A stretch of DNA of 64,000 nucleotides from Flexivirga endophytica. Lineage in GTDB: Bacteria; Actinomycetota; Actinomycetes; Actinomycetales; Dermatophilaceae. This document shows, one piece after another, positions 1 through 64,000 of the stretch. Positions within the stretch are counted from its first letter, which is position 1. Each line of letters begins with the position of its first letter. Both the position numbers and the translations under genes were made by a program. The DNA is taken from assembly GCF_014640635.1 (NCBI RefSeq), contig NZ_BMHI01000005.1, forward strand, positions 558,001-622,000, read 5' to 3'. The notes below the pieces were generated by a model. It had not been told where the DNA came from, ran no database searches, and was given only the letters and a program-made list of their open reading frames with translations.

Positions 1-28
1 CAAGCGCGGAATCGGCCAAGATCCGGTG

Positions 29-976
29 ATGGCAGGCAAGGACGCAGCACGCGCGGTCACCCCGTCGTGCCCGGTCGGTGCCGGCCGGCGGGCACTCGCG
101 ACACGATTGGCTGCTGACCACGGTGGGGTCGTGCACCGTCGGGAGCTGGCTCGGTATGGCGTCGGGCGGAACGCCATACGAGACGAGATCGCCGCCGGCA
201 GGTGGATTCGGGCCGGGCGACATACCGTCGCGATCGACGCAGTCCTGAGCCGGGAGGCGTGGCACTGGTGGGCCGTCTGGGAGAGTGGCGCCGGTGCCCG
301 CCTCGACGGTGCGAGTGCGCTGGAGTCGGCCGGCATGACCGGGTTCACTGCTCGGACGATCGAGGTCACGTTGCCGGCACGCAACAGGCATCATCCGCTT
401 GAAGGAGTGCGTCAGCATCGGGTGGACGAGCCGCCACCGATATGGGGTGCCGGCATTCCACGGATCGCCCTGGAACCAGCGACGATTCGCGCCGCACAGT
501 GGGCAGTGAGCGACCGCCAGGCGGCTCTGCTCGTCTGCTTGCCGGTCCAGCAACGGCTGATCCTTCCGGCGCGGTTGCAGCTCACCTGGCGCGGCATACG
601 ACGCTCACCACGGAGACGGTTCCTGAACGATGTGATCGCCGATGTCACCGATGGAGCGCACTCACTCGGAGAGTTGGACTTCACACGGGGAACACGGCGT
701 TACGGGCTTCCGAGGCCGACCCACCAGGCGGTGCGATCGGGGCCTGGTGGGCGCGTCTACCTCGACATTTCGTGGGATGAGGTCGGCCTCGTGGTCGAGA
801 TCGACGGCGGGCAGCACGCGCTGGCACTCAACCCGGTCGAGGACGCGCTACGTCAGAACGAGCGAGTAGCGGAGGGGGAGCGAGTGCTGCGGATACCCGT
901 CATCGGCTTTCGCATCGCGCAGGAGCGATTCATGCAGCAGGTTCGCCGGACGTATGACGCCGTGGCCCGGCCGTGA
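29..976 (+). CDS. AbiEi-like antitoxin-domain / DUF559 endonuclease-fold protein
   Basis: About 315 residues. The N-terminal part (roughly residues 20-75) resembles the winged-helix AbiEi antitoxin domain seen in many actinobacterial proteins (reading VVHRRELARYGVGRNAIRDE). The C-terminal third carries a VSR/DUF559-like nuclease-fold signature: GELDF, then YLDISW, then VVEIDGGQH, with acidic residues spaced as in that family. No AbiEii-type toxin gene follows; the next feature is the RNase P RNA. A GTG at 26 directly precedes the chosen ATG, and either could start the gene. The second family member in this window lies at 53035-54138. Family assignment is from motif recognition; the cellular role (nucleic-acid binding, defence or repair) is unknown. 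Confidence 0.75.
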   Translation: MAGKDAARAVTPSCPVGAGRRALATRLAADHGGVVHRRELARYGVGRNAIRDEIAAGRWIRAGRHTVAIDAVLSREAWHWWAVWESGAGARLDGASALESAGMTGFTARTIEVTLPARNRHHPLEGVRQHRVDEPPPIWGAGIPRIALEPATIRAAQWAVSDRQAALLVCLPVQQRLILPARLQLTWRGIRRSPRRRFLNDVIADVTDGAHSLGELDFTRGTRRYGLPRPTHQAVRSGPGGRVYLDISWDEVGLVVEIDGGQHALALNPVEDALRQNERVAEGERVLRIPVIGFRIAQERFMQQVRRTYDAVARP

Positions 977-1040
977 TCCATTTCGGCCCTGATCTATTTC
1001 GGCCGATGCCGAACGGGAGCTATAGCTCCCACCTGGCATC
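975..1040. repeat. Direct repeat plus long dyad between DUF559 gene and rnpB
   Basis: Two near-identical 14-mers, GATCCATTTCGGCC and GATCTATTTCGGCC, sit at 975-988 and 991-1004. They are followed by a dyad whose core GGGAGCTATAGCTCCC (1015-1030) is a perfect palindrome, flanked by matching outer arms GATGCC (1005-1010) and GGCATC (1035-1040). The structure could terminate the upstream gene or be an operator upstream of rnpB. There is no U-run, so a classical intrinsic terminator is not certain. Confidence 0.55.
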
Positions 1041-1070
1041 GGCGGCAGCGTGGCACGGATAGGATGTGCG

Positions 1071-1450
1071 GCGGATGAGTCGGCCGGGCGGTCGCGGCCC
1101 GAGCGATCGGGGCGAGGAAAGTCCGGACTCCGAAGGGCAAGGTGGTGGCCAACAGCCACCCGGGGTGACCCGCGGGACAGTGCCACAGAAAGCAGACCGC
1201 CGCCGGTTCGCCGGCGGTAAGGGTGAAACGGTGGTGTAAGAGACCACCAGCACGCCAGGTGACTGGCGTGGCTCGGTAAACCCCACCTGGAGCAAGATCA
1301 GACAGCGTGTGTCCGAGGGCGGCCCGCCCGAGCACGCGGGTAGATCGCTGGAGGCCACCGGCAACGGTGGTCCTAGATGGATGATCGCCACGTGTCCGCC
1401 GCTTGCGGCGGGCGCCATACAAAATCCGGCTTACAGGCCGGCTCATCCGC
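1071..1450 (+). ncRNA. rnpB: RNase P RNA (bacterial class A)
   Basis: Catalytic RNA of RNase P, which matures tRNA 5' ends. The universally conserved GAGGAAAGTCCGGACTCC block is at 1114-1131, ACAGTGCCACAGAAA at 1177-1191, and the 3' conserved AAAATCCGGCTTACAG block precedes the end. Helix P1 closes the molecule: GCGGATGAG at 1071-1079 pairs with CTCATCCGC at 1442-1450. A TAGGAT hexamer at 1060-1065 is a plausible -10 element placing the transcript start close to 1071. Length about 380 nt is normal for actinobacteria. A copy of the window-wide GNCATAC motif lies inside it at about 1413. Confidence 0.95.
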
Positions 1451-1484
1451 TGCACACTTCGTGCGACCGTGCGAAAGGATCCGC

Positions 1485-2393
1485 ATGTCCTCCCAAGGTC
1501 TTCCCGCAGCGCCCGCTGATCCCGTCGTGCTCGACGGTGGCCTGTCGACCGCGCTGGAGTTGCGCGGCGCCGACCTGACCGGCGGGCTGTGGACGGCGCG
1601 ACTGCTCGCCGAGCAGCCGGAGCTCATCCGGCAGGCGCACCGCGACTACTTCCGGGCCGGAGCCCAGGTGGCGACCGCCGCGACCTACCAGGCGAGCGTC
1701 GCCGGGTTCGTCGCGGCAGGCATCGAACGCGAGCGGGCGGAGCGGCTGATCGCGCAAGGCGTCCGGCTGGCCGCCGAAGTGCGCGACGAATTCGCCGACA
1801 GCCGGCCCGGATTGCTGGTGGCCGCGTCCATCGGGCCGTATGGCGCGGTGCTGGCGGACGGTTCGGAGTACCGCGGCCGCTACGGCGTGTCGGCCGCCGA
1901 GCTGCGCGACTTCCACGGTCCACGACTGGAGCTGCTGGCCGCGGCGGGACCCGATCTGTTCGCGGTCGAGACCATCCCGGACGTGGACGAGGCTGTCGTG
2001 CTGGTGGACCTCCTCGGCGAGCTCGGTATGCCGGCCTGGTTCAGCTACTCGGTGCGAGGTGACAGCACGTGCGCCGGGCAACCGCTCACCGACGCGTATG
2101 CCGTGCTCGCCGACTGCACACCGCTGGTCGCGGCGGGTGCGAACTGCTGCGCTGCACGGGACGTGTTGCCGGCGTTGCGCACAGCGGTCGCGGCGACGGG
2201 CCTGCCGGCGGTCGCCTACCCCAACCGGGGCGGCGACTGGGACAGCGCCACCAAGACCTGGTCGGCCGGTGAGCAGCTCGACCCCGCTCTGGTCGACGAG
2301 TGGGTGGCCGCCGGTGCGACATACATCGGCGGTTGCTGTGGCGTCGGACCCGCGCAGATCGCAGCGGTCGCCCAGCGCGTGTCCGGTCCCTGA
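1485..2393 (+). CDS. mmuM: Homocysteine S-methyltransferase
   Basis: 302 residues. Transfers a methyl group from S-methylmethionine (or S-adenosylmethionine) to homocysteine, giving methionine; cytosolic, zinc-dependent. It opens with the family signature VVLDGGLSTALE. The zinc-binding cysteines are visible in GANCC (about residues 218-222) and GGCCG (283-287). The ATG at 1485 is chosen because GAAAGGA lies about seven bases upstream and because in-frame upstream codons fall inside rnpB. It stands alone, with no methionine permease beside it, so the methyl donor is inferred from the family. Confidence 0.9.
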   Translation: MSSQGLPAAPADPVVLDGGLSTALELRGADLTGGLWTARLLAEQPELIRQAHRDYFRAGAQVATAATYQASVAGFVAAGIERERAERLIAQGVRLAAEVRDEFADSRPGLLVAASIGPYGAVLADGSEYRGRYGVSAAELRDFHGPRLELLAAAGPDLFAVETIPDVDEAVVLVDLLGELGMPAWFSYSVRGDSTCAGQPLTDAYAVLADCTPLVAAGANCCAARDVLPALRTAVAATGLPAVAYPNRGGDWDSATKTWSAGEQLDPALVDEWVAAGATYIGGCCGVGPAQIAAVAQRVSGP

Positions 2394-2447
2394 CAGCACG
2401 CGGAAATCTCCGAGGTGGGACCCAGGAGGCCTCCGTAGTCTCCGGTC

Positions 2448-2642
2448 ATGGGGCTCTTCCGCAATCACGCGCAAGCGCCGGACGTCTGTGACCGGTGCGG
2501 GCACATCGCGGGCATGCATGTGAACACGGCGCTCGGCTGTCGGCTGTGCCGGTGCCCGCGCAGTCCGGGTCAGGTCACGCGCCATATCGACCCCGACGGC
2601 CCGCCGGACACGCGACAGCGACGCCGCGGGCACCGTCACTGA
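2448..2642 (+). CDS. Small Cys-rich hypothetical protein
   Basis: 64 residues, with two cysteine pairs (DVCDRCGH near residue 13-20 and CRLCRCP near 31-37) spaced like a small zinc ribbon, and a basic, His/Arg-rich tail. The best purine stretch (AGGAGG, 2424-2429) is 18 bases from the ATG, too far to be a normal ribosome site, so leaderless translation or a different start is possible. Metal binding is inferred from the Cys spacing only. I do not recognise a named family. Confidence 0.5.
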   Translation: MGLFRNHAQAPDVCDRCGHIAGMHVNTALGCRLCRCPRSPGQVTRHIDPDGPPDTRQRRRGHRH

Positions 2643-2786
2643 CGTGTCGCCTTTATTGCGTGCCGACCAGGGCTCGTGCATTTACCCGGCTCGATGCTGC
2701 GGTCCGCGCCCGGCGCGAGTATGCCTGGGAGCGCTCGCGTTCGTCAGCGGACTCGCGGGCGTCCGTCACCACCAGGGGAGTCCACC

Positions 2787-3425
2787 ATGCTCAGGTCCAA
2801 TGCCGCGGTCGTCGCGCTCGCCGCCGCCACACTCACGCTCGCAGGCTGTTCGTCGTCGGGAGACGCAGCGGGGGCGAAGTCCACCGTCACTACGACGAAG
2901 ACGACGACCTCCACCGCCACCTCGACAGCGACGGACACCGTCACCGCCACGAGGACGGTCACCGCCCGCGTGCCGGGCAAGGCCACCACGGTCACCAAGG
3001 TGGTCACCCACAAGGTCACCCAGGCGGCGGCCGCACCGAAGGCGGCCGCCCCGCCGAAGGCTGCGGCGCCGAAGGCGACCAGCACGAAGGCCGCGCAGCC
3101 CGCGACATCGGGACTGACCAACCAGCAACAGAACGCCGTCTCGTCGGCGCAGAACTACTTGAGCGTCATGGGGTTCTCCCGGCAGGGTCTCATCGATCAA
3201 CTCTCCTCGTCGTATGCCGACAAGTACTCCGTCCACGACGCGACGGTCGCCGTCGACAGCCTGCACGAGGACTGGAACGCGCAAGCGGTGAAGTCGGCCA
3301 AGGAATATCTGCAGTCGGGGGGCTTCTCCTGTAGCGGACTGATCGACCAACTGAGCTCTGCCTACGGCTCCAAGTACACCCGCGCGCAAGCCACGTATGG
3401 CGCCCAGCACGCGGGCGCCTGCTGA
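2787..3425 (+). CDS. Surface lipoprotein with two Ltp-type domains
   Basis: 212 residues. Signal peptide with lipobox LTLAGC (Cys about residue 21), so probably lipidated and anchored on the outside of the membrane. Residues about 30-105 form a Thr-rich then Ala/Pro/Lys-rich low-complexity stalk. The C-terminal half holds two copies of the Ltp / host cell surface-exposed lipoprotein repeat: AQNYLSVMGFSRQGLIDQL and AKEYLQSGGFSCSGLIDQL. The ATG at 2787 follows AGGGGAG at a good distance; upstream in-frame codons give no secretion signal. In phage TP-J34 a lipoprotein of this family blocks superinfecting DNA; bacterial homologues are common and mostly uncharacterised. Confidence 0.8.
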   Translation: MLRSNAAVVALAAATLTLAGCSSSGDAAGAKSTVTTTKTTTSTATSTATDTVTATRTVTARVPGKATTVTKVVTHKVTQAAAAPKAAAPPKAAAPKATSTKAAQPATSGLTNQQQNAVSSAQNYLSVMGFSRQGLIDQLSSSYADKYSVHDATVAVDSLHEDWNAQAVKSAKEYLQSGGFSCSGLIDQLSSAYGSKYTRAQATYGAQHAGAC

Positions 3426-3451
3426 CACCGTGACTCGGTCATGATGGAGGT

Positions 3452-4240
3452 ATGACGACCCGTGCCGCCGACCTACGGCAACCGGCCGCGACGGCACTAC
3501 CGAACGCACACGCCCACGCCGACTCGCGGCACCGTCGACCGTTGTGGGACGCGCTCGCGGCGGGGTTCACCAGCATCGAGGTCGACGTCTGGGCGGTGCG
3601 CGGCAAGGTCCTGGTCGGACACACGATCCCGCGGCCGTGGCGGACCCTGCAACGGCTCTACCTCGATCCCATCACGACGCTGGTCCACGAAAAGGGTTGT
3701 GTCTACGAGGATTTCGATCAACCCATCGTCTTGATGCTGGACGTCAAGAGCGACGCTCAGCGATCACGACCGGTGATCGAGGAAGCGCTCGCGCCATACG
3801 AAGGGGTCGTCAGTCACTGGCGGGACGCAGAGTTCGTGCCCGGTCCGGTGACGGTCGTCGTCAGCGGCAACCTCTCGAGCATCCCGTATGACGCCCCGCG
3901 ACGTTGGACGGGTGCGGACGGACGGGTGCGGGCCACGGGTGGCGACATACCGGCCGAGGTGATGCCACTGCGCAGTGACTGCTGGCCGGAGCTCTTCTCC
4001 TGGCGGGGGAGAGGACCGATGCCGACCGGTGAAGGCGACCTGCTCGAGAACTTCGTCGCGGATGCGCATTCCCGCGGTCAGCGCGTCAGGTTCTGGGACA
4101 CGCCGGACCGCCGCGGCCGGGCACGCGACACCGTCTGGTCGACCCTGCTGGACGCCGGTGTGGACCTGATCGACACCGACGACCTGCGCGGTCTGCGGGC
4201 GTTCCTGCTGGGCCGCGCGCGGCAATCAGCCGCCGAATGA
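3452..4240 (+). CDS. PI-PLC/glycerophosphodiesterase-like protein (AIM6-type)
   Basis: 262 residues with the TIM-barrel phosphodiesterase signature: NAHAHAD near residue 18, IEVDVW near 42, GHTI near 56, LMLDVKSD near 93, and a late FWDTPD segment near 205. These match the glycerophosphodiester phosphodiesterase/PI-PLC-like superfamily. There is no clear signal peptide. A GGAGG lies immediately before the ATG, too close to work normally, so the mRNA may be leaderless. Substrate unknown. It converges on guaB1 with a 73-bp gap. Confidence 0.7.
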   Translation: MTTRAADLRQPAATALPNAHAHADSRHRRPLWDALAAGFTSIEVDVWAVRGKVLVGHTIPRPWRTLQRLYLDPITTLVHEKGCVYEDFDQPIVLMLDVKSDAQRSRPVIEEALAPYEGVVSHWRDAEFVPGPVTVVVSGNLSSIPYDAPRRWTGADGRVRATGGDIPAEVMPLRSDCWPELFSWRGRGPMPTGEGDLLENFVADAHSRGQRVRFWDTPDRRGRARDTVWSTLLDAGVDLIDTDDLRGLRAFLLGRARQSAAE

Positions 4241-4313
4241 CGGCTCTCTCGCCGAGCGACGGCGCGATCGCACCGTCAGTCGGCGAAGAAGCCGTCGTTC
4301 GGCAGGGACAGGC

Positions 4314-5804
<1,491 letters not shown>

Positions 5805-5819
5805 TCATACCGTGGCTAC

Positions 5820-6473
5820 ATGGAGCTCACTCTTCTCGGACATTCCTGCGTGCTGATCGAGGCCGCCGGCAGCCGCGTCATGATCGACCCGGGCAACTTC
5901 TCGGCCTTCAGCGACATCACCGACCTCGACGCGATCCTGGTGACCCACCAGCACGCCGACCACCTGGACCCGGAGCAACTGCCGGCCCTGCTGCAACGTA
6001 ACCCCGGTGCCAGCCTGCACACCGACCCCGACACCGCCGAAATCCTTGCGCGCGAAGAGATTCCGGTCACCCGCACACAGCCGGGCGAGGTCTTCACCAT
6101 CGGTGGCCTGACGATCACGCCGGCCGGATCGCAGCACGCCGTCATCACCGAATACATCCCGCGGATCAGCAACGTCGGGCTCTACCTGACCGCACCCGGC
6201 GAGCCCGCCTTCTTCCATCCTGGCGACGCTCTGGACGCCGAGGTCCCCGGAGACGTCGACCTGCTCGGCGTGCCGGTCAACGCCCCGTGGTGCGCGGTCA
6301 AGGAGACGGTCGAGTTCGTCCGGCGTATCGCACCCGTGGCGGTGCTGCCGATCCATGACGCGCTGTTGACCGAGCCCGGCCGTGACATCTACCTGCGGCA
6401 CATCGGCGGCTACGGCAAGGAGGATGGCGTGCCCGTGCACGATCTGCACGGCGCCGGAACGCTGACGCTCTGA
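5820..6473 (+). CDS. MBL-fold metallo-hydrolase (UlaG-like)
   Basis: 217 residues. Metallo-beta-lactamase fold with the zinc-binding motif HQHADH at about residues 43-48, later FFHPGD and LPIHDALL segments supplying further ligands. The N-terminus MELTLLGHSCVLIE is typical of the UlaG-like hydrolase branch, which supports the ATG at 5820 over an in-frame codon at 5787. No Shine-Dalgarno is apparent, so it may be leaderless. The substrate cannot be told from sequence. Confidence 0.85.
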   Translation: MELTLLGHSCVLIEAAGSRVMIDPGNFSAFSDITDLDAILVTHQHADHLDPEQLPALLQRNPGASLHTDPDTAEILAREEIPVTRTQPGEVFTIGGLTITPAGSQHAVITEYIPRISNVGLYLTAPGEPAFFHPGDALDAEVPGDVDLLGVPVNAPWCAVKETVEFVRRIAPVAVLPIHDALLTEPGRDIYLRHIGGYGKEDGVPVHDLHGAGTLTL

Positions 6474-6498
6474 CCGAAGCGCGGACCGATTCTTCGAA

Positions 6499-6517
6499 AT
6501 AGGTAAGGCTCACCTAC
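6499..6517. promoter_or_regulatory. DtxR/IdeR-type iron box
   Basis: ATAGGTAAGGCTCACCTAC matches 15 of the central 17 positions of the actinobacterial iron-box consensus TTAGGTTAGGCTAACCTAA. It ends ten bases before the GTG of the small Cys-rich gene at 6528, so it overlaps the promoter. Expected role: repression by an iron-loaded DtxR/IdeR regulator. Confidence 0.8.
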
Positions 6518-6527
6518 TATCGATCTC

Positions 6528-6704
6528 GTGCCCGTCGTGACTGCGAAGAAGAAGTGCTGCAAGGACTCACTGCGCTGCAAGAAATGCCCGGTGACCCTCG
6601 AGCGACTCCGCAAAGCCGGGCACGCGCAGCGGATGTCCAAGCGCGGGTATGACGTGGACGCCGACGTTCCGGGCAAGATCCGCAAAGCCGCCCGCCGTCG
6701 TTGA
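6528..6704 (+). CDS. Small iron-box-controlled Cys-rich protein
   Basis: 58 residues starting at GTG, lying entirely between the MBL hydrolase and the FemX-like gene. The N-terminal third contains KKKCCKDSLRCKKCP, four cysteines in a Lys-rich setting that could bind metal. The rest is basic with a conserved-looking LERLRKAGHAQRMSKRG stretch and a KIRKAARRR end. Similar tiny proteins occur across actinobacteria without assigned function. The strong DtxR/IdeR box just upstream predicts synthesis under iron limitation. A role in iron-sulfur or iron handling is inference. Confidence 0.75.
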   Translation: MPVVTAKKKCCKDSLRCKKCPVTLERLRKAGHAQRMSKRGYDVDADVPGKIRKAARRR

Positions 6705-6723
6705 GCCGCCCGCCGGTAGCTTG

Positions 6724-7866
6724 GTGCCCGTGAACCTGCGAGTGACCACCTGCCATGACCGTGACACCTGGGACCGCGCCGTTCTGTCCGGCGGGGGACA
6801 CCCGCTGCAACTGTGGGGCTGGGGAGAGGTCAAGTCGCGCTACGCGTGGACCGCTGACCGGCTCCTGGTGCAGGACGCGCACGGCGAGCAGGTGGGCGCC
6901 GCACAGGTGCTCTACCGCAGGTTGCCACCGCCCTTTCGGTCCCTGGCCTACGTGCCGCGCGGACCGGTCGCCGAGGAAGCCGCCCGGGCGGACGTCCTGG
7001 CGGCGATCGCGGACCACGTCAAGCAGACCCGCAAGCCGGTCGCGCTGAGCATCGAGCCGGACTGGGCCGACCCGCAGTCGCCACTGCCCAAGGGCGTCAC
7101 CGACGAGGAGATCGCCGCGATCGAGCAGTCGGCACCGTCGGGATGGCTCGCCGCGGTCGCGCGGGTGGGCTTCCGCCGTAGCGCCAACACCGGCCTCATC
7201 CCGCGCACCCTCGTCGTCGACGTGACGCCCGACGAGGACGACATTCTCAAGGCATTCAACTCCAGCACTCGGCAGAACGTCCGCAAGTCGTTCCGTGCCG
7301 ACGGCGTGCGGTTCGGCGAGGTGACCAGCGAGGCCGACCTCGAGCAGGTGCTCGCGATCAACAAGGAGACCGGCAGGCGCGCCGGCTTTGCGGTCCACGA
7401 CGACAGTTACCACCACGCCATCCGCGACCTGATGGGCGAGCGCTCACAATTGATCGCCTCATGGGAGGGCGACGAGGTCGCCGCGTTCGTCTGGCTCGTC
7501 GTCTCCGACACCACCGCGTTCGAACTGTATGGCGGAGTCTCTCCACGTGGAATGAAGCTGCGTCTCAACTACGGCCTGAAGTTCCATGCGATGAAACACG
7601 TGAAGGCACAAGGTGTTTCACGCTACGACTTCAACGGTTTGCTCAACGACGGCATCTCCGATTTCAAGCGGCAGTTCAGCAAGCACGAGGACCTGCTGAT
7701 CGGCACGTGGGACAAGCAGCTGTCGCCGCTCTATCCGGCGTTCGCGACCGCGCTGCCGAAGGTGCGCCACGCGCTCAAGCGCGGGTTACCCGCTGCGAAG
7801 GCGACGCTGCGCGACCCGAAGAACGCGCTCGCCGGCCTCCGAGCGGGCCAGTCGAGCGACAGCTGA
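6724..7866 (+). CDS. FemAB-family aminoacyl/peptidoglycan-bridge ligase
   Basis: About 380 residues with two GNAT-like halves, typical of FemX/FemA/FemB: HPLQLWGWGEVKSRYAW near the N-terminus and the C-terminal SRYDFNGLLNDGISDFKRQFSKHED signature, where the family reading is usually YDF.G...G...FK..F. Enzymes of this family transfer amino acids from aminoacyl-tRNA to the lipid II stem peptide. GTG codons at 6724 and 6730 are both possible starts; neither has a strong ribosome site. The amino acid added cannot be predicted here. Confidence 0.85.
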   Translation: MPVNLRVTTCHDRDTWDRAVLSGGGHPLQLWGWGEVKSRYAWTADRLLVQDAHGEQVGAAQVLYRRLPPPFRSLAYVPRGPVAEEAARADVLAAIADHVKQTRKPVALSIEPDWADPQSPLPKGVTDEEIAAIEQSAPSGWLAAVARVGFRRSANTGLIPRTLVVDVTPDEDDILKAFNSSTRQNVRKSFRADGVRFGEVTSEADLEQVLAINKETGRRAGFAVHDDSYHHAIRDLMGERSQLIASWEGDEVAAFVWLVVSDTTAFELYGGVSPRGMKLRLNYGLKFHAMKHVKAQGVSRYDFNGLLNDGISDFKRQFSKHEDLLIGTWDKQLSPLYPAFATALPKVRHALKRGLPAAKATLRDPKNALAGLRAGQSSDS

Positions 7867-7881
7867 TCAACCGTCGGCCGG

Positions 7882-8646
7882 CTACTTGGTCCGGGCGGCG
7901 CGGTCGGCCAGCCACGCCACACCGACGATGCCGGCGGCGTTACGCAGTTGTGCGGCGACGATCGGTGCCCGCAGGTGCAGCAACGGCAGGAACTTGTCGG
8001 CCTTCTTGGAGATGCCGCCGCCGACCACGATGAGATCCGGCCACAGCAGATCCTCGATGTGGCTGTAGTAGCGCTGCAGCCGCTCGGCCCACTTCTCCCA
8101 GGACAGGTCCTCCAGGACGTGTGCGCTCTCGGCGGCCTTGGTCTCGGCGTCGTGTCCGTCGATCTCCAGGTGACCGAGCTCGGAGTTGGGCAGCAGCTCG
8201 CCGTCGATGAGCAGTGCGGAGCCGATGCCGGTGCCGAGCGTCGACACCAGGACCGTGCCGTCGGTGTTGCGTGCCGCGCCGAAGTGCAACTCGCCGACGC
8301 CGGCAGCGTCGGCATCGTTGACGACCGTCACCGGACGGCCGAGTCGCTTGCTCAGCAGCTCTTCGACATTGGTGCCGATCCATGAACTGTCAATGTTCGC
8401 AGCGGTTCTCACGACGCCATGGGTCACGACGCAGGGCAGCGTGATGCCGATGGGTTGGCCGTCGGTCTCGTCGGCGAACTTGTCCGCGATCTGCTCGATG
8501 ACATCGGCGACGGCGTCGGGAGTCGACTCCTTGGGGGTGTCGATGCGCTCCCGGTCCTTGGCGAAGGCCCCCTTGTCGAGATCGACGGGCGCGCCCTTGA
8601 TGCCGGTGCCCCCGACGTCGATGCCAAGTGGGTAGCTCTTGCTCAT
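7882..8646 (-). CDS. ppgK: Polyphosphate glucokinase
   Basis: 254 residues, ROK family. Phosphorylates glucose to glucose-6-phosphate using polyphosphate (and often ATP), the typical actinobacterial glucose kinase. Visible motifs: the phosphate-binding GIDVGGTGIKGA at residues 8-19, VVNDADAAGVGE near 108, STLGTGIGSALL near 135 and IVVGGGISKKADKFLP near 210. GAAGGAG lies about ten bases before the ATG. It follows map on the same strand with a 42-bp gap, so co-transcription is likely. It would handle glucose released by the GH3 enzymes of this window. Confidence 0.93.
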   Translation of the reverse strand: MSKSYPLGIDVGGTGIKGAPVDLDKGAFAKDRERIDTPKESTPDAVADVIEQIADKFADETDGQPIGITLPCVVTHGVVRTAANIDSSWIGTNVEELLSKRLGRPVTVVNDADAAGVGELHFGAARNTDGTVLVSTLGTGIGSALLIDGELLPNSELGHLEIDGHDAETKAAESAHVLEDLSWEKWAERLQRYYSHIEDLLWPDLIVVGGGISKKADKFLPLLHLRAPIVAAQLRNAAGIVGVAWLADRAARTK

Positions 8647-8688
8647 GATCGTGCAGACTCCTTCGCGAATGCTGTGATTACCAAGACC

Positions 8689-9552
8689 TTAAGGCAGCGT
8701 CAGGATCTCGGGACCGCTGTCCGTGATCAGGATCGTGTGCTCGAACTGCGCGGATCGCCGCAGGTCCTTCGTCGCGACCGTCCACTCGTCGTCCCACATC
8801 GTCCACTCCGCGGTGCCCAGGTTGAGCATCGGTTCGACGGTGAACGTCATACCCGGCTCGATCACGTCGTTGTATGCCGGTGCCGCGTCGTAGTGCGGGA
8901 TGACCAGCCCGGAGTGGAAGACGGGCCCGACTCCGTGGCCGGTGTAGTCACGCACCACGCCGTACCCGAATCGCTTGGCGTACTTCTCGATCACCCGGCC
9001 GATCACATTGACCGCACGTCCGGGCATCGCGGCCTTGATCCCGCGCAGCATCGCCTGCTCGGTGCGTTCCACCAGTAGGCGCGACTCCTCGTCAACGTCG
9101 CCGACCAGGAACGTCGCGCAGTTGTCGCCGTGGGCACCGTCCTTGTATGCCGTGATGTCGACCTTGACGATGTCGCCGTCCTGCAGCGGCCGGTCGTCGG
9201 GTATGCCGTGACAGACGATCTCGTTGACGCTCGTGCACAACGACTTGGGGAAGCCGCGGTAGCCGAGGGTGGACGGGTAGGCACCGTGATCGAGCATGAA
9301 TTCGTGCCCCACCCGGTCGATCTCGTCGGTCGTGACACCTGGTCGGACGGCGGCGCCCGTCGCCTGCAGCGCCTGCGCGGCGATGCGGGCTGCGGCCCGG
9401 ATGCGCTCGATGAGCTCCTGGTCGTGCACCTCGGATCCGGTGAACGGTGCCGGGGCCGGTTTCCCGACATACTCCGGGCGCGCGATGGTCGCCGGGACCG
9501 GCCTGCTCGGACCCACCTTGCCGGGTTGCACCTGGGCGCTGCTGATCGACAT
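8689..9552 (-). CDS. map: Methionine aminopeptidase type I
   Basis: 287 residues. Removes the initiator Met from nascent proteins; binuclear metal enzyme. Ligands are visible in [35 protein letters not shown] and the late TVEPML segment. The roughly 40-residue N-terminal extension with PxxP-like pieces ([19 protein letters not shown]) marks the actinobacterial MetAP-1c subtype. It lies upstream of ppgK on the same strand. Confidence 0.94.
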
Positions 9553-9590
9553 GCGTGCAGTCTAAGGACGAGACCGATCGCGAGGAGCCG

Positions 9591-10496
9591 TCACTCCGTG
9601 CACAGGTGGCGCTGCAGGAACTCGACCTCGGTCCGCACGGCGACGTCGTGCTCGTCGAGGAACGGTGCGTAGTGCCCGCCTCGCAGCCGGACGAGCTCGC
9701 CGGATGGCGCGTCCGCCGCGGCGCGCAGACCGGGTCCCGGTAGGACCGAGCGGTCGTCGTCGCACACCACGAAGAGCGCAGGGCACGTGATGCGTGCGGC
9801 CTCGCGGCCCGGGCGGAAAGCCATCACACCGAAGGTCGACCGCGCCGCGACGGCCTGCAGCCAGTCCGGGTGCGAGCCTCCCGGATTGAGTGCGGTGTCG
9901 GCGAGCACACCGTCCGGTGTGGTCAGCACCGCCACCTCGCCGGGAGCCCCGCCCAGCGGGATGAGGCGGGCCGGCCGTCCGACAAGGCCGGCGATCACGT
10001 CGACCAAACCACGGCCGGTCATTCGCAACATCGCGACGGGTCGCTGGTAACGCGCGGCGTTGCGGGTGGCAGTAGGCCCGTCGACGTTCGGTGACTGTGC
10101 AATGACCGCGGCGAGCCCGCGGCGTCGGCCGGCAAGACGGACGACATGGCCGGCCGAAGTCGAGAAGCCCCACGCCGCGATCCTTGCCGGGTCCACCTCC
10201 GGCAGGTCCGCGGCGAATCCGATTGCCGCCTCCCAGTCCGCCGCCTGGCCGCGCATGGTCTGGACTTGGCGAGGCATGCCGTCGCTGGCGCCGATCCCAC
10301 GGTGGTCGAATGCCAACACGCTGAAGCCGGCGGCGTGGAACGCCTGACCGAACCGGTCGGTTGCGGGCTCTTTCGTCACTCCGAGTCCGCCGGTCATCAC
10401 CACGCAGGCGCCATTTGACCCGGGATAGTGCCAAGCTGCGAGTTTGGTTCCCGCGCATGAGAATTCGACGCTCATGCGGGTGTCGATGGTGGTCAT
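9591..10496 (-). CDS. Alpha/beta hydrolase
   Basis: 301 residues. Alpha/beta-hydrolase fold of the dienelactone-hydrolase-like or peptidase S15-like group: VLAFDHRGIGASDG after beta-4, WGFSTSAGH at the nucleophile elbow (G-F-S-T-S, the likely Ser about residue 112) and a late RGGHYAPFLDE providing the catalytic His. The ATG overlaps the TGA of the sigma factor gene by four bases (ATGA), so the two are translationally coupled. Substrate unknown; it may act on a compound sensed or exported by the neighbouring genes. Confidence 0.82.
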   Translation of the reverse strand: MTTIDTRMSVEFSCAGTKLAAWHYPGSNGACVVMTGGLGVTKEPATDRFGQAFHAAGFSVLAFDHRGIGASDGMPRQVQTMRGQAADWEAAIGFAADLPEVDPARIAAWGFSTSAGHVVRLAGRRRGLAAVIAQSPNVDGPTATRNAARYQRPVAMLRMTGRGLVDVIAGLVGRPARLIPLGGAPGEVAVLTTPDGVLADTALNPGGSHPDWLQAVAARSTFGVMAFRPGREAARITCPALFVVCDDDRSVLPGPGLRAAADAPSGELVRLRGGHYAPFLDEHDVAVRTEVEFLQRHLCTE

Positions 10497-11413
10497 GATC
10501 GCCTTTCGGACGTTTCCTCGGCAGGACCCCCGGTGGGCTCCTGGATCTCGACGGCTGCGAGGCGCGCAGAGTCGAGCATCAGGTCGATCTCGACGACTCT
10601 GGCGGCGATGACGGTCATTCCCACCACGGCGATGACTCCGTGGGAGGTGCGCGCGATGATGCCTGCGGCTCCGTTGACGAGGCACGGCTCGCACAGTGTG
10701 GCGAACCGCGGCCCGGTTGCTGCCGCTTGCCGCGCGACGTCGGCGGCACCGGTGAGTATCGGTGGCGCGAGCTGCTTTCCCGGTCCGCTGTCGACTCGGA
10801 ACACCACGTCCGGGTCGAGTACGGCGAGCAGTGACTCGAAGTCGCCGGCGCGTGCTGCCGCGAGAAAGGCAGCGACCACCTGGCGTTGTTTGGTCAAGTC
10901 TGGATCGGGCGCGGTTGCGGCGCCCCGGATGCGACGGCGGGCCCGGCTGGCGAGTTGTCGTGCGGCAGGGGACGACCGTCCGACGATCGGAGCGATCTCG
11001 TCATAGGGCAGGGCGAACATGTCGTGCAGCACGAACGCCACTCGCTCATCCGGTTCGAGGCTCTCCAGGACCACGAGCATCGCCATACCGACGGATTCGG
11101 CGAGCAACGTCGCTTGCTCCGGACCGAGCCCTTCGTCAATCGTTACCACCGGTTCGGGTAACCAGGTGCCGATCAGGCTCTCGTGCCGCGCTTTTCGGGA
11201 CCGCAGCATGTCGATACAGACACGCCCCACGATCGTGGTGAGCCAGCCGCCCACATTGTCGATGTCGTTGCTACCTGTGCGGTTGACCCGGATCCACGCG
11301 TCCTGCAGGGCGTCATCCGCTTCGGTGACGGATCCGAGCATCCGGTAGGCAACCGCACGCAATTGCGGCCGGTGATGTTCGAATTCGTCAGTCAGCCAGG
11401 ACAGATCGCGCAT
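10493..11413 (-). CDS. ECF sigma factor with SnoaL-like C-terminal extension (ECF41/SigJ-like)
   Basis: 306 residues. Region 2 spans about residues 10-80 (YRMLGSVTEADDALQDAWIR) and region 4 about 115-170 (LEPDERVAFVLHDMFALPYDEIAPIVGRS). After it, about 130 residues resemble the SnoaL/NTF2-like domain that controls ECF41-type sigma factors in cis instead of an anti-sigma factor. The conserved DGGGK of that domain reads DSGPGK here. The start at 11413 has GGAGGAA eight bases upstream; an ATG at 11437 overlaps the hemerythrin stop but lacks a site. It probably activates its own cluster promoter. Confidence 0.87.
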   Translation of the reverse strand: MRDLSWLTDEFEHHRPQLRAVAYRMLGSVTEADDALQDAWIRVNRTGSNDIDNVGGWLTTIVGRVCIDMLRSRKARHESLIGTWLPEPVVTIDEGLGPEQATLLAESVGMAMLVVLESLEPDERVAFVLHDMFALPYDEIAPIVGRSSPAARQLASRARRRIRGAATAPDPDLTKQRQVVAAFLAAARAGDFESLLAVLDPDVVFRVDSGPGKQLAPPILTGAADVARQAAATGPRFATLCEPCLVNGAAGIIARTSHGVIAVVGMTVIAARVVEIDLMLDSARLAAVEIQEPTGGPAEETSERRS

Positions 11414-11433
11414 CGTCTCGTTCCTCCGGATCG

Positions 11434-12099
11434 TCATCTCAAGTGTCCAGCTTGTCGGTACCTCGGAGCCCAACGACGCCGATAGAGCCATCGGGCCGGC
11501 CGCGGCAGCGTCCGCAGCACCGCTGTGGTCAGCTGATCGGACGCACCGTCGAGCACCCATGGCAAGTAGGCGGCGCCGCCGCGAAGACCGCCGTTCTCGT
11601 GCCGGATCCGCGCTACGAACCCATCCCATCCGGCCTGCCCGAGCGTGCGGTCCAGCAGCGGTAGCGCGCTGTTCTCCTCATGGCGCATGTGCCTGGCGAG
11701 TCCGTCCGCCAGATCCGCCAATTCGTTTATCAGCACGGCATTCTCGCGGCTGGCGAATGCCGCATCCACCGTGTCGAGCAGCGGGTCGATCTGAGCGTGT
11801 TCGCTCTCCATCGCGTCCAGTACGGCGAGGTCGTTGGGGTCCGTGACGGCATCCCGCAGCGGCGGCCAGAGCGCCCGGTCCTCGGCGGTGTGGTGCGTGT
11901 GCAACTGCGCAGTGAACAGCTTCCAGGTGCTGGCGGCCGCAGTGCTCAGGCCGTCGCCGCGGCCTACAGCGTCGATGAGGCGCGAGAGATCTCGGTTGAA
12001 CGCATCGTGTGCGACATACATCATCGTGAAGTCGACGCGCCCCTTGAGCAGCGTGCGCCGGCGCTGCGCCTCGGCGTGTGTCTCGGTGGTCAGTGTCAT
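11434..12099 (-). CDS. Hemerythrin-domain protein
   Basis: 221 residues. Four-helix hemerythrin-like di-iron domain in the first 165 residues, with ligands in VAHDAFNRDL (His about 31), HTHHTAEDRALWP (His and Glu near 67-73), ESEHAQID and HMRHEENSALP. The C-terminal region is Arg-rich (LYRRRWAPRYRQ). Such proteins sense or bind oxygen, nitric oxide or oxidants. GGAG precedes the ATG. It lies between an exporter and a sigma factor on the same strand with short gaps, so a stress-response operon is inferred. Confidence 0.85.
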   Translation of the reverse strand: MTLTTETHAEAQRRRTLLKGRVDFTMMYVAHDAFNRDLSRLIDAVGRGDGLSTAAASTWKLFTAQLHTHHTAEDRALWPPLRDAVTDPNDLAVLDAMESEHAQIDPLLDTVDAAFASRENAVLINELADLADGLARHMRHEENSALPLLDRTLGQAGWDGFVARIRHENGGLRGGAAYLPWVLDGASDQLTTAVLRTLPRPARWLYRRRWAPRYRQAGHLR

Positions 12100-12127
12100 G
12101 TCCTGCTCCTTCGTACTGGGGGGGGAA

Positions 12128-13612
12128 TCAGTGGGCGGAGGTCACGGCACGTCGGGCGGGGTGATTCTCGGGGGTCTCTGCGGCGCCTTGTTCACCACGG
12201 TTGTTGGTGGTGCGGACGGCCACGACAGCAGCCGCGAGGAGGAAGACAGCTGCGGCCGCGAGGGCGCGCTGGAAGCCGGCGGTGGCCGCGTAGGACGCGG
12301 GAGCGTGGCCGGCGAGCAGATCGTTGGTGCGGGCGGTGGCGACTGCGCTGAAGACGGCGAGCCCGAGAGCGCCGCCGACCTGTTGCGCGGAGTTGACCAG
12401 TGCTGCCGCGAGTCCGGCGAGTCGTGGCGGGACGCCGGCGTTGGCTGCGGTCGTCGCACCGACGAAGACGCCGCCGATGCCGAGGGAGACCACCATGAGC
12501 CCGGGCAGGAGGTCTGTCAGGTAGCGGCCGTCGACGGGGATGCGGGACAACAGGAACAACCCGGTTGCCGTGATCAGTGCGCCGCCGGTGATGACCGGCC
12601 GAGTGCCGATCCGGTTGATGAGTGCGGTGCCGAGGCCGGCCGAGATGCCGACGCCGACGGTCAGTGGCAGGTAGGACGCTCCGGTTTCGATCGCGGAGTA
12701 GCCAAGAACGTTCTGCATGTAGAGGGTCAAGAAGAAGAACATGGTGACGAAGCCACCGACGCCGATCAGTTGCGCCAGATTGGCCGCTGCCAGTCCCCGG
12801 ATGCGGAAGACGTTCAGTGGAATGAGCGGGCGATCCGTTCGCAACTCGACCAGCACGAAAGCGCTCAGCAGCGCTGCCGCACCGGCGAGCTCGGCGACCG
12901 TCCAGCTCGTGCCCCAGCCCCGACCCGGAGCCTCGATCAGGCCATGGACGAGCAGCGCCATGCCGCCGGTGACAAGCACGGAGCCCGGTAGGTCGAGGTC
13001 GCGCGATGGTGCACGCTGGGTCTCACCGGGGATGAGTGCATAGATGCCGACGAGGAGTATGGCGCTGATCGGCGGATTCACGTAGAGGACCCAGCGCCAG
13101 CCAGGGCCTTGCGTCAGCACGCCGCCCAGGAAGACCCCTGCTGCCGAGGCGAGGCCGCCGACCCCACCCCAGACACCGAGTGCCTTGGTCCGGTCCGAGC
13201 CCGTGCTGAAGCTGGTTGTCAGCAGCGAGAGCGCGGTCGGCATCATCAGCGCCGCGCCGGCGCCCTGCACGAGCCGGGCGCCGACGAGAACCGCAGCGGA
13301 TCCTGCGAGGCCGCCCGCGAGCGAGGCCAGTCCGAAGATCACGGTGCCGGTCACCAAGACCCGGCGGCGACCGATGAGGTCACCGGCGCGCCCGCCCAGC
13401 AGCATCAGCCCGCCGTACGTCAGCAGATAGGCGCTCAGCACCCACTGCAGGTTCTGGACGCTGAAATCGAGGTCGTCGCGGATGTGGGGAAGGGCGATGT
13501 TGACGATGGATGCGTCGACAAAGTCCATGAAGCCGATCGAGGCGAGCAACAGCAGGGTGAGGCGGCCACGACGGGTCGCCAGGAACGATGACTCGGCGGG
13601 CGTGGATGTCAT
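12128..13612 (-). CDS. DHA2-family MFS multidrug exporter
   Basis: 494 residues, about 14 predicted membrane helices, as expected for the EmrB/QacA (DHA2) group. Motif C-like and motif A elements are visible: GGRAGDLIGRRRVLVTG near residue 75 and LVQGAGAALMMPTAL near 115. It starts MTSTPAESSFLATRRGRLTL, with GGGAGG upstream. It is the first gene of a minus-strand run with the hemerythrin protein, sigma factor and hydrolase. Substrates unknown. It is a different sequence from the other DHA2 exporter at 43346. Confidence 0.9.
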   Translation of the reverse strand: MTSTPAESSFLATRRGRLTLLLLASIGFMDFVDASIVNIALPHIRDDLDFSVQNLQWVLSAYLLTYGGLMLLGGRAGDLIGRRRVLVTGTVIFGLASLAGGLAGSAAVLVGARLVQGAGAALMMPTALSLLTTSFSTGSDRTKALGVWGGVGGLASAAGVFLGGVLTQGPGWRWVLYVNPPISAILLVGIYALIPGETQRAPSRDLDLPGSVLVTGGMALLVHGLIEAPGRGWGTSWTVAELAGAAALLSAFVLVELRTDRPLIPLNVFRIRGLAAANLAQLIGVGGFVTMFFFLTLYMQNVLGYSAIETGASYLPLTVGVGISAGLGTALINRIGTRPVITGGALITATGLFLLSRIPVDGRYLTDLLPGLMVVSLGIGGVFVGATTAANAGVPPRLAGLAAALVNSAQQVGGALGLAVFSAVATARTNDLLAGHAPASYAATAGFQRALAAAAVFLLAAAVVAVRTTNNRGEQGAAETPENHPARRAVTSAH

Positions 13613-13829
13613 GCGGATTAACCTCCCGGAAGTGTGTGTGGTCCGCCGAGTGCCCGTGCCATCGCGACACGACCGGCGGATTCACTGCACTGTCGGATGG
13701 GAGCGGACAAATGTGACAAGGGGAGTCGGGCTACGTGTGATTGGATTCGAACTCGAGGATCTGGCGACGCCGACGACGATGAGAAGGAGTCCGTCGGCTG
13801 CGCCGACAACGACGACAAGGAGCAGCACC

Positions 13830-14006
13830 ATGGCGTACTGGTACAACGTCGACAACAGCAAGGTCGAGCAGGACGGCGAGACCGACCCCAAGGCCAACCT
13901 GTTGGGGCCGTTCGAGACCGAGGACGAAGCCCGCAACGCGCTGGAGCACGCAGCCGAGCAGACCGCCGCCTGGGACAAGTCCGACAAGGAGTGGAACGAC
14001 GACTGA
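13830..14006 (+). CDS. Small conserved actinobacterial protein
   Basis: 58 residues, acidic: MAYWYNVDNSKVEQDGETD at the start and an Ala/Glu-rich helix near the end (EDEARNALEHAAEQTAAW). AAGGAG is seven bases before the ATG. The family is widespread in actinobacteria, sometimes mislabelled as methionine aminopeptidase, and has no established function. The downstream MFS reading frame starts within about 30 bases of this stop. Confidence 0.75.
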   Translation: MAYWYNVDNSKVEQDGETDPKANLLGPFETEDEARNALEHAAEQTAAWDKSDKEWNDD

Positions 14007-14037
14007 CGACCTCGTCGCAGGGCGCCGCCCGTCGGCC

Positions 14038-15243
14038 CTGGCGCCCTATCGCGCTCTCCTCGCCACCCCGGAGGCGGGACGCTTCCTCTTCGGGTCGCTG
14101 GTCGCCCGTCTCGGTGGCGCGATGTTCGGTGTCGCAGTCGTCGCGATGGTCGCCGGCCGACGGGACTCCTACTCGCTGGCCGGAGGCGTCTCGGCTGCCG
14201 GCCTGATCATGCTGGCGATCACCGCGGCCGGGGTCGGTCGGCTGGTGGACCGTTTCGGACAGCGTCGGGTGACGCTGCCCCTCGCGCTGTGGGGCGTCAC
14301 GTGGGACGCCGTGCTGGTGATCGCGTCCATGTCAGGGGCGCCGGCATGGACGCTGTTCGTCGCCTACCCGATGGCCGCGATCGTGGCTGCACCCGATGCG
14401 ATGAGCCGCGCCCGCTGGGCCTATCTCTTGCAAGGACAACCTGATCGGTTGCACACCGCTATGTCGCTGGAGCAGGTGCTCGACGAGTTCTCGTTCGTCG
14501 TCGGGCCGGCCGTCGCGGTGCTGCTGGCGACCACGGTGACGCCCGAGGCGGGCTTCATCGCCGCGTCCGTCCTGTATGCCGTGGGGTCGCTGCTATTCGT
14601 CAGCGCGCGCTCCACCGAGCCGCCGGTGCACCCGGCCGACGAGGGCGGAGTGCAGAGCGTCGTGCGGAACGCCCCGATTCTGGTCGTCGCCCTGATCATG
14701 GTCCTGACCGGCGGCATACTCGGCGCCAACGACGTTGTCACGCTGGCGTTCTCGGCCGAGCAAGGGCACAAGAACCTCGCCGGGCTGATCCTCGCGGTGT
14801 TCGCGCTGGGATCCGGCGCCGCGGCGATTGTCTACGGCGCCAAGGCCATGAAGGGTTCATTGTCGCGAGCGCTGCTGATCGGCACGATCGCGATGTGTGT
14901 CCTGGAGGCGCCGATCCTGTTGGTCGACAACCTCGTTGCGCTCACGGTGGTGCTGCTGATCGCCGGTGGTGCGACAGCTCCCACCTTGATCACCTCGATG
15001 AAGCTGGCGCAGACGCTGGTACGTCCCGGGCAGGTCAACGAGTCCATGGGCGTCGTGTTCACCGGGCTGCTCATCGGGGTCGCGGCAGGCTCCGCACTCA
15101 GTGGCGCGGTCGTGGAGCACTGGGGTGCGCACGCAGGCTACTTCGTCCCCGTGGGATCAGGGCTTGGCGCAATCCTGTTGGCTGCACTGGCTTTTCGCCT
15201 GCTGCGGCGCACGTCCGCCGCGGCGGTTCAGCTCTCGGTCTGA
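14038..15243 (+). CDS. MFS transporter with uncertain start
   Basis: About 401 residues if begun at the CTG at 14038. Twelve hydrophobic segments, related to the MFS at 60557-61750 in this window (shared N-terminal pattern R..LFGSL.AR and VDRFGQRRV versus LDRLGLRRV). The first ATG in frame (14122) would cut off conserved residues beginning APYRALLATPEAGRFLFGSL, yet no ATG, GTG or TTG exists upstream in this frame for hundreds of bases. A CTG or other rare start, or a sequencing/indel problem near 14010, would explain it. The 3' end overlaps the convergent LacI gene by 16 bp. Substrate unknown. Confidence 0.75.
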   Translation: MAPYRALLATPEAGRFLFGSLVARLGGAMFGVAVVAMVAGRRDSYSLAGGVSAAGLIMLAITAAGVGRLVDRFGQRRVTLPLALWGVTWDAVLVIASMSGAPAWTLFVAYPMAAIVAAPDAMSRARWAYLLQGQPDRLHTAMSLEQVLDEFSFVVGPAVAVLLATTVTPEAGFIAASVLYAVGSLLFVSARSTEPPVHPADEGGVQSVVRNAPILVVALIMVLTGGILGANDVVTLAFSAEQGHKNLAGLILAVFALGSGAAAIVYGAKAMKGSLSRALLIGTIAMCVLEAPILLVDNLVALTVVLLIAGGATAPTLITSMKLAQTLVRPGQVNESMGVVFTGLLIGVAAGSALSGAVVEHWGAHAGYFVPVGSGLGAILLAALAFRLLRRTSAAAVQLSV

Positions 15244-16244
15244 GGCATCAACGGGCCGGTCGTCTTGCGGACGATCAGGTGCGTCTCGAGCTGGAACGGG
15301 TGCGAGAACGCATCCGGGTCATCGGCGAGCGTGAGCACTCGCTCCACCGCGACCTTCCCCATCTCCACGAGCGGCTGATAGACCGTCGTCAGCGGGATCG
15401 GCGCCCACCGGGCCATCAGTGTGTCGTCGAATCCGACCACGGACAGGTCGCGCGGGACCGTCATACCGCGTTCCATCGCCGCACGTAGTGCGCCGAGGGC
15501 GCTGGCGTCGCTCGAGGCGAAGATCGCCGTCGGCGGGTCCGGCAGGGCCAGTAGGTCGTGCGCGGCGCGGAGGCTGGGCTCGACGGCATACACATCACCG
15601 AGCACGAGATCCGGGTCGAACGCGATCCCCGCGTCGATCAGAGCGCTGGTGTAGCCGTGCAGACGCTCGCGACCCGGCTGCGATGCCGGCGGCCCGCCCA
15701 GGAAGCCGATCCGTCGGTGGCCGAGGCCGAGCAGGTGCTCGGTGGCCTCGCGGCCGCCGGCCCAGTTGGTGGCCGAGATCGTGACCGTCGAGCTGGTCGT
15801 CGTGCCGATCGGGTCGATCACGACGAGGGCGATCCCGGCCTCCGCACACCACTGCAGTTCGCGGTCGGTCAGGGGAGTCGTGACCGTCACCAGCGCGCCG
15901 ATGCCGCGGGCGGCCACCTCGTCGAACCATCGTTTGGTGAGGCCGCGGGCCGGGTCGTCGTCCAGGATGCGTTCGACGATCAGCGACTGCCCGAGGCGTA
16001 CGGCGGCCTCCGTCGCGCCGCTGAGCACCGACAGTGAGTAAGGGCTGATCAGGTCGTCGAAGAGGATCAGCACGGAGTTCGCTCGCTGTCGCGCGCGGCG
16101 CCGCGCGCTGTACCCGAGGTTCGCAGCCGACCGCAGCACGCGTTCCTGGGTCTTTGGGCTCACGTCGGGCCGGCCGTTGAGCACCTTGGAGGCGGTCGAC
16201 ATGGATACGCCGGCGTCATCGGCGACCGCTCGCAGCGTCGTCAT
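15228..16244 (-). CDS. LacI-family regulator of the xylan/xylose locus
   Basis: 338 residues. N-terminal helix-turn-helix MTTLRAVADDAGVSMSTASKVLNG, with the LacI hinge region near 45-60, then a periplasmic-binding-like sugar domain ending VVGFDDTLMARWAPIPLTTVYQP. It is divergent from the ABC operon; the 132 bp between the genes hold a good palindromic operator. In streptomycetes the equivalent gene beside bxlEFGA is BxlR, a xylobiose-responsive repressor. That specificity is inferred from context. Confidence 0.88.
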   Translation of the reverse strand: MTTLRAVADDAGVSMSTASKVLNGRPDVSPKTQERVLRSAANLGYSARRRARQRANSVLILFDDLISPYSLSVLSGATEAAVRLGQSLIVERILDDDPARGLTKRWFDEVAARGIGALVTVTTPLTDRELQWCAEAGIALVVIDPIGTTTSSTVTISATNWAGGREATEHLLGLGHRRIGFLGGPPASQPGRERLHGYTSALIDAGIAFDPDLVLGDVYAVEPSLRAAHDLLALPDPPTAIFASSDASALGALRAAMERGMTVPRDLSVVGFDDTLMARWAPIPLTTVYQPLVEMGKVAVERVLTLADDPDAFSHPFQLETHLIVRKTTGPLMPQTES

Positions 16245-16332
16245 GTCTCGCCTCGATCGATGCTCATGTCGCTCCTTCTTTTTGCCTGGAACTGCTTGAC
16301 CGGTGGCCGGGCCGGAATTACATTAACCCAAA

Positions 16333-16355
16333 TCGAAACATTTCCGAAAGTTTCG
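16333..16355. promoter_or_regulatory. LacI-type operator pair
   Basis: CGAAAGTTTCG (16345-16355) is a perfect odd palindrome. An imperfect copy, CGAAACATTTCCG (16334-16346), overlaps its left side. The pair lies 22-44 bases upstream of the binding-protein ATG, where a repressor bound here would block the operon. The sequence class (CGAA...TTCG) fits LacI-family xylan regulators of actinobacteria. Confidence 0.65.
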
Positions 16356-16376
16356 CACTGTCACTGAGGAGCCTCC

Positions 16377-17684
16377 ATGTCCGTGTCTCGTCGTCAGCTT
16401 CTGATGGGTGCGGTGGCGTCCGCGCCGCTGTTCGCCCTGACCGCCTGCGGAAGCGGCGGGGGAAGGGATGGCGCGGGTGGCGGCGGCGGAGGATTGTCCG
16501 CGTGGGCGCTGACGGGCGGCCCCGAGAAGGTCTTCCGATCCACCTTCGCGAGGTGGAACAAGGACAACCCGGACCACAAGTTCAAGGTGCAGTACTTCGC
16601 GAACGACGCCTACAAGCAGAAGATCCGCACCTCCGTCGGGTCGGGCAACGGCCCCACGCTCATCTACTCCTGGGCCGGCGGCACGCTGAAGGACTACGTC
16701 GCCAGCAAGGACGTCGTCGACATCACCGACAAGATCCCGACCCTCACCAAGCGCGCCCTCCCCGCGGTGCTCGACGTCGGCAAGGTCGACGGCAAGGTCT
16801 ATGCCGTCCCGATCAACAACTCCCAGCCGGTGCTCTTCTACTACAACAAGAAGCTCTTCAAGCAGGCCGGCGTCGAGGTGCCGAAGACCTTCGGCGACCT
16901 GCTCGCGGCGGTCAAGACGTTCAAGTCCAAGGGGATCCTGCCGATCGCGCTGGCCGGGCAGAGCCAGTGGCCGGAGCTGATGTGGATCGAGTACCTCGTG
17001 GACCGGATGGGTGGTCCGGAGCCGTTCAAGAAGGCATTCGAGCAGAAGAAGGGCGCCTGGTCCGATCCGGCCTTCAAGAAGGCGTTCGGCAAGCTGAAGG
17101 AGCTCATCGACGCCGGCGCGTTCGGCGACAAGTTCGGCTCGGTCGTCGCCGACAACAATGCCGACGCGGCGCTGGTCTACACCGACAAGGCAGCGATGCT
17201 GCTGCAGGGCAGCTGGGTCTACACCACCTTCACCAACGACGCCGCGAAGTGGTTCAAGGCCGGCAACCTCGGCTGGTTCGACTTCCCCTCGATCGAGGGT
17301 GGCACCGGTGACAAGAGCAACGTCTACGGCAACCCGTCCAACTACTTCTCGGTCTCCTCCAAGGCGTCCAAGGAGGACCAGGACCGGGCGGCGAAGTTCC
17401 TCGACAAGTACAACCTCAGCGACAGCGCCTGCCAGGAGCTCATCGACATGGGCCTGGTGCCCGCTGTCCAGAACATCGAGGGCAAGCTGGCGGCCAGCAA
17501 GGACAAAGACTTCCTGCAGTACACCTACGACCAGACCAAGAACGCCAAGAGCTTCCAGTTGTCCTGGGACCAGGCACTGTCCGACAAGCAGGCGCAGACC
17601 ATTCTGACGAAGCTGTCGGCGTTCTTCCTGGGCAAGGCCTCCGCGGATGACTTCATCTCGGCGATGAACGGCACGATCAAATGA
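16377..17684 (+). CDS. Sugar ABC transporter substrate-binding lipoprotein (xylo-oligosaccharide type)
   Basis: 435 residues. Signal MSVSRRQLLMGAVASA with a twin-arginine-like SRRQLLM and a lipobox LTAC (Cys about residue 24), then a Gly-rich linker. The mature part is a family-1 extracellular sugar-binding protein (GNGPTLIYSWAGGTLKDYV; VYAVPINNSQPVLFYYNKKLFKQAGVEVPKTF in pieces). GAGGAG precedes the ATG. First gene of a tight operon with two permeases and GH3/xylose genes, which suggests xylobiose or xylo-oligosaccharides as ligand. Codons are strongly optimised (AAG, TTC, TAC), hinting at high expression. Confidence 0.9.
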   Translation: MSVSRRQLLMGAVASAPLFALTACGSGGGRDGAGGGGGGLSAWALTGGPEKVFRSTFARWNKDNPDHKFKVQYFANDAYKQKIRTSVGSGNGPTLIYSWAGGTLKDYVASKDVVDITDKIPTLTKRALPAVLDVGKVDGKVYAVPINNSQPVLFYYNKKLFKQAGVEVPKTFGDLLAAVKTFKSKGILPIALAGQSQWPELMWIEYLVDRMGGPEPFKKAFEQKKGAWSDPAFKKAFGKLKELIDAGAFGDKFGSVVADNNADAALVYTDKAAMLLQGSWVYTTFTNDAAKWFKAGNLGWFDFPSIEGGTGDKSNVYGNPSNYFSVSSKASKEDQDRAAKFLDKYNLSDSACQELIDMGLVPAVQNIEGKLAASKDKDFLQYTYDQTKNAKSFQLSWDQALSDKQAQTILTKLSAFFLGKASADDFISAMNGTIK

Positions 17685-18703
17685 GTTCGGACGGGACTGC
17701 TGCAGCTGCGGCGGACCGTCCGACCTCGTCAGGCGCCGAGGTGCTGCTGCGCAAGAAGGAACCGCTGCCGGATGCTGATCCGAGCGGACCGGGATCACCG
17801 CGGAGATCGATCAGTGCCTCGTCCCCCAAGGCGAGTCGTAAGGGACCGAGCCTGTGGATGCTGGCGCCGGCGGTCGCGTTCTTCGCGGCCTTCGGGCTGG
17901 TGCCCCTGCTCGGCACCGTGGTCCTGTCCTTCTGCGATTGGAACGGACTGGGCAGCCCGACCTTCTCGGGTCTGGACAACTGGACGTCGGTCCTGAAGGA
18001 CGGCAGCACCTATCACGCGCTGTGGCTGACGGTCCTGATGTGTGTGGGGACGTTCGTCGTGCAGTTCCCGATCAGTTTGCTGCTCGGTGTCTTCATGGCC
18101 GGCCAGCAGCGTTATCGGGCAGTGATGTCAGTGCTCTACTTCCTGCCGCTGCTGTTCTCGGCCGCAGCCATCGGTATTGCGTTCAAGAACCTGCTGGACC
18201 CCAATTTCGGTGTCTCGAACGCGCTGCATCTCGGTCTGCTGCAACAGGATTGGCTGGGTTCGCCGACACTGGCGTTCTGGGTGATCATCGCGGTGGTGTC
18301 GTGGTGTTTCATCCCGTTCCACTCGCTGCTCTATCAGGCCGGTGCGCGACAGATCCCGAAGTCGCTCTACGAGGCTGCGCAACTGGACGGCGCGGGCCGG
18401 GTCCGGTGCTTCTTCAGCATCACCCTGCCGCAGTTGAAATACACCATGGTCACCAGCACGACGCTGATGATCGTCGGCGCCCTGACGGCGTTCGATCTGA
18501 TCTACGTGATGACCAATGGTGGCCCGGGTGATGCGACGCGCATCCTGCCCGTCGACATGTACCTCGATGGATTCAAGAGCAACCAGATGGGTGTGGCGAG
18601 TGTGGTCGCCGTGATCCTGATCGGTCTTGCACTGTCGTTCGCGCTGCTGCTGAACAAGCTGAGCGGTTCGGATCGCATGGAGAGCCAGATGGAGGGAATG
18701 TGA
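17681..18703 (+). CDS. Sugar ABC transporter permease, MalF-type
   Basis: 340 residues. Six membrane segments after a roughly 50-residue cytoplasmic N-terminus rich in Ser/Pro/Arg. The EAA loop reads YEAAQLDGAGRVRCFFSITLPQL in pieces, the contact site for the ATPase. The ATG overlaps the binding-protein stop by four bases (ATGA). The operon encodes no ATP-binding subunit, so a shared MsiK-type ATPase is expected from elsewhere in the genome. Confidence 0.9.
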   Translation: MSSDGTAAAAADRPTSSGAEVLLRKKEPLPDADPSGPGSPRRSISASSPKASRKGPSLWMLAPAVAFFAAFGLVPLLGTVVLSFCDWNGLGSPTFSGLDNWTSVLKDGSTYHALWLTVLMCVGTFVVQFPISLLLGVFMAGQQRYRAVMSVLYFLPLLFSAAAIGIAFKNLLDPNFGVSNALHLGLLQQDWLGSPTLAFWVIIAVVSWCFIPFHSLLYQAGARQIPKSLYEAAQLDGAGRVRCFFSITLPQLKYTMVTSTTLMIVGALTAFDLIYVMTNGGPGDATRILPVDMYLDGFKSNQMGVASVVAVILIGLALSFALLLNKLSGSDRMESQMEGM

Positions 18704-19557
18704 TGGCCCAGGCGAGCGTCGCGCGTCCGCGGATGCGGAAACGACAGCGGCCCAATGTGGTGGGCGGCCTGCTCGGCTTCTTCTGGCTGGTCCTGATCAT
18801 CGGCCCGATCTACTACGTGGTGATCACCAGCCTGAAGGACCAGGCGGACTACTACTCCTCGAATGCTCTTGGCATCCCGACCAATCCGACTCTGCGTGCT
18901 TACCGGATCGTGCTGCAGAACGACTTCCTGCACTACTTCATCAACAGCCTGATCGTCGCTGTGGTGACGGTGGCGGTGGTCGTCGCGATCTCGCTGATGG
19001 CCAGCTACGTCATCGTGCGCAGGTCGTCCAGGATCGTGCACCTGTCGCAGCGGGTGTTCCTGCTCGGCATCGCGATCCCGATCCAGGCGACGATCGTGCC
19101 GGTCTACTACTTGATCGTGCAGTTGCACCTCTACGACACGTTGCCCGCGCTCATCCTGCCGGGCATCGCGTTCGCGATCCCGATCACCGTGCTGATCCTG
19201 GTCAACTACCTGCGCGACATACCCAACGAGTTGTACGACTCGATGCACGCGGACGGCGCGAGCGACTGGCGGACGTTCATCAGCCTGGTGCTGCCCCTGT
19301 CCAAACCGGCCATCACGACGGTGGCGATCTATGACGCGCTGAACTGCTGGAACGGCTTCCTCTTCCCACTGATCCTGACCCAGAGCGAGGACAAGCGGAC
19401 CCTGCCGCTGTCGCTGTGGAGCTACCAGGGCGAATTCAATTCGGACATCCCGGCCGTGCTGGCCGCCATCGTGCTGTCGTGCCTGCCGATCCTGGCGGCA
19501 TACATCATCGGGCGCCGTCAGCTGGTCGCGGGCCTGACCGCCGGCTTCGGAAAGTGA
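18703..19557 (+). CDS. Sugar ABC transporter permease, MalG-type
   Basis: 284 residues, six membrane segments, EAA loop YDSMHADGASDWRTFISLVLPLSKPAI in pieces near residue 185. GGAGGG lies seven bases before the ATG at 18703; a GTG at 18700 is an alternative. It overlaps the end of the first permease and is followed three bases later by the GH3 gene, so import and hydrolysis are produced together. Confidence 0.9.
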   Translation: MAQASVARPRMRKRQRPNVVGGLLGFFWLVLIIGPIYYVVITSLKDQADYYSSNALGIPTNPTLRAYRIVLQNDFLHYFINSLIVAVVTVAVVVAISLMASYVIVRRSSRIVHLSQRVFLLGIAIPIQATIVPVYYLIVQLHLYDTLPALILPGIAFAIPITVLILVNYLRDIPNELYDSMHADGASDWRTFISLVLPLSKPAITTVAIYDALNCWNGFLFPLILTQSEDKRTLPLSLWSYQGEFNSDIPAVLAAIVLSCLPILAAYIIGRRQLVAGLTAGFGK

Positions 19558-19560
19558 GCA

Positions 19561-21924
19561 ATGACAACTGAACAGCAGGTGCCGGTACCCGCCGCACCCT
19601 GGACCGATCCGGCACGTGACATCGACGAAAGAGTGGAGGCACTGCTGGGGCAGCTCACCGTTCGTGAGAAGGCCGCCCAACTCGGGTCCTACTGGCCACG
19701 GCCACAGGAGGAATCCGGCGACGGCGATGTCGCACCGATGCAGTCGGCCTTCGAGGACGGCAGGCAGGAACTGGCACGGACGGCTGCGGAGGGCCTGGGT
19801 CACCTGACCCGCGTCTTCGGCTCGGCGCCCGTCTCCCCGGCGACCGGCGTCCAGCAACTGCGCACGTTGCAGCAGTATGTCGTCGACCACCAGCGGCTGG
19901 GCATCCCGGCGATCGCTCACGAGGAATGCCTCACCGGCTTCACCGCACTCGGGGCGACCTGTTACCCGGCGGCGATCGCGTGGGGTGCGTCCTTCGAGCC
20001 CGACCTGGTCGAGACGATGGCACGACGGATCGGCAGCGACATGAAGGCCGTCGGCGTGCACCAGGGTCTGTCGCCGGTGCTCGACGTCGTGCGTGACTAT
20101 CGGTGGGGCCGGGTCGAGGAGACGATGGGTGAGGACCCCTTCCTCACCGGCAGCCTCGGCGTCGGCTACGTGCGCGGCCTGCAGAGTGGCGGCGTCATCG
20201 CGACGCTGAAGCACTTCGCCGGGTATGCCGCCTCCCGCGCCGGTCGCAACCACGCGCCGGTCTCGATCGGTCCGCGGGAGTTGGAGGATGTGATCCTCGT
20301 GCCGTTCGAGATGGCGGTGCGCCTCGGTGGCGTCGAGTCGGTGATGAACTCGTATGCCGATCTGGACGGCGAGCCGCCCGCGGCGTCATACCGGATGTTG
20401 ACCGGGATCCTGCGGGATCGTTGGGGATTCGATGGCACGGTGGTCTCCGACTACTGGGCGGTGAGCTTCCTGGAGTCGATGCATCACGTCGCGGCCACCC
20501 GCGAGGAAGCCGGCGTGCTGTCGTTGTCCGCCGGCATGGATGTCGAGCTGCCCGAGACGAGTGCGTTCTTCGGACTCGCGGATGCGGTGGCGGACGGCAC
20601 CCTCTCCGAGAAGGTGCTGGACACCGCGGTACGACGCGTGCTTCGGCACAAGGTCTCGCTCGGGCTGCTGGACCCCGACTGGGCGATCGCGCCCCGCGGC
20701 GCAGCCGACGTACAGCTGGACAGCGACGGCAACCGCAGGTTGGCGCGCACCATGGCCGAACGCTCGATCGTGTTGGTGCGCAATGAGAACGACACGTTGC
20801 CGCTTGTCGACCGGCCGCGACGGATCGGCGTCATCGGGCCGTCAGCCGTGCAAGCACGCACCTACCTCGGTTGCTACACCTTCCCCAACCACGTCCTGTC
20901 CCGCTACGAGGAGCACGGCGCCGGCATCGAGTTGGTGACGCTGCTGGACGCTCTGCGTGCCGAGCTGCCGGCGGCAACCGTCCGGCACGCACACGGTGTC
21001 GACTTCACCGATCCGGACGTGTCCGGTGTGCCGGAAGCGCTCGAGGTGGTGCGTGACAGCGATCTGGTCGTGCTGACCATCGGGGACCTGGCGGGTCTCT
21101 TCGGTCGAGGAACGTCGGGGGAGGGGTGCGATGTGGTCGATCTGGCGCTGCCGGGTGCACAGTCCCACCTCGTCGATGCGGTGCTGACGGAAGCGGCCGA
21201 TCGCAATGTCCCGGTGGTCCTGGTCCTGATCACCGGGCGCCCTTATGCAGTAGGGGAGTTCGTCGACCGGACAGCGGCGATCGTGCAGGCCTTCATGCCG
21301 GGAGAGGAGGGCGGATCGGCGATCGCCGGGGTCCTCTCCGGTCGGGTGAATCCGAGCGGCAAGCTCCCGGTGAGCCTGCCTGCGTTGCGCGGCGGCCAGC
21401 CGGGCACCTACCTCGGTCCACCGTTGGCGATCGACAACGACGGTGTCTCCAATCTCGACCCACAGCCGGCCTACGCATTCGGCCACGGGTTGAGCTACAC
21501 CTCCTTCGCGGTCGAGGACCTGGAGATCTCGACCGATTCGATCGCCGCGGACGGGACGGTCCGCGTGAGCGCGACCGTGCGCAACACCGGTGACCGCTCC
21601 GGGGCCGAGGTGGTCCAGCTCTACCTGTCCGACCCGGTCGCGCAGATCGTCCGGCCGACGCGCTGGCTCAGTGGCTTCGCGAAGGTCGACCTCAAGCCGT
21701 CCGCCGCCGCACGAGTAACGTTCGAACTGCACGCCGACCGCACATCCTTCACCGGCCTCACGGGGACTCGCATCGTCGAGCCGGGGGAGTTCGGTGTTGC
21801 CGTCGGCACCGCGAGCGACACGCTGCCGCTGACAGGGCGGTTCCGCATCGACGGAGCAGTCCGCGAAGTCGGCGAGGGACGTGTCCTCGAGACGCCGACA
21901 ACCGTTGTCGCGCAAGCGCGCTGA
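19561..21924 (+). CDS. GH3 glycoside hydrolase (beta-xylosidase-like)
   Basis: 787 residues, no signal peptide, so it acts on imported oligosaccharides in the cytosol. Family GH3 layout: (beta/alpha)8 domain, alpha/beta sandwich, C-terminal fibronectin-III-like domain (GDRSGAEVVQLYLSDP). The catalytic nucleophile is Asp297 in GTVVSDYWAV; substrate-binding KHFAGYAA is near residue 220. Position behind a xylo-oligosaccharide-type importer and before xylose isomerase resembles BxlA beta-xylosidases of streptomycetes; beta-glucosidase activity cannot be excluded. Confidence 0.88.
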   Translation: MTTEQQVPVPAAPWTDPARDIDERVEALLGQLTVREKAAQLGSYWPRPQEESGDGDVAPMQSAFEDGRQELARTAAEGLGHLTRVFGSAPVSPATGVQQLRTLQQYVVDHQRLGIPAIAHEECLTGFTALGATCYPAAIAWGASFEPDLVETMARRIGSDMKAVGVHQGLSPVLDVVRDYRWGRVEETMGEDPFLTGSLGVGYVRGLQSGGVIATLKHFAGYAASRAGRNHAPVSIGPRELEDVILVPFEMAVRLGGVESVMNSYADLDGEPPAASYRMLTGILRDRWGFDGTVVSDYWAVSFLESMHHVAATREEAGVLSLSAGMDVELPETSAFFGLADAVADGTLSEKVLDTAVRRVLRHKVSLGLLDPDWAIAPRGAADVQLDSDGNRRLARTMAERSIVLVRNENDTLPLVDRPRRIGVIGPSAVQARTYLGCYTFPNHVLSRYEEHGAGIELVTLLDALRAELPAATVRHAHGVDFTDPDVSGVPEALEVVRDSDLVVLTIGDLAGLFGRGTSGEGCDVVDLALPGAQSHLVDAVLTEAADRNVPVVLVLITGRPYAVGEFVDRTAAIVQAFMPGEEGGSAIAGVLSGRVNPSGKLPVSLPALRGGQPGTYLGPPLAIDNDGVSNLDPQPAYAFGHGLSYTSFAVEDLEISTDSIAADGTVRVSATVRNTGDRSGAEVVQLYLSDPVAQIVRPTRWLSGFAKVDLKPSAAARVTFELHADRTSFTGLTGTRIVEPGEFGVAVGTASDTLPLTGRFRIDGAVREVGEGRVLETPTTVVAQAR

Positions 21925-21969
21925 CGTCATACACACTTGATCGATCACTACCAGGAAGCAGGCATCCCC

Positions 21970-23151
21970 ATGGCAAACACCCCGACACCCGACGACAGGT
22001 TCTCCTTCGGTCTGTGGACCGTCGGCTGGACGGGCGTCGACCCCTTCGGCACGGCGTCCCGCGAGCCGCTCGAGCCGTGGGAATACGTCAAGCACCTCGC
22101 GGACCTCGGTGTCTGGGGCATCACCTTCCACGACAACGACGTCTTCCCCTTCGACGCCGACGCGGCGACGAAGCGTTCGCGCGTCGACCAGCTGAAGAAG
22201 GCGTGTGACGAGTCGGGCATCACCATCGAGATGGTGACCACCAACACCTTCACTCACCCGGTGTTCAAGGACGGTGGACTGACCAGCAACGACCGTGGTG
22301 TCCGTCGCTTCGGCCTGCGCAAGATCCTGGAGGCCGTCGACATCGCCGCGGAGTGCGGAGCGGAGACCTTCGTGATGTGGGGCGGCCGGGAGGGCGCCGA
22401 GTACGACGGCAGCAAGAACGTCCACGCCGCCCTCGAGCGCTACAAGGAGGGGCTGGACACCGTCGCGGAATACATCAAGACCAAGGACTACGGTCTGCGA
22501 ATCGCGTTGGAGCCCAAGCCCAACGAGCCGCGCGGCGACATCTTCCTGCCGACCGTCGGCCACGCGTTGGCCTTCATCGCCGAGCTCGACAACGGTGACA
22601 TCGTCGGCCTCAACCCGGAGACGGGTCACGAGCAGATGGCGAACCTCAACTACAGCCACCAGCTGGCGCAGGCGCTGTGGAGCGGCAAGCTCTTCCACCT
22701 GGACCTCAACGGTCAGCGCGGCCTGAAGTACGACCAGGACCTGGTCTTCGGGCACGGCGACCTGCTGTCGGCGTTCTTCACCGTCGACCTGCTCGAGAAC
22801 GGCTTCCCCGGGCAGCCCGACGCGCCCCGCTACACCGGACCGCGGCACTTCGACTACAAGCCGTCGCGCACCGAGAACATGCCGGGAGTGTGGGAATCGG
22901 CCAAGGCCTGCATGTCGACCTACCTGCACCTGGCGGAGAAGGCCCGCGCCTTCCGGGCCGACCCGCGGGTGACCGAGGCGATGGAGTATGCCGGTGTCAC
23001 CGCGCTGCAGGAGCCGACGCTGGCCGCGGGCGAGTCGCTCACCGACTTCCTGGCCGCTGACGACGGGTTCGACGTGCAGCAGGCGTCCGAGCGTGACTAC
23101 GGATTCGTCAAGCTCAACCAGCTCGCGGTCGAGCACCTCACGGGTCGCTGA
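21970..23151 (+). CDS. xylA: Xylose isomerase
   Basis: 393 residues, the short actinobacterial (class I) form. Converts D-xylose to D-xylulose (and glucose to fructose) with two divalent metals. Active-site segments: [14 protein letters not shown] (His and Asp near 50-56), [22 protein letters not shown] (metal Glu) and [15 protein letters not shown]. The ATG at 21970 begins [20 protein letters not shown], the usual N-terminus; an upstream in-frame codon adds nothing conserved. It lies between two GH3 genes. The kinase for its product is at 58615, not in this operon. Confidence 0.96.
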
Positions 23152-23161
23152 GGGACGTTCG

Positions 23162-25402
23162 GTGACCGCTGATCAGGCCACTGCGGTGGACGTGGGTGCG
23201 CTTCCGGTCCGGGTGAAGGCTGCGCTGCTCGTCGGCAAGGACTTCTGGGCCACCACGGATGTGCCCGAGCACGGCATCGGCAGTGTCCAGGTCGCCGACG
23301 GTCCGCACGGTGTTCGGCACGCCACGGGCGAGGAACTCGGCCTCAACGCCGCCTCGCCCGCGACGTGCTTCCCACCGGCCGTCGCGGTCGGCTGCAGCTG
23401 GGACACCTCAGTGGCCCGGACGATCGGCGAAACCATTGCGCACGAGGCGCGTTCGTTGGGTGTCGACGTCGTGCTGGGCCCTGGCGTGAACATCAAGCGC
23501 ACACCATTGTGCGGTCGGAACTTCGAGTACTACTCCGAGGATCCGCTGCTGTCCGGCGAACTCGGCGTCGCGCATGTCAACGGCCAGCAGGGAGCCGGTG
23601 TCGGCGCCTCGGTCAAACACTTCGCGGCGAACAACCAGGAGACCGGCCGCATGCGGGTCGACGTGGTCGCGGATGAGCGGACGTTGCGGGAGATCTACCT
23701 GCCGGCGTTCGAAGCGGTGGTCAAGCGTTCCGCTCCGGCGACGGTCATGGCGTCATACAACCTGGTCAATGGGTTGCACGCGACCGAGAGCCCCTGGCTG
23801 CTCACGCAATTGCTCCGCGCCGAGTGGGGGTATGACGGTGCGACCGTCTCCGACTGGGGCGCGACCTGTGACCCAGTGGCCTCTGTCGCGGCAGGGCTCG
23901 ACCTGCAGATGCCCGGCCCCGTGGCGGGTGCGGTGGCCGCGATCGAAGCCGCTGTCGCGGACGGGTCGCTGGCCGAGTCCGACCTGGACCGCGCGGTCCG
24001 CAACGTGCTGGGGCTGCGGGCATGGGTGGCGGAACCGACCGAGCTGTTCGACCTCGACGCGCATCACGAGATCGCGCGGCAGGCAGCCCGCGCCTGTGCG
24101 GTGCTGCTGAAGAACGACACCGAGGTGCTGCCGCTGGACGCTGCTGCGTCGATCGCGGTCATCGGTGAGTTCGCGCGCAGCCCGCGTTACCAGGGTGGCG
24201 GCAGCTCGCACATCAACGCCACCCGGGTCGAGTCAGCGCTGGACGCGATCCGTGATCATGCCGAAAACGTCGAGTTCGCAACGGGTTTCACGTTCGACGG
24301 CTCCGGTGATTCGGAGTCCCTCCGGGCCGAAGCAGTCCGCGTGGCGGCAGGCTCGGTCGCCGTCGTGTTCGCCGGTCTCCCGGACGCCATGGAGTCCGAG
24401 GGCTTCGACCGTGCCGGGCTGTCGTTGCCGGAGGACCAGGTCGCCCTGATCAATGCCGTGGCAGAGGTGGCTTCGCGAACGGTCGTGGTGCTGTCGCACG
24501 GTGGCATCGTGACGGTGGAGGAGTGGCACGACAATGTCGAGGCGATCCTGGACTGCTTCCTACTGGGTCAGGCGGGCGGCGCGGCGACGGCCGACTTGCT
24601 GTACGGCGTCGCCAACCCGTCCGGACATCTCGCGGAGTCGATGCCGAAGGAGCTGCGGCATACGTCGGCCTTCCTGAATTTTCCCGGCGACCATGACGAA
24701 GTGCGTTACGGCGAGGGGGTTTTCGTCGGATACCGGTCGTATGAGACCACCGGCGTCCCGGTCCGCTACTCGTTCGGTCACGGGCTGAGCTATACGACGT
24801 TCGCGACGACCGGACTGGTGGTCGACGTCACCGGCAGCGTGAGCGCCTCCGCGACGGTCACGGTGGCCAACACCGGTTCGCGTCCCGGCCGGCACGTCAT
24901 ACAGCTGTATGTCGCTCCGCCGCCGGGCGCGGTCCAGCGGCCCGCGCGCGAACTGCGAGCGTTCGCCTCCGTGGAGTTGGAGCCCGGGGAGTCGCGCGAG
25001 GTCACGCTCGAGCTCGGTGAGCGGGCGTTCGCGTACTGGGATGTCGCCGACCACGCATGGGTCGTCCCTGCGGGTGACTACACGGTCGAGGTCGGTCACA
25101 ACGCGCACGACATCGTTCAGGCACAGGCAATTTCGCTGGAGGGCAATGAGCCAGTGCGACCGCTTTCGCGTACGTCGTCGGTGGAGGAGTGGCTCGACCA
25201 TCCGAGCGTCGGCGGCGAGGTGCTGATCGGGACGCTCGTTCGTGCCTTGCCAGACAAGGAGGCCGCCCTGATCCAGGACGACCCTGCCGTGCTGCGCATC
25301 ATGAGTTCGATGGACATGTCGAAGGCGATGACGATGTTCGGCCTCGGTGACGCGGTGCCGTTGCTGGACGAGCTCATCGAGAGGTCCGCACGCCCCAACT
25401 GA
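23162..25402 (+). CDS. Second GH3 glycoside hydrolase (beta-glucosidase/xylosidase-like)
   Basis: 746 residues from a GTG ten bases after the xylA stop. GH3 with nucleophile Asp231 in GATVSDWGATCDP, KHFAANNQE near residue 150, sandwich domain around residues 320-540 (RYQGGGSSHINATRVE) and a C-terminal Fn3-like domain. No signal peptide. The C-terminal roughly 80 residues (SVEEWLDHPSVGGEV onward) extend past the Fn3-like domain, a feature of some actinobacterial beta-glucosidases. Clearly diverged from the first GH3, so probably a complementary specificity. Confidence 0.88.
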   Translation: MTADQATAVDVGALPVRVKAALLVGKDFWATTDVPEHGIGSVQVADGPHGVRHATGEELGLNAASPATCFPPAVAVGCSWDTSVARTIGETIAHEARSLGVDVVLGPGVNIKRTPLCGRNFEYYSEDPLLSGELGVAHVNGQQGAGVGASVKHFAANNQETGRMRVDVVADERTLREIYLPAFEAVVKRSAPATVMASYNLVNGLHATESPWLLTQLLRAEWGYDGATVSDWGATCDPVASVAAGLDLQMPGPVAGAVAAIEAAVADGSLAESDLDRAVRNVLGLRAWVAEPTELFDLDAHHEIARQAARACAVLLKNDTEVLPLDAAASIAVIGEFARSPRYQGGGSSHINATRVESALDAIRDHAENVEFATGFTFDGSGDSESLRAEAVRVAAGSVAVVFAGLPDAMESEGFDRAGLSLPEDQVALINAVAEVASRTVVVLSHGGIVTVEEWHDNVEAILDCFLLGQAGGAATADLLYGVANPSGHLAESMPKELRHTSAFLNFPGDHDEVRYGEGVFVGYRSYETTGVPVRYSFGHGLSYTTFATTGLVVDVTGSVSASATVTVANTGSRPGRHVIQLYVAPPPGAVQRPARELRAFASVELEPGESREVTLELGERAFAYWDVADHAWVVPAGDYTVEVGHNAHDIVQAQAISLEGNEPVRPLSRTSSVEEWLDHPSVGGEVLIGTLVRALPDKEAALIQDDPAVLRIMSSMDMSKAMTMFGLGDAVPLLDELIERSARPN

Positions 25403-25557
25403 CCGCGACGTGGTCCGATAGGTCAGTTCGGGAACATGCCGACCCGCCGTACCTAACGTCCCCGGTCAGTACACGGCGTCGCCCGGTCCCGGTGCTCGCC
25501 TCGCACGACACGCCTTCGCCGCTACTCACGTGCGCAGAACCGACGGACAATGGACAC

Positions 25558-26106
25558 ATGGACGTCGTGACGATTCAGAAGTGGAAGCGGCCGGCCGGTT
25601 CCGGCAGCTGGCGCGGCTACGTCCTGGAGCAGGACAGTCTCGGCTGCTGGGTCTTCACGCCGGCGCACTCGATATACACCGGCGTTCACCCGGACGGACA
25701 CAAGGAGATCTGCGAGGTCGCCCAGGACGAGCAGCTCGTGGGTCGTTCGTGTGTGGTCCTACTGCCGGCCGGCGGATGGTATGTCGCCCATTGGGTATGG
25801 CGCGCCGAGCGCGCCGTCGACATCGACATCGCGACGCCGCCGCTGCGGGTGGGCGATGTGTGGATGTATGACGACCTCGAGCTGGATCCCTATGTCGACG
25901 CGGACGGCACATTCGGCGTGGACGACGAGGACGAGTTCGACCGCGCGTGTGCGTCGGGCGTGATCGGTCGGGTGGCACGCGCCCACGCCGTGGAGGAGGT
26001 GCGCACGCTGCAGCAGAAGCTCGCCGACCCGTCGGCCGAGCTGTTACATGCCGGCGCCACGCACCTCGCCGACGGGCGACGGCTCGAGCTGCCCGCGCTG
26101 CGCTGA
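25558..26106 (+). CDS. DUF402-domain protein
   Basis: 182 residues. DUF402 fold with an acidic metal-binding region: AVDIDIATPP near residue 84 and DDLELDPYVDADG near 104. Relatives hydrolyse nucleotides or act in antibiotic tailoring (FomD, Ntdp), so a phosphohydrolase role is plausible but unproven. The ATG at 25558 begins MDVVTIQKWKRP. Its last 63 bp overlap the end of the convergent membrane-protein gene. Confidence 0.75.
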   Translation: MDVVTIQKWKRPAGSGSWRGYVLEQDSLGCWVFTPAHSIYTGVHPDGHKEICEVAQDEQLVGRSCVVLLPAGGWYVAHWVWRAERAVDIDIATPPLRVGDVWMYDDLELDPYVDADGTFGVDDEDEFDRACASGVIGRVARAHAVEEVRTLQQKLADPSAELLHAGATHLADGRRLELPALR

Positions 26107-26502
26107 CCCCGACCGACGGTGCCCGTGCAGCGCGATCGCCGCAGCGACGACGACCACGGATTCACTGACGACGGAGACGATTCCGAGCGGCTCGAGCCAG
26201 TTGCCCACATCGTCCGAGAGCATCGGGAAGGCGACGAGCCGGGTCGCGGCATACCCCACCACCGCCAACCCGCAGGTCAGGATCGCCAGCCCGTAGACGC
26301 GTGAGCCGTCATGCGCCACCACTGTGACGGCCAGTGTCACGCAGGCAACCGTGAGCACGACGAACAAGACGCCCATGTATGGCGCCTCGTCCAGGTGCGG
26401 CCGGATCACGGGCACGTGTGCGATGGCTGCGATCACCGCAGCGACGACGACCACGAACCGGAACCGGGAATCCAACGACGTGCCCAGGACGCGAGTGATC
26501 AT
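26044..26502 (-). CDS. Small four-helix membrane protein, unknown function
   Basis: 152 residues with four hydrophobic segments: FVVVVAAVIAAIAHVPVI, MGVLFVVLTVACVTLAVTVV, YGLAILTCGLAVVGYAAT and LGIVSVVSESVVVVAAAIAL. AGGAG lies a few bases before the ATG at 26502. The longer reading frame upstream shows no conserved features. The 3' end overlaps the DUF402 gene. I do not recognise a named family. Confidence 0.6.
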   Translation of the reverse strand: MITRVLGTSLDSRFRFVVVVAAVIAAIAHVPVIRPHLDEAPYMGVLFVVLTVACVTLAVTVVAHDGSRVYGLAILTCGLAVVGYAATRLVAFPMLSDDVGNWLEPLGIVSVVSESVVVVAAAIALHGHRRSGSAQRGQLEPSPVGEVRGAGM

Positions 26503-26635
26503 GACGGCTCCTGCGACGATGCGGCGAACAATGACACCCGGTGGTTCGGTGCCGTGGCCGTTCCGGATGGGAGCCGAGGGCGTCGACATCAGGTGCGCCA
26601 TCGGCAGAGTCCGGAGGTCGTTAGACTGGCTAACG

Positions 26636-27889
26636 ATGAGTGATGCGCCGGACTTCGACCTGAAACGACTGGCGATCCCGGCATACGCTCCGTCGCTGCT
26701 CTTCGGCGTGGCAGAGGGCGCGATGCTCCCCGTGGTCCCGCTGTCAGCGCGCGACCTCGGCGGCTCGGTGGCGACCGCGGCCCTGATGGTGACCCTGCTC
26801 AACATCGGTTCGTTGCTGTTCAACGTGCCCAGCTCGGTGATCACCGCGAAGTACGGCGAACGCCACGCCATCATCGGCGCATCCGTCGTCGGAGTTGTCG
26901 CCGCAGCACTCTGTATGGCGGCAAACACCCTCGTGCTCTTCGGGACCGGCGCCTTCCTCATGGGCATCAGTGGCTCGGTCTTCATGCTCGCGCGGCAGAG
27001 TTACCTCACCGAGGCGGTGCCCGTGCGCTACCGCGCTCGAGCGCTGTCGACACTCGGGGGAGTGATGCGGGTCGGGATGTTCCTCGGTCCCTTCATCGGG
27101 GCGGCGGCGATGGGCCTGTGGCACCTGCGCGGTGCGTATGCCGTCTGCGTCCTCGCGCTGGCAGTCGCGGGCCTGCTGGGCGCGACCCTGCAGGACCTGC
27201 CGGCGCACGCCGACGGAAGCAACTCCGCGGCGAACGCCCCCACGGTCCGCGCTGTCGCGCGCGACTACAAACGGATCTTCCTCACCGTCGGCATGGGGAT
27301 CCTGCTGGTCGCGATGATCCGCGCCACCCGCCAGGCGGTCATCCCGCTGTGGGCGGAGAGCCTGGGCCTGTCACCGCAGGCGATCTCCGTCATCGTCGGC
27401 ATCGCGGGTGGCATCGACATGCTCGTCTTCTATCCGGCGGGCAAGGTGATGGACCTGTTCGGCCGACGGTGGGTCACCGTGCCCTCCATGATCGTGATGG
27501 GCCTGTCGATGATGGCCATCCCGCTCACGGACGGCGCGGTCCCGTTGTGCGTGGTCGCATGCATCCTCGGCTTCGGCAACGGCATCGGCTCGGGCATGGT
27601 GATGACGCTCGGTGCCGACTTCTCGCCGTCGGTCGGACGGGCGCAATTCCTCGGCATCTGGCGCGAGCTCTCCGACGCGGGCGCGACCGTCGGCCCCGCC
27701 GTCCTGTCGGCCGTGACCGCAGCGGCCGCCCTTGCTGCCGGGATCATCGTCTCCGGAGCCTTCGGGCTGCTGGCCGCCGCGGTCATGTGGTGGTCGGTGC
27801 CGACGAAGGGCAAGGCACCACCGGCGGGTCAGGACTCGAAACTCTGCTCCGCAGAGGGGAATTCACCGGACGCGACCTCGCGCGCGTAG
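26636..27889 (+). CDS. MFS transporter
   Basis: 417 residues, twelve hydrophobic segments; loop 2-3 reads [14 protein letters not shown], followed by [20 protein letters not shown] (motif-C-like), and the second half has [12 protein letters not shown]. The start at 26636 gives [24 protein letters not shown]; no ribosome site is obvious and TAGACT about ten bases upstream could be a -10 for a leaderless message. The 3' end overlaps panB (convergent) by 61 bp. Substrate unknown. Confidence 0.82.
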
Positions 27890-28689
27890 TCCTGAGCGGC
27901 ACGACCGAGCTCGCCGCGCAGATCGGCATACTTCTTGACGAAGCGTGGTGCCTTGCCGCCCCGCAGGCCGGCCATGTCCTGCCAGACGAGCACCTGCGCG
28001 TCGCAGTCCGGTCCGGCGCCGATGCCGATCGTAGGGATCGTCAGCGCTTCGGTCACCTTTCGCGCGACCGGTGCCGGGACCATCTCCATGACGACTGCGA
28101 AGCAGCCCGCCTCTTGCAGGGCGAGTGCGTCCTCCAGCAGGCGCTCGGCGCCGTCGCCACGGCCCTGCACACGGTATCCGCCCAGCACGTGCTCGCTCTG
28201 CGGGGTGAAGCCGATGTGCCCCATCACGGGGATGCCGGCACGCACCAGCAACTCGATCTCCGGAACCATCGGCTTGCCGCCCTCGAGCTTGACCGCGTGG
28301 GCGAGCCCCTCCTTCATGAAACGGGTCGCGGTGGCGAGCGCTTGTTGCGGACTCGCCTGGTAGGAACCGAACGGCAGGTCCGCGACGACCATGGCGCGCG
28401 ATGTTGCAGTCGCGACAGCGCGCGTGAGCGGCACCAGATGATCGACGGTCACCGGCACGGTCGTCTCGAAGCCGAAGACGTTGTTGCCGGCGGAGTCACC
28501 GACGAGCAGCACCGGGATGCCGGCTTCGTCGAAGATTTCCGCGGCATACATGTCGTATGCCGTGAGCATGGCCCACTTCTCGCCCTTGGTCTTCTTGGCC
28601 TGCAGGTGCGGCACGCGAACCCGCCGCTGCGGCGCGGCCTGAGCTCCAGTGCCGTAGGGGGCGTTCACTTCCGGGGTCTTGTCCGTCAT
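27829..28689 (-). CDS. panB: 3-methyl-2-oxobutanoate hydroxymethyltransferase
   Basis: 286 residues. First committed step of pantothenate synthesis: adds a hydroxymethyl group from methylene-tetrahydrofolate to ketoisovalerate. Signatures: [29 protein letters not shown] in pieces, the substrate loop [24 protein letters not shown] and [18 protein letters not shown]. panC and panD are not adjacent. Standard length for the family. Confidence 0.95.
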
Positions 28690-28808
28690 GACAGCGAGCC
28701 TATCGGCGAACAGAAAGTAAAGAGATCGCCAAGGTCAGGCATGGAAACATTAAAGGAAGCTGATGATTGCCCGCGATTTCGCGCAGAGTTCGTCAGGCTG
28801 TGCACGGC

Positions 28809-28842
28809 CCGCCTCACATCCCCGTTCGAGGCGGTCTCTTTT
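28809..28842 (+). terminator. Terminator-like hairpin in the leader of the M6 protease gene
   Basis: CCGCCTC (28809-28815) pairs with GAGGCGG (28828-28834) around a 12-base loop and is followed at once by TCTCTTTT (28835-28842). It stands between the panB start and the protease ribosome site (GGAGGA, 28848-28853), fifteen bases before the protease GTG, so it would act on protease mRNA as an attenuator or end an upstream transcript. Confidence 0.55.
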
Positions 28843-28856
28843 AAGTTGGAGGAACA

Positions 28857-31178
28857 GTGACAAGACGCGTCTTCAAGACGGTCGCCGGGACGACGGCATT
28901 CGCCGCCACGGCGTCCTTCGCCATCGCAGGGCTTACCCAGCCCGCCGATGCACAGGCGGTGCCTTCGGCCGGACCCGGCCTCACGCACCGCGCCGACAAT
29001 CTGCCCAACCCCCGCGCTGAGCGACAGGCTGCCGAACGCAAGGCGGCCGTCAACAAGCTGATCAAGGGCGAGGCCAAGGTCAAGACGATCGATGGCAAGA
29101 AGGTCATCGAGCTGCAGGCGCCGGAATCGGCTGCGAAGCAGGGCAAGCGCGGCAAGGGCACCCAGCCCAAGAAGGGGAAGTACGTCCAGTACGACCCGAA
29201 CCAGTCGACCAAGATCTTCACCACTCTCGCCGAGTTCGGTGACAAGACCAAGGACGCGACGGGTGGTTCGGCCGGACCGCTGCACAACGCCATCCCGAAA
29301 CCGGATCGCACCGAGAACAACTCGACCTACTGGGTGGACGACTTCAACCAGGCGCACTACGACGAACTCTTCAACGGGACCGGCGAGTCGTTCAAGAACT
29401 TCTACAAGGACCAGTCGCTGGGCCGCTTCGACGTGTCCACCACGGTGAGCGACTGGGTGAAGGTGCCCTACAACGAGGCGCGCTACGGGCACAACCCGGT
29501 CAAGGGTGACGGCACCAGCGAGGCCGAGGGCTACTGGTCCTTCGTCAACGACTCGCTGACGTCCTGGTACAACAAGCAGATCGAGTCCGGCAAGACCAAG
29601 GACGAGGTCAAGGAAGAGCTCAAGCAGTTCGACACCTGGGACCGCTACGACTTCGACGGTGACGGCGACTTCAACGAGCCCGACGGCTACATCGACCACT
29701 ACGAGGCGTTGCATGCAGGTGAGGGCGAGGAGGCCGGTGGCGGCGCGGAGGGCGAGGACGCCATCTGGTCGCACCGCTGGGCCGTGCAGTCCGGTTACGG
29801 CACGACGGGACCGCAGGGCAACAAGTCCGGTGGTGTCCAGATCGGCGACACGGGGATCTGGGTCTCCGACTACACCACCGAGCCGGAGAACGGCGGACTC
29901 GGTGTGTTCACACACGAATTCGGACACGACCTGGGCCTGCCGGACCTCTACGACACCTCCGGCGGCGGCGACAACACGGTCGGCTTCTGGAGCCTGATGA
30001 GCAGTGGCTCGTGGCTCAACCACGGCGAGGACGCCATCGGCACGACGCCCGGCTACATGGATGCGTGGTCCAAGGTTCAGCTCGGCTGGGCGGACCTGCA
30101 GACCGTGAAGTACGGCGACGACTCCGAGGTGCACCTCGGCCCGGCCGACATGGACAACGCGAAGGAGCCCCAGGCCCTCGCAGTCAGCCTGCCGGACAAG
30201 GAGATCACCACCGACTACAACACCCCGAAGTCGGGTTCGTACGAATGGTGGAGCGGCAGCGCTGACAACCTGAACACGACCCTCTCCCGGGAGATCGACC
30301 TCAGCGGAGCGTCGTCGGCCTCGGTCTCGGCGGCCGCCTGGTACGACATCGAGCAGGACTACGACTTCCTCTACGGTCAGGTGTCGACCGACGGCGGGTC
30401 CACCTGGACCAACGTCGGTGACGGTGTGACCGGGACCAAGAAGGAGTGGACCTCGGTCAACTTCGACCTGGCGCCGTATGTCGGCAAGAAGGTGCTCTTC
30501 CGGTTCGCCTACCAGACCGACGGTGGCGTGCACAACGACGGCGCCTTCCTCGACGACCTGGCAGTGACCATCGACGGCACGACCACCACCGATGATGTCG
30601 AGTCGACCGAATCCGTCTGGACCGCAGACGGATTCACCCGCATGACCGGCAGCAACACCGTCACGGCCGCGCACTACTACCTGGCCGAGTCCCGTCGCTA
30701 CTCCGGTTACGACTCCACGCTGAAGACCGGTCCGTACAACTTCGGCTTCAGCCCCGAGAAGCCGGACTGGGTGGAGCACTACCCCTACCAGGACGGCCTG
30801 CTGGTCTGGTACGTCGACAACGAGTTCGAGGACAACAACACCTCGGTGCACCCGGGCCGCGGTCTGGTGCTGCCGGTCGACGCCCACCCGGTCCCGACCG
30901 TGTGGAAGACCGGCGAGGTCGCTTCCAACCGGATCCAGTCCTATGACTCGACCTTCGGCACGAGCAAGACCGACAAGTTCACGCTGCACCGCAAGGGCAC
31001 GACGCTGCAGATGCCGAAGAAGGCGGGCATCCCGCTGTTCGACGACTCGCGGACCAACGCCTACTGGTCGGCCGAGAACCCGACCGGTTCGGTGAAGGTC
31101 GCCGGCACCGGCACGCAGATCGCCGTCAAGCACAAGCAGGGCGACGGACTGCTGCTGCAGGTGAAGTTCACCAAGTAA
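28857..31178 (+). CDS. Secreted M6-family metalloprotease (immune inhibitor A-like)
   Basis: 773 residues from a GTG with GGAGGA upstream. Signal peptide: MTRRVFKTVAGTTAFAAT, then a hydrophobic run ending near ADAQA. A charged pro-region (about 35-110) precedes the M6 catalytic domain; zinc site HEFGHDLGLPD at about residue 354-364 supplies two His, the Glu and the later Asp. Acidic DFDGDGDFNEPDG near 265 resembles a calcium loop. The C-terminal half includes jelly-roll-like segments (YDIEQDYDFLYGQVSTDGG). It should degrade extracellular protein. Tyr codons are almost all TAC and the window motif is absent from most of the gene. Confidence 0.92.
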   Translation: MTRRVFKTVAGTTAFAATASFAIAGLTQPADAQAVPSAGPGLTHRADNLPNPRAERQAAERKAAVNKLIKGEAKVKTIDGKKVIELQAPESAAKQGKRGKGTQPKKGKYVQYDPNQSTKIFTTLAEFGDKTKDATGGSAGPLHNAIPKPDRTENNSTYWVDDFNQAHYDELFNGTGESFKNFYKDQSLGRFDVSTTVSDWVKVPYNEARYGHNPVKGDGTSEAEGYWSFVNDSLTSWYNKQIESGKTKDEVKEELKQFDTWDRYDFDGDGDFNEPDGYIDHYEALHAGEGEEAGGGAEGEDAIWSHRWAVQSGYGTTGPQGNKSGGVQIGDTGIWVSDYTTEPENGGLGVFTHEFGHDLGLPDLYDTSGGGDNTVGFWSLMSSGSWLNHGEDAIGTTPGYMDAWSKVQLGWADLQTVKYGDDSEVHLGPADMDNAKEPQALAVSLPDKEITTDYNTPKSGSYEWWSGSADNLNTTLSREIDLSGASSASVSAAAWYDIEQDYDFLYGQVSTDGGSTWTNVGDGVTGTKKEWTSVNFDLAPYVGKKVLFRFAYQTDGGVHNDGAFLDDLAVTIDGTTTTDDVESTESVWTADGFTRMTGSNTVTAAHYYLAESRRYSGYDSTLKTGPYNFGFSPEKPDWVEHYPYQDGLLVWYVDNEFEDNNTSVHPGRGLVLPVDAHPVPTVWKTGEVASNRIQSYDSTFGTSKTDKFTLHRKGTTLQMPKKAGIPLFDDSRTNAYWSAENPTGSVKVAGTGTQIAVKHKQGDGLLLQVKFTK

Positions 31179-31198
31179 GCACCCCGCACGAGGAGGCG

Positions 31199-31240
31199 TC
31201 GATCGGAAGTTTTCTTCCGGTCGGCGCTTTCCGTTGCGCG
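31199..31240 (+). terminator. Intrinsic terminator after the M6 protease
   Basis: A stem GCGTCGATCGGAAG / CTTCCGGTCGGCGC closes on a TTTT loop and is followed by TTTCC, about 20 bases after the protease stop. It faces the 3' end of the convergent ArsR gene at 31251, so it may serve both strands. Confidence 0.8.
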
Positions 31241-31250
31241 ACAGGGTGTT

Positions 31251-31592
31251 TCAGTCAGTGGTGCGACCTGGGTCGTCCGCGACGGTCGCGTCGGACAGGC
31301 GCTCCAGAGCGGTGGACCAGTAGTCGCCATACCGCTGCACCCAGGGGGCGAAGGCGGCGCGCCAGCCGTCCCGGTCGATCTCGTAGTGCTGGTTGCGACC
31401 GTCCTTGCGGGCCCGGACCAGGCCGGCCGCTCGCAGCGTCATCAGGTGCTTGGAGATGCCAGAGGCGACCAGTTCGGGGAACGCGGCCGCGAGCTCACCG
31501 ACGGTGAGCGTGCCGCGCTCGGCCAGCAGGTCGAGCATGCTGCGACGCGTCGGGTCGGCGATGGCCCGGAACGGATCGACCTGCTCGGTCAT
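31251..31592 (-). CDS. ArsR-family winged-helix regulator
   Basis: 113 residues. Compact winged-helix protein with the start MTEQVDPFRAIADPTRRSMLDLLAERG and recognition helix region VASGISKHLMTLRAAGLV. No metal-binding Cys cluster, so it belongs to the non-metal ArsR branch often paired with an AHSA1/START protein. Its ATG overlaps the stop of that partner (ATGA). A palindromic operator lies before the pair, consistent with autoregulation. Confidence 0.88.
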   Translation of the reverse strand: MTEQVDPFRAIADPTRRSMLDLLAERGTLTVGELAAAFPELVASGISKHLMTLRAAGLVRARKDGRNQHYEIDRDGWRAAFAPWVQRYGDYWSTALERLSDATVADDPGRTTD

Positions 31593-32017
31593 GCGGCTGT
31601 CACGACGGCGTCGGTCAGCCGCTCGAGGACGGGGTGCCGCTCGAGGCCGCGCTCGTATGCCGCCTCGGCGCGCTCCCACGTCGGCGTGCCGATGCCGGCG
31701 AAACCGTCGTGGGTGAGGGTGACCGCGGTCTGCTCGCCGCCGCCTTCCAATGCGATCGTCAAACGGCCGGGGTGCATCCAGCCGGCGTCCTCCTCGAGCC
31801 AGGACAGGACGAAGAGCTTCTCCGGCTCGAACTCGAGCACGACGCCGCTGATCCACGTTCCTCCGTCGCCGCCCAGCATGCGGTAGGCGCCGCCACGACG
31901 CAGGTCGATCGTGATGTCCGCCGACAGCCACCTGCGCAGGCCCTCCGCGGAGGTGAACTGGCGCCATACAGCGGCGGTGTCGCGCGGGATGGTGATGGTC
32001 CGGGTGACGGTGGGCAT
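31589..32017 (-). CDS. SRPBCC/AHSA1-domain protein
   Basis: 142 residues. START-like lipid- or small-ligand-binding fold of the activator-of-Hsp90 (AHSA1) group: MPTVTRTITIPRDTAAVWRQF, LRRGGAYRML, LSWLEEDAG. First gene of a two-gene operon with the ArsR regulator. Start at 32017 is preceded by GGAGAG. Upstream in-frame codons to 32071 read through the operator and are rejected. Ligand unknown. Confidence 0.85.
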   Translation of the reverse strand: MPTVTRTITIPRDTAAVWRQFTSAEGLRRWLSADITIDLRRGGAYRMLGGDGGTWISGVVLEFEPEKLFVLSWLEEDAGWMHPGRLTIALEGGGEQTAVTLTHDGFAGIGTPTWERAEAAYERGLERHPVLERLTDAVVTAA

Positions 32018-32027
32018 GGTCTCTCCT

Positions 32028-32066
32028 TCATCAATTACCAAGTAGTAATATATTACTATCAGGTAA
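32028..32066. promoter_or_regulatory. AT-rich palindromic operator of the ArsR/AHSA1 pair
   Basis: TAGTAATATATTACTA (32043-32058) is a perfect 16-bp palindrome, flanked by matching ATTACC on the left and GGTAAT on the right, so the dyad spans over 30 bp. It stands out sharply in GC-rich DNA and lies directly before the AHSA1 start. Most likely the ArsR binding site. Confidence 0.72.
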
Positions 32067-32115
32067 TGCATCGGGTCGCAAGACCCGCTGTGCTCGAGTA
32101 AGGCAGGATTCGGTT

Positions 32116-32175
32116 ATGGATCGACAGCATGAGTCTCATGGGACCGAGCAACCCGCCGCGACCGTGCGCGATTGA
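32116..32175 (+). CDS. 19-codon leader ORF mimicking the glnA2 start
   Basis: ATG GAT CGA CAG CAT GAG begins a reading frame of 19 codons ending in TGA at 32173-32175, inside the start of the glnA2 ribosome site (GAGGAGG, 32174-32180). Its first residues, MDRQHE, copy those of glnA2 (MDRQQE), because TTATGGATCGACA occurs at both places. It could be a true leader peptide or the fossil of a duplicated 5' end. Confidence 0.4.
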   Translation: MDRQHESHGTEQPAATVRD

Positions 32176-32189
32176 GGAGGACCCAACTT

Positions 32190-33527
32190 ATGGATCGACA
32201 ACAGGAATACGTCCTCCGGACGATCGAGGAACGCGACATCCGGTTCATCCGACTGTGGTTCACCGACGTGCTGGGCACGCTGAAGTCGGTGGCCGTGGCG
32301 CCGGCCGAGCTGGACGGAGCCTTCGCCGAGGGCATCGGATTCGACGGCAGCTCCATCGAAGGACTGGCCCGGGTCTACGAGTCCGACATGCTGGTGCTAC
32401 CCGACGCGGACACTTTCCAGGTGCTGCCGTGGCGCGGTGAAAATCCGGCGACCGCGAGGATGTTCTGCGACATCCGGCTGCCCGACGGCTCGGCGAGCAT
32501 GGCAGACCCGCGATACGTCCTGCAGCGTGCGCTGGGCAAGGCCGCGGACAAGGGACTGACCTTCTACACCCACCCGGAGATCGAGTTCTACCTCTTCGAG
32601 AAGGACATCCAGCCCGGCCGGCCGCCGGTGCCGGTCGACAACTCCGGTTTTTTCGACCACGTCCCGCACGGCACCGGCCATGACTTCCGGCGCTCGGCGA
32701 TCACTCTGCTGGAGCAGATGGGCATTTCGGTGGAGTTCTCGCACCATGAGGCCGGGCCGGGCCAGAACGAGATCGACCTGCGGTATGCCGACGCCCTGAC
32801 GACCGCCGACAACATCATGACGTTCCGGACGGTCATCAAGGAGGTCGCGCTCGAGCAGGGTGTCTTCGCTTCGTTCATGCCCAAGCCGCTGGCCGACGCG
32901 CCAGGGTCCGGCATGCACACGCACGTCTCGCTCTTCGAGGAGGACCGCAACGCGTTCTTCGAGGCCGGTGCGCCATACCAACTGTCAAAGATGGCAAGGA
33001 GTTTCATCGCCGGCATCCTGCACCACGCGGGGGAGATCAGCGCGGTGACCAACCAGTGGGTCAACTCCTACAAGCGGATCTGGAGCGGCGCCGAAGCGCC
33101 GGCGCACGTGTGCTGGGGTCACAACAACCGCAGCGCGATGGTGCGGGTGCCGATGTACAAGCCGTCCAAGGGGCAGAGCTCACGCGTCGAGGTGCGATCC
33201 ATCGACTCCTCGGCCAACCCCTACCTCACCTACGCGGTGCTGCTGGCCGCCGGCATGAAGGGCGTCGACGAGGGCTACGAACTTCCGCCGGAGGCGGAGG
33301 ACAACGTCTGGGCGCTCACCGACCGGGAGTTGCGCGCCATGGGCATCGAGCCGCTGCCGGCGTCGTTGGATCACGCCATCCACCTGATGGAGCACAGTGA
33401 GCTGGTCGCCGAGACGCTCGGCGAGCACGTCTTCGACTTCTTCCTGCGCAACAAGCGCGCCGAGTGGGCGGCATACCGCGACCAGGTCACGCAGTACGAG
33501 CTGGATCGATACCTGGGCACGTTGTGA
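32190..33527 (+). CDS. glnA2: Glutamine synthetase, GlnA2 type
   Basis: 445 residues. ATP-dependent ligation of ammonia (or another amine) to glutamate. Signatures: GFDGSSIEG near residue 55, THPEIEFYLF near 130, FMPKPLADAPGSGMH near 230 and NRSAMVRVP near 315. It is paired with glnE exactly as glnA2-glnE in mycobacteria. The start at 32190 has GAGGAGG at ideal spacing; an in-frame codon at 32172 precedes that site and is rejected. In Streptomyces several GlnA-like paralogues act on polyamines, so glutamine synthesis is probable, not proven. Confidence 0.92.
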   Translation: MDRQQEYVLRTIEERDIRFIRLWFTDVLGTLKSVAVAPAELDGAFAEGIGFDGSSIEGLARVYESDMLVLPDADTFQVLPWRGENPATARMFCDIRLPDGSASMADPRYVLQRALGKAADKGLTFYTHPEIEFYLFEKDIQPGRPPVPVDNSGFFDHVPHGTGHDFRRSAITLLEQMGISVEFSHHEAGPGQNEIDLRYADALTTADNIMTFRTVIKEVALEQGVFASFMPKPLADAPGSGMHTHVSLFEEDRNAFFEAGAPYQLSKMARSFIAGILHHAGEISAVTNQWVNSYKRIWSGAEAPAHVCWGHNNRSAMVRVPMYKPSKGQSSRVEVRSIDSSANPYLTYAVLLAAGMKGVDEGYELPPEAEDNVWALTDRELRAMGIEPLPASLDHAIHLMEHSELVAETLGEHVFDFFLRNKRAEWAAYRDQVTQYELDRYLGTL

Positions 33528-36526
33528 CCGCGGAGAGCCCTGCAGTCTCCCGCTCCGTGCTGGCGCGCGCCGGATTCACCGAGGTGGAGCGCGCGCAGGG
33601 CATGGTCGGCGATCTCCGGATCGCACCCGAGCTGGTCGATGCGGCGGTCGCATCGCTGGCGCAGGCGGCCTCGCCGGACCATGCACTGCTCGGGCTCGTC
33701 CGACTGGGCGAAGTGCTGTCGGACAGCGAGAATCACCGGATAGCAACGCTCTTCACCGACGACAGGGACGGTTGGGACCGTCTGGTCCGCTTGCTCGGAG
33801 CATCAACGGCACTGACCGATCACCTGGTGCGGCACCCGGAGCATTGGCCGGACGTGGTGGCCGCGGAGGTGCGCGGTCGCGATGCGTTGTATGCCGCGCT
33901 GAGTGACAGCGTCGGGGACACCACCGGCACCGATGCGTATGACGCGCTGCGCGTCGCCTACTACCGGCAACTGCTGCAGATCGCAGCGGTCGACCTGACC
34001 GACGACCCGGTGGAGCAGTTCCCGATGATCTCCGAGGCGCTCTCGGAGCTGGCCGGTGCGGCGATCGCGGCGGCATTACGGATCGCGACCAACACCGTCG
34101 AGGACTCGGACACGTGCCGGATGACGGTCATCGGCATGGGCAAGTGCGGCGGGCTGGAGCTCAACTACATCAGCGACGTCGACGTCATCTTCGTCTGCGA
34201 GCCGGCCGACGGGGTCGACGAGGCCGATGCACTGACCGTCGGCAACAAGCTCGCCGCCGAGGTGATGCGGGCGTGCTCCGAGGCGACCGGCGAGGGATCG
34301 CTGTGGCCGGTGGATCCCGCGCTACGCCCGGAGGGCAAGCAGGGACCGCTGGTTCGGTCGGTGGAGTCGCATCGCGCCTACTACGAGCGGTGGGCCAAGA
34401 CCTGGGAGTTCCAGGCGCTGCTCAAGGCCCGGCCGATCGCCGGCGACGCGGAGGTCGGCGAGGCCTACCTCGACGCGATCCGGCCGCTGATCTGGCGCGC
34501 AGCGGACCGTGACCACTTCGTCGAGGACGTGCAGGCGATGCGGCGACGGGTCGAGGACCACGTGCCGCAGGCCGAGGTCGGCCGCCAGTTGAAGCTCGGT
34601 CCCGGTGGCTTGCGCGACATCGAGTTCAGTGTGCAGCTGCTCCAGTTGGTGCACGGTCGCACCGATGAGCGGCTGCGTGATCGCGGGACGCTCGCGGCCA
34701 TGGCCTCGTTGTCCCGCGGCGGTTACATCGGCCGTGTCGACGCGCACGATCTGGACCAGGCCTACCGCCGGTTGCGCGTGCTGGAGCACCGCATCCAGTT
34801 GTCCCGCATGCGGCGGTCCCACCTGATCCCGAACAGCTCCGCCGACCTGCGGGTGCTGGGCCGCTCCATAGGCTTGCGGGCCAACCCCGAGACCGACGTC
34901 GTCAAGCAGTGGCGCGAGCGCGCTGCGCAGGTCCGCCGATTGCACGAGCGGATCTTCTACCGGCCGTTGCTGTCGGCGGTCGCCAACCTGTCCCGCGACG
35001 ACGCCCGGCTGAGCCCGGCAAGCGCGCAGGATCGCTTCGCAGCATTGGGTTTTCGAGATGCCAAGGGCGCGGTGCGCCACATGGAGGCGCTCACCTCGGG
35101 TGTCAGCCGACGTGCCGCGATCCAGCGCACCCTGCTGCCGGTGATGCTCCAGTGGTTCGCCGAGGAGGTCGACCCCGACCTGGGGTTGCTCGCCTTCCGC
35201 AAGCTCAGCGACGCGCTCGGGACGACGCACTGGTTCCTGAAGATGCTGCGAGACGAGGGGCGTGCGGCGGAGACGCTGGCCAAGGCTCTGGCCAGCAGCC
35301 GGTATGTCGGTCAACTGCTCGAGAACGCCCCCTCCGCGGTAAGGATCTTCGGCTCCACGCACGCGTTGCGGCCGCTGACCCGCGACCAGTTGCTGACCGT
35401 GATGCGCGCCGCGGTCGACCGGCAACCGCAGGACGACGACGCGGCGCTGCTGGCGGTCCGCTCCGCACGCCGCACGGAGTTGATCCGCATCGCCGTCGCC
35501 GACCTGACCGGCAAGCTGGAGCTCGACGCGGTCGAGAGAGCGTTGACGGACCTGGCCTCCGCGACCCTGCAGGGCACGCTGGAGCTGGCCATCCGGCACG
35601 TCGAGAAGGAGACGCACACGACGATCTCGACCGGCATCTCGATCATCGGCATGGGCCGTCTCGGCGGCGGCGAGATGGGCTATTCCTCGGACGCGGACGT
35701 GATCTTCGTGCACGATCCGCTGCCGGACGCGGATCCCCAGCTCGCGCAGAGCCAGGCGGAGGAGGTCGTGACCTTCCTCAGCACGGGTCTGAGCGCGGGC
35801 GGGCCGGATCCCGCCCTGGTCGTGGACGCCGATCTGCGCCCGGAGGGCAAGGCCGGTCCGATCGTGCGAACGCTCGCGTCATACGCGGCCTATTACGAGC
35901 GGTGGTCCGAAGGTTGGGAGTCACAGGCTCTGCTGCGAGCGGCGCCGATCGCCGGTGACGAAGAGCTGGGCGTCAGCTTCCGTGCGCTGATCGATCCGTT
36001 GCGGTGGCCGGAAGGCGGCATCGACGAGAAGGCGGTCCGCGCGATCCGGATGCTGAAGGCACGGATGGAGGCCGAGCGATTGCCGCGTGGTGGCGATGTC
36101 CGCACGCACTTCAAGCTCGGTCGAGGAGGTCTGTCGGACGTCGAATGGACGGTGCAACTGGCGCAGCTGCAGCACGCGCACGACATCCCGGCGTTGCGGC
36201 ACACCGGCACGACGACTCCGTTGCGCGCGATGGTCGAGCACGGCCTGATCGAGGCAGACGACGCCGACCATCTGCGCGAGTCGTGGACGCTGGCCAGCCG
36301 GCTGCGCAACGCCTCGGTGCTCTGGCGCGGCCGGCCGGTCGACTCGCTGCCCGGTGCGCTCGCCGACGCCGATGGCATCGCGCGGATCCTCGGGTCCCCG
36401 GTCGGTTCGGGGTATCAGTTGTCCGACCGCTACCTGAAGGTGTCCCGGCGGGCACGTGAGGTGGTGGAGCGCGAGTTCTACGGCACCGACCCCGATGACG
36501 AGCGTGACACCGACCCGACCCGCTGA
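33524..36526 (+). CDS. glnE: Bifunctional glutamine synthetase adenylyltransferase/deadenylase
   Basis: 1000 residues. Adds AMP to, and removes it from, glutamine synthetase. Two nucleotidyltransferase domains are evident: GGLELNYISDVDVIFV near residue 208 and GGGEMGYSSDADVIFV near 722, each followed by PVDPALRPEGKQGP or VVDADLRPEGKAGP and a helical GlnD-like UR domain. The GTG overlaps the glnA2 stop (GTGA), giving translational coupling. The ORF start upstream is inside glnA2 and rejected. The end overlaps the convergent gene by 49 bp. Confidence 0.95.
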   Translation: MTAESPAVSRSVLARAGFTEVERAQGMVGDLRIAPELVDAAVASLAQAASPDHALLGLVRLGEVLSDSENHRIATLFTDDRDGWDRLVRLLGASTALTDHLVRHPEHWPDVVAAEVRGRDALYAALSDSVGDTTGTDAYDALRVAYYRQLLQIAAVDLTDDPVEQFPMISEALSELAGAAIAAALRIATNTVEDSDTCRMTVIGMGKCGGLELNYISDVDVIFVCEPADGVDEADALTVGNKLAAEVMRACSEATGEGSLWPVDPALRPEGKQGPLVRSVESHRAYYERWAKTWEFQALLKARPIAGDAEVGEAYLDAIRPLIWRAADRDHFVEDVQAMRRRVEDHVPQAEVGRQLKLGPGGLRDIEFSVQLLQLVHGRTDERLRDRGTLAAMASLSRGGYIGRVDAHDLDQAYRRLRVLEHRIQLSRMRRSHLIPNSSADLRVLGRSIGLRANPETDVVKQWRERAAQVRRLHERIFYRPLLSAVANLSRDDARLSPASAQDRFAALGFRDAKGAVRHMEALTSGVSRRAAIQRTLLPVMLQWFAEEVDPDLGLLAFRKLSDALGTTHWFLKMLRDEGRAAETLAKALASSRYVGQLLENAPSAVRIFGSTHALRPLTRDQLLTVMRAAVDRQPQDDDAALLAVRSARRTELIRIAVADLTGKLELDAVERALTDLASATLQGTLELAIRHVEKETHTTISTGISIIGMGRLGGGEMGYSSDADVIFVHDPLPDADPQLAQSQAEEVVTFLSTGLSAGGPDPALVVDADLRPEGKAGPIVRTLASYAAYYERWSEGWESQALLRAAPIAGDEELGVSFRALIDPLRWPEGGIDEKAVRAIRMLKARMEAERLPRGGDVRTHFKLGRGGLSDVEWTVQLAQLQHAHDIPALRHTGTTTPLRAMVEHGLIEADDADHLRESWTLASRLRNASVLWRGRPVDSLPGALADADGIARILGSPVGSGYQLSDRYLKVSRRAREVVEREFYGTDPDDERDTDPTR

Positions 36527-37338
36527 TCGCTGCCCGACCGCCTGCCGGATTCCCTGGTCGACTTCCTGGCGGGTCGGTCGTGCGGGGCTCCGATCCCGCC
36601 TAGGTGGCCGTGGATGGTCAGTTCGGTCGTGATCAGGACCGCGACAGCTTGGGCGACGAGGAGCGCCACCAGCACCAGCAGCTGCACGGCAGCGGCCTCC
36701 CACGCACTCGCACCGCCGAGCAACGCGCCGACGAACGCTCCTGGCAGGGTGACCAGGCCGACTGTGCGGGTCTGGTCCATCCCAGGGATCAGCGCCAGCG
36801 CCGCGTCGTCACGGGCGACGACATCGGCGGCTTCCGCGCGGGTGAGTCCGATGCTCAGCCCGGCCTCGAACTCGCCGTACCGCGTGCGCAATGATTCGTG
36901 GATCCGCTTGCCGGACAGCGAGGTCGCGGTCATCGAGTTGCCGCCGACGATGCCGAGCACCGGGATGACGGCGATCGGCTTGATCGGCACCAGCCCGGTC
37001 GCGAGCATGCCGAGCACGCCGGGCAGAACGCCTCCACAAATGGGCGCCAGGGTCCACCAGGTCGCGCGGCCGAGGATCCGATGCGCACTGGTGTATGCCG
37101 CCACCGACAGCATCAGTACGCAGAACAGCAGGGACAGCGCCCACGACTGCAGCACCGCGCCGACGATGGCGCCGACGATCGCGAGCTGAGCGCAGGCACG
37201 CAGGCCCGCGGTGAGTTGCCCGGCGCCGCTGCCCAGCCGTCCCCAGCGCACGATGCCGGCGGCGATGAACGTGCCGACGACGGTGAAAACCAGGACGACG
37301 ATCGCGTCGTGGGCGCCGTGCATCTGCACCAGGGTCAC
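36478..37338 (-). CDS. FetB/UPF0014-family ABC permease
   Basis: About 286 residues with six to seven membrane segments. The internal GIVGGNSMTATSLSG stretch and RYGEFEAGLSIGLTRAEAA, then IPGMDQTRTVGLVTLPGAFVG, are hallmarks of the FetB (YbbM) permeases, which with a FetA ATPase export iron in E. coli. No ATPase gene is beside it. Start is GTG 37338 or ATG 37323; neither has a clear ribosome site. The C-terminal roughly 30 residues are Arg/Ser-rich and may be soft sequence read over the glnE end. Confidence 0.8.
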   Translation of the reverse strand: MTLVQMHGAHDAIVVLVFTVVGTFIAAGIVRWGRLGSGAGQLTAGLRACAQLAIVGAIVGAVLQSWALSLLFCVLMLSVAAYTSAHRILGRATWWTLAPICGGVLPGVLGMLATGLVPIKPIAVIPVLGIVGGNSMTATSLSGKRIHESLRTRYGEFEAGLSIGLTRAEAADVVARDDAALALIPGMDQTRTVGLVTLPGAFVGALLGGASAWEAAAVQLLVLVALLVAQAVAVLITTELTIHGHLGGIGAPHDRPARKSTRESGRRSGSDQRVGSVSRSSSGSVP

Positions 37339-37471
37339 GTTCGCACCGCTGCTCGCTCGCTCACGATTGCAGTATCCCCGGCGTAGGTGGGTGCCCACCA
37401 GGTTCGTCACGGCGATTCCGGGGATCGGACGGCCCGGTATCGGCGACAGCCCGGCCACCTAGAATCGACCC

Positions 37472-38815
37472 GTGATCAACCGCCTTGACCTGCGTGGCGC
37501 GGCGCTCTCCGACCTGGATGCCCGCGCCCTGCGCAGCACGCTGCCCCGAGCCGAACTCGACGTGGAGGCCGCACTCGACATCGTGCGCCCGATCTGCGAG
37601 CAGGTTCATGCCGGCGGCGTGCAGGCCGTGCTCGATCTGGACGAGAAGTTCGACGGAGTGCGTCCGCAGTCGCTGCGCGTGCCCGCCGAGGTCGTCGCCG
37701 CAGCCCTGGAGCAACTGAAGCCGGCGCTGCGCGATGCGCTCGACGAGTCGATCCGGCGTGCCCGGATCGTGCACGAGGCGCAGCGCCGCACCGACTCGGT
37801 GACCGAGGTCGTGTCCGGCGGCACCGTGACCGAGCGGCACGTGCCTGTCGAGCGGGTCGGCCTCTACGTCCCCGGCGGGCAGGCCGTCTATCCCAGCAGC
37901 GTCGTGATGAACGTCGTTCCGGCGCAGATCGCCGGCGTCGGCTCGCTGGCGGTCGCCAGCCCGCCGCAGCGCTCCAACACCGGCGACTTCGTCGGCTACC
38001 CCGACCCGACCATCCTGGCCGCGTGCGCGCTGCTCGGCGTCGACGAGGTCTATGCAGTGGGCGGAGCCCAGGCGATCGCCATGTTCGCGTATGGCGTCCT
38101 CGACGAGTCCGGCGAGACCGTCTGCGAGCCGGTCAATCTGGTGACCGGTCCGGGCAACGTCTACGTCGCGGCCGCCAAGCGACTGTTGTTGGGCACCATC
38201 GGCATCGACGCCGAGGCGGGGCCGACCGAGATCGCCATCCTCGCCGACGAGACCGCCGACCCCGCGCTCGTCGCCGCCGACCTGATCAGCCAGGCCGAGC
38301 ACGACGAACTCGCCGCATCGGTGCTGGTCACCGACAGCGAGGCCCTGGCCACGAAGGTCGAGCAGGAGCTCGAGGAGCGGGTCGCCGCCACCAAGCACGT
38401 CGAGCGGGTCCGTGCCGCGCTGGGCGGACCACAGTCGGGCATCGTGCTCGTCGACGGGTTGGACGAGGGCGTCCGCGTCGTCGACGCGTATGCCGCGGAG
38501 CACCTCGAGATCCAGACCCGCGACGCCGCGGGCGTGGCCGCTCGGATCCGCAACGCCGGTGCGATCTTCGTGGGCGACTACGCCCCGGTCAGCCTCGGCG
38601 ACTACGCGGCCGGGTCCAACCACGTGCTGCCCACCGGCGGATGCGCCTGCCACAGCGGCGGCCTGTCGGTGCAGTCCTTCTTGCGTGGCATACACGTCAT
38701 CGACTACTCCCGCGACGCGCTCGCGGACATCGCCGACACCGTGGTGACCCTGGCCGATGCGGAGGATCTGCCGGCACACGGCGCCGCAGTGACCGCGCGA
38801 TTCGAAACGACATGA
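37472..38815 (+). CDS. hisD: Histidinol dehydrogenase
   Basis: 447 residues from GTG. Oxidises histidinol to histidine in two NAD-dependent steps; zinc enzyme. Signatures: [22 protein letters not shown] in pieces near residue 125, [14 protein letters not shown] near 228, [19 protein letters not shown] and the late [10 protein letters not shown]. First gene of a run of coupled his genes. No ribosome site is evident; a TAGAAT hexamer ten bases upstream fits a leaderless promoter. Confidence 0.96.
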
Positions 38816-39921
38816 GCACCCTGCAGGACCTGGTCCGCCCCGAGCTGCGCGGCCAGACACCTTATGGCGCGCCGCAGCTCGACGTGCCGGTGGCGGTCAA
38901 CACCAATGAGTCGTCGTACCCGGTGCCGCAGGTGGTGGTCGACCAGATCACCCGCGACGTGATGGCTGTCGCCGCATCGCTCAACCGCTATCCGGATCGC
39001 GAATTCGTCCGATTGCGAGAGCTTTTGGCGACATACCTGCAAGGCACGACCGGCGAGCCGGTCACGGCCGGGCAGGTCTGGGCGGCCAACGGCTCGAACG
39101 AAGTGCTGCAGCACATCGTGCAGGCGTTCGGGGGAGCGGGACGGACCGCGCTCGGCTTCACTCCGTCGTACTCGATGCACCCGCTGATCAGTGGTCGCAA
39201 CGGCACCACCTGGGTCGACGGCCTGCGGGACGCAGACCCCGAGCGCTTCGACCTCGACGGGGATCTCGCGGTCGAGCAGACGCTGCGGCACGATCCGGAG
39301 CTGATCTTCCTGTGCTCCCCGAACAACCCGACCGGCACGGCGCTCGACCTCGACGTCGTCAAGCGGATCTATGACGCGACCGACCGCGCGATCGTAGTGG
39401 TCGACGAGGCCTACACGGAGTTCTCCCGGCCCGGGACGCCGAGCGCGGTGTCGCTGTTGCCCGGGCGTGACCGGTTGGTCGTGAGTCGCACGATGTCCAA
39501 GGCGTTCGCATTCGCTGGCGCTCGACTCGGATACCTTGCGGCAGCAACGGAATTCACGGACCTGCTGCGGCTGGTCCGATTGCCCTACCACCTGTCGTCG
39601 GTGACCCAGGCCGTCGCGTGCGCCGCACTGGAGCACACGGAGCCGATGCTGGCGATGGTGGAGCAGATCAAGGCCACCCGTGACGAACTCGTGGCGGGAT
39701 GCACCGAGTTGGGTCTGCGGCCGGTACCGAGCGATGCCAACTTCGTGCTCGTCGGCGGCTTCGCCGACGCCGGTGCGACCTGGCAGGCTCTGCTGGACCG
39801 CGGAGTGCTCGTGCGCGACGTCGGCATCCCACACCACCTGCGCATCACCGCCGGCACCCCGGACGAGAACCACGCCGTGCTGCAGGCGCTGAGAGCAGTT
39901 GTCGAAGGAGAACAGGCATGA
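38812..39921 (+). CDS. hisC: Histidinol-phosphate aminotransferase
   Basis: 369 residues, PLP fold type [14 protein letters not shown] near residue 27 opens the active site; [12 protein letters not shown] near 167; the PLP lysine lies in [17 protein letters not shown] near 222-238. Converts imidazole acetol phosphate to histidinol phosphate. ATG overlaps the hisD stop (ATGA). The in-frame codons upstream lie inside hisD and are rejected. Confidence 0.95.
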
Positions 39922-40526
39922 CGACCGATAACCGCACGGCGCACATCGAACGCGCCACCAAGGAGAGCCAGATAGACCTGTCGGTCGACCTGGACGGCAC
40001 CGGCGTCAGCGAGGTGTCGACCGGTGTGCGGTTCTACGACCACATGCTCGAGAGCTTCGCCAAGCACAGCCTGATCGACCTGCGGGTCAAGGCGACCGGC
40101 GACCTCGACGTGGACGCCCACCACACCGTGGAGGACACCGCGATCGTGCTCGGCCAGGCCGTGCGCGAGGCGCTGGGTGACAAGAGCGGCATCTCCCGAT
40201 TCGGTGACGCCACAGTGCCGTTGGACGAAGCGCTGGTGCACGCCGTCGTGGATGTCGCGGGTCGGCCCTACGTCGTCCACACCGGCGAGCCGGAGGGTCA
40301 GATCTACGCGATCATCGGCGGCACCTACACCGGTTCGCTGACCCAGCACGTCCTGGAGAGCTTCGGCCACCACGCCGCGATCGCGCTGCACGTGCGGGTG
40401 CTGTCCGGTCGCGACCCGCACCACATCGTCGAGGCACAGTTCAAGGCGGTCGCGCGGGCATTGCGTGCCGCGATCGCGCGGGACCCGCGCGTCATCGGCA
40501 TCCCCAGCGCGAAGGGAGCGCTGTAA
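39918..40526 (+). CDS. hisB: Imidazoleglycerol-phosphate dehydratase
   Basis: 202 residues, monofunctional form. Manganese-binding motifs [12 protein letters not shown] near residue 57 and [10 protein letters not shown] / [12 protein letters not shown] in the C-terminal half. ATG overlaps the hisC stop (ATGA), with GAAGGAG upstream. Standard length for actinobacterial HisB. Confidence 0.96.
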
Positions 40527-40531
40527 ACCGC

Positions 40532-41152
40532 ATGCCTCGTGGCTCCTCGCGGCGTTCGGGAGTGCTGCTGCTGCACGGAGACGTCAAGACCACCACTGCC
40601 TGGTTGCGGCAGGGTGTTGTGCCCTCATACGTCGTGCCGTTGGCGGGCTGGACAGCCGTGGTGCCCGGCGGTCCCTCCCAGGCGGGCAGTCCGTATGACG
40701 ACGCCGTGCGCGTGCTGCTGGCGCGCCGGGTGCCGAGCCGGATGCGAGCGGCCATCGGCTTCTTCCGACTGGACGACCGCGGCGTGATCGTGGTGCATCC
40801 GCGCGGTTGGCGGGCGCTGCCGCGCTGGCTGGTGTGGGAGCGCGGCGACGGCGTGTCCGGTCTGCCCGGCCTGCCGTTGGCGCGGCCCGGTGACATGGCG
40901 ATGGCGGCCGGCGTCGTGCCGGAGTCGGTGCGTTCGCTGCGGGAGATTCTGACGGAACGCACTTCCGTGCTCGACGACGTGCTGGCCGACCTGATGGGTG
41001 CTCTCGCGCTGCCCGGCGAACGCCTGCTGAGCGGTCAGGTCAAGGACGCCGAGGGAGCGGCGCTGGTCGAGCCGACGACGAAGGCCGTCGAGCGCTTTTC
41101 CCGGGTCACCAAGGAAGACAAAGAGATTCGCACCGAGCTGGAGCAACTGTGA
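40532..41152 (+). CDS. Conserved actinobacterial his-operon protein, unknown function
   Basis: 206 residues. Begins MPRGSSRRSGVLLLHGDVKTT; Trp-rich middle (RGWRALPRWLVWERGDG), charged C-terminus (ERFSRVTKEDKEIRTELEQL) likely helical. Starts five bases after hisB and overlaps hisH by four bases (GTGA). A similar unassigned gene occurs between hisB and hisH in many Micrococcales. No catalytic motif recognised; position suggests a role in, or coupling to, histidine synthesis. Confidence 0.75.
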   Translation: MPRGSSRRSGVLLLHGDVKTTTAWLRQGVVPSYVVPLAGWTAVVPGGPSQAGSPYDDAVRVLLARRVPSRMRAAIGFFRLDDRGVIVVHPRGWRALPRWLVWERGDGVSGLPGLPLARPGDMAMAAGVVPESVRSLREILTERTSVLDDVLADLMGALALPGERLLSGQVKDAEGAALVEPTTKAVERFSRVTKEDKEIRTELEQL

Positions 41153-41781
41153 GCAAGCATGTCGTGGTCCTCGACTACGGGAGCGGCAACGTCCGCTCCG
41201 TCGTCCGGATGCTCGAGCGGGTCGGCGCGCAGGTCACGCTGACCGCGGACCGGCAGGCTGCGGTGCGCGCGGACGGACTCTACGTCCCGGGCGTCGGCGC
41301 TTTCCACGCTTGCATGACCGGACTGCGCACCGCCGGGGGAGCGGAGATCATTGCCGACCGGCTGCGACTGGGCCGTCCGGTCCTCGGCGTGTGTGTCGGC
41401 TTCCAGGTGCTCTTCGACGGCTCGACCGAGCCGACTTCGATCCAGCCGCCACCGCCGGGCCTGGGTCATTTCGCCGGCATCGTCGAGCGCCTCGATGCAC
41501 CCGTCGTGCCGCACATGGGCTGGTCGAACGTCACCCCGGCGCCCGGCTCACGGCTGTTCGACGGCGTGCGCGACGAGCGCTTCTACTTCGTCCACTCGTA
41601 TGCCGCCCGCCGGCTCGACGCCAGTCGCATCGGCGGCGAGCCGGTCGTGACGACTGCCGAACACGGCACGAGCTTCGTGGCGGCGATCGAGGACGGTGCA
41701 TTGGCCGGCACCCAGTTCCACCCGGAGAAGTCCGGAGACGCGGGCGCGCAGCTGGTCGACAACTGGCTGCGCACGCTGTGA
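41149..41781 (+). CDS. hisH: Imidazole glycerol phosphate synthase, glutaminase subunit
   Basis: 210 residues. Class I glutamine amidotransferase: oxyanion segment PGVGAF, nucleophile Cys in GVCVGFQ (usually GICLGMQ) and the His/Glu pair in QFHPEKSG. Provides ammonia to HisF, which is not in this window. GTG overlaps the previous stop. Confidence 0.94.
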   Translation: MSKHVVVLDYGSGNVRSVVRMLERVGAQVTLTADRQAAVRADGLYVPGVGAFHACMTGLRTAGGAEIIADRLRLGRPVLGVCVGFQVLFDGSTEPTSIQPPPPGLGHFAGIVERLDAPVVPHMGWSNVTPAPGSRLFDGVRDERFYFVHSYAARRLDASRIGGEPVVTTAEHGTSFVAAIEDGALAGTQFHPEKSGDAGAQLVDNWLRTL

Positions 41782-41873
41782 TGTGCGTGCTGGTCGAGTA
41801 GCGCGGCCCCGCGTCGAGACCAGGCGTTCGGACGTTCGAGAAGTTGAAATACATGCAATCCGAGGAGATTTCG

Positions 41874-42617
41874 ATGGTTGACCAGGAGCCGCGGCTCGAA
41901 CTGCTGCCCGCCGTGGACGTGGCCGGCGGCCAAGCCGTCCAGCTCGTGCAAGGCGTCGCCGGCACGGGCGGCCAGTTCGGCGATCCGCTGGCGGCTGCGC
42001 TCGCCTGGCAGGACGCCGGGGCCGAGTGGCTGCATCTGGTCGACCTCGACGCGGCGTTCGGGCGCGGCAGCAACGCAGAGCTGCTCGCCGGCATCGTCGG
42101 GCAGTTGGACATGAAGGTCGAGTTGTCCGGCGGCATACGGGACGAGGAGTCGCTGGCGAGAGCACTGGCGACCGGGTGCCGTCGCGTCAATGTCGGCACC
42201 GCCGCCCTTGAGGACCCCGAATGGACGGCACAGGCGATCGCCAGCCACGGCGACCGCATCGCCGTCGGCCTGGACGTGCGCGGCACGACGTTGGCCGCAC
42301 GCGGTTGGACCCAGGAGGGCGGTGACCTCTGGGAGACGCTCGAACGTCTCGACAGCGAGGGCTGCGCTCGTTACGTCGTGACCGATGTGGCCAAGGATGG
42401 CATGCTGCAGGGCCCCAATGTCGCTCTGCTGCAAGACGTTTGCGCTCGCACTGACCGCCCGGTCGTCGCCTCCGGTGGTGTGTCGACGCTGGACGACATA
42501 CGTGCTCTGCGTCGGCTGGTGCCGGTCGGTGTGGAGGGCGCGATCATCGGATCGGCGCTCTACAGGGGAGCGTTCGAGTTGGGCGACGCCCTGGACCTCG
42601 CGGGCCGCCCGCGATGA
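41874..42617 (+). CDS. priA: PriA-type phosphoribosyl isomerase (HisA/TrpF)
   Basis: 247 residues, TIM barrel. Catalytic Asp in [10 protein letters not shown] near the start and Asp in [15 protein letters not shown] near 170-180; phosphate sites VELSGGIRD and ASGGVSTL. Actinobacterial homologues isomerise both ProFAR (histidine) and PRA (tryptophan) when trpF is missing; bifunctionality here is inferred from lineage. Start at 41874 has GAGGAG nine bases upstream, better than the ATG at 41853 or the codon at 41844. The 92-bp gap after hisH is the only break in the run. Confidence 0.93.
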
Positions 42618-43324
42618 GCCACGAGCACGCCGACTCCTCCGGGCAGACCTTCTCCGGAAGGTCCCTGACCGGCACCGGTTTCGACAACGACGACGGGTCG
42701 ATCGACGCAACCCTGGACGAGGCGTTGGAGACCCCGGACGACGAAACGGCGCTGATGGCAGCGCTGTCGCAGGCGCGACTGTTGGTGCCGATCGTCGCGG
42801 CACTGACCGAGGATGCGCACCGCAACACCGACATGGCGGTCGTGACGCTGACCGCTCCGTCCGGTGAACGCGCGCTGCCGATCTTCACCGACACCGCCGC
42901 GCTCAACGCATGGGACGCCGAGGCCCGGCCGTCACCGGTGCGCGCCGACCTGGCGGCGCAGGCCGCGATCGCGGAGCGCTGCGACGTGATGGTGCTCGAT
43001 GTGGCCACCCGGTCGCTGGTGCTGCGACCCAGCATGGTCTGGGCGCTCGCGCAGCGTATGACGTGGCAGCCGCCGCACCTGGACGACCATGTGCGCCAAG
43101 GCGTTTCGAAGGCCGTGCACGACGAGCCGGAGATCGCCGAAGCACGCTGCGAGGCCGGCGAAGCGCCCGGTGAGCTGCGCGTGGTTCTGTCGGTGCTACC
43201 CGGCTTGACCCAGCCGGAGCTGCAGGCGCTGGCTCGTCGGGTGGGGGAGCAGATCGCGACCGACGGCGAGACCCGTGCCCGTATCGACGGGCTCGCCTTC
43301 TCCGTGGTTTCCGCCAAGGGCTGA
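42614..43324 (+). CDS. SseB-family protein
   Basis: 236 residues. SseB N-terminal domain pattern: [16 protein letters not shown] near residue 55, [20 protein letters not shown] near 78, ALNAWD. The first 45 residues are acidic and probably disordered. Overlaps priA by four bases (ATGA). It ends the histidine run; such genes follow hisA in many actinobacteria. Function unknown. Confidence 0.8.
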
Positions 43325-43345
43325 TCCCCGCCGCGGGGCGTGCAC

Positions 43346-44815
43346 TCAGTGGGTGGCCGGTAGGTCGTCGCGGGCCCGCCTTGGCAACAGGAAGGTCAGC
43401 GCGAAGGCGACCACCATCGCTCCTATCGCAACCCAGGTCGTGATCTGCGTCGCGTGACCGAAGGAGTCGGCCACGGAGGCTCCGTGACCGTCGACCTGTC
43501 CGAAGAACACGGTGCCCAGGACTGCGACACCGAGTGCACTGCCGATCTGCTGGACCGCAGTCATCGACCCGGATGCTGACCCTGATTCCTGGTCCTCGAC
43601 CCCACTCATGACGATGTCGAAGAACGGAGTCATCGCCATACCCATGCCGGTGCCGATCAGGGTCAGCGCGGGCGCGAGACGTAGTGCGTCGATCGATGCG
43701 CCCGACCAGCTGATGGTCGCCACGAGGACTCCGAGGCCCGCGATGACCACGAGGTAGCCGAGGTGCATCGTGGTCCGGCCGATCCTGGCGGTCAGTGGTT
43801 GTCCGATTCCGAAGCCGACAATCATGGCGACCGCCTGCGGGATGGCGGTCAGACCTGCTTGCAACGGCGTGTAGTGCAGGCCGAGCTGCAGGTAGAGCGT
43901 CAGCACCAGCGACGAGCCCATCAGCGCGCTGAAGAACGCCAATCCGGTGATGAGCCCGCCGGTGAACGCGCGCTTGGTGAACAGTGACGGCACCACGAGC
44001 GTCGAACGACCTGCCCGGTCCCTGCTGCGCTCGAGAAATGCGAAGGCGACGAATGCGAGCAGGCCCGCGGTGAACATTACGAAACACCAGAGCGGCCAGT
44101 CGTGTTCGCGTCCTTGCACCAATGGGTAGACCAGCAGGAACATCCCCGCGGCAGCGAGTATCACGCCGGAGACGTCGAGGCCCAGGCTCCGGTCGGGACG
44201 GTTCTTCGGCAGGTAGCGCACGGCGCCGACGATGCCGATGATTCCGATCGGGATGTTGATCGCGAAGATTGCGCGCCAGCCGAGCCCGAGCAGGTCGGCG
44301 TCGATCAGCCAGCCCGCCAGGATCGGCCCGCCGACCGCACCGATGCCCATGATCGGACCGAATGCACCGAACGCTTTCGCGCGTTCTGCGGGCGGAAACA
44401 TCTCATTGATGATGCCCAGGCCCTGTGGCAGCAGTGTCGCGCCGAGCAATCCCTGCAGGGCGCGGCTGGTGATCAACATTGTCGGGTCCTGGGCGGCCGC
44501 GCACAGTAAGGAGAAGAGCGTGAAGCCCGCCATCCCGATGAGGAACATCCGCTTGCGTCCGAACATGTCGCCGAGGCGTCCGCCGATGAGCAGTCCGGCC
44601 GCCATGGCAAGTGTGTAACCCGCCGAGAGCCACTGGATGGTGACGCCGCCGCCACCCAGCTCGTCGGTGATGGTCGGCCCGGCGATGCTCGTGACGAGGG
44701 CATCGAGCAGATCCATCACCTCGGCGGACAGTACGACCAGCAATGCGAGCCAGCGCCACCGGTATGCCGGAGAGGTTGCGTCGGCGCTCCCCGGTGGGGC
44801 AAGTTGCACTGTCAT
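43346..44815 (-). CDS. DHA2-family MFS drug exporter under TetR control
   Basis: 489 residues, about 14 membrane helices. GGRLGDMFGRKRMFLIGM near residue 78 (motif A) and RALQGLLGATLLPQGLGIINE near 113 (motif C-like). Divergent from the TetR gene, with three operator copies in the 116 bp between them. Presumed drug or toxicant efflux; substrate unknown. Confidence 0.9.
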   Translation of the reverse strand: MTVQLAPPGSADATSPAYRWRWLALLVVLSAEVMDLLDALVTSIAGPTITDELGGGGVTIQWLSAGYTLAMAAGLLIGGRLGDMFGRKRMFLIGMAGFTLFSLLCAAAQDPTMLITSRALQGLLGATLLPQGLGIINEMFPPAERAKAFGAFGPIMGIGAVGGPILAGWLIDADLLGLGWRAIFAINIPIGIIGIVGAVRYLPKNRPDRSLGLDVSGVILAAAGMFLLVYPLVQGREHDWPLWCFVMFTAGLLAFVAFAFLERSRDRAGRSTLVVPSLFTKRAFTGGLITGLAFFSALMGSSLVLTLYLQLGLHYTPLQAGLTAIPQAVAMIVGFGIGQPLTARIGRTTMHLGYLVVIAGLGVLVATISWSGASIDALRLAPALTLIGTGMGMAMTPFFDIVMSGVEDQESGSASGSMTAVQQIGSALGVAVLGTVFFGQVDGHGASVADSFGHATQITTWVAIGAMVVAFALTFLLPRRARDDLPATH

Positions 44816-44860
44816 GAGACATGTCCCTTCACGTATGGGATGAGGAGATCGCGAGATGGA

Positions 44861-44912
44861 CGAACAGTGTTCGCGATAACACGAACACTGTTCTACGCAC
44901 GAACAGTGTTCG
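44861..44912. promoter_or_regulatory. Triplicate TetR operator
   Basis: Three copies of the odd palindrome CGAACA-N-TGTTCG: 44861-44873 (centre G), 44882-44894 (centre C, the opposite orientation, last base T) and 44900-44912 (centre G). Centres lie 21 and 18 bp apart, near two helical turns. They sit between the exporter start (44815) and the TetR ATG (44932), so one repressor would control both. Confidence 0.85.
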
Positions 44913-44931
44913 TGTCAAGTACGGTGCTCGT

Positions 44932-45687
44932 ATGCCGATGGACGAACTTCCGCCCGCACCGTGGCGGCAACCGAAGAAGGCCGCCCGCCCGAAGCGAACC
45001 GACAAGCCCGCGCTGAGCCGCGAGGCGATCGTGGCGAAGGCGCTGGACATCATTGACGCAGAGGGCGTCGATGCGGTCAGCATGCGTCGTGTCGCGACAG
45101 AATTCGGCACAGGCGCAGCGAGCCTCTACGCCCATGTCGCGGGCAAGAGCGAGCTACTCGCGGCGGCCTACGAGCTGGCGCTCACTGAGGTGGACGACCC
45201 CGACCCCGACCAGCCGTGGCAGGACATGCTGCGCGAATTCGCCTGGGGGATGTACCAATTGCTGCGGCGGCACCGCGATCTGGCCAAGCTGAGCTTTGCC
45301 GACATACCCACGGGCCCTCGGGCGCTGGACGGCGTGGAGAAGATGCTGTCGACGATGATCGATCAGGGGGTCTCACCGCGGGATGCCACGTGGCTCTTCG
45401 ACCGCCTGGCCCTCTACATCGGTGCCGACGCGTTCGAGGGCCATGTGTTGCGTGAGCGCTTCGGTGCCGCTGATGGCGACGACGCTGCCGCGCTCAAGGC
45501 GGGCACGGAGTGGATCGAGCAGGTTCGTGGCTACTTCGCGCAGCTTCCTCCCGAGCGCTACCCGACGGTCACGGCCAATCTCGACGTGATGATGAACGGC
45601 GACAGCGAGGAGCGTTTCTCGTTCGGCGTCGAGGTGCTGATCGCCGGGATCGAGGCGCGCAACCCCGCATCCCGGGCCAAGCGCTGA
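44932..45687 (+). CDS. TetR/AcrR-family repressor
   Basis: 251 residues. Basic N-terminus (PWRQPKKAARPKR), helix-turn-helix MRRVATEFGTGAASLYAHVAGKSELL in pieces at about 53-78, and a TetR-class C-terminal ligand domain. The ATG at 44932 is chosen since the longer frame from 44821 translates the operator array; a second ATG follows at 44938. Divergent from the DHA2 exporter it presumably represses. Confidence 0.88.
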   Translation: MPMDELPPAPWRQPKKAARPKRTDKPALSREAIVAKALDIIDAEGVDAVSMRRVATEFGTGAASLYAHVAGKSELLAAAYELALTEVDDPDPDQPWQDMLREFAWGMYQLLRRHRDLAKLSFADIPTGPRALDGVEKMLSTMIDQGVSPRDATWLFDRLALYIGADAFEGHVLRERFGAADGDDAAALKAGTEWIEQVRGYFAQLPPERYPTVTANLDVMMNGDSEERFSFGVEVLIAGIEARNPASRAKR

Positions 45688-45692
45688 ACTTC

Positions 45693-45788
45693 GCCGACAG
45701 GCTCACAAGAACGCCCACAGGCTCAGAAGAACCGCCGACTTGTCGGCGGTTCTTCTGAGCCTGTGGAGAGCGTTTTGAGCCTCTCGGC
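45693..45788. repeat. Nested inverted repeat, copy 1
   Basis: About 96 bp, almost entirely dyad. The outer arm GCCGACAGGCTCAC is mirrored by TTGAGCCTCTCGGC, and the inner arm ACAGGCTCAGAAGAACCGCC pairs with GGCGGTTCTTCTGAGCCTGT around a centre GACTTGTC. It fills the gap between convergent TetR and lpd stops (45687 and 45797), so it can act as a bidirectional terminator. Copies 2 and 3 lie at 52989 and 54201. Confidence 0.88.
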
Positions 45789-45796
45789 ATGTGGAG

Positions 45797-47200
45797 CTAC
45801 AGGTTGATCATGTGGCCGGCGATGCCCTCGATGGCTTCCTTCATCGCCTCGGACAGCGTCGGGTGCGCGAAGATGTTGCGGGCGACTTCGTCCGCGGTCA
45901 GATCCCACTTCTGTGCCAGCGTCAGCGCGGGCAGCAGCTCGGTGACCTCCGGGCCGATGAGGTGGCCGCCCAGGATCTCGTTGTGCTTGGCGTCCGCGAC
46001 GATCTTGACGAAGCCGGCCGTCTCCGCCATACCGCGGGACTTGCCGTTGGCCGAGAACGGGAACGACGCGGTCTTCACGTCATAACCCTTGTCCTTGGCC
46101 TGCTGCTCGGAGTAGCCGAAGGACGCGATCTGCGGCTGGCAGAACGTCGCACGCGGGATCATGTCGAAGTCGATCTCGACCGTCTCGGCGTTGCCGATCG
46201 TCTCGGCGGCCACGACACCCATCGCCTCGGCGGTGTGAGCGAGCATCAGCTTGCCCGTGACGTCGCCGATCGCGTAGACACCTTCGACGTTGGTGCGGCC
46301 ACGCGCGTCCACGGCGATGGCGCCCCGGTCGGTGGTCGCGACGCCGGTCGCCTCCAGGCCGTAGCCGTCCAGCCGCGGTGCGAAGCCGATGGCCTGCAGC
46401 ACCTTGTCGGCCTCGAGTACGGTGGTCTCGCCGCCGGCAGCGGGGGAGACGGTCACCTTGACGGGACCGGAGCCGCTGTCCTCGATCTTCTCGACCTTGG
46501 TCGAGAGCATGACCTTGACGCCGAGCTTCTTGTAGTGGCGCAGCAATTCCTTGGACACGTCGGCGTCCTCGGTCGGCACCATGCGGTCCAGGAATTCCAC
46601 GATCGTCACCTCGACGCCGTAATTGGCCAGGACGTAGGCGAATTCGACGCCGATCGCGCCGGAGCCGGCGATGATGATCGACTTCGGCAGATCCTCGGTG
46701 AGGATCTGCTCCTCGTAGGTGACGACGCGCTCGGACAGCTCGGTGCCGGGGATCAGCCTGGTGGTCGCGCCGGTCCCGATGATCACGTTGTCGGCGGTCA
46801 CCGTCTCACTCTCACCGGACGTCAGCTCCACCGCGATGGTGTGCGCGTCCGTGAAGGTGCCGGTGCCCTCGAACTCGGTGATGGAGTTCTTCTTCATCAG
46901 GTAGTGCACGCCCTTGGCGCTGGCGTCGGCGACGCCACGGCTGCGCTTCCACGCGACGCCGAAGTCCATGGTCGCGTCACCGGAGATGCCGAAGGTCTTT
47001 GCCTCCTTGGTGAGGATGTGCGCGATCTCCGCGTTGCGCAGCAGCGCCTTGGACGGGATGCAGCCCACATTGAGGCAGACACCGCCCCAGTACTGCTTTT
47101 CGATGATGGCGGTCTTGAGGCCGAGTTGGCTCGCGCGGATCGCTGCGACATACCCACCGGGGCCTGCACCGAGGACGACGACGTCAAAGTGTTGTGCCAC
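45797..47200 (-). CDS. lpdA: Dihydrolipoyl dehydrogenase
   Basis: 467 residues. FAD/NAD flavoprotein E3 of 2-oxo-acid dehydrogenase complexes. FAD site [14 protein letters not shown], redox disulfide [16 protein letters not shown] (Cys near 42 and 47), NAD site [16 protein letters not shown] site [20 protein letters not shown] in pieces, and the C-terminal active-site [16 protein letters not shown] from the partner subunit. Monocistronic here. Confidence 0.96.
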
Positions 47201-47217
47201 GCTTCGTAACGATAGCC

Positions 47218-48174
47218 CTACCGCAGCAGCTCCAGAGCAAGCGGTGCGTCCACGACCAACCGGTTGACCTTCCGGCCGGCGATCGCCGCCCGCACCACGG
47301 GCGCACGGTCGGCGCCGCTGACCAGTCCGATGACGGTCGGTATGGCGGTGAGCTGCTCGTCGGACAGCGTGATGATGCGATCGGCCAGGCCCCCCTCGAC
47401 GCAGTGTCCGGCCGTGTCGATGAAGACTCCGCTGATCTCGCCGATGGCGCCTGCCTTGCGCATCGCGGTGCGTTCACTGCGGGTCGCGAGGTCGAACAAC
47501 GTGGACTCGGTGGGGGCCCACCCGCCGATGCCGACGACCGCGACCGTCACGTCGCGGATGTGCGAGTTCGCTTCACTGACCCCGGGCTGCCGACGCAACA
47601 TCGCGGCGCTCGCGGGGTCGGCGGCGACCAGCGGCGCATAGAAGTGGTGCGCGACGCCACCGCTGAGGTTGGCGGCCGAACGCACCAGGTCGACCGGTGA
47701 ATGTAGATCGGGGATCGCCAGTGCGCCGGACAACTGCACGATCGGCACCGGCGGGAGCGACCGGAGGGCTCCGACGGTGGCGGCGACACTGCGTGACCAC
47801 GGCAGGCCCAGCACGTCGTCGGCGGTGAGGATCCGGGTCAGCTCGGCGGCGGCCACGATGCCCAGGTCATGCCGTGTCTCGCCGCTCGACTGACCCTCAT
47901 GGGTGCGCACGACGAGCACTCCGTCGATGCCCAGAATGTGCGAAAGCTGTTCGGAGAGTGCGTAATCGACGCTCGGCTCGCCGAGGATCTCGATCCGCAC
48001 AATGCCCTTCGCGCGTGCCGACTCGAGCAGTCGCGCGACCTTGAATCGCGAGATGCCCAGCTCCTTGCCGATGTCGACCTTGGACTCGTCCTGCAGGTAG
48101 AAGCGTCGCGCCACCGCGGCCAACAGTTCTCGTTCGCGCTCGGTTGCCCCTCCGGCGGTGGGTGACTCACTCAT
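47218..48174 (-). CDS. SorC/DeoR-type sugar-responsive regulator
   Basis: 318 residues. N-terminal helix-turn-helix ([22 protein letters not shown] near 32-53) joined to a SorC sugar-phosphate-binding domain ([26 protein letters not shown] near 110-140). The ATG at 48174 follows a GAGAGA stretch; the longer frame from 48294 crosses the intergenic region. Divergent from the polyol ABC operon, its likely target. Confidence 0.88.
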
Positions 48175-48210
48175 CGATCGGTCTCTCTCATCGGGCCCTC
48201 CTGATTCGCA

Positions 48211-48275
48211 CCACGGACGTGTTACGTGTGTCACACTACTACTCATCTGCGCACGTAAGCGCTCGTTTGAGCAAA
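48211..48275. promoter_or_regulatory. Candidate SorC operator region
   Basis: Between the divergent regulator and binding-protein genes: GACGTGTTACGTGTGTC (48215-48231), an ACGTG-rich partial dyad, and TTTGAGCAAA (48266-48275), a palindrome just before the ribosome site GCAGGAGGA. Which one binds the regulator cannot be told by eye. Confidence 0.4.
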
Positions 48276-48287
48276 GCAGGAGGACGC

Positions 48288-49658
48288 ATGACACCTCGCA
48301 GGAGACGGATAGCGGTGCTCGCTGCCGGGGCCGTTGCGATGAGCACGGTGACCGGTTGCGGAGCGGCCGCCGGATGGGGCGGTGGGGGAGGTGGCGGCGG
48401 AAGCCACACGATCAACGTGCTGATGGTGAACAACCCGCAGATGATCGATCTGCAGAAACTCACCGACAAGTACTTCACCAAGAAGACCGGGATCAAGGTC
48501 AACTACACGGTGCTGCCCGAGGACGATCTGCGTGACAAGGCCAGCCAGGAGTTCTCGGCACAGGCGGGCCAGTACGACGTGGCGACGCTGTCCAACTTCG
48601 AGATCCCGATCTACGCCAAGAGCGGCTGGGTCGCTCCGATGAACTCGTATCTGGCCAAGGACCCCGGCTTCGACCAACAGGACATCCTGCCGTCGATGCG
48701 GGCGGCCCTCAGCGTCAAGGGGCAGGTGTATGGCGAGCCGTTCTACGGTGAGTCCTCGTTCCTGATGTACCGCAAGGACGTGCTGGCCGCCAAGGGCATC
48801 AAGATGCCGGCCAAGCCGACCTGGCAGCAGGTCGCCGACATCGCCGCGAAGGTCGACAAGCGCAAGGGGATGCGCGGCATCTGCCTGCGCGGCCAACCCG
48901 GCTGGGGCCAGGTGTTCGCGCCGCTGACCACGGTGGTCAACACCTTCGGCGGCACCTGGTTCACGAAGGACTGGCAGGCCAAGGTCAACGCGCCGGAATT
49001 CAAGAAGGCGACCAACTTCTATGTGAACCTCGTCCGCAAGCACGGCGAATCCGGTGCCGCGCAGGCCGGATTCACCGAGTGCCTCAACGACCTGACCCAG
49101 GGTTCGGTGGCGATGTGGTACGACGCCACGTCGGCTGCCGGGTCGCTGGAAGCCGACGGCAGCCCGGTCAAGGGCAAGATCGGCTACGCCCCGGCGCCGG
49201 TGGTCAAGACCAAGACCTCGGGATGGCTGTACTCATGGGCCTGGTCGATCGAGTCGGCCAGCTCCAAGAAGAGTGACGCCTGGAAGTTCATCTCCTGGGC
49301 AAGTGGCAAGGGCTACGCCAAACAGGCCGCGTCGAAGTTCGGCTGGTCCCAGGTCCCGTCGGGTTTCCGCAGGTCCTTGTATGCCGACCCGCACTACCTC
49401 AAGGTCGCCAGCTCCTTCGCTACGCCGACGCTCAACGCCATCAAGACGGCAGATCCGAACAACCCCGGGGTTCAGCCGCGACCGGTGCCGGGCATCCAAT
49501 TCGTGGACATCCCTGAATTCACCAATCTCGGCACCGAGGTCAGCCAGGACATCAGCTCCGCCATCGCCGGAAAGATGTCGGTGGACAGCGCCCTGAACAA
49601 GGGCCAGCAGCGGGCCGAGGATGTCGCTTCCGACTACCGCAGGAGGGCCGGCAAATGA
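48288..49658 (+). CDS. Polyol-type ABC transporter substrate-binding lipoprotein
   Basis: 456 residues. Signal MTPRRRRIAVLAAGAVAMSTV with lipobox TVTGC (Cys about 24), then a Gly-rich linker. Family-1 binding protein: VLPEDDLRDKASQEFSAQAGQYDVATL in pieces near 80, YGEPFYGESSFLMYRKDV near 150. Closest in character to mannitol/sorbitol (SmoE-like) binders. AGGAGGA precedes the ATG. First gene of an operon ending in a mannitol-type dehydrogenase, supporting a hexitol or pentitol ligand. Confidence 0.88.
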   Translation: MTPRRRRIAVLAAGAVAMSTVTGCGAAAGWGGGGGGGGSHTINVLMVNNPQMIDLQKLTDKYFTKKTGIKVNYTVLPEDDLRDKASQEFSAQAGQYDVATLSNFEIPIYAKSGWVAPMNSYLAKDPGFDQQDILPSMRAALSVKGQVYGEPFYGESSFLMYRKDVLAAKGIKMPAKPTWQQVADIAAKVDKRKGMRGICLRGQPGWGQVFAPLTTVVNTFGGTWFTKDWQAKVNAPEFKKATNFYVNLVRKHGESGAAQAGFTECLNDLTQGSVAMWYDATSAAGSLEADGSPVKGKIGYAPAPVVKTKTSGWLYSWAWSIESASSKKSDAWKFISWASGKGYAKQAASKFGWSQVPSGFRRSLYADPHYLKVASSFATPTLNAIKTADPNNPGVQPRPVPGIQFVDIPEFTNLGTEVSQDISSAIAGKMSVDSALNKGQQRAEDVASDYRRRAGK

Positions 49659-50605
49659 GCAGCGCAGTCGAGAGCCCCACCGCGAAGCCCGCGGCGGAAG
49701 GTCCCAAGAAGCCGAGTAGAGCACTCGCGAAATCTGGTGCCTGGGCGCGTCGGGCGCCGCTGCTGCCCGCGCTCGTCTTCATGATCATCGTCACCCAGAT
49801 CCCGTTCCTGGCGACGCTGTTCATCTCGTTCATGCATTGGAACGCGTACTACCCCGACGATCGCGGCTTCGCCGGGATCGACAACTTCAAATCGGTGCTG
49901 ACCGATGTCGACGCCCGCTCGGCCATCCTGGTCACCATCGGTCTGACCGTCGGGGTCGTGCTGGTCAGCCTGGTGCTCGGCCTGGCGATCGCGCTGTTGC
50001 TGGACCGTAAGTTCCGGGGTCGCGGCGTGGCGCGCACCTTGATGATCACGCCCTTCCTGATCGTGCCGGTCGCCGCGGCGCTGCTGTGGAAGCACGCGCT
50101 CTACAACGCGCAGTACGGTCTGTTCAACGGCGTGCTCAAGTTCGTGCTCGGCGACAACGCGCCGCAACCGGACTGGATCAGCAATCACCCGCTGATCGCG
50201 ATCATCGTCTCGCTCGTCTGGCAGTGGACGCCGTTCATGATGCTGATCCTGTTGGCCGGGTTGCAGAGCCGGCCGATGGACGTCGTGGAGGCGGCGAAGA
50301 TCGACGGCGCCTCGAGCTGGCAGATCTTCACCAACATGACGTTGCCGCACCTGCGCCAGTACATCGAGTTGTCCGGGCTGCTCGGCGCGATCTACATCGT
50401 CCAGAACTTCGACTCGGTCTTCACCATCACGTCGGGCGGCCTCGGTACCGCGAACCTGCCGTACTACATCTACCAAACCTTCTATTCCGCACACGATTAC
50501 GGCACCGCGTCCGCAGCGGGCGTGATCGTGGTGATCGGCACGATCATCATCGCCACCTTCGCGCTGCGCACCGTGCTGAGTCTGTTCCGGGAGGAGACCC
50601 GATAA
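49655..50605 (+). CDS. Polyol-type ABC transporter permease (SmoF/MalF-like)
   Basis: 316 residues, six membrane segments, EAA loop VVEAAKIDGASSWQIFTNMTLPHL near residue 210 (quoted in part). The ATG overlaps the binding-protein stop by four bases (ATGA). No ATPase gene in the operon. Confidence 0.9.
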   Translation: MSSAVESPTAKPAAEGPKKPSRALAKSGAWARRAPLLPALVFMIIVTQIPFLATLFISFMHWNAYYPDDRGFAGIDNFKSVLTDVDARSAILVTIGLTVGVVLVSLVLGLAIALLLDRKFRGRGVARTLMITPFLIVPVAAALLWKHALYNAQYGLFNGVLKFVLGDNAPQPDWISNHPLIAIIVSLVWQWTPFMMLILLAGLQSRPMDVVEAAKIDGASSWQIFTNMTLPHLRQYIELSGLLGAIYIVQNFDSVFTITSGGLGTANLPYYIYQTFYSAHDYGTASAAGVIVVIGTIIIATFALRTVLSLFREETR

Positions 50606-50606
50606 A

Positions 50607-51473
50607 ATGACTACTGTGAAAGAGGCCCAGGCAGGGCCTCAGATGCGAGCCGCAGGCGGAAAGAAGAAGCGCGCCGGAGTGCTGTTGACCGGAGCGACCT
50701 GGATCATCTCCGTCCTGTTCGTCTTCCCCGTCGTATGGATGATCTGGACGTCGTTCCACTCCGAGACCGACGCCGCGAGCAACCCGCCGAAGGTGTTGTC
50801 GTCATTCAGTGTCCAGGGATACAAGTCGTTCTTCGGTAGCGATCCATGGCCGACGATCCTCAACTCGCTCACCGCGAGCGTCGTCAGCACGTTGCTGGTG
50901 CTGTGCCTCGCACTGCCGGCGGCATACGCCCTGTCGATCCGGCCGGTGAAGCGCTGGAGCGACGTGTTGTTCTTCTTCCTGTCGACCAAGTTCATGCCGG
51001 TCGTGGCGGCGCTGTTGCCGGTCTACCTGTTCGCCGAGAAGGTGCACTTCCTGGACAACATCTGGCTGCTGGTCATCCTCTACACGTCGATGAACCTGCC
51101 GATCGCGGTGTGGATGCTGCGTTCGTTCCTGGCGGAGATCCCCGCGGAGATGCTGGAAGCCGCACAGGTCGACGGTGCCGGGTTACTCCGCACGCTGCGC
51201 GAGATCATCGCGCCGGTCATCATGCCGGGTATCGCATCGGCGGCGCTGATCTGCTTCATCTTCAGCTGGAACGAACTGCTCTTCGCCCGGGTGCTGACCG
51301 GCACTCGCGCCGAGACCGCGCCGGTCTTCCTGACCGGCTTCGTGACCAGCCAAGGTCTGTTCCTCGCACAGGTCTGTGCCGCGTCGTTCGTGGTGTCGCT
51401 GCCGGTGCTTGCCGCCGGATTCGCGGCGCAGGACAAGCTGGTCCAAGGTCTGTCCATGGGCGCGGTACGGTGA
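50607..51473 (+). CDS. Polyol-type ABC transporter permease (SmoG/MalG-like)
   Basis: 288 residues, six membrane segments, EAA loop MLEAAQVDGAGLLRTLREII near residue 180. It begins one base after the first permease's stop. It overlaps the dehydrogenase GTG. As with the xylose importer, the ATP-binding subunit must come from another locus. Confidence 0.9.
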   Translation: MTTVKEAQAGPQMRAAGGKKKRAGVLLTGATWIISVLFVFPVVWMIWTSFHSETDAASNPPKVLSSFSVQGYKSFFGSDPWPTILNSLTASVVSTLLVLCLALPAAYALSIRPVKRWSDVLFFFLSTKFMPVVAALLPVYLFAEKVHFLDNIWLLVILYTSMNLPIAVWMLRSFLAEIPAEMLEAAQVDGAGLLRTLREIIAPVIMPGIASAALICFIFSWNELLFARVLTGTRAETAPVFLTGFVTSQGLFLAQVCAASFVVSLPVLAAGFAAQDKLVQGLSMGAVR

Positions 51474-52966
51474 CCGGGATGGCGACGAAACTATCTGCAA
51501 CCACAGTCAATTCACTCGACTCGCGAGTGGCCGTGCCGTCATACGACCGATCGGCGTTGACCACCGGGATAGTGCACCTGGGTGTCGGTGGCTTCCACCG
51601 CGCGCATCAGGCGATGTATGTCGACACCCTGCTGTCCGAGGGTGCAGCCTGCGACTGGGCGTTCACCGGAGTCGGCGTGCTGCCGAAGGACGACCGGATC
51701 GTCGAGGTGCTCAACGCGCAGGACGGTCTCTACACCCTGGTGGTCAAGCACCCGGACGGTCACCTCGAGCCACGGGTGATCGGCTCGATCCGGCGACTGC
51801 TGCACGCCCCGAGTGAGCCGGACGCGGTGCTGGAGGCGATGTGCGACCCGGCAACTCGCATCGTGTCGCTCACCATCACCGAGGGCAGCTATCTGGTCGA
51901 TCAGGTGACCGGCGAGTTCGACCCGCATCACCCGTCGATCCAGCCGGATCTCATCGAGAACGCCGTGCCGGCAACGGCATTCGGCTTCATCGTCGAAGCG
52001 TTGCGTCGGCGTCGCGAGGCCGGTGTCGCACCGTTCACCGTGATGACGTGCGACAACCTGCCCGGCAACGGCGATGTGGCACGTGGCACGATCACCGCCT
52101 TCGCGAGGCTGAAGAGTCCCGAGTTGGGGGACTGGATTGCCGCCAACGTGTCGTTCCCCAACTGCATGGTCGACCGGATCACGCCGGTGACCACCGAGGA
52201 CGACATCCATCGGCTGGCCGACGAGTTCGGCATCGACGACGGGTGGCCGGTGGTCACCGAGCCGTTCACCCAGTGGGTGCTCGAGGACGAATTCCCCACG
52301 GGCAGACCGCCGTTGGACGACGCGGGCGTGCAAGTCGTCCCCGATGTCATGCCGTATGAGCTGATGAAACTGCGGCTGCTCAACGCGAGCCACCAGGCGC
52401 TGTGCTACCTGGGTTACCTGTCGGGCTACCGCTACGCGCACGAGGTCGCGCAGGACCAGGAGTTCGCTCGGTTCCTGCTGGGCTACATGAAGCACGAGGG
52501 CGAGCCGACGCTGCCCGAGGTGCCCGGCGTGGACCTGACGGCTTACGAGCACGAGCTCGTCGCGCGGTTCGCCAACCCCGAGATCCGCGACACGCTCGCC
52601 AGGCTGTGCGCCGAGAGCAGCGACCGGATCCCGAAGTGGCTGGTCCCGGTCATCCGTGACGACCTCGCCGCGGACCGGCCGGTCGAGCGGGCGGCGCTCG
52701 TCGTCGCAGCCTGGGCGCGGTATGCCGAGGGCGTCGACGAACAGGGCGAGCCGATCGACATCGTGGATCACCGCAAGGAGCAGGTGATGGCGGCTGCTGC
52801 GAAGCAGAGTGATGACCGGCTCGCGTTCATCCGTGACCCGAGCCTCTTCGGTGACCTCGCGGAGCAGGAGGCGTTCACCGCGCCATACGTCGCTGCGCTG
52901 GAGTCGCTGCACGACAAGGGCGCCGCCGCCACGCTCCGGGAGCTGATAAGCCGCCTCGGCGACTGA
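51470..52966 (+). CDS. Mannitol 2-dehydrogenase-like long-chain polyol dehydrogenase
   Basis: 498 residues. N-terminal Rossmann region begins GIVHLGVGGFHRAHQAMYVD; the polyol dehydrogenase catalytic signature is MKLRLLNASHQ near residue 302-312 (Lys, Asn, His). Oxidises mannitol to fructose, or arabitol to xylulose, with NAD. GTG 51470 overlaps the permease stop (GTGA); ATG 51479 is an alternative. No fructokinase follows; the xylulokinase at 58615 would fit an arabitol route. The stop is followed by repeat copy 2. Confidence 0.9.
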   Translation: MTGMATKLSATTVNSLDSRVAVPSYDRSALTTGIVHLGVGGFHRAHQAMYVDTLLSEGAACDWAFTGVGVLPKDDRIVEVLNAQDGLYTLVVKHPDGHLEPRVIGSIRRLLHAPSEPDAVLEAMCDPATRIVSLTITEGSYLVDQVTGEFDPHHPSIQPDLIENAVPATAFGFIVEALRRRREAGVAPFTVMTCDNLPGNGDVARGTITAFARLKSPELGDWIAANVSFPNCMVDRITPVTTEDDIHRLADEFGIDDGWPVVTEPFTQWVLEDEFPTGRPPLDDAGVQVVPDVMPYELMKLRLLNASHQALCYLGYLSGYRYAHEVAQDQEFARFLLGYMKHEGEPTLPEVPGVDLTAYEHELVARFANPEIRDTLARLCAESSDRIPKWLVPVIRDDLAADRPVERAALVVAAWARYAEGVDEQGEPIDIVDHRKEQVMAAAAKQSDDRLAFIRDPSLFGDLAEQEAFTAPYVAALESLHDKGAAATLRELISRLGD

Positions 52967-52988
52967 CCCTTCCGCGCACACCTCCTCG

Positions 52989-53082
52989 TCGAGAGGCTCA
53001 CAAACGACTCGAGGGGCTCAGAAATTTCGGCCGTTCACCGGTGATTTTCTGAGCCTCTCGACGTCTGTCTGAGCCTCTCGGC
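52989..53082. repeat. Nested inverted repeat, copy 2
   Basis: About 94 bp. TCGAGAGGCTCAC and TCGAGGGGCTCAGAAA on the left are mirrored by TTTTCTGAGCCTCTCGA and CTGAGCCTCTCGGCG on the right. It lies at the 3' end of the polyol dehydrogenase and runs into the 3' end of the convergent DUF559 gene, whose last 15 codons and stop are inside it. Likely a bidirectional terminator. Confidence 0.88.
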
Positions 53083-54138
53083 GGGGAAGGCTCGCGGCGG
53101 CAGCGGGCCGTCCGGGACGGGCCAGCCGCCGTCGAGCACCGGCCGCACTCCGTGTGCGCCCAGCACTCCGTGCAGTGCCCCGTGGGGCAATCCTTCGCTC
53201 CAGTCCCAGCGGGCGATGTCCTCCACCTCATGGTGTCGGCGCAATCGCTGCTCTCGCTTCTTCTCCTGCAACAGGGCGTCGACCGCGCTTTCGCCCGAAT
53301 CATCTTCTGGGAAAGTGTATTTCAGGTCGCCATCGGACTCTCCGACGAGCCCAAGCGCTGGCCAGTAGAAGTCGGTGCGGCCGATGAAGCCCGCGCCATC
53401 GAAGAACTTCTTCTGCAACTCGGGCATCGGCAGACCGCACTGGAACATCCGTGTGCGACTCAAGGATTCGAGCGGGGATTCGGCACGCTCGTCGGCAAGG
53501 TGTATGGCGAGTTGCGCCATACGTCTGCCACGTCTGCCCCTGGGAACCTTGGCGAGTTCGCCGAGAAGCGCCTCACGGGAGGTCAACGACCGATGTAGTG
53601 CGTCGTCGCACACGGAAACTCCGGACTCGAGCAAGGCGTGCCGCGCGTCGTCGACGACGGTGCGTTCGTATGGCGTGACCAGCAGTCCACCGATGTCGAC
53701 CGCCTCTGTCGGCAACGACGTTCGACGGCGACGGACGTTCGGCGTGCGACCGCGGGTGCCGGGGCGGACGACATACTCGACCCGGCGTGATCGTGCGCCG
53801 ATCGAGGGAAGTTGCCACACGGCGCAGCTGGTGTCGTTCGAGAACACGAGTTCGTGATCAGTGGCGTCCCGCACGGCCCACGCCATAATGATGAGCAAGT
53901 CCTCCGCACTGAGGTCGCCGATGGCGGTTCCGTAGGCGTTGCGACGCAGTTTTGTGATGGAGGGCGTGCCGTCAACGGGTGACAGTCCGAACGCCGTCAG
54001 GCGACGTGCCGACGTCGACCGCACGAGTGCACCAAGCCCGGCAACGTGCTCGGCTCGTGCGCGCATGTGCGACTCCAGTGCCTTCGACACGGGGTACGGC
54101 TCGTTCGGTGCCACGCTCATGACGAGTGAGCGTCGCAT
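53035..54138 (-). CDS. Second AbiEi-like / DUF559 endonuclease-fold protein
   Basis: 367 residues. Overall plan as in the protein at 29-976: N-terminal region with ITKLRRNAYGTAIGDLSAEDLLIIMAWAVRD in pieces, a middle VRPGTRGRTPNVRRRR segment, and a C-terminal nuclease-fold part with FIGRTDFYWPALGLVGESDGDLKY (in pieces), where acidic residues match DUF559/VSR spacing. No toxin partner beside it. Bracketed by repeat copies 2 and 3; its C-terminus (RLRQTSRGSENHR) is translated from copy 2. ATG 54138 or 54120. Function unknown. Confidence 0.75.
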   Translation of the reverse strand: MRRSLVMSVAPNEPYPVSKALESHMRARAEHVAGLGALVRSTSARRLTAFGLSPVDGTPSITKLRRNAYGTAIGDLSAEDLLIIMAWAVRDATDHELVFSNDTSCAVWQLPSIGARSRRVEYVVRPGTRGRTPNVRRRRTSLPTEAVDIGGLLVTPYERTVVDDARHALLESGVSVCDDALHRSLTSREALLGELAKVPRGRRGRRMAQLAIHLADERAESPLESLSRTRMFQCGLPMPELQKKFFDGAGFIGRTDFYWPALGLVGESDGDLKYTFPEDDSGESAVDALLQEKKREQRLRRHHEVEDIARWDWSEGLPHGALHGVLGAHGVRPVLDGGWPVPDGPLPPRAFPAERLRQTSRGSENHR

Positions 54139-54200
54139 CCACGCGCCGGCGCCCGCAAAAGTTTTCCACAGCCTTGCACCTGACCACTTCCGACACCTTC

Positions 54201-54294
54201 GCCGAGAGGCTCACCACACGCTCGAGAGGCTCAGAAAAGTGACCGCTTCGACGCGAATTTTCTGAGCCTCTCGAGGCCGTTGTGAGCCTGTCGG
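54201..54294. repeat. Nested inverted repeat, copy 3
   Basis: About 94 bp. GCCGAGAGGCTCACC and CTCGAGAGGCTCAGAAAA on the left are mirrored by TTTTCTGAGCCTCTCGAG and GTGAGCCTGTCGGC on the right. It lies between the efeB stop (54329) and the start of the DUF559 gene (54138), both minus strand, so here it would end the efe transcript. Confidence 0.88.
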
Positions 54295-54328
54295 CGAAGG
54301 GGCCGCTCTGCCGGATTCGGTGAGGAGG

Positions 54329-55600
54329 CTAGGTGAAGAGCTGCTCGCCGATGTAGTGACCCGTCTTGGGCGACGGCGGTATGGCGAAAAGACCCGAGCC
54401 GACGTGCTTGACGTATTCGTTCAGCAGATCAGCGGCGCCGAGCTTGCGCTGCAACTGCACGAAGTGCGCCGGGTCGTTCTGATAGCAGACGAACAGCAGC
54501 CCGGCGTCGAGCTGCCCGAATTCGTTGATGCCGTCGGTGTAGTTGTACCCGCGGCGGAGGATCTTGATGCCGCCGTTGTTCTCATGTGCGGCCAGGGCGA
54601 TGTGCGACGTCGGGGCGATGATCGCCTCGCCGTCCTTGCCCTTGGCGGCGAAGCGCGGGGTGTCGTGCTCGACAGACCCGCTCAACGGCTCGCCGTGCGT
54701 CTTGCCACGCCCGAAGATGTGCTCCTGGTCGCTGACCCGGTCGGCGTCCCAGGTCTCGATGTTCATCTCGATCTTGCGCACCACCTGGTAGGTGCCACCG
54801 GTCATCCAGTCGGCGTCCTTCAACCAGACGTACTTGTCGAAGTCGGCGCCGGTGCTGATGTTGCGGGTGCCGTCCTTGAATCCGAAGAGGTTCCGCGGCG
54901 TCTGCTGACCTTTGCCGGCCGACGCGCGGCCGAATCCCATTACGGTCCAACGGGTTTGGACGGTGTCTCGCGCCATGCGGGCCAAGTTTCGGATGGCGTG
55001 ATAACACACCTGCGGGTCATCCGCGCAGACCTGCACCGACAGGTCGCCGTCACTGGTCTCGGGGGTGAGGTTGTCACTGGGCAGCTTGGGCAGCCGACGC
55101 AGCAGCGCCGGTCGCTTGTCCGCCAGGCCGAACCGGTCGTCGAAGATCGACGGGCCCAGACCGATGGTGACCGTGAGGCTGGCAGCATCCAGGCCGAGAG
55201 CTTCGCCGGTGTCCTGGCCGACGCCGGCGTCCGACGACGGCTGGACCTGACCGATCGGCTCGGCGCGCATCAGTTGGGCGCTGGCGGCGGTCCACCGGGC
55301 GAGCAGCGACTGCAGGTCCGTTCGCAACGATCCGTCGACCAGATCGAAAGTCATGAAGATGGAATACCGCTGCGGAGGCGTCCGGATCCCGGCGGGCTCG
55401 GCTTGGTCGTAGAACGGATACTGCGTGGTCAGGTCGATGGCGTCCTTGTCGGCGGCGTCCGCCGGATGCGAACGCGAGGCGTCCATGCCCCAGGACGCGC
55501 CCACCGCGAGCGCGCCCACAGTCGCTCCACCGACGGCTCCCTGGAAGAGCCGTCGGCGCGGCAGACTATGACCTCTGGTCTCGGGTTGTTCGTTGTTCAA
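54329..55600 (-). CDS. efeB: EfeB deferrochelatase / DyP-type peroxidase
   Basis: 423 residues from a TTG overlapping the efeO TGA; the longer frame from 55705 lies inside efeO. Twin-arginine signal RRRLFQGAVGGATVGALAVG, so it is exported folded with haem. DyP signature GFKDG in FGFKDGTRN near residue 236, with the proximal His further on (VEHDTPRFAAKG region and later). Third gene of efeUOB, taking iron from haem or oxidising ferrous iron for the importer. Confidence 0.93.
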   Translation of the reverse strand: MNNEQPETRGHSLPRRRLFQGAVGGATVGALAVGASWGMDASRSHPADAADKDAIDLTTQYPFYDQAEPAGIRTPPQRYSIFMTFDLVDGSLRTDLQSLLARWTAASAQLMRAEPIGQVQPSSDAGVGQDTGEALGLDAASLTVTIGLGPSIFDDRFGLADKRPALLRRLPKLPSDNLTPETSDGDLSVQVCADDPQVCYHAIRNLARMARDTVQTRWTVMGFGRASAGKGQQTPRNLFGFKDGTRNISTGADFDKYVWLKDADWMTGGTYQVVRKIEMNIETWDADRVSDQEHIFGRGKTHGEPLSGSVEHDTPRFAAKGKDGEAIIAPTSHIALAAHENNGGIKILRRGYNYTDGINEFGQLDAGLLFVCYQNDPAHFVQLQRKLGAADLLNEYVKHVGSGLFAIPPSPKTGHYIGEQLFT

Positions 55601-56847
55601 CCTGCGGTCGCCACCTTCTGCGCGATCTGCGACAGCGGGTCCTGCAACGCCTGGACCTTCTTGCTGAGCTTGGCGGCGTCGGTCTTGCGCAGTTGCGCCG
55701 TCCACGGCTTGAAACCGCCCAGCGAGGCGCCGTCGCGGTAAGGGGTCAGGCCGTTGGTCACATTGGTGAACTGCTTGCTCACCCGTGCGGTCAGCGCCGG
55801 GTCGATCTTCTGCAGACCGGGCTTGAGGAACGCGAACGCCTGCTGGGCGCCCTCAACGTTGGAGGCGAAGTCGGACAGGTCGGTGTGGCTGTACTTCTCC
55901 TCCTCGCCCTTGATCTTGTTGGTCTGCACCTCTTCGAGCAGGCTGGCTGCGCCATTGGCCAGGTCCTCGGGCTTGTAGGTGACGCCCTTGACCAACTTGG
56001 CGAGCTTGCCGACGTTGGTGTGCAGTTCCTTCGCGTACTTCTTGGTCTGAGGAGTGATCTTGCCGCCCTGCCAGAGGTCCTTCTCGACCGCGTGGAAGCC
56101 GTGCCAGCCGACCTTGGGGTCGAGGTTGGACTGCCTCATGTCGATCAGGTAGTCGAGGTTGCCCGCGTTGTCCCCGGGCTTGAAGCCGGGCAGGACGAAT
56201 CCGCCGACATCGGACTCGATCTTCTCGTAGAACGGGCGCGCGCCGGCATACGCCTTCTTGGCCGCGGCGACGTCGCCCTTGTCGACCGCCGCCTTCAGTT
56301 TCCCGATCGCGGTGACCATGTCGGCGGCGTTCTGGTTGACGAACTTCGCGTAGCCCTTGGTTCCTTCGGCCAGCACCGTGGCGGTGGAGCCGGAAGCTGC
56401 TGCGGCCGCCTTGCCGGTCACCGTGAACGGAACGTTCTCCTTGTCGGCGCCGGGGCAGTAGAGCTGGTATTTGCCGCCCGAGAGCGTGGCCGTGAACTTC
56501 ACCGGGGCGAGGCCCGGCGCGAGGTTCTCCTTCTCGCCGAGGATGCGCTGATCGCTCTGCAACTCGATCTCGGTGATGGCGGTCGCGTCCTTGTTGGTGA
56601 TGGTGAAGGTGACCGGACCGGCCGGTGCGGACGCGTGGTCGAGCTCGCAGCCGCCGGCGCTGGTCAACGTCACGCCGACCTGCGCCGCGCCACCGGACAC
56701 CTTCGCTGCCGCGTTGCTCGCGGAGCTGCCGCCGGATGCCCTGTTCGCGGATCCGCCGGAGGACGACGACCCGCAGGCGGTGAGCGCCAGAGCGACCGCG
56801 ACGGCGGCGCCGGGTACGGCTGCGAGACGGACAGTGGACTTAGGCAT
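55597..56847 (-). CDS. efeO: EfeO iron-uptake lipoprotein (cupredoxin plus M75 domain)
   Basis: 416 residues. Signal with lipobox LALTAC, a Ser/Gly/Ala linker, a cupredoxin-like domain at about 50-140 with Cys and His/Glu ligands (GGCELDHAS; YQLYCPG), and a peptidase-M75-like domain with the family motif GWHGFHAVEKDLW near residue 250. Delivers iron to EfeU. ATG at 56847 overlaps the efeU stop by 8 bp; the longer frame is inside efeU. Confidence 0.93.
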   Translation of the reverse strand: MPKSTVRLAAVPGAAVAVALALTACGSSSSGGSANRASGGSSASNAAAKVSGGAAQVGVTLTSAGGCELDHASAPAGPVTFTITNKDATAITEIELQSDQRILGEKENLAPGLAPVKFTATLSGGKYQLYCPGADKENVPFTVTGKAAAAASGSTATVLAEGTKGYAKFVNQNAADMVTAIGKLKAAVDKGDVAAAKKAYAGARPFYEKIESDVGGFVLPGFKPGDNAGNLDYLIDMRQSNLDPKVGWHGFHAVEKDLWQGGKITPQTKKYAKELHTNVGKLAKLVKGVTYKPEDLANGAASLLEEVQTNKIKGEEEKYSHTDLSDFASNVEGAQQAFAFLKPGLQKIDPALTARVSKQFTNVTNGLTPYRDGASLGGFKPWTAQLRKTDAAKLSKKVQALQDPLSQIAQKVATAG

Positions 56848-58438
56848 GTGCTGAGCTCCTCGAAGAGGTATCGCGGGTGGTCGCACTGACGCGTTCGCGG
56901 GTGCTGGGAACACGTCGGCGCGCACGCAGCGCGACGACGAGGAGTGTGATGGCCGCCAGGAGCAGGCCGAGGGGGACGACACGACCCCAGAAGGTTGCCG
57001 AATCACGTTCTCCGGCAAAGTGATTGAGTGCGCTGCTGAAGTCGTCGGTGTATGACGGCTTGACCGACCACGAAGCGCCGGGAGCGGTCATGCCTGCCGG
57101 CATCGTCGCGTCGGGAGCGATGGTCAGCGTGCGCTGGGTGTTCAGGCCGCCGCCGGTGAGGGTCACGCTGGAGCGGACGGCGCGACTCGCGTCATACAGC
57201 CTTCCGTGGCTGGTCCACACGTCGAGCTTGTCGCTCTGGTGCCACGCCGCCCGGTAGGGCCCGGGGTTGACAGCGGGGTCCACGCCGACCGGCACCCGAC
57301 CGCCATTGAGAGCGGTGACCTGCGCGAGGGTGAGGCTCGAGGGCGCCTTGGCCCCGGACTCGGACGCGGGGCTACCGGTGAAGTGGTTCGTACGGACTCC
57401 AGTTACCGTCGCCCTGCCGGCTCGGGTCAGGTGGGTCTGCTCGCCGCCGGAGCGCTGCAAGGTCGCTCCGTCGAGCCGCACTGTGCCCGCGGTCGCGCCG
57501 CCTGCGTCGACCACCGGAGCAGCGGAAGGCACGTCGAGTGTGGCGGACGGCACCGCGACGAACGTCACGACCGCGCCGATCGCGCACGCCGCCGCGACGC
57601 CCAGCTTCAGCCGGATGCTCTGTATGGCGCCGGGGCGGTGCGCGACGGGCCAGAACGACACCAGTGCCATCGGTATGACGTAGAGCAACCAGCCAAGGAC
57701 CTCGACGACCCTGGGGTCGGCCGGTATGCCGAGGACGCCGGTGAAGACGGCGCTGCGGATCGACCCGACCGGCGCCAGCCAGTGCAGGTCCACGGTTCGT
57801 GCCTGTCCGGCATTCAGCCAGCCCGCCTCGTGGGCGGTACGCAGCGCGCTGACGACCAGGCCGGCGGCGATCAGGATCAGGAAGGCGCTGGTGCCCTTGA
57901 AGAACTTGCCCAGGTTGAGGGAGACGCCGCCGCGGTAGATGCCGATGCCGAGCAGGACCGAGCCGCCGATCCCGAGCACCGCACCGGCGATCGCACTGCC
58001 GGTGTTGGTGGAGGCCTGGAAGGTCGCCAGCATGAAGACCGCGCTCTCGAAGCCCTCCTTCAGGACCGCGAGGAAGGCCATGATCACCATGGCCCGCGAG
58101 GTGCCTTCGCCCAGTGCACTCTGCGCAGCGGCCTCGATCTCCCGCTTGAGTCCGCGGGAGTGCTTGCTCATCCAGATGATCATGCCGGTCACGAAGACCA
58201 CGGCGACCGCGCCGATGACGGTCTCCATCATCTCCTGCTGCCGTTGCGGCAGCGCGGACTCGACGACCTTCAGCGTGATCCCCACGGCGATGCTGATCGC
58301 GATGCCGGCGCCGACGCCGATCCACATGGTGGTCAGTCGATGACCGTTCTTCTTCAGGAAGGCAGCGATGATGCCGACGATCAATGCAGCTTCGAGACCC
58401 TCGCGCAGGCCGATCACGAATGTCGCGAGCACGTGCAC
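56840..58438 (-). CDS. efeU: EfeU ferrous/ferric iron permease with extra extracytoplasmic domain
   Basis: 532 residues, much longer than the roughly 280 of E. coli EfeU. The first 290 are the Ftr1-like permease with REGLEAAL near residue 13 and its second-half counterpart KEGFESAV near 127. Then comes about 200 residues without membrane helices (GGATAGTVRLDG to NHFAGERDS), followed by one more helix (VVPLGLLLAAITLLVVALRA) and a basic tail, so a periplasm-facing domain is predicted. An iron box lies just upstream. Confidence 0.92.
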   Translation of the reverse strand: MHVLATFVIGLREGLEAALIVGIIAAFLKKNGHRLTTMWIGVGAGIAISIAVGITLKVVESALPQRQQEMMETVIGAVAVVFVTGMIIWMSKHSRGLKREIEAAAQSALGEGTSRAMVIMAFLAVLKEGFESAVFMLATFQASTNTGSAIAGAVLGIGGSVLLGIGIYRGGVSLNLGKFFKGTSAFLILIAAGLVVSALRTAHEAGWLNAGQARTVDLHWLAPVGSIRSAVFTGVLGIPADPRVVEVLGWLLYVIPMALVSFWPVAHRPGAIQSIRLKLGVAAACAIGAVVTFVAVPSATLDVPSAAPVVDAGGATAGTVRLDGATLQRSGGEQTHLTRAGRATVTGVRTNHFTGSPASESGAKAPSSLTLAQVTALNGGRVPVGVDPAVNPGPYRAAWHQSDKLDVWTSHGRLYDASRAVRSSVTLTGGGLNTQRTLTIAPDATMPAGMTAPGASWSVKPSYTDDFSSALNHFAGERDSATFWGRVVPLGLLLAAITLLVVALRARRRVPSTRERVSATTRDTSSRSSAHA

Positions 58439-58450
58439 CTCTCTGCGGTA

Positions 58451-58469
58451 TTAGGCAAGCCTTAACTAA
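58451..58469. promoter_or_regulatory. DtxR/IdeR-type iron box of efeUOB
   Basis: TTAGGCAAGCCTTAACTAA matches 14 of 19 positions of the consensus TTAGGTTAGGCTAACCTAA and keeps both TTAGG and CTAA ends. It starts 13 bases upstream of the efeU ATG, overlapping the expected promoter. Confidence 0.75.
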
Positions 58470-58614
58470 GCAGGGCCGAGCATAGACCCTGGGTTTCGGC
58501 ATGCACCAATCCGGTCAGCAGATCGGCGGGGTCCCCGCGAAGTATTCGGAGGAACGCAGTGGGGGAGAAACTTCATGGGGTGACTACCCTCGCCTGCATG
58601 ACGCAGGTCCGCAT

Positions 58615-60036
58615 ATGAGTGAGTCATTGGTCGCCGGAGTCGACAGTTCGACCCAGTCCTGCAAGATCGTCGTCTGCGAGGCGGCGACCGGCAGGGTGGT
58701 CCGACAGGCCAGAGCGGGTCATCCCGACGGCACGCAGGTGAGTGCCGACGCGTGGTGGTCCGCGTTCGAGGAGGCACGAAGCGGTGGCCTGCTCGACGGC
58801 GTGCAGGCGATCGCGGTCGGTGGGCAGCAGCACGGCATGGTCACGCTGGACGATGCCGATCGGCTGGTGCGCGACGCGATGCTCTGGAACGACACCAGCT
58901 CTGCGCCCCAGGCGGCCGAGCTTGTCGACGAGCTCGGCGGCGCACCTGCATGGGTCGACGCGGTCGACCTGGTTCCGGTGGCGAGCTTCACCGGCACGAA
59001 GCTGCGCTGGCTGGCCGAGCAGGAGCCCGACAATGCCGCGCAGACCGAGACGGTCGTGCTGCCACACGACTGGCTCACCGGGCGGATCCTGAAGGACGGC
59101 AACGGTTTCCAGGGATGGACGACGGACCGGGGCGATGCATCGGGCACCGCCTACTGGTCGCCGGTGACCGGCGAATACCGGCACGACCTGTTGCGGCGCG
59201 CGTTCGGTCGTGACGTGCAGGTGCCGCGGGTGGTCGGGGCTTCGGAGGCGGCCGGCCGGACCGCCGGCGGGATGCTCGTAGCGGCCGGGACGGGCGACAA
59301 CGCCGCGGCCGCGCTCGGCCTGGCGATCGAGCCCGGCGACGTCGTCGTCTCGCTCGGCACCAGCGGCGCGGTCTTCACCGTGCACGATCGCCCGGTCGGC
59401 GACGTCTCCGGAGCAGTGGCGGGGTTCGCCGACGCGACCGGCCGGCACCTTCCGCTGCTGGCGACCTTGAACGCAGCGCGGGTGCTCGTGGCCGCGGCAA
59501 GCACCCTGGATGTCGACCTGGCCGGTCTCGACGCGCTCGCCGCGTCGGCTCCGATCGGCGCCGACGGACTGACCCTGCTGCCCTATCTGGACGGCGAGCG
59601 GACGCCGAACCTGCCGATGGCGCAGGGCACGCTGGCCGGCATCACCCGGGCCAACTCGACTCCGGCGCACCTCGCCCGCGCGTATGTCGAGGGCATGCTC
59701 TGCAACCTCAAGGGCTGCATCGACGCGCTGGCCCGCAACGACATACACGCCAGCAGGGTGCTGCTGATCGGCGGCGCGGCCGCCGCGAGCACCGTCCGCT
59801 CAGCGGCCGCAGACATCTTCGGGGTGCCGGTGCTGGTGCCGGAGCCGGGGGAGTATGTCGCGCTCGGCGCGGCACGCCAGGCTGCGTGGGCGCTCGCGGG
59901 AGGGTCGGCTCCACCGGAGTGGGACGTCCCTGTGGCTGCGACGGTCGAGCCGTCGGATCCCGGGGCGGGCGCCGTGGCCGCGGGCCGCTATCGCGACTTG
60001 GTGGATGCGCGCCATCCCGGCGCGGTCATTCGCTGA
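58615..60036 (+). CDS. xylB: Xylulokinase
   Basis: 473 residues, FGGY kinase. Start MSESLVAGVDSSTQSCKIVV with the conserved Asp; GGQQHGMVTLD near residue 68; VVVSLGTSGAVFTVHD near 243; LLIGGAAAASTVRSAAAD near 383. Phosphorylates D-xylulose to xylulose-5-phosphate. The ATG at 58615 matches the family N-terminus; codons from 58501 are not conserved. Divergent from efeU and away from xylA. Confidence 0.92.
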   Translation: MSESLVAGVDSSTQSCKIVVCEAATGRVVRQARAGHPDGTQVSADAWWSAFEEARSGGLLDGVQAIAVGGQQHGMVTLDDADRLVRDAMLWNDTSSAPQAAELVDELGGAPAWVDAVDLVPVASFTGTKLRWLAEQEPDNAAQTETVVLPHDWLTGRILKDGNGFQGWTTDRGDASGTAYWSPVTGEYRHDLLRRAFGRDVQVPRVVGASEAAGRTAGGMLVAAGTGDNAAAALGLAIEPGDVVVSLGTSGAVFTVHDRPVGDVSGAVAGFADATGRHLPLLATLNAARVLVAAASTLDVDLAGLDALAASAPIGADGLTLLPYLDGERTPNLPMAQGTLAGITRANSTPAHLARAYVEGMLCNLKGCIDALARNDIHASRVLLIGGAAAASTVRSAAADIFGVPVLVPEPGEYVALGAARQAAWALAGGSAPPEWDVPVAATVEPSDPGAGAVAAGRYRDLVDARHPGAVIR

Positions 60037-60045
60037 TCCGCCTCC

Positions 60046-60108
60046 GGGCATGACGAAGCCGACCGCGTCATGCCCGCTCCACCCGGTGGAGCGCCGATGC
60101 GGTCGGCT
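60046..60108. terminator. Interlocking hairpins between xylB and a convergent small gene
   Basis: GGGCATGACG (60046-60055) pairs with CGTCATGCCC (60066-60075). AGCCGACCGC (60057-60066) can instead pair with GCGGTCGGCT (60099-60108), enclosing the 17-bp palindrome GCTCCACCCGGTGGAGC (60076-60092). The first two helices exclude each other. No U-run follows on either strand. It probably ends both transcripts. Confidence 0.65.
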
Positions 60109-60135
60109 CGTCGAAAAAGGGGTGCGCGTAGGCCG

Positions 60136-60303
60136 TCAGTCGTCGCCGCGTTCGTAGGCGAGTTGTTCGGCATACGGGCGCATGCGAGGCAACTTCCGTT
60201 GCCCTGATGTCGGCAAATGGTTGCGCGTGATGTGGTCGCGGTGCAGTGCGTCGAGCATTCTCGACGTCGTCTCGTGCACGACCGGTGAGGTGCGTGGCGC
60301 CAT
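60136..60303 (-). CDS. 55-residue conserved-looking hypothetical protein
   Basis: Begins MAPRTSPVVHETTSRMLDAL, continues with HRDHITRNHLPTSGQRKLPR and ends MRPYAEQLAYERGDD. AAAGGA lies nine bases before the ATG. No hydrophobic segment. The coding signal (G/C third positions) and good ribosome site support a real gene, although the surrounding minus-strand frames are shadows. Function unknown; it is divergent from the MFS at 60557. Confidence 0.6.
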   Translation of the reverse strand: MAPRTSPVVHETTSRMLDALHRDHITRNHLPTSGQRKLPRMRPYAEQLAYERGDD

Positions 60304-60377
60304 CCTGTGTCCTTTCGGTTGCTGGCTCGGGCGGACATGAGGTGTAACGGAGGGCTCCTCCGAATAATTCCCGGTTG

Positions 60378-60497
60378 CCGAAAGTCTTTCGGTCCGGGCT
60401 TCGAGGGCGCGGAACGCAGGCTGGGAAACAGCAGTGAGATTTTGCTCTCACGGCGGGTAAATGGGTCGCGCGCAATATTTCGATATGGAAGTATTGC
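60378..60497. promoter_or_regulatory. Cluster of three dyads upstream of the MFS gene
   Basis: CCGAAAGTCTTTCGG (60378-60392) is a perfect odd palindrome. GTGAGA and TCTCAC (60433-60450) frame a TTTTGC loop. GCAATATTTC and GAAGTATTGC (60472-60497) form a 10-bp inverted repeat around a 6-bp spacer. The last is AT-rich and 60-85 bases before the MFS start. Likely operators for the divergent pair at 60303 and 60557. The rest of this 253-bp gap shows nothing else. Confidence 0.55.
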
Positions 60498-60556
60498 ATC
60501 TGGTTCTTGTCGTGGACCGAGCCCTGTTCTCCAGACCCTGAAGGAGTGACTCCCGT

Positions 60557-61750
60557 ATGTCGTTCAACCCCTACCAGCGCGTATTGAGCATCAGTGATGC
60601 CCGACGGGTGTTGTTCCTGGGTCTGCTGCTGCGGATCCCGATCGCGTCCGCCGCGGTCGTGCTCACCCTGCACGTCGTGCAGTCGCTCAGTCGTTCCTAT
60701 TCCGAAGCCGGCCTCGTGGCAGCCGGCGCGACGCTCGCGATCGCGGTCTCGGGTCCCTGGCGCGGCAAGCTGCTGGACCGTCTGGGCCTGCGTCGTGTCG
60801 TGCTGCCGTCGCTGCTGGTCAACGCGGTCTGCTGGTCCATCGCGCCGTTCGTCGGCTACTGGCCGTTGCTCGTACTCGCAACGGTCGCAGGACTTTTCGT
60901 CGTTCCGACATTCTCGATCATTAGGCAGGGCGTCATTGCGGCGGTGCCCGACAGCGAACGCCGCACTGCTCTCTCGCTCGACAGCGTGACCGTCGAGATG
61001 GCATTCATGGTCGGTCCGGCGGTCGCGGTCTGGCTCGCCACGGCGTTCGACACACGGTTCGTGCTGTGCGGGCTCGAGCTCGCGGGCGTGGTGGCCGGCA
61101 TCGCGCTCTACCTGATGAACCCGCCGCTGCGCGGGGCCGACCCCGAGACCGACAAGGCCGGGCAGGTCGTCCCGCGGCGTGCTTGGTTCCGGGCCGGCTT
61201 CCTGGCCATCTGTGGCGCCGCGGCAGCCTGCACGATCGTCCTCGGTGGCAGCGACGTCGCCATCGTCGCCGCGATGCGGGAGTTCGATGCGGTGAGCCAG
61301 ATGAGCATCGTGCTGGTGCCGTGGGCCGCAGGCTCGCTCTTCGGTGGGCTGATCTACGGCGCGTTGTCCCGGTCGTTCCCGCCGTTCCTGCTGCTGCTCG
61401 GACTGGCGGTCGCGACCGCTCCGATGGCGTTCGCGGGTGGCACGTGGTCCCTCGCAGCGATCTCGCTCATCGCAGGGTTGTTCTGCGCACCGACGATCAC
61501 TGCAACGGTCGACGCCGTGAGCCGGGTGGTGCCGTCGGCCGCGCGCGGCGAGGCGATGGGCTGGCACGGGTCGTTCATGACGGCCGGCGGTGCCCTCGGC
61601 GCCCCGCTGGCCGGCGCAGCGATCGACACCGGAGGGTTCGGGGCGGGCTTCCTGCTCGTCGCGGGGATCGGCGCTGCCGTCGCCGTCACGGGGTTTGGCG
61701 CCCTCGTCCTGCACCGTCGCCACGTGGTGCAGCACGCCCTCGCCGCCTAG
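60557..61750 (+). CDS. MFS transporter
   Basis: 397 residues, twelve hydrophobic segments; LLDRLGLRRVVLP near residue 73 is the loop 2-3 motif and GLFVVPTFSIIRQGVIAAVP follows helix 4. Resembles the MFS at 14038 in plan and length. Ribosome site GAAGGAG upstream of the ATG. No neighbouring enzyme indicates a substrate. Confidence 0.83.
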   Translation: MSFNPYQRVLSISDARRVLFLGLLLRIPIASAAVVLTLHVVQSLSRSYSEAGLVAAGATLAIAVSGPWRGKLLDRLGLRRVVLPSLLVNAVCWSIAPFVGYWPLLVLATVAGLFVVPTFSIIRQGVIAAVPDSERRTALSLDSVTVEMAFMVGPAVAVWLATAFDTRFVLCGLELAGVVAGIALYLMNPPLRGADPETDKAGQVVPRRAWFRAGFLAICGAAAACTIVLGGSDVAIVAAMREFDAVSQMSIVLVPWAAGSLFGGLIYGALSRSFPPFLLLLGLAVATAPMAFAGGTWSLAAISLIAGLFCAPTITATVDAVSRVVPSAARGEAMGWHGSFMTAGGALGAPLAGAAIDTGGFGAGFLLVAGIGAAVAVTGFGALVLHRRHVVQHALAA

Positions 61751-61792
61751 CGGCCCCGGCCACCTGAATCGCGGTCTCACTAAGGTGACGTC

Positions 61793-62773
61793 GTGACTCA
61801 GGTGGCGGTGTTCTTCCTCGGCGGCACGATCAGCATGACCGGGACCGACGACACGGGAGCGGTCGTCCGCCTGACCGGCGCCGACCTGCTGCATGCGCCG
61901 CAGGTCGAGGCGCTCGGCATCGACACCGAGGTCGTGGACTTCCGTGCGGTGGGCAGCTCGCGCATCTCGGTCGCCGACCTCGCCGAGTTGCACGAGGCGG
62001 CGGAGACCGCTGTGGCCGGCGGTGCGGATGGCGTGCTGGTCGTGCAGGGCACGGACACCCTCGAAGAGACGTCGTTCCTCATGGACCTGTGGTGGGACCA
62101 CACCGAGCCGATCGTGTTCACCGGAGCGATGCGCAACCCCGGACTGCCGGGGCCGGACGGCCCGGCCAACCTCGTCGCGGCGCTTCGCGTGGCGGCGGAC
62201 CCCGGCAGTCGCGGCCTGGGCGCCCTCGTCGTGCTGAACGATGAGATACACGCCGCGCGGTTCGTCGCGAAGCGGCACACCAGCAGCGTCGCCGCATTCG
62301 TGTCGCCGGGCGCCGGCCCGGTGGGCCGGGTCGAGGAGGGCACGGTCCGGTTCACGACGAGCGTGTCGCGCCATACAGTCATCGGCCGGCCGCTGCGTGC
62401 GGTGCGCGTGCCGCTGATCGTCACGGTCATGGACGACGACGGCGGGCTCTTCGACGCGGCGCGCGACTGCGATGGTCTCGTCGTCGCCGCGTTCGGCGTC
62501 GGCCACCTGCGGCCCGAGATCGCCGACCGTGCGGCCGCACTGGCCGGGTCCCGTCCAGTGGTCCTCGCCTCTCGGACGGGCGCCGGTGCGGTCCACATCG
62601 CGACCTACGGCGGGCCGGGGAACGAACGTGATCTGGTCGACCGGGGTCTTCTCCCGGCCGGCACGCTGGACGCCTACAAGGCCCGTCTGCTGCTGCTCGC
62701 CCTGCTGGCGTCGGGGCTGGGCGGCGACTCTGCTCGTGCCGCATTCACCGGCCATGTCGGTGGCTACGCCTAG
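61793..62773 (+). CDS. L-asparaginase family amidohydrolase
   Basis: 326 residues from GTG. Hydrolyses asparagine to aspartate and ammonia. The two active-site threonine motifs are present: FFLGGTISM near residue 8 and VLVVQGTDTLEETSF near 82. The supporting lysine region is AARFVAKRHTSS. No signal peptide, so a cytosolic enzyme. No ribosome site; CACTAAGGT upstream could belong to a leaderless promoter. Confidence 0.9.
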   Translation: MTQVAVFFLGGTISMTGTDDTGAVVRLTGADLLHAPQVEALGIDTEVVDFRAVGSSRISVADLAELHEAAETAVAGGADGVLVVQGTDTLEETSFLMDLWWDHTEPIVFTGAMRNPGLPGPDGPANLVAALRVAADPGSRGLGALVVLNDEIHAARFVAKRHTSSVAAFVSPGAGPVGRVEEGTVRFTTSVSRHTVIGRPLRAVRVPLIVTVMDDDGGLFDAARDCDGLVVAAFGVGHLRPEIADRAAALAGSRPVVLASRTGAGAVHIATYGGPGNERDLVDRGLLPAGTLDAYKARLLLLALLASGLGGDSARAAFTGHVGGYA

Positions 62774-62783
62774 AGTCGCGTAG

Positions 62784-64000
62784 GTGAGCCCAGCACCCCT
62801 TCCTGACTCGTTGTCGGCAGCTCAGGCCCGGCGGATCACCTTGGTGGCCCAAGGTTTTCGCGATCCGCGGCATTCGCCGCCGACGATGCGCACCTTGGCG
62901 CGCACCGTCGAACGCACCGGCATCCTGCAGATCGACTCCGTCAACGTGCTGCAACGGGCTCATTTCATGCCGCTCTTCTCCCGGATGGGCCCCTATGACG
63001 TTGGCCTGCTCGACCGTGCCGCGGGCAGGTCGCCGAGACGGCTGGTCGAATACTGGGCGCACTGCGCGGCATACATGCCGGTCGAGCTGTGGCCGGTGAT
63101 GATCCATCGGATGCGCGACTACGGCGCGCGCGGACACGCCTGGTTCGGAGTGCCCGACGATCCGGAGTTGCCGGCGGCGCTGCTGCGGGAGATCGAGGAG
63201 GGCGGTCCGGCGACGGCGCGCGACCTCGATGACGGCTTGCCCCGTGCCAAGGTCAACTGGGGCTGGAACTGGTCCAACACCAAGAAGGCCCTGGAGTTCC
63301 TGTTCTTCTCCGGGGAGCTCAGCGTCGCCCGGCGCAACTCGGCGTTCGAGCGGGTCTACGACCTGCCGGCACGAGTCATTCCGCCGCACGTCCTCGCCCA
63401 GCCGGAGCCAACCCTGCTGGACGCCACACGTGAGCTTCTCCGTCGGGCGGCCCGATCGTATGGCGTGGCAACCGAATTCGACCTGCGCGACTACTTCCGG
63501 CTGCAATCACCGGGCAACGTGCACCTGCCGCAGATCGGTCCCGCACTGCACTCACTCGTCGAGGACGGCGAGCTGGTGCCGGTGACGGTCGAGGGCTGGC
63601 GGCGACCGGCATACCTGCACCGTGACGTGACGGTGCCCCGCAAGATCGCGGGGCGTGCACTGCTGAGCCCGTTCGACCCACTGGTCTGGCAGCGGGAGCG
63701 CACGGAGGCGCTCTTCGACTTCTTCTACCGCATCGAGATCTACGTGCCACAGGCCAAGCGGGTGCACGGCTACTACGTGCTGCCGTTCCTGCTCGGTGAC
63801 CGCATCGTCGCCCGCGTCGATCTCAAGGCGGACCGGCAGGGGAGTGTGCTCCAGGTGCTCGGGACGTATGCCGAGCCCGGCGCCCCGGAGCACACGGCGC
63901 CCGAGTTGCTGCACGCCTTGCGTGAGCTGGCGGGATGGCTCGGCCTGGACGATGTCGTGGTCGCCCCACGTGGCGACCTCGCGCCGGCCCTGGCGGCGCA
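62784..64000 (+). CDS. YcaQ/AlkX-type winged-helix DNA glycosylase (3' truncated by window)
   Basis: At least 405 codons, open at the window end. GTG at 62784, eleven bases after the asparaginase stop. Winged-helix protein of the YcaQ (former DUF1006) family: LSAAQARRITLVAQGF at the start, the catalytic GILQIDSVN motif (Q-hydrophobic-D) near residue 48, and WAHCAAYMPVELWP and NWSNTKKALEFLF segments further on. Members unhook DNA interstrand crosslinks and excise alkylated bases; the Q-x-D form is that of YcaQ rather than AlkZ (Q-x-Q). The C-terminus lies beyond the window. Confidence 0.88.
   Translation, partial: MSPAPLPDSLSAAQARRITLVAQGFRDPRHSPPTMRTLARTVERTGILQIDSVNVLQRAHFMPLFSRMGPYDVGLLDRAAGRSPRRLVEYWAHCAAYMPVELWPVMIHRMRDYGARGHAWFGVPDDPELPAALLREIEEGGPATARDLDDGLPRAKVNWGWNWSNTKKALEFLFFSGELSVARRNSAFERVYDLPARVIPPHVLAQPEPTLLDATRELLRRAARSYGVATEFDLRDYFRLQSPGNVHLPQIGPALHSLVEDGELVPVTVEGWRRPAYLHRDVTVPRKIAGRALLSPFDPLVWQRERTEALFDFFYRIEIYVPQAKRVHGYYVLPFLLGDRIVARVDLKADRQGSVLQVLGTYAEPGAPEHTAPELLHALRELAGWLGLDDVVVAPRGDLAPALAA

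Follow-up and report, generated by a model that had tools for sequence, protein, structure and literature searches.

The glnA2 locus

The window, by which we mean the whole 64,000-nucleotide stretch of Flexivirga endophytica DNA that was analysed, contains a gene of the glutamine synthetase family (glnA2), the gene of a glutamine synthetase adenylyltransferase (glnE), which overlaps its end, and a short leader ORF opened by an upstream copy of the glnA2 start region. The features concerned, all of them on the forward strand, are the following:

32104..32109, + strand: CAGGAT, the presumed -10 box, 6 nt 5' of the first ATG, recognised from the pattern of the relatives
32114..32132, + strand: start repeat, first copy, from the repeat search
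32116..32175, + strand: leader ORF of 19 codons, reading MDRQHESHGTEQPAATVRD and a stop, opened by the first repeat copy; presumed former leaderless start of glnA2
32133..32187, + strand: the 55 nt that separate the repeat copies, without significant match to glnA2, to the flanks or elsewhere in five genomes of the genus
32174..32180, + strand: GAGGAGG, the Shine-Dalgarno (SD) site of glnA2, which shares bases with the stop codon of the leader ORF; read from the sequence and also found in a second species of the genus, G001
32188..32206, + strand: start repeat, second copy, containing the glnA2 start codon, from the repeat search
32190..33527, + strand: glnA2, 445 aa, type I glutamine synthetase family, from translation, NCBIfam and Pfam
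33524..36526, + strand: glnE, glutamine synthetase adenylyltransferase, from NF010707 (1325 bits; cut-off 625)

The GlnA2 protein of the window narrowly passes the NCBIfam GlnA model TIGR00653 (441.6 bits; cut-off 429.15) and scores below the cut-off of the gamma-glutamylputrescine synthetase model NF045547 (314; cut-off 650). Matches of 72-74% to Streptomyces loci lead us to take the gene as the orthologue of S. coelicolor SCO2241; the role of the enzyme is uncertain because this orthology is presumed, with those matches as its support. In Streptomyces coelicolor, GlnA2 (SCO2241) has been reported as a gamma-glutamylpolyamine synthetase (PMC8998196), and this report renders uncertain the initial description of the window gene as a nitrogen-assimilation enzyme, which the narrow GlnA pass supports. 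A viral-contig scan with GlnA2 returned 0 matches to the patterns of the scan. Downstream, the glnA2 stop codon overlaps the likely GTG start of glnE, itself inferred, as GTGA (33524-33527), and the two genes may be translationally coupled through this overlap.

A duplicated start region

The first-pass annotation had described a repeat at 32114 and 32188 and a 19-codon ORF opened by its first copy, and both are real and exactly placed. In the window, TTATGGATCGACA has mismatch-free copies at these two positions only, with two further matches that carry two mismatches each, and the repeat grows to 19 nt at 89% identity with a start-to-start spacing of 74. A distance of 74 nt is not divisible by 3, which puts the leader ORF and glnA2 in different reading frames. 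The leader ORF closes with a TGA (32173-32175) that runs into the beginning of GAGGAGG (32174-32180); from the end of this motif it is 9 nt to the glnA2 ATG (32190).

A search for 13-mers repeated within 150 nt gave seven matches at five separate places in the window, while first-order Markov surrogates (n=60) had a mean of 0.57 such matches, with at least one in 19 of the 60 and a maximum of five. Taken alone, the bare 13-nt repeat is thus mildly unusual and departs from chance slightly. It is placed beyond chance by what it consists of, as both copies are a start codon with the N-terminal codons of glnA2, and by where it lies, as the first copy sits on the conserved box of the family and the same layout is found in a second species. 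An assembly error is an unlikely cause of the repeat, because G001, a separate genome, has the identical layout.

The box before the glnA2 start in relatives

The DNA upstream of the start was compared in 30 loci, namely the window and 29 relatives listed from 57 matching genomes (58 searched). A box of the form NA[GCA][GA]AT stands 6-7 nt 5' of the glnA2 ATG in 27 of the 30, and in 24 of these 27 it reads CAGGAT or TAGGAT; the strict form TANNNT is found at 4/30 loci. The three loci without a box at the glnA2 start are the window, G001 (L006) and L032, in which the start codon is GTG. SD-like strings lie within 22 nt of the start at six loci, comprising these same three and L014, L029 and L030, where string and box occur together. 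Across the family, the pattern AGGAT-N5-8-ATG with the first codons of glnA2 was recovered from 150 of 186 genomes (137 of the 162 genomes of good quality, and 43 of 53 genera), with 0 matches for the reversed-pattern control among the matches listed; there was no match in 36/186 genomes, in a search that is blind to other boxes and to other start codons.

According to published work, leaderless genes in Actinobacteria are marked by a -10 type box some 10-12 nt ahead of the start codon (PMC3160421), and for M. tuberculosis 73% of the primary transcription starts have been reported to have a TANNNT motif centred 7-12 nt on their 5' side (PMC3898074). By its sequence and placement, the AGGAT box located 5-8 nt before the glnA2 ATG in the family is a putative leaderless-mRNA signature. 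As in the TA-led leaderless genes of Actinobacteria described in that work (PMC3160421), glnA2 of most relatives compared carries a box, usually CAGGAT or TAGGAT, about 10-12 nt before its start, and as a rule lacks an SD-like string; unlike in those genes, the box of the window and of G001 precedes the leader ORF, and glnA2 is now SD-led, the SD site having taken the place of the box before the ATG at 32190. The family pattern falls on the first ATG in both genomes and not on that of glnA2, the match in the window's genome (G000 C5:590105) corresponding to window position 32105. The earlier reading overlooked this main point, which is that the first ATG stands where, on the sequence comparison, glnA2 of the relatives starts. 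The CAGGAT of the window does not conform to TANNNT in its strict form, and scanning 31900-32400 with a sigma-70 consensus returned 0 promoters. In a wider set of 80 loci a loose box is present in 23, and it was not used to judge the leaderless state in other orders; this set was put aside because many of its box matches are purine-rich Streptomyces strings, possibly SD sites.

A separate element, [GT][TA]NAC-N6-GAAAC, which we take to be a GlnR-like motif, lies at a fixed distance of about 38-39 nt before the leaderless glnA2 ATG in 7 of the 30 loci (L015, L021, L022, L026, L027, L030 and L033), where shuffles expect 0.01; among the 30 loci checked, the window is one from which it is absent. 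For S. coelicolor glnA2, published work reports a gTnAc motif and describes a band shift with GlnR when the amount of protein was raised, a previous experiment having been negative (PMC8998196).

Origin, age and direction of the duplication

Most likely, what opens the leader ORF is the former leaderless start of glnA2, which a duplication-insertion of 74 nt has separated from its gene. As a rule, glnA2 of the family would be leaderless, with a -10 type box 6-7 nt before the ATG and an mRNA that begins with AUG. The duplication-insertion would have taken place in an ancestor shared by some members of the genus. It would have added a copy of the first codons, and the old start would have stayed at the promoter, where it would now open an ORF of 19 codons in the window and 22 codons in G001, the enzyme being made from the second, SD-led start.

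The duplicated glnA2 start is found in 2 of the 186 family genomes, both belonging to the genus of the window; a search of 396 genomes sampled from the order, for which the pattern was altered, gave one match, in the window's own genome. Conservation in sister species is mixed, as one of the four congeners compared (G001) has the duplicated layout and the others (G002, G003 and G004) have the plain one. The 74-nt spacing is common to the window and G001, as are a TCT codon after MDRQ(H/Q)E and the GAGGAGG before the second ATG, and the glnA2 genes of the two are 87.5% identical in DNA and 69.7% identical at third codon positions. Because genes this far apart carry the same layout, the duplication is not recent, and of the recent small duplication proposed initially it is the duplication that stands and the recency that does not.

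In a tree built for seven genomes from 2174 columns of GlnA2, GlnE and two other protein frames (candidate frames g4 and g6 were left out on account of stops in some genomes), G001 and G002 form a group (ultrafast bootstrap 97) and the window's genome comes next. A topology that joins G001 to the window's genome is rejected (AU p 0.0015), and one that joins G002 to it is disfavoured (0.023). With a single origin, the layout must predate the split of the window's species, G001 and G002 and have been lost in G002, and the tree favours such an older gain followed by loss; deletion from one direct repeat to the other would bring back exactly the plain layout of G002.

The grouping of G001 with G002, and not with the window's species, would also fit two separate duplications, one in the window's species and one in G001, or a transfer between them, with no loss in G002, and the middle of the leader has no significant similarity between the two. 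As to the source of this middle part, local alignment of leader nt 20-74 from the two species to glnA2 nt 1-200, to the upstream DNA and to the reverse strand in four genomes gave a lowest p of 0.034 in 24 comparisons. When the 74-nt leader was searched for in five genomes of the genus, no further copy turned up (best non-self E 0.006). The G001 leader was not among the matches listed in G001, and the case for a common origin is therefore built on the position and spacing of the two starts, on the junction and on the start codons. The spacing, TCT codon and GAGGAGG common to both leaders, together with the confinement of the layout to two family genomes of one genus, speak against separate events, which we regard as rather unlikely.

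Starting from a single origin, a broader proposal may be put forward tentatively, as something possible and short of probable: the duplication of a start region could act as a reversible switch between leaderless and leadered states. One event would have made glnA2 SD-led and coupled to a leaderless mini-ORF of its own first codons, a later deletion between the repeats would have restored the leaderless state in G002, and upstream ORFs in actinobacteria could in this way be born from the genes that they precede.

Conservation within the leader

Comparison of the window with G001, without gaps, gave 13 of 14 identical sites in the promoter block GAGTARGGCAGGAT and 22 of 28 in leader nt 1-28, while the stretch from 80 to 40 nt 5' of the first ATG is identical at 9 of 40 sites and leader nt 29-74 at 18 of 46. 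The box and the start of the ORF are therefore kept between the two genomes, and the tail of the ORF is not. The ORFs differ in length, as given above, and end at differing sites, 14 nt (window) and 5 nt (G001) 5' of the glnA2 ATG. On a rough and post hoc estimate, the chance of a first stop within the last eight codons is about 0.14 per leader of the window's composition, and the closeness of both stops to the glnA2 start is suggestive only. GC3 is 0.61 in the leader ORF of the window and 0.81 in that of G001, and 0.90 in both glnA2 genes; the low value of the window ORF in comparison with its gene gives no sign of codon selection.

The poorly kept ORF tail and the low GC3 would be expected if the old start and its ORF were simply left over, with transcription beginning elsewhere or the ORF being translated without effect, and with glnA2 relying on ordinary SD initiation. 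The leader having been lost, or never having been there, in G002 fits this as well, as does an mRNA fold of the leader region no better than that of shuffles (z 0.04). A mere leftover accords poorly with a promoter block and an ORF start that are kept while the DNA upstream differs, and with ORFs that in both species stop no more than 14 nt from the glnA2 start, for which the rough, post hoc chance applies to one leader; we consider it unlikely.

Predicted translation of the leader and coupling to glnA2

We judge it probable that a leaderless glnA2 start gave rise, by duplication, to a leader ORF and an SD-led glnA2 connected by leaderless-translation coupling, which may be of either sign and of any size. 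RNA polymerase would still start at the first AUG, so that the 5' end of the mRNA is probably the A of 32116, and a 70S ribosome would initiate at this 5'-terminal AUG, as in mycobacterial mRNAs that begin with AUG, whose leaderless translation has been reported (PMC4633059). The ribosome would then terminate at or beside the SD site, feeding or gating glnA2 by re-initiation or local supply, in a manner largely independent of the sequence of the leader peptide. Leaderless initiation, termination beside the SD site and coupling are all expected from mycobacterial and E. coli precedents. The initial suggestion that the leader ORF competes with or couples to glnA2 initiation is thus plausible from the layout of both species, with their stops 14 and 5 nt before the ATG.

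The Gln and His codons of the leader had been put forward as a control signal, and this part of the earlier reading is not supported. Attenuation or stalling at a leader peptide that senses glutamine or histidine charging could be suspected from the two Gln and two His among the 19 codons and from the adjoining downstream gene of glutamine metabolism. However, one Gln and one His fall in the first six codons and belong to the MDRQxE start common to the ORF and GlnA2; beyond MDRQxE, the ORF of G001 has no Gln and one His, and the tails differ. Moreover, the window leader has neither a run of Gln or His codons nor the terminator or SD-hiding structure that would accompany such a run in an amino-acid attenuator. 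Rfam gave 0 matches, including to the glutamine riboswitch, on both strands of 31900-32400 at E up to 1, no terminator-like site was found on the + strand of the same interval, and the fold gives no signal. Sensing of this kind is extremely improbable.

In the predicted fold of 32116-32229, a 7-bp stem joins GGAGGAC of the SD region to GUCCUCC among the early codons of glnA2, and a classical coupling hairpin could be read from it, in which the SD site is hidden until ribosomes that finish the leader open it. This fold is the one that equals the shuffles, two shorter stretches fold otherwise, and the matching stretch of G001 glnA2 is GTACTGCGG, which is unable to form the stem; the hairpin is very unlikely and was dropped, as it is not conserved in G001.

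Relation to known systems

In E. coli, ORFs opened by a 5'-terminal AUG upstream of SD-led genes (5'-uAUG) have been described, e.g. on the ptrB, rcnR and mngR mRNAs (PMC4965119), and removal of the 5'-uAUG changed the downstream output by -93% (ptrB) to +52% (mngR) among the cases considered. The window resembles these (PMC4965119) in that a predicted 5'-end AUG opens a short ORF before an SD-led gene, and glnA2 has its own SD site and start, in G001 as well. It differs from them, as far as they are described in that source, in that the 5' end is predicted and the upstream ORF begins with the same codons as the gene downstream, apparently through duplication of that gene's own start.

In M. 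tuberculosis, 268 novel leaderless ORFs have been reported to be short ORFs (PMC9094748), and for mycobacteria leaderless small ORFs upstream of genes are described, with a peptide-independent delivery of ribosomes being proposed (PMC4633059, PMC9094748). The window likewise has a short, predicted-leaderless ORF beside an SD-led gene, as in the systems of these reports. Unlike the mycobacterial cysteine-rich attenuators as presented there, its ORF is not of the cysteine-rich type, appears to derive from the downstream gene and is present in two genomes among those compared. The architecture of the leader ORF is thus already known, and its putative origin from the start of its own gene would be the new element. 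Among the matches listed from the open-licence literature, none was found to describe a leader ORF that arose when a leaderless gene had its own start duplicated.

Leaderless and SD-led orthologues coexist in bacteria, and the steps in between are rarely visible. For one gene, a single genus here offers a leaderless layout, an SD-led layout with the old start in place and perhaps a return, each of which could be measured for its cost and gain. The locus would be a natural test case for the passage from leaderless to ordinary genes, and perhaps back. A further suggestion is that a leader ORF can be what remains of its own gene's start, and not a sensor, which calls for caution in reading its codon content as a signal.

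Neighbouring genes and other features of the window

Between a gene for an M6-type peptidase (28857-31178, + strand) and glnA2 lie the genes of an ArsR-type regulator (31251-31595, - strand) and of an AHSA1/SRPBCC protein (31589-32017, - strand). A homologue of the peptidase is found directly upstream of glnA2 in G002, G003, G004 and G007, and G001, where the leader duplication is present, has upstream genes other than those of the window. Before the SRPBCC gene, a 17-nt inverted repeat with 82% complementarity (32034-32067) could be an operator of the ArsR-type regulator.

Elsewhere in the window, copies of a repeat, TCGCGATCCCGATC, are located at 19070 and 19172 (window 19070-19185). Three ACGAACAGTGTTCG-like palindrome copies (44860-44913) lie between the gene of a TetR-like regulator (ORF 44821-45687, + strand) and a divergent DHA2-type MFS transporter gene (43346-44815, - strand; 228.8 bits, just under the cut-off of 230.2), and they are likely an operator array.
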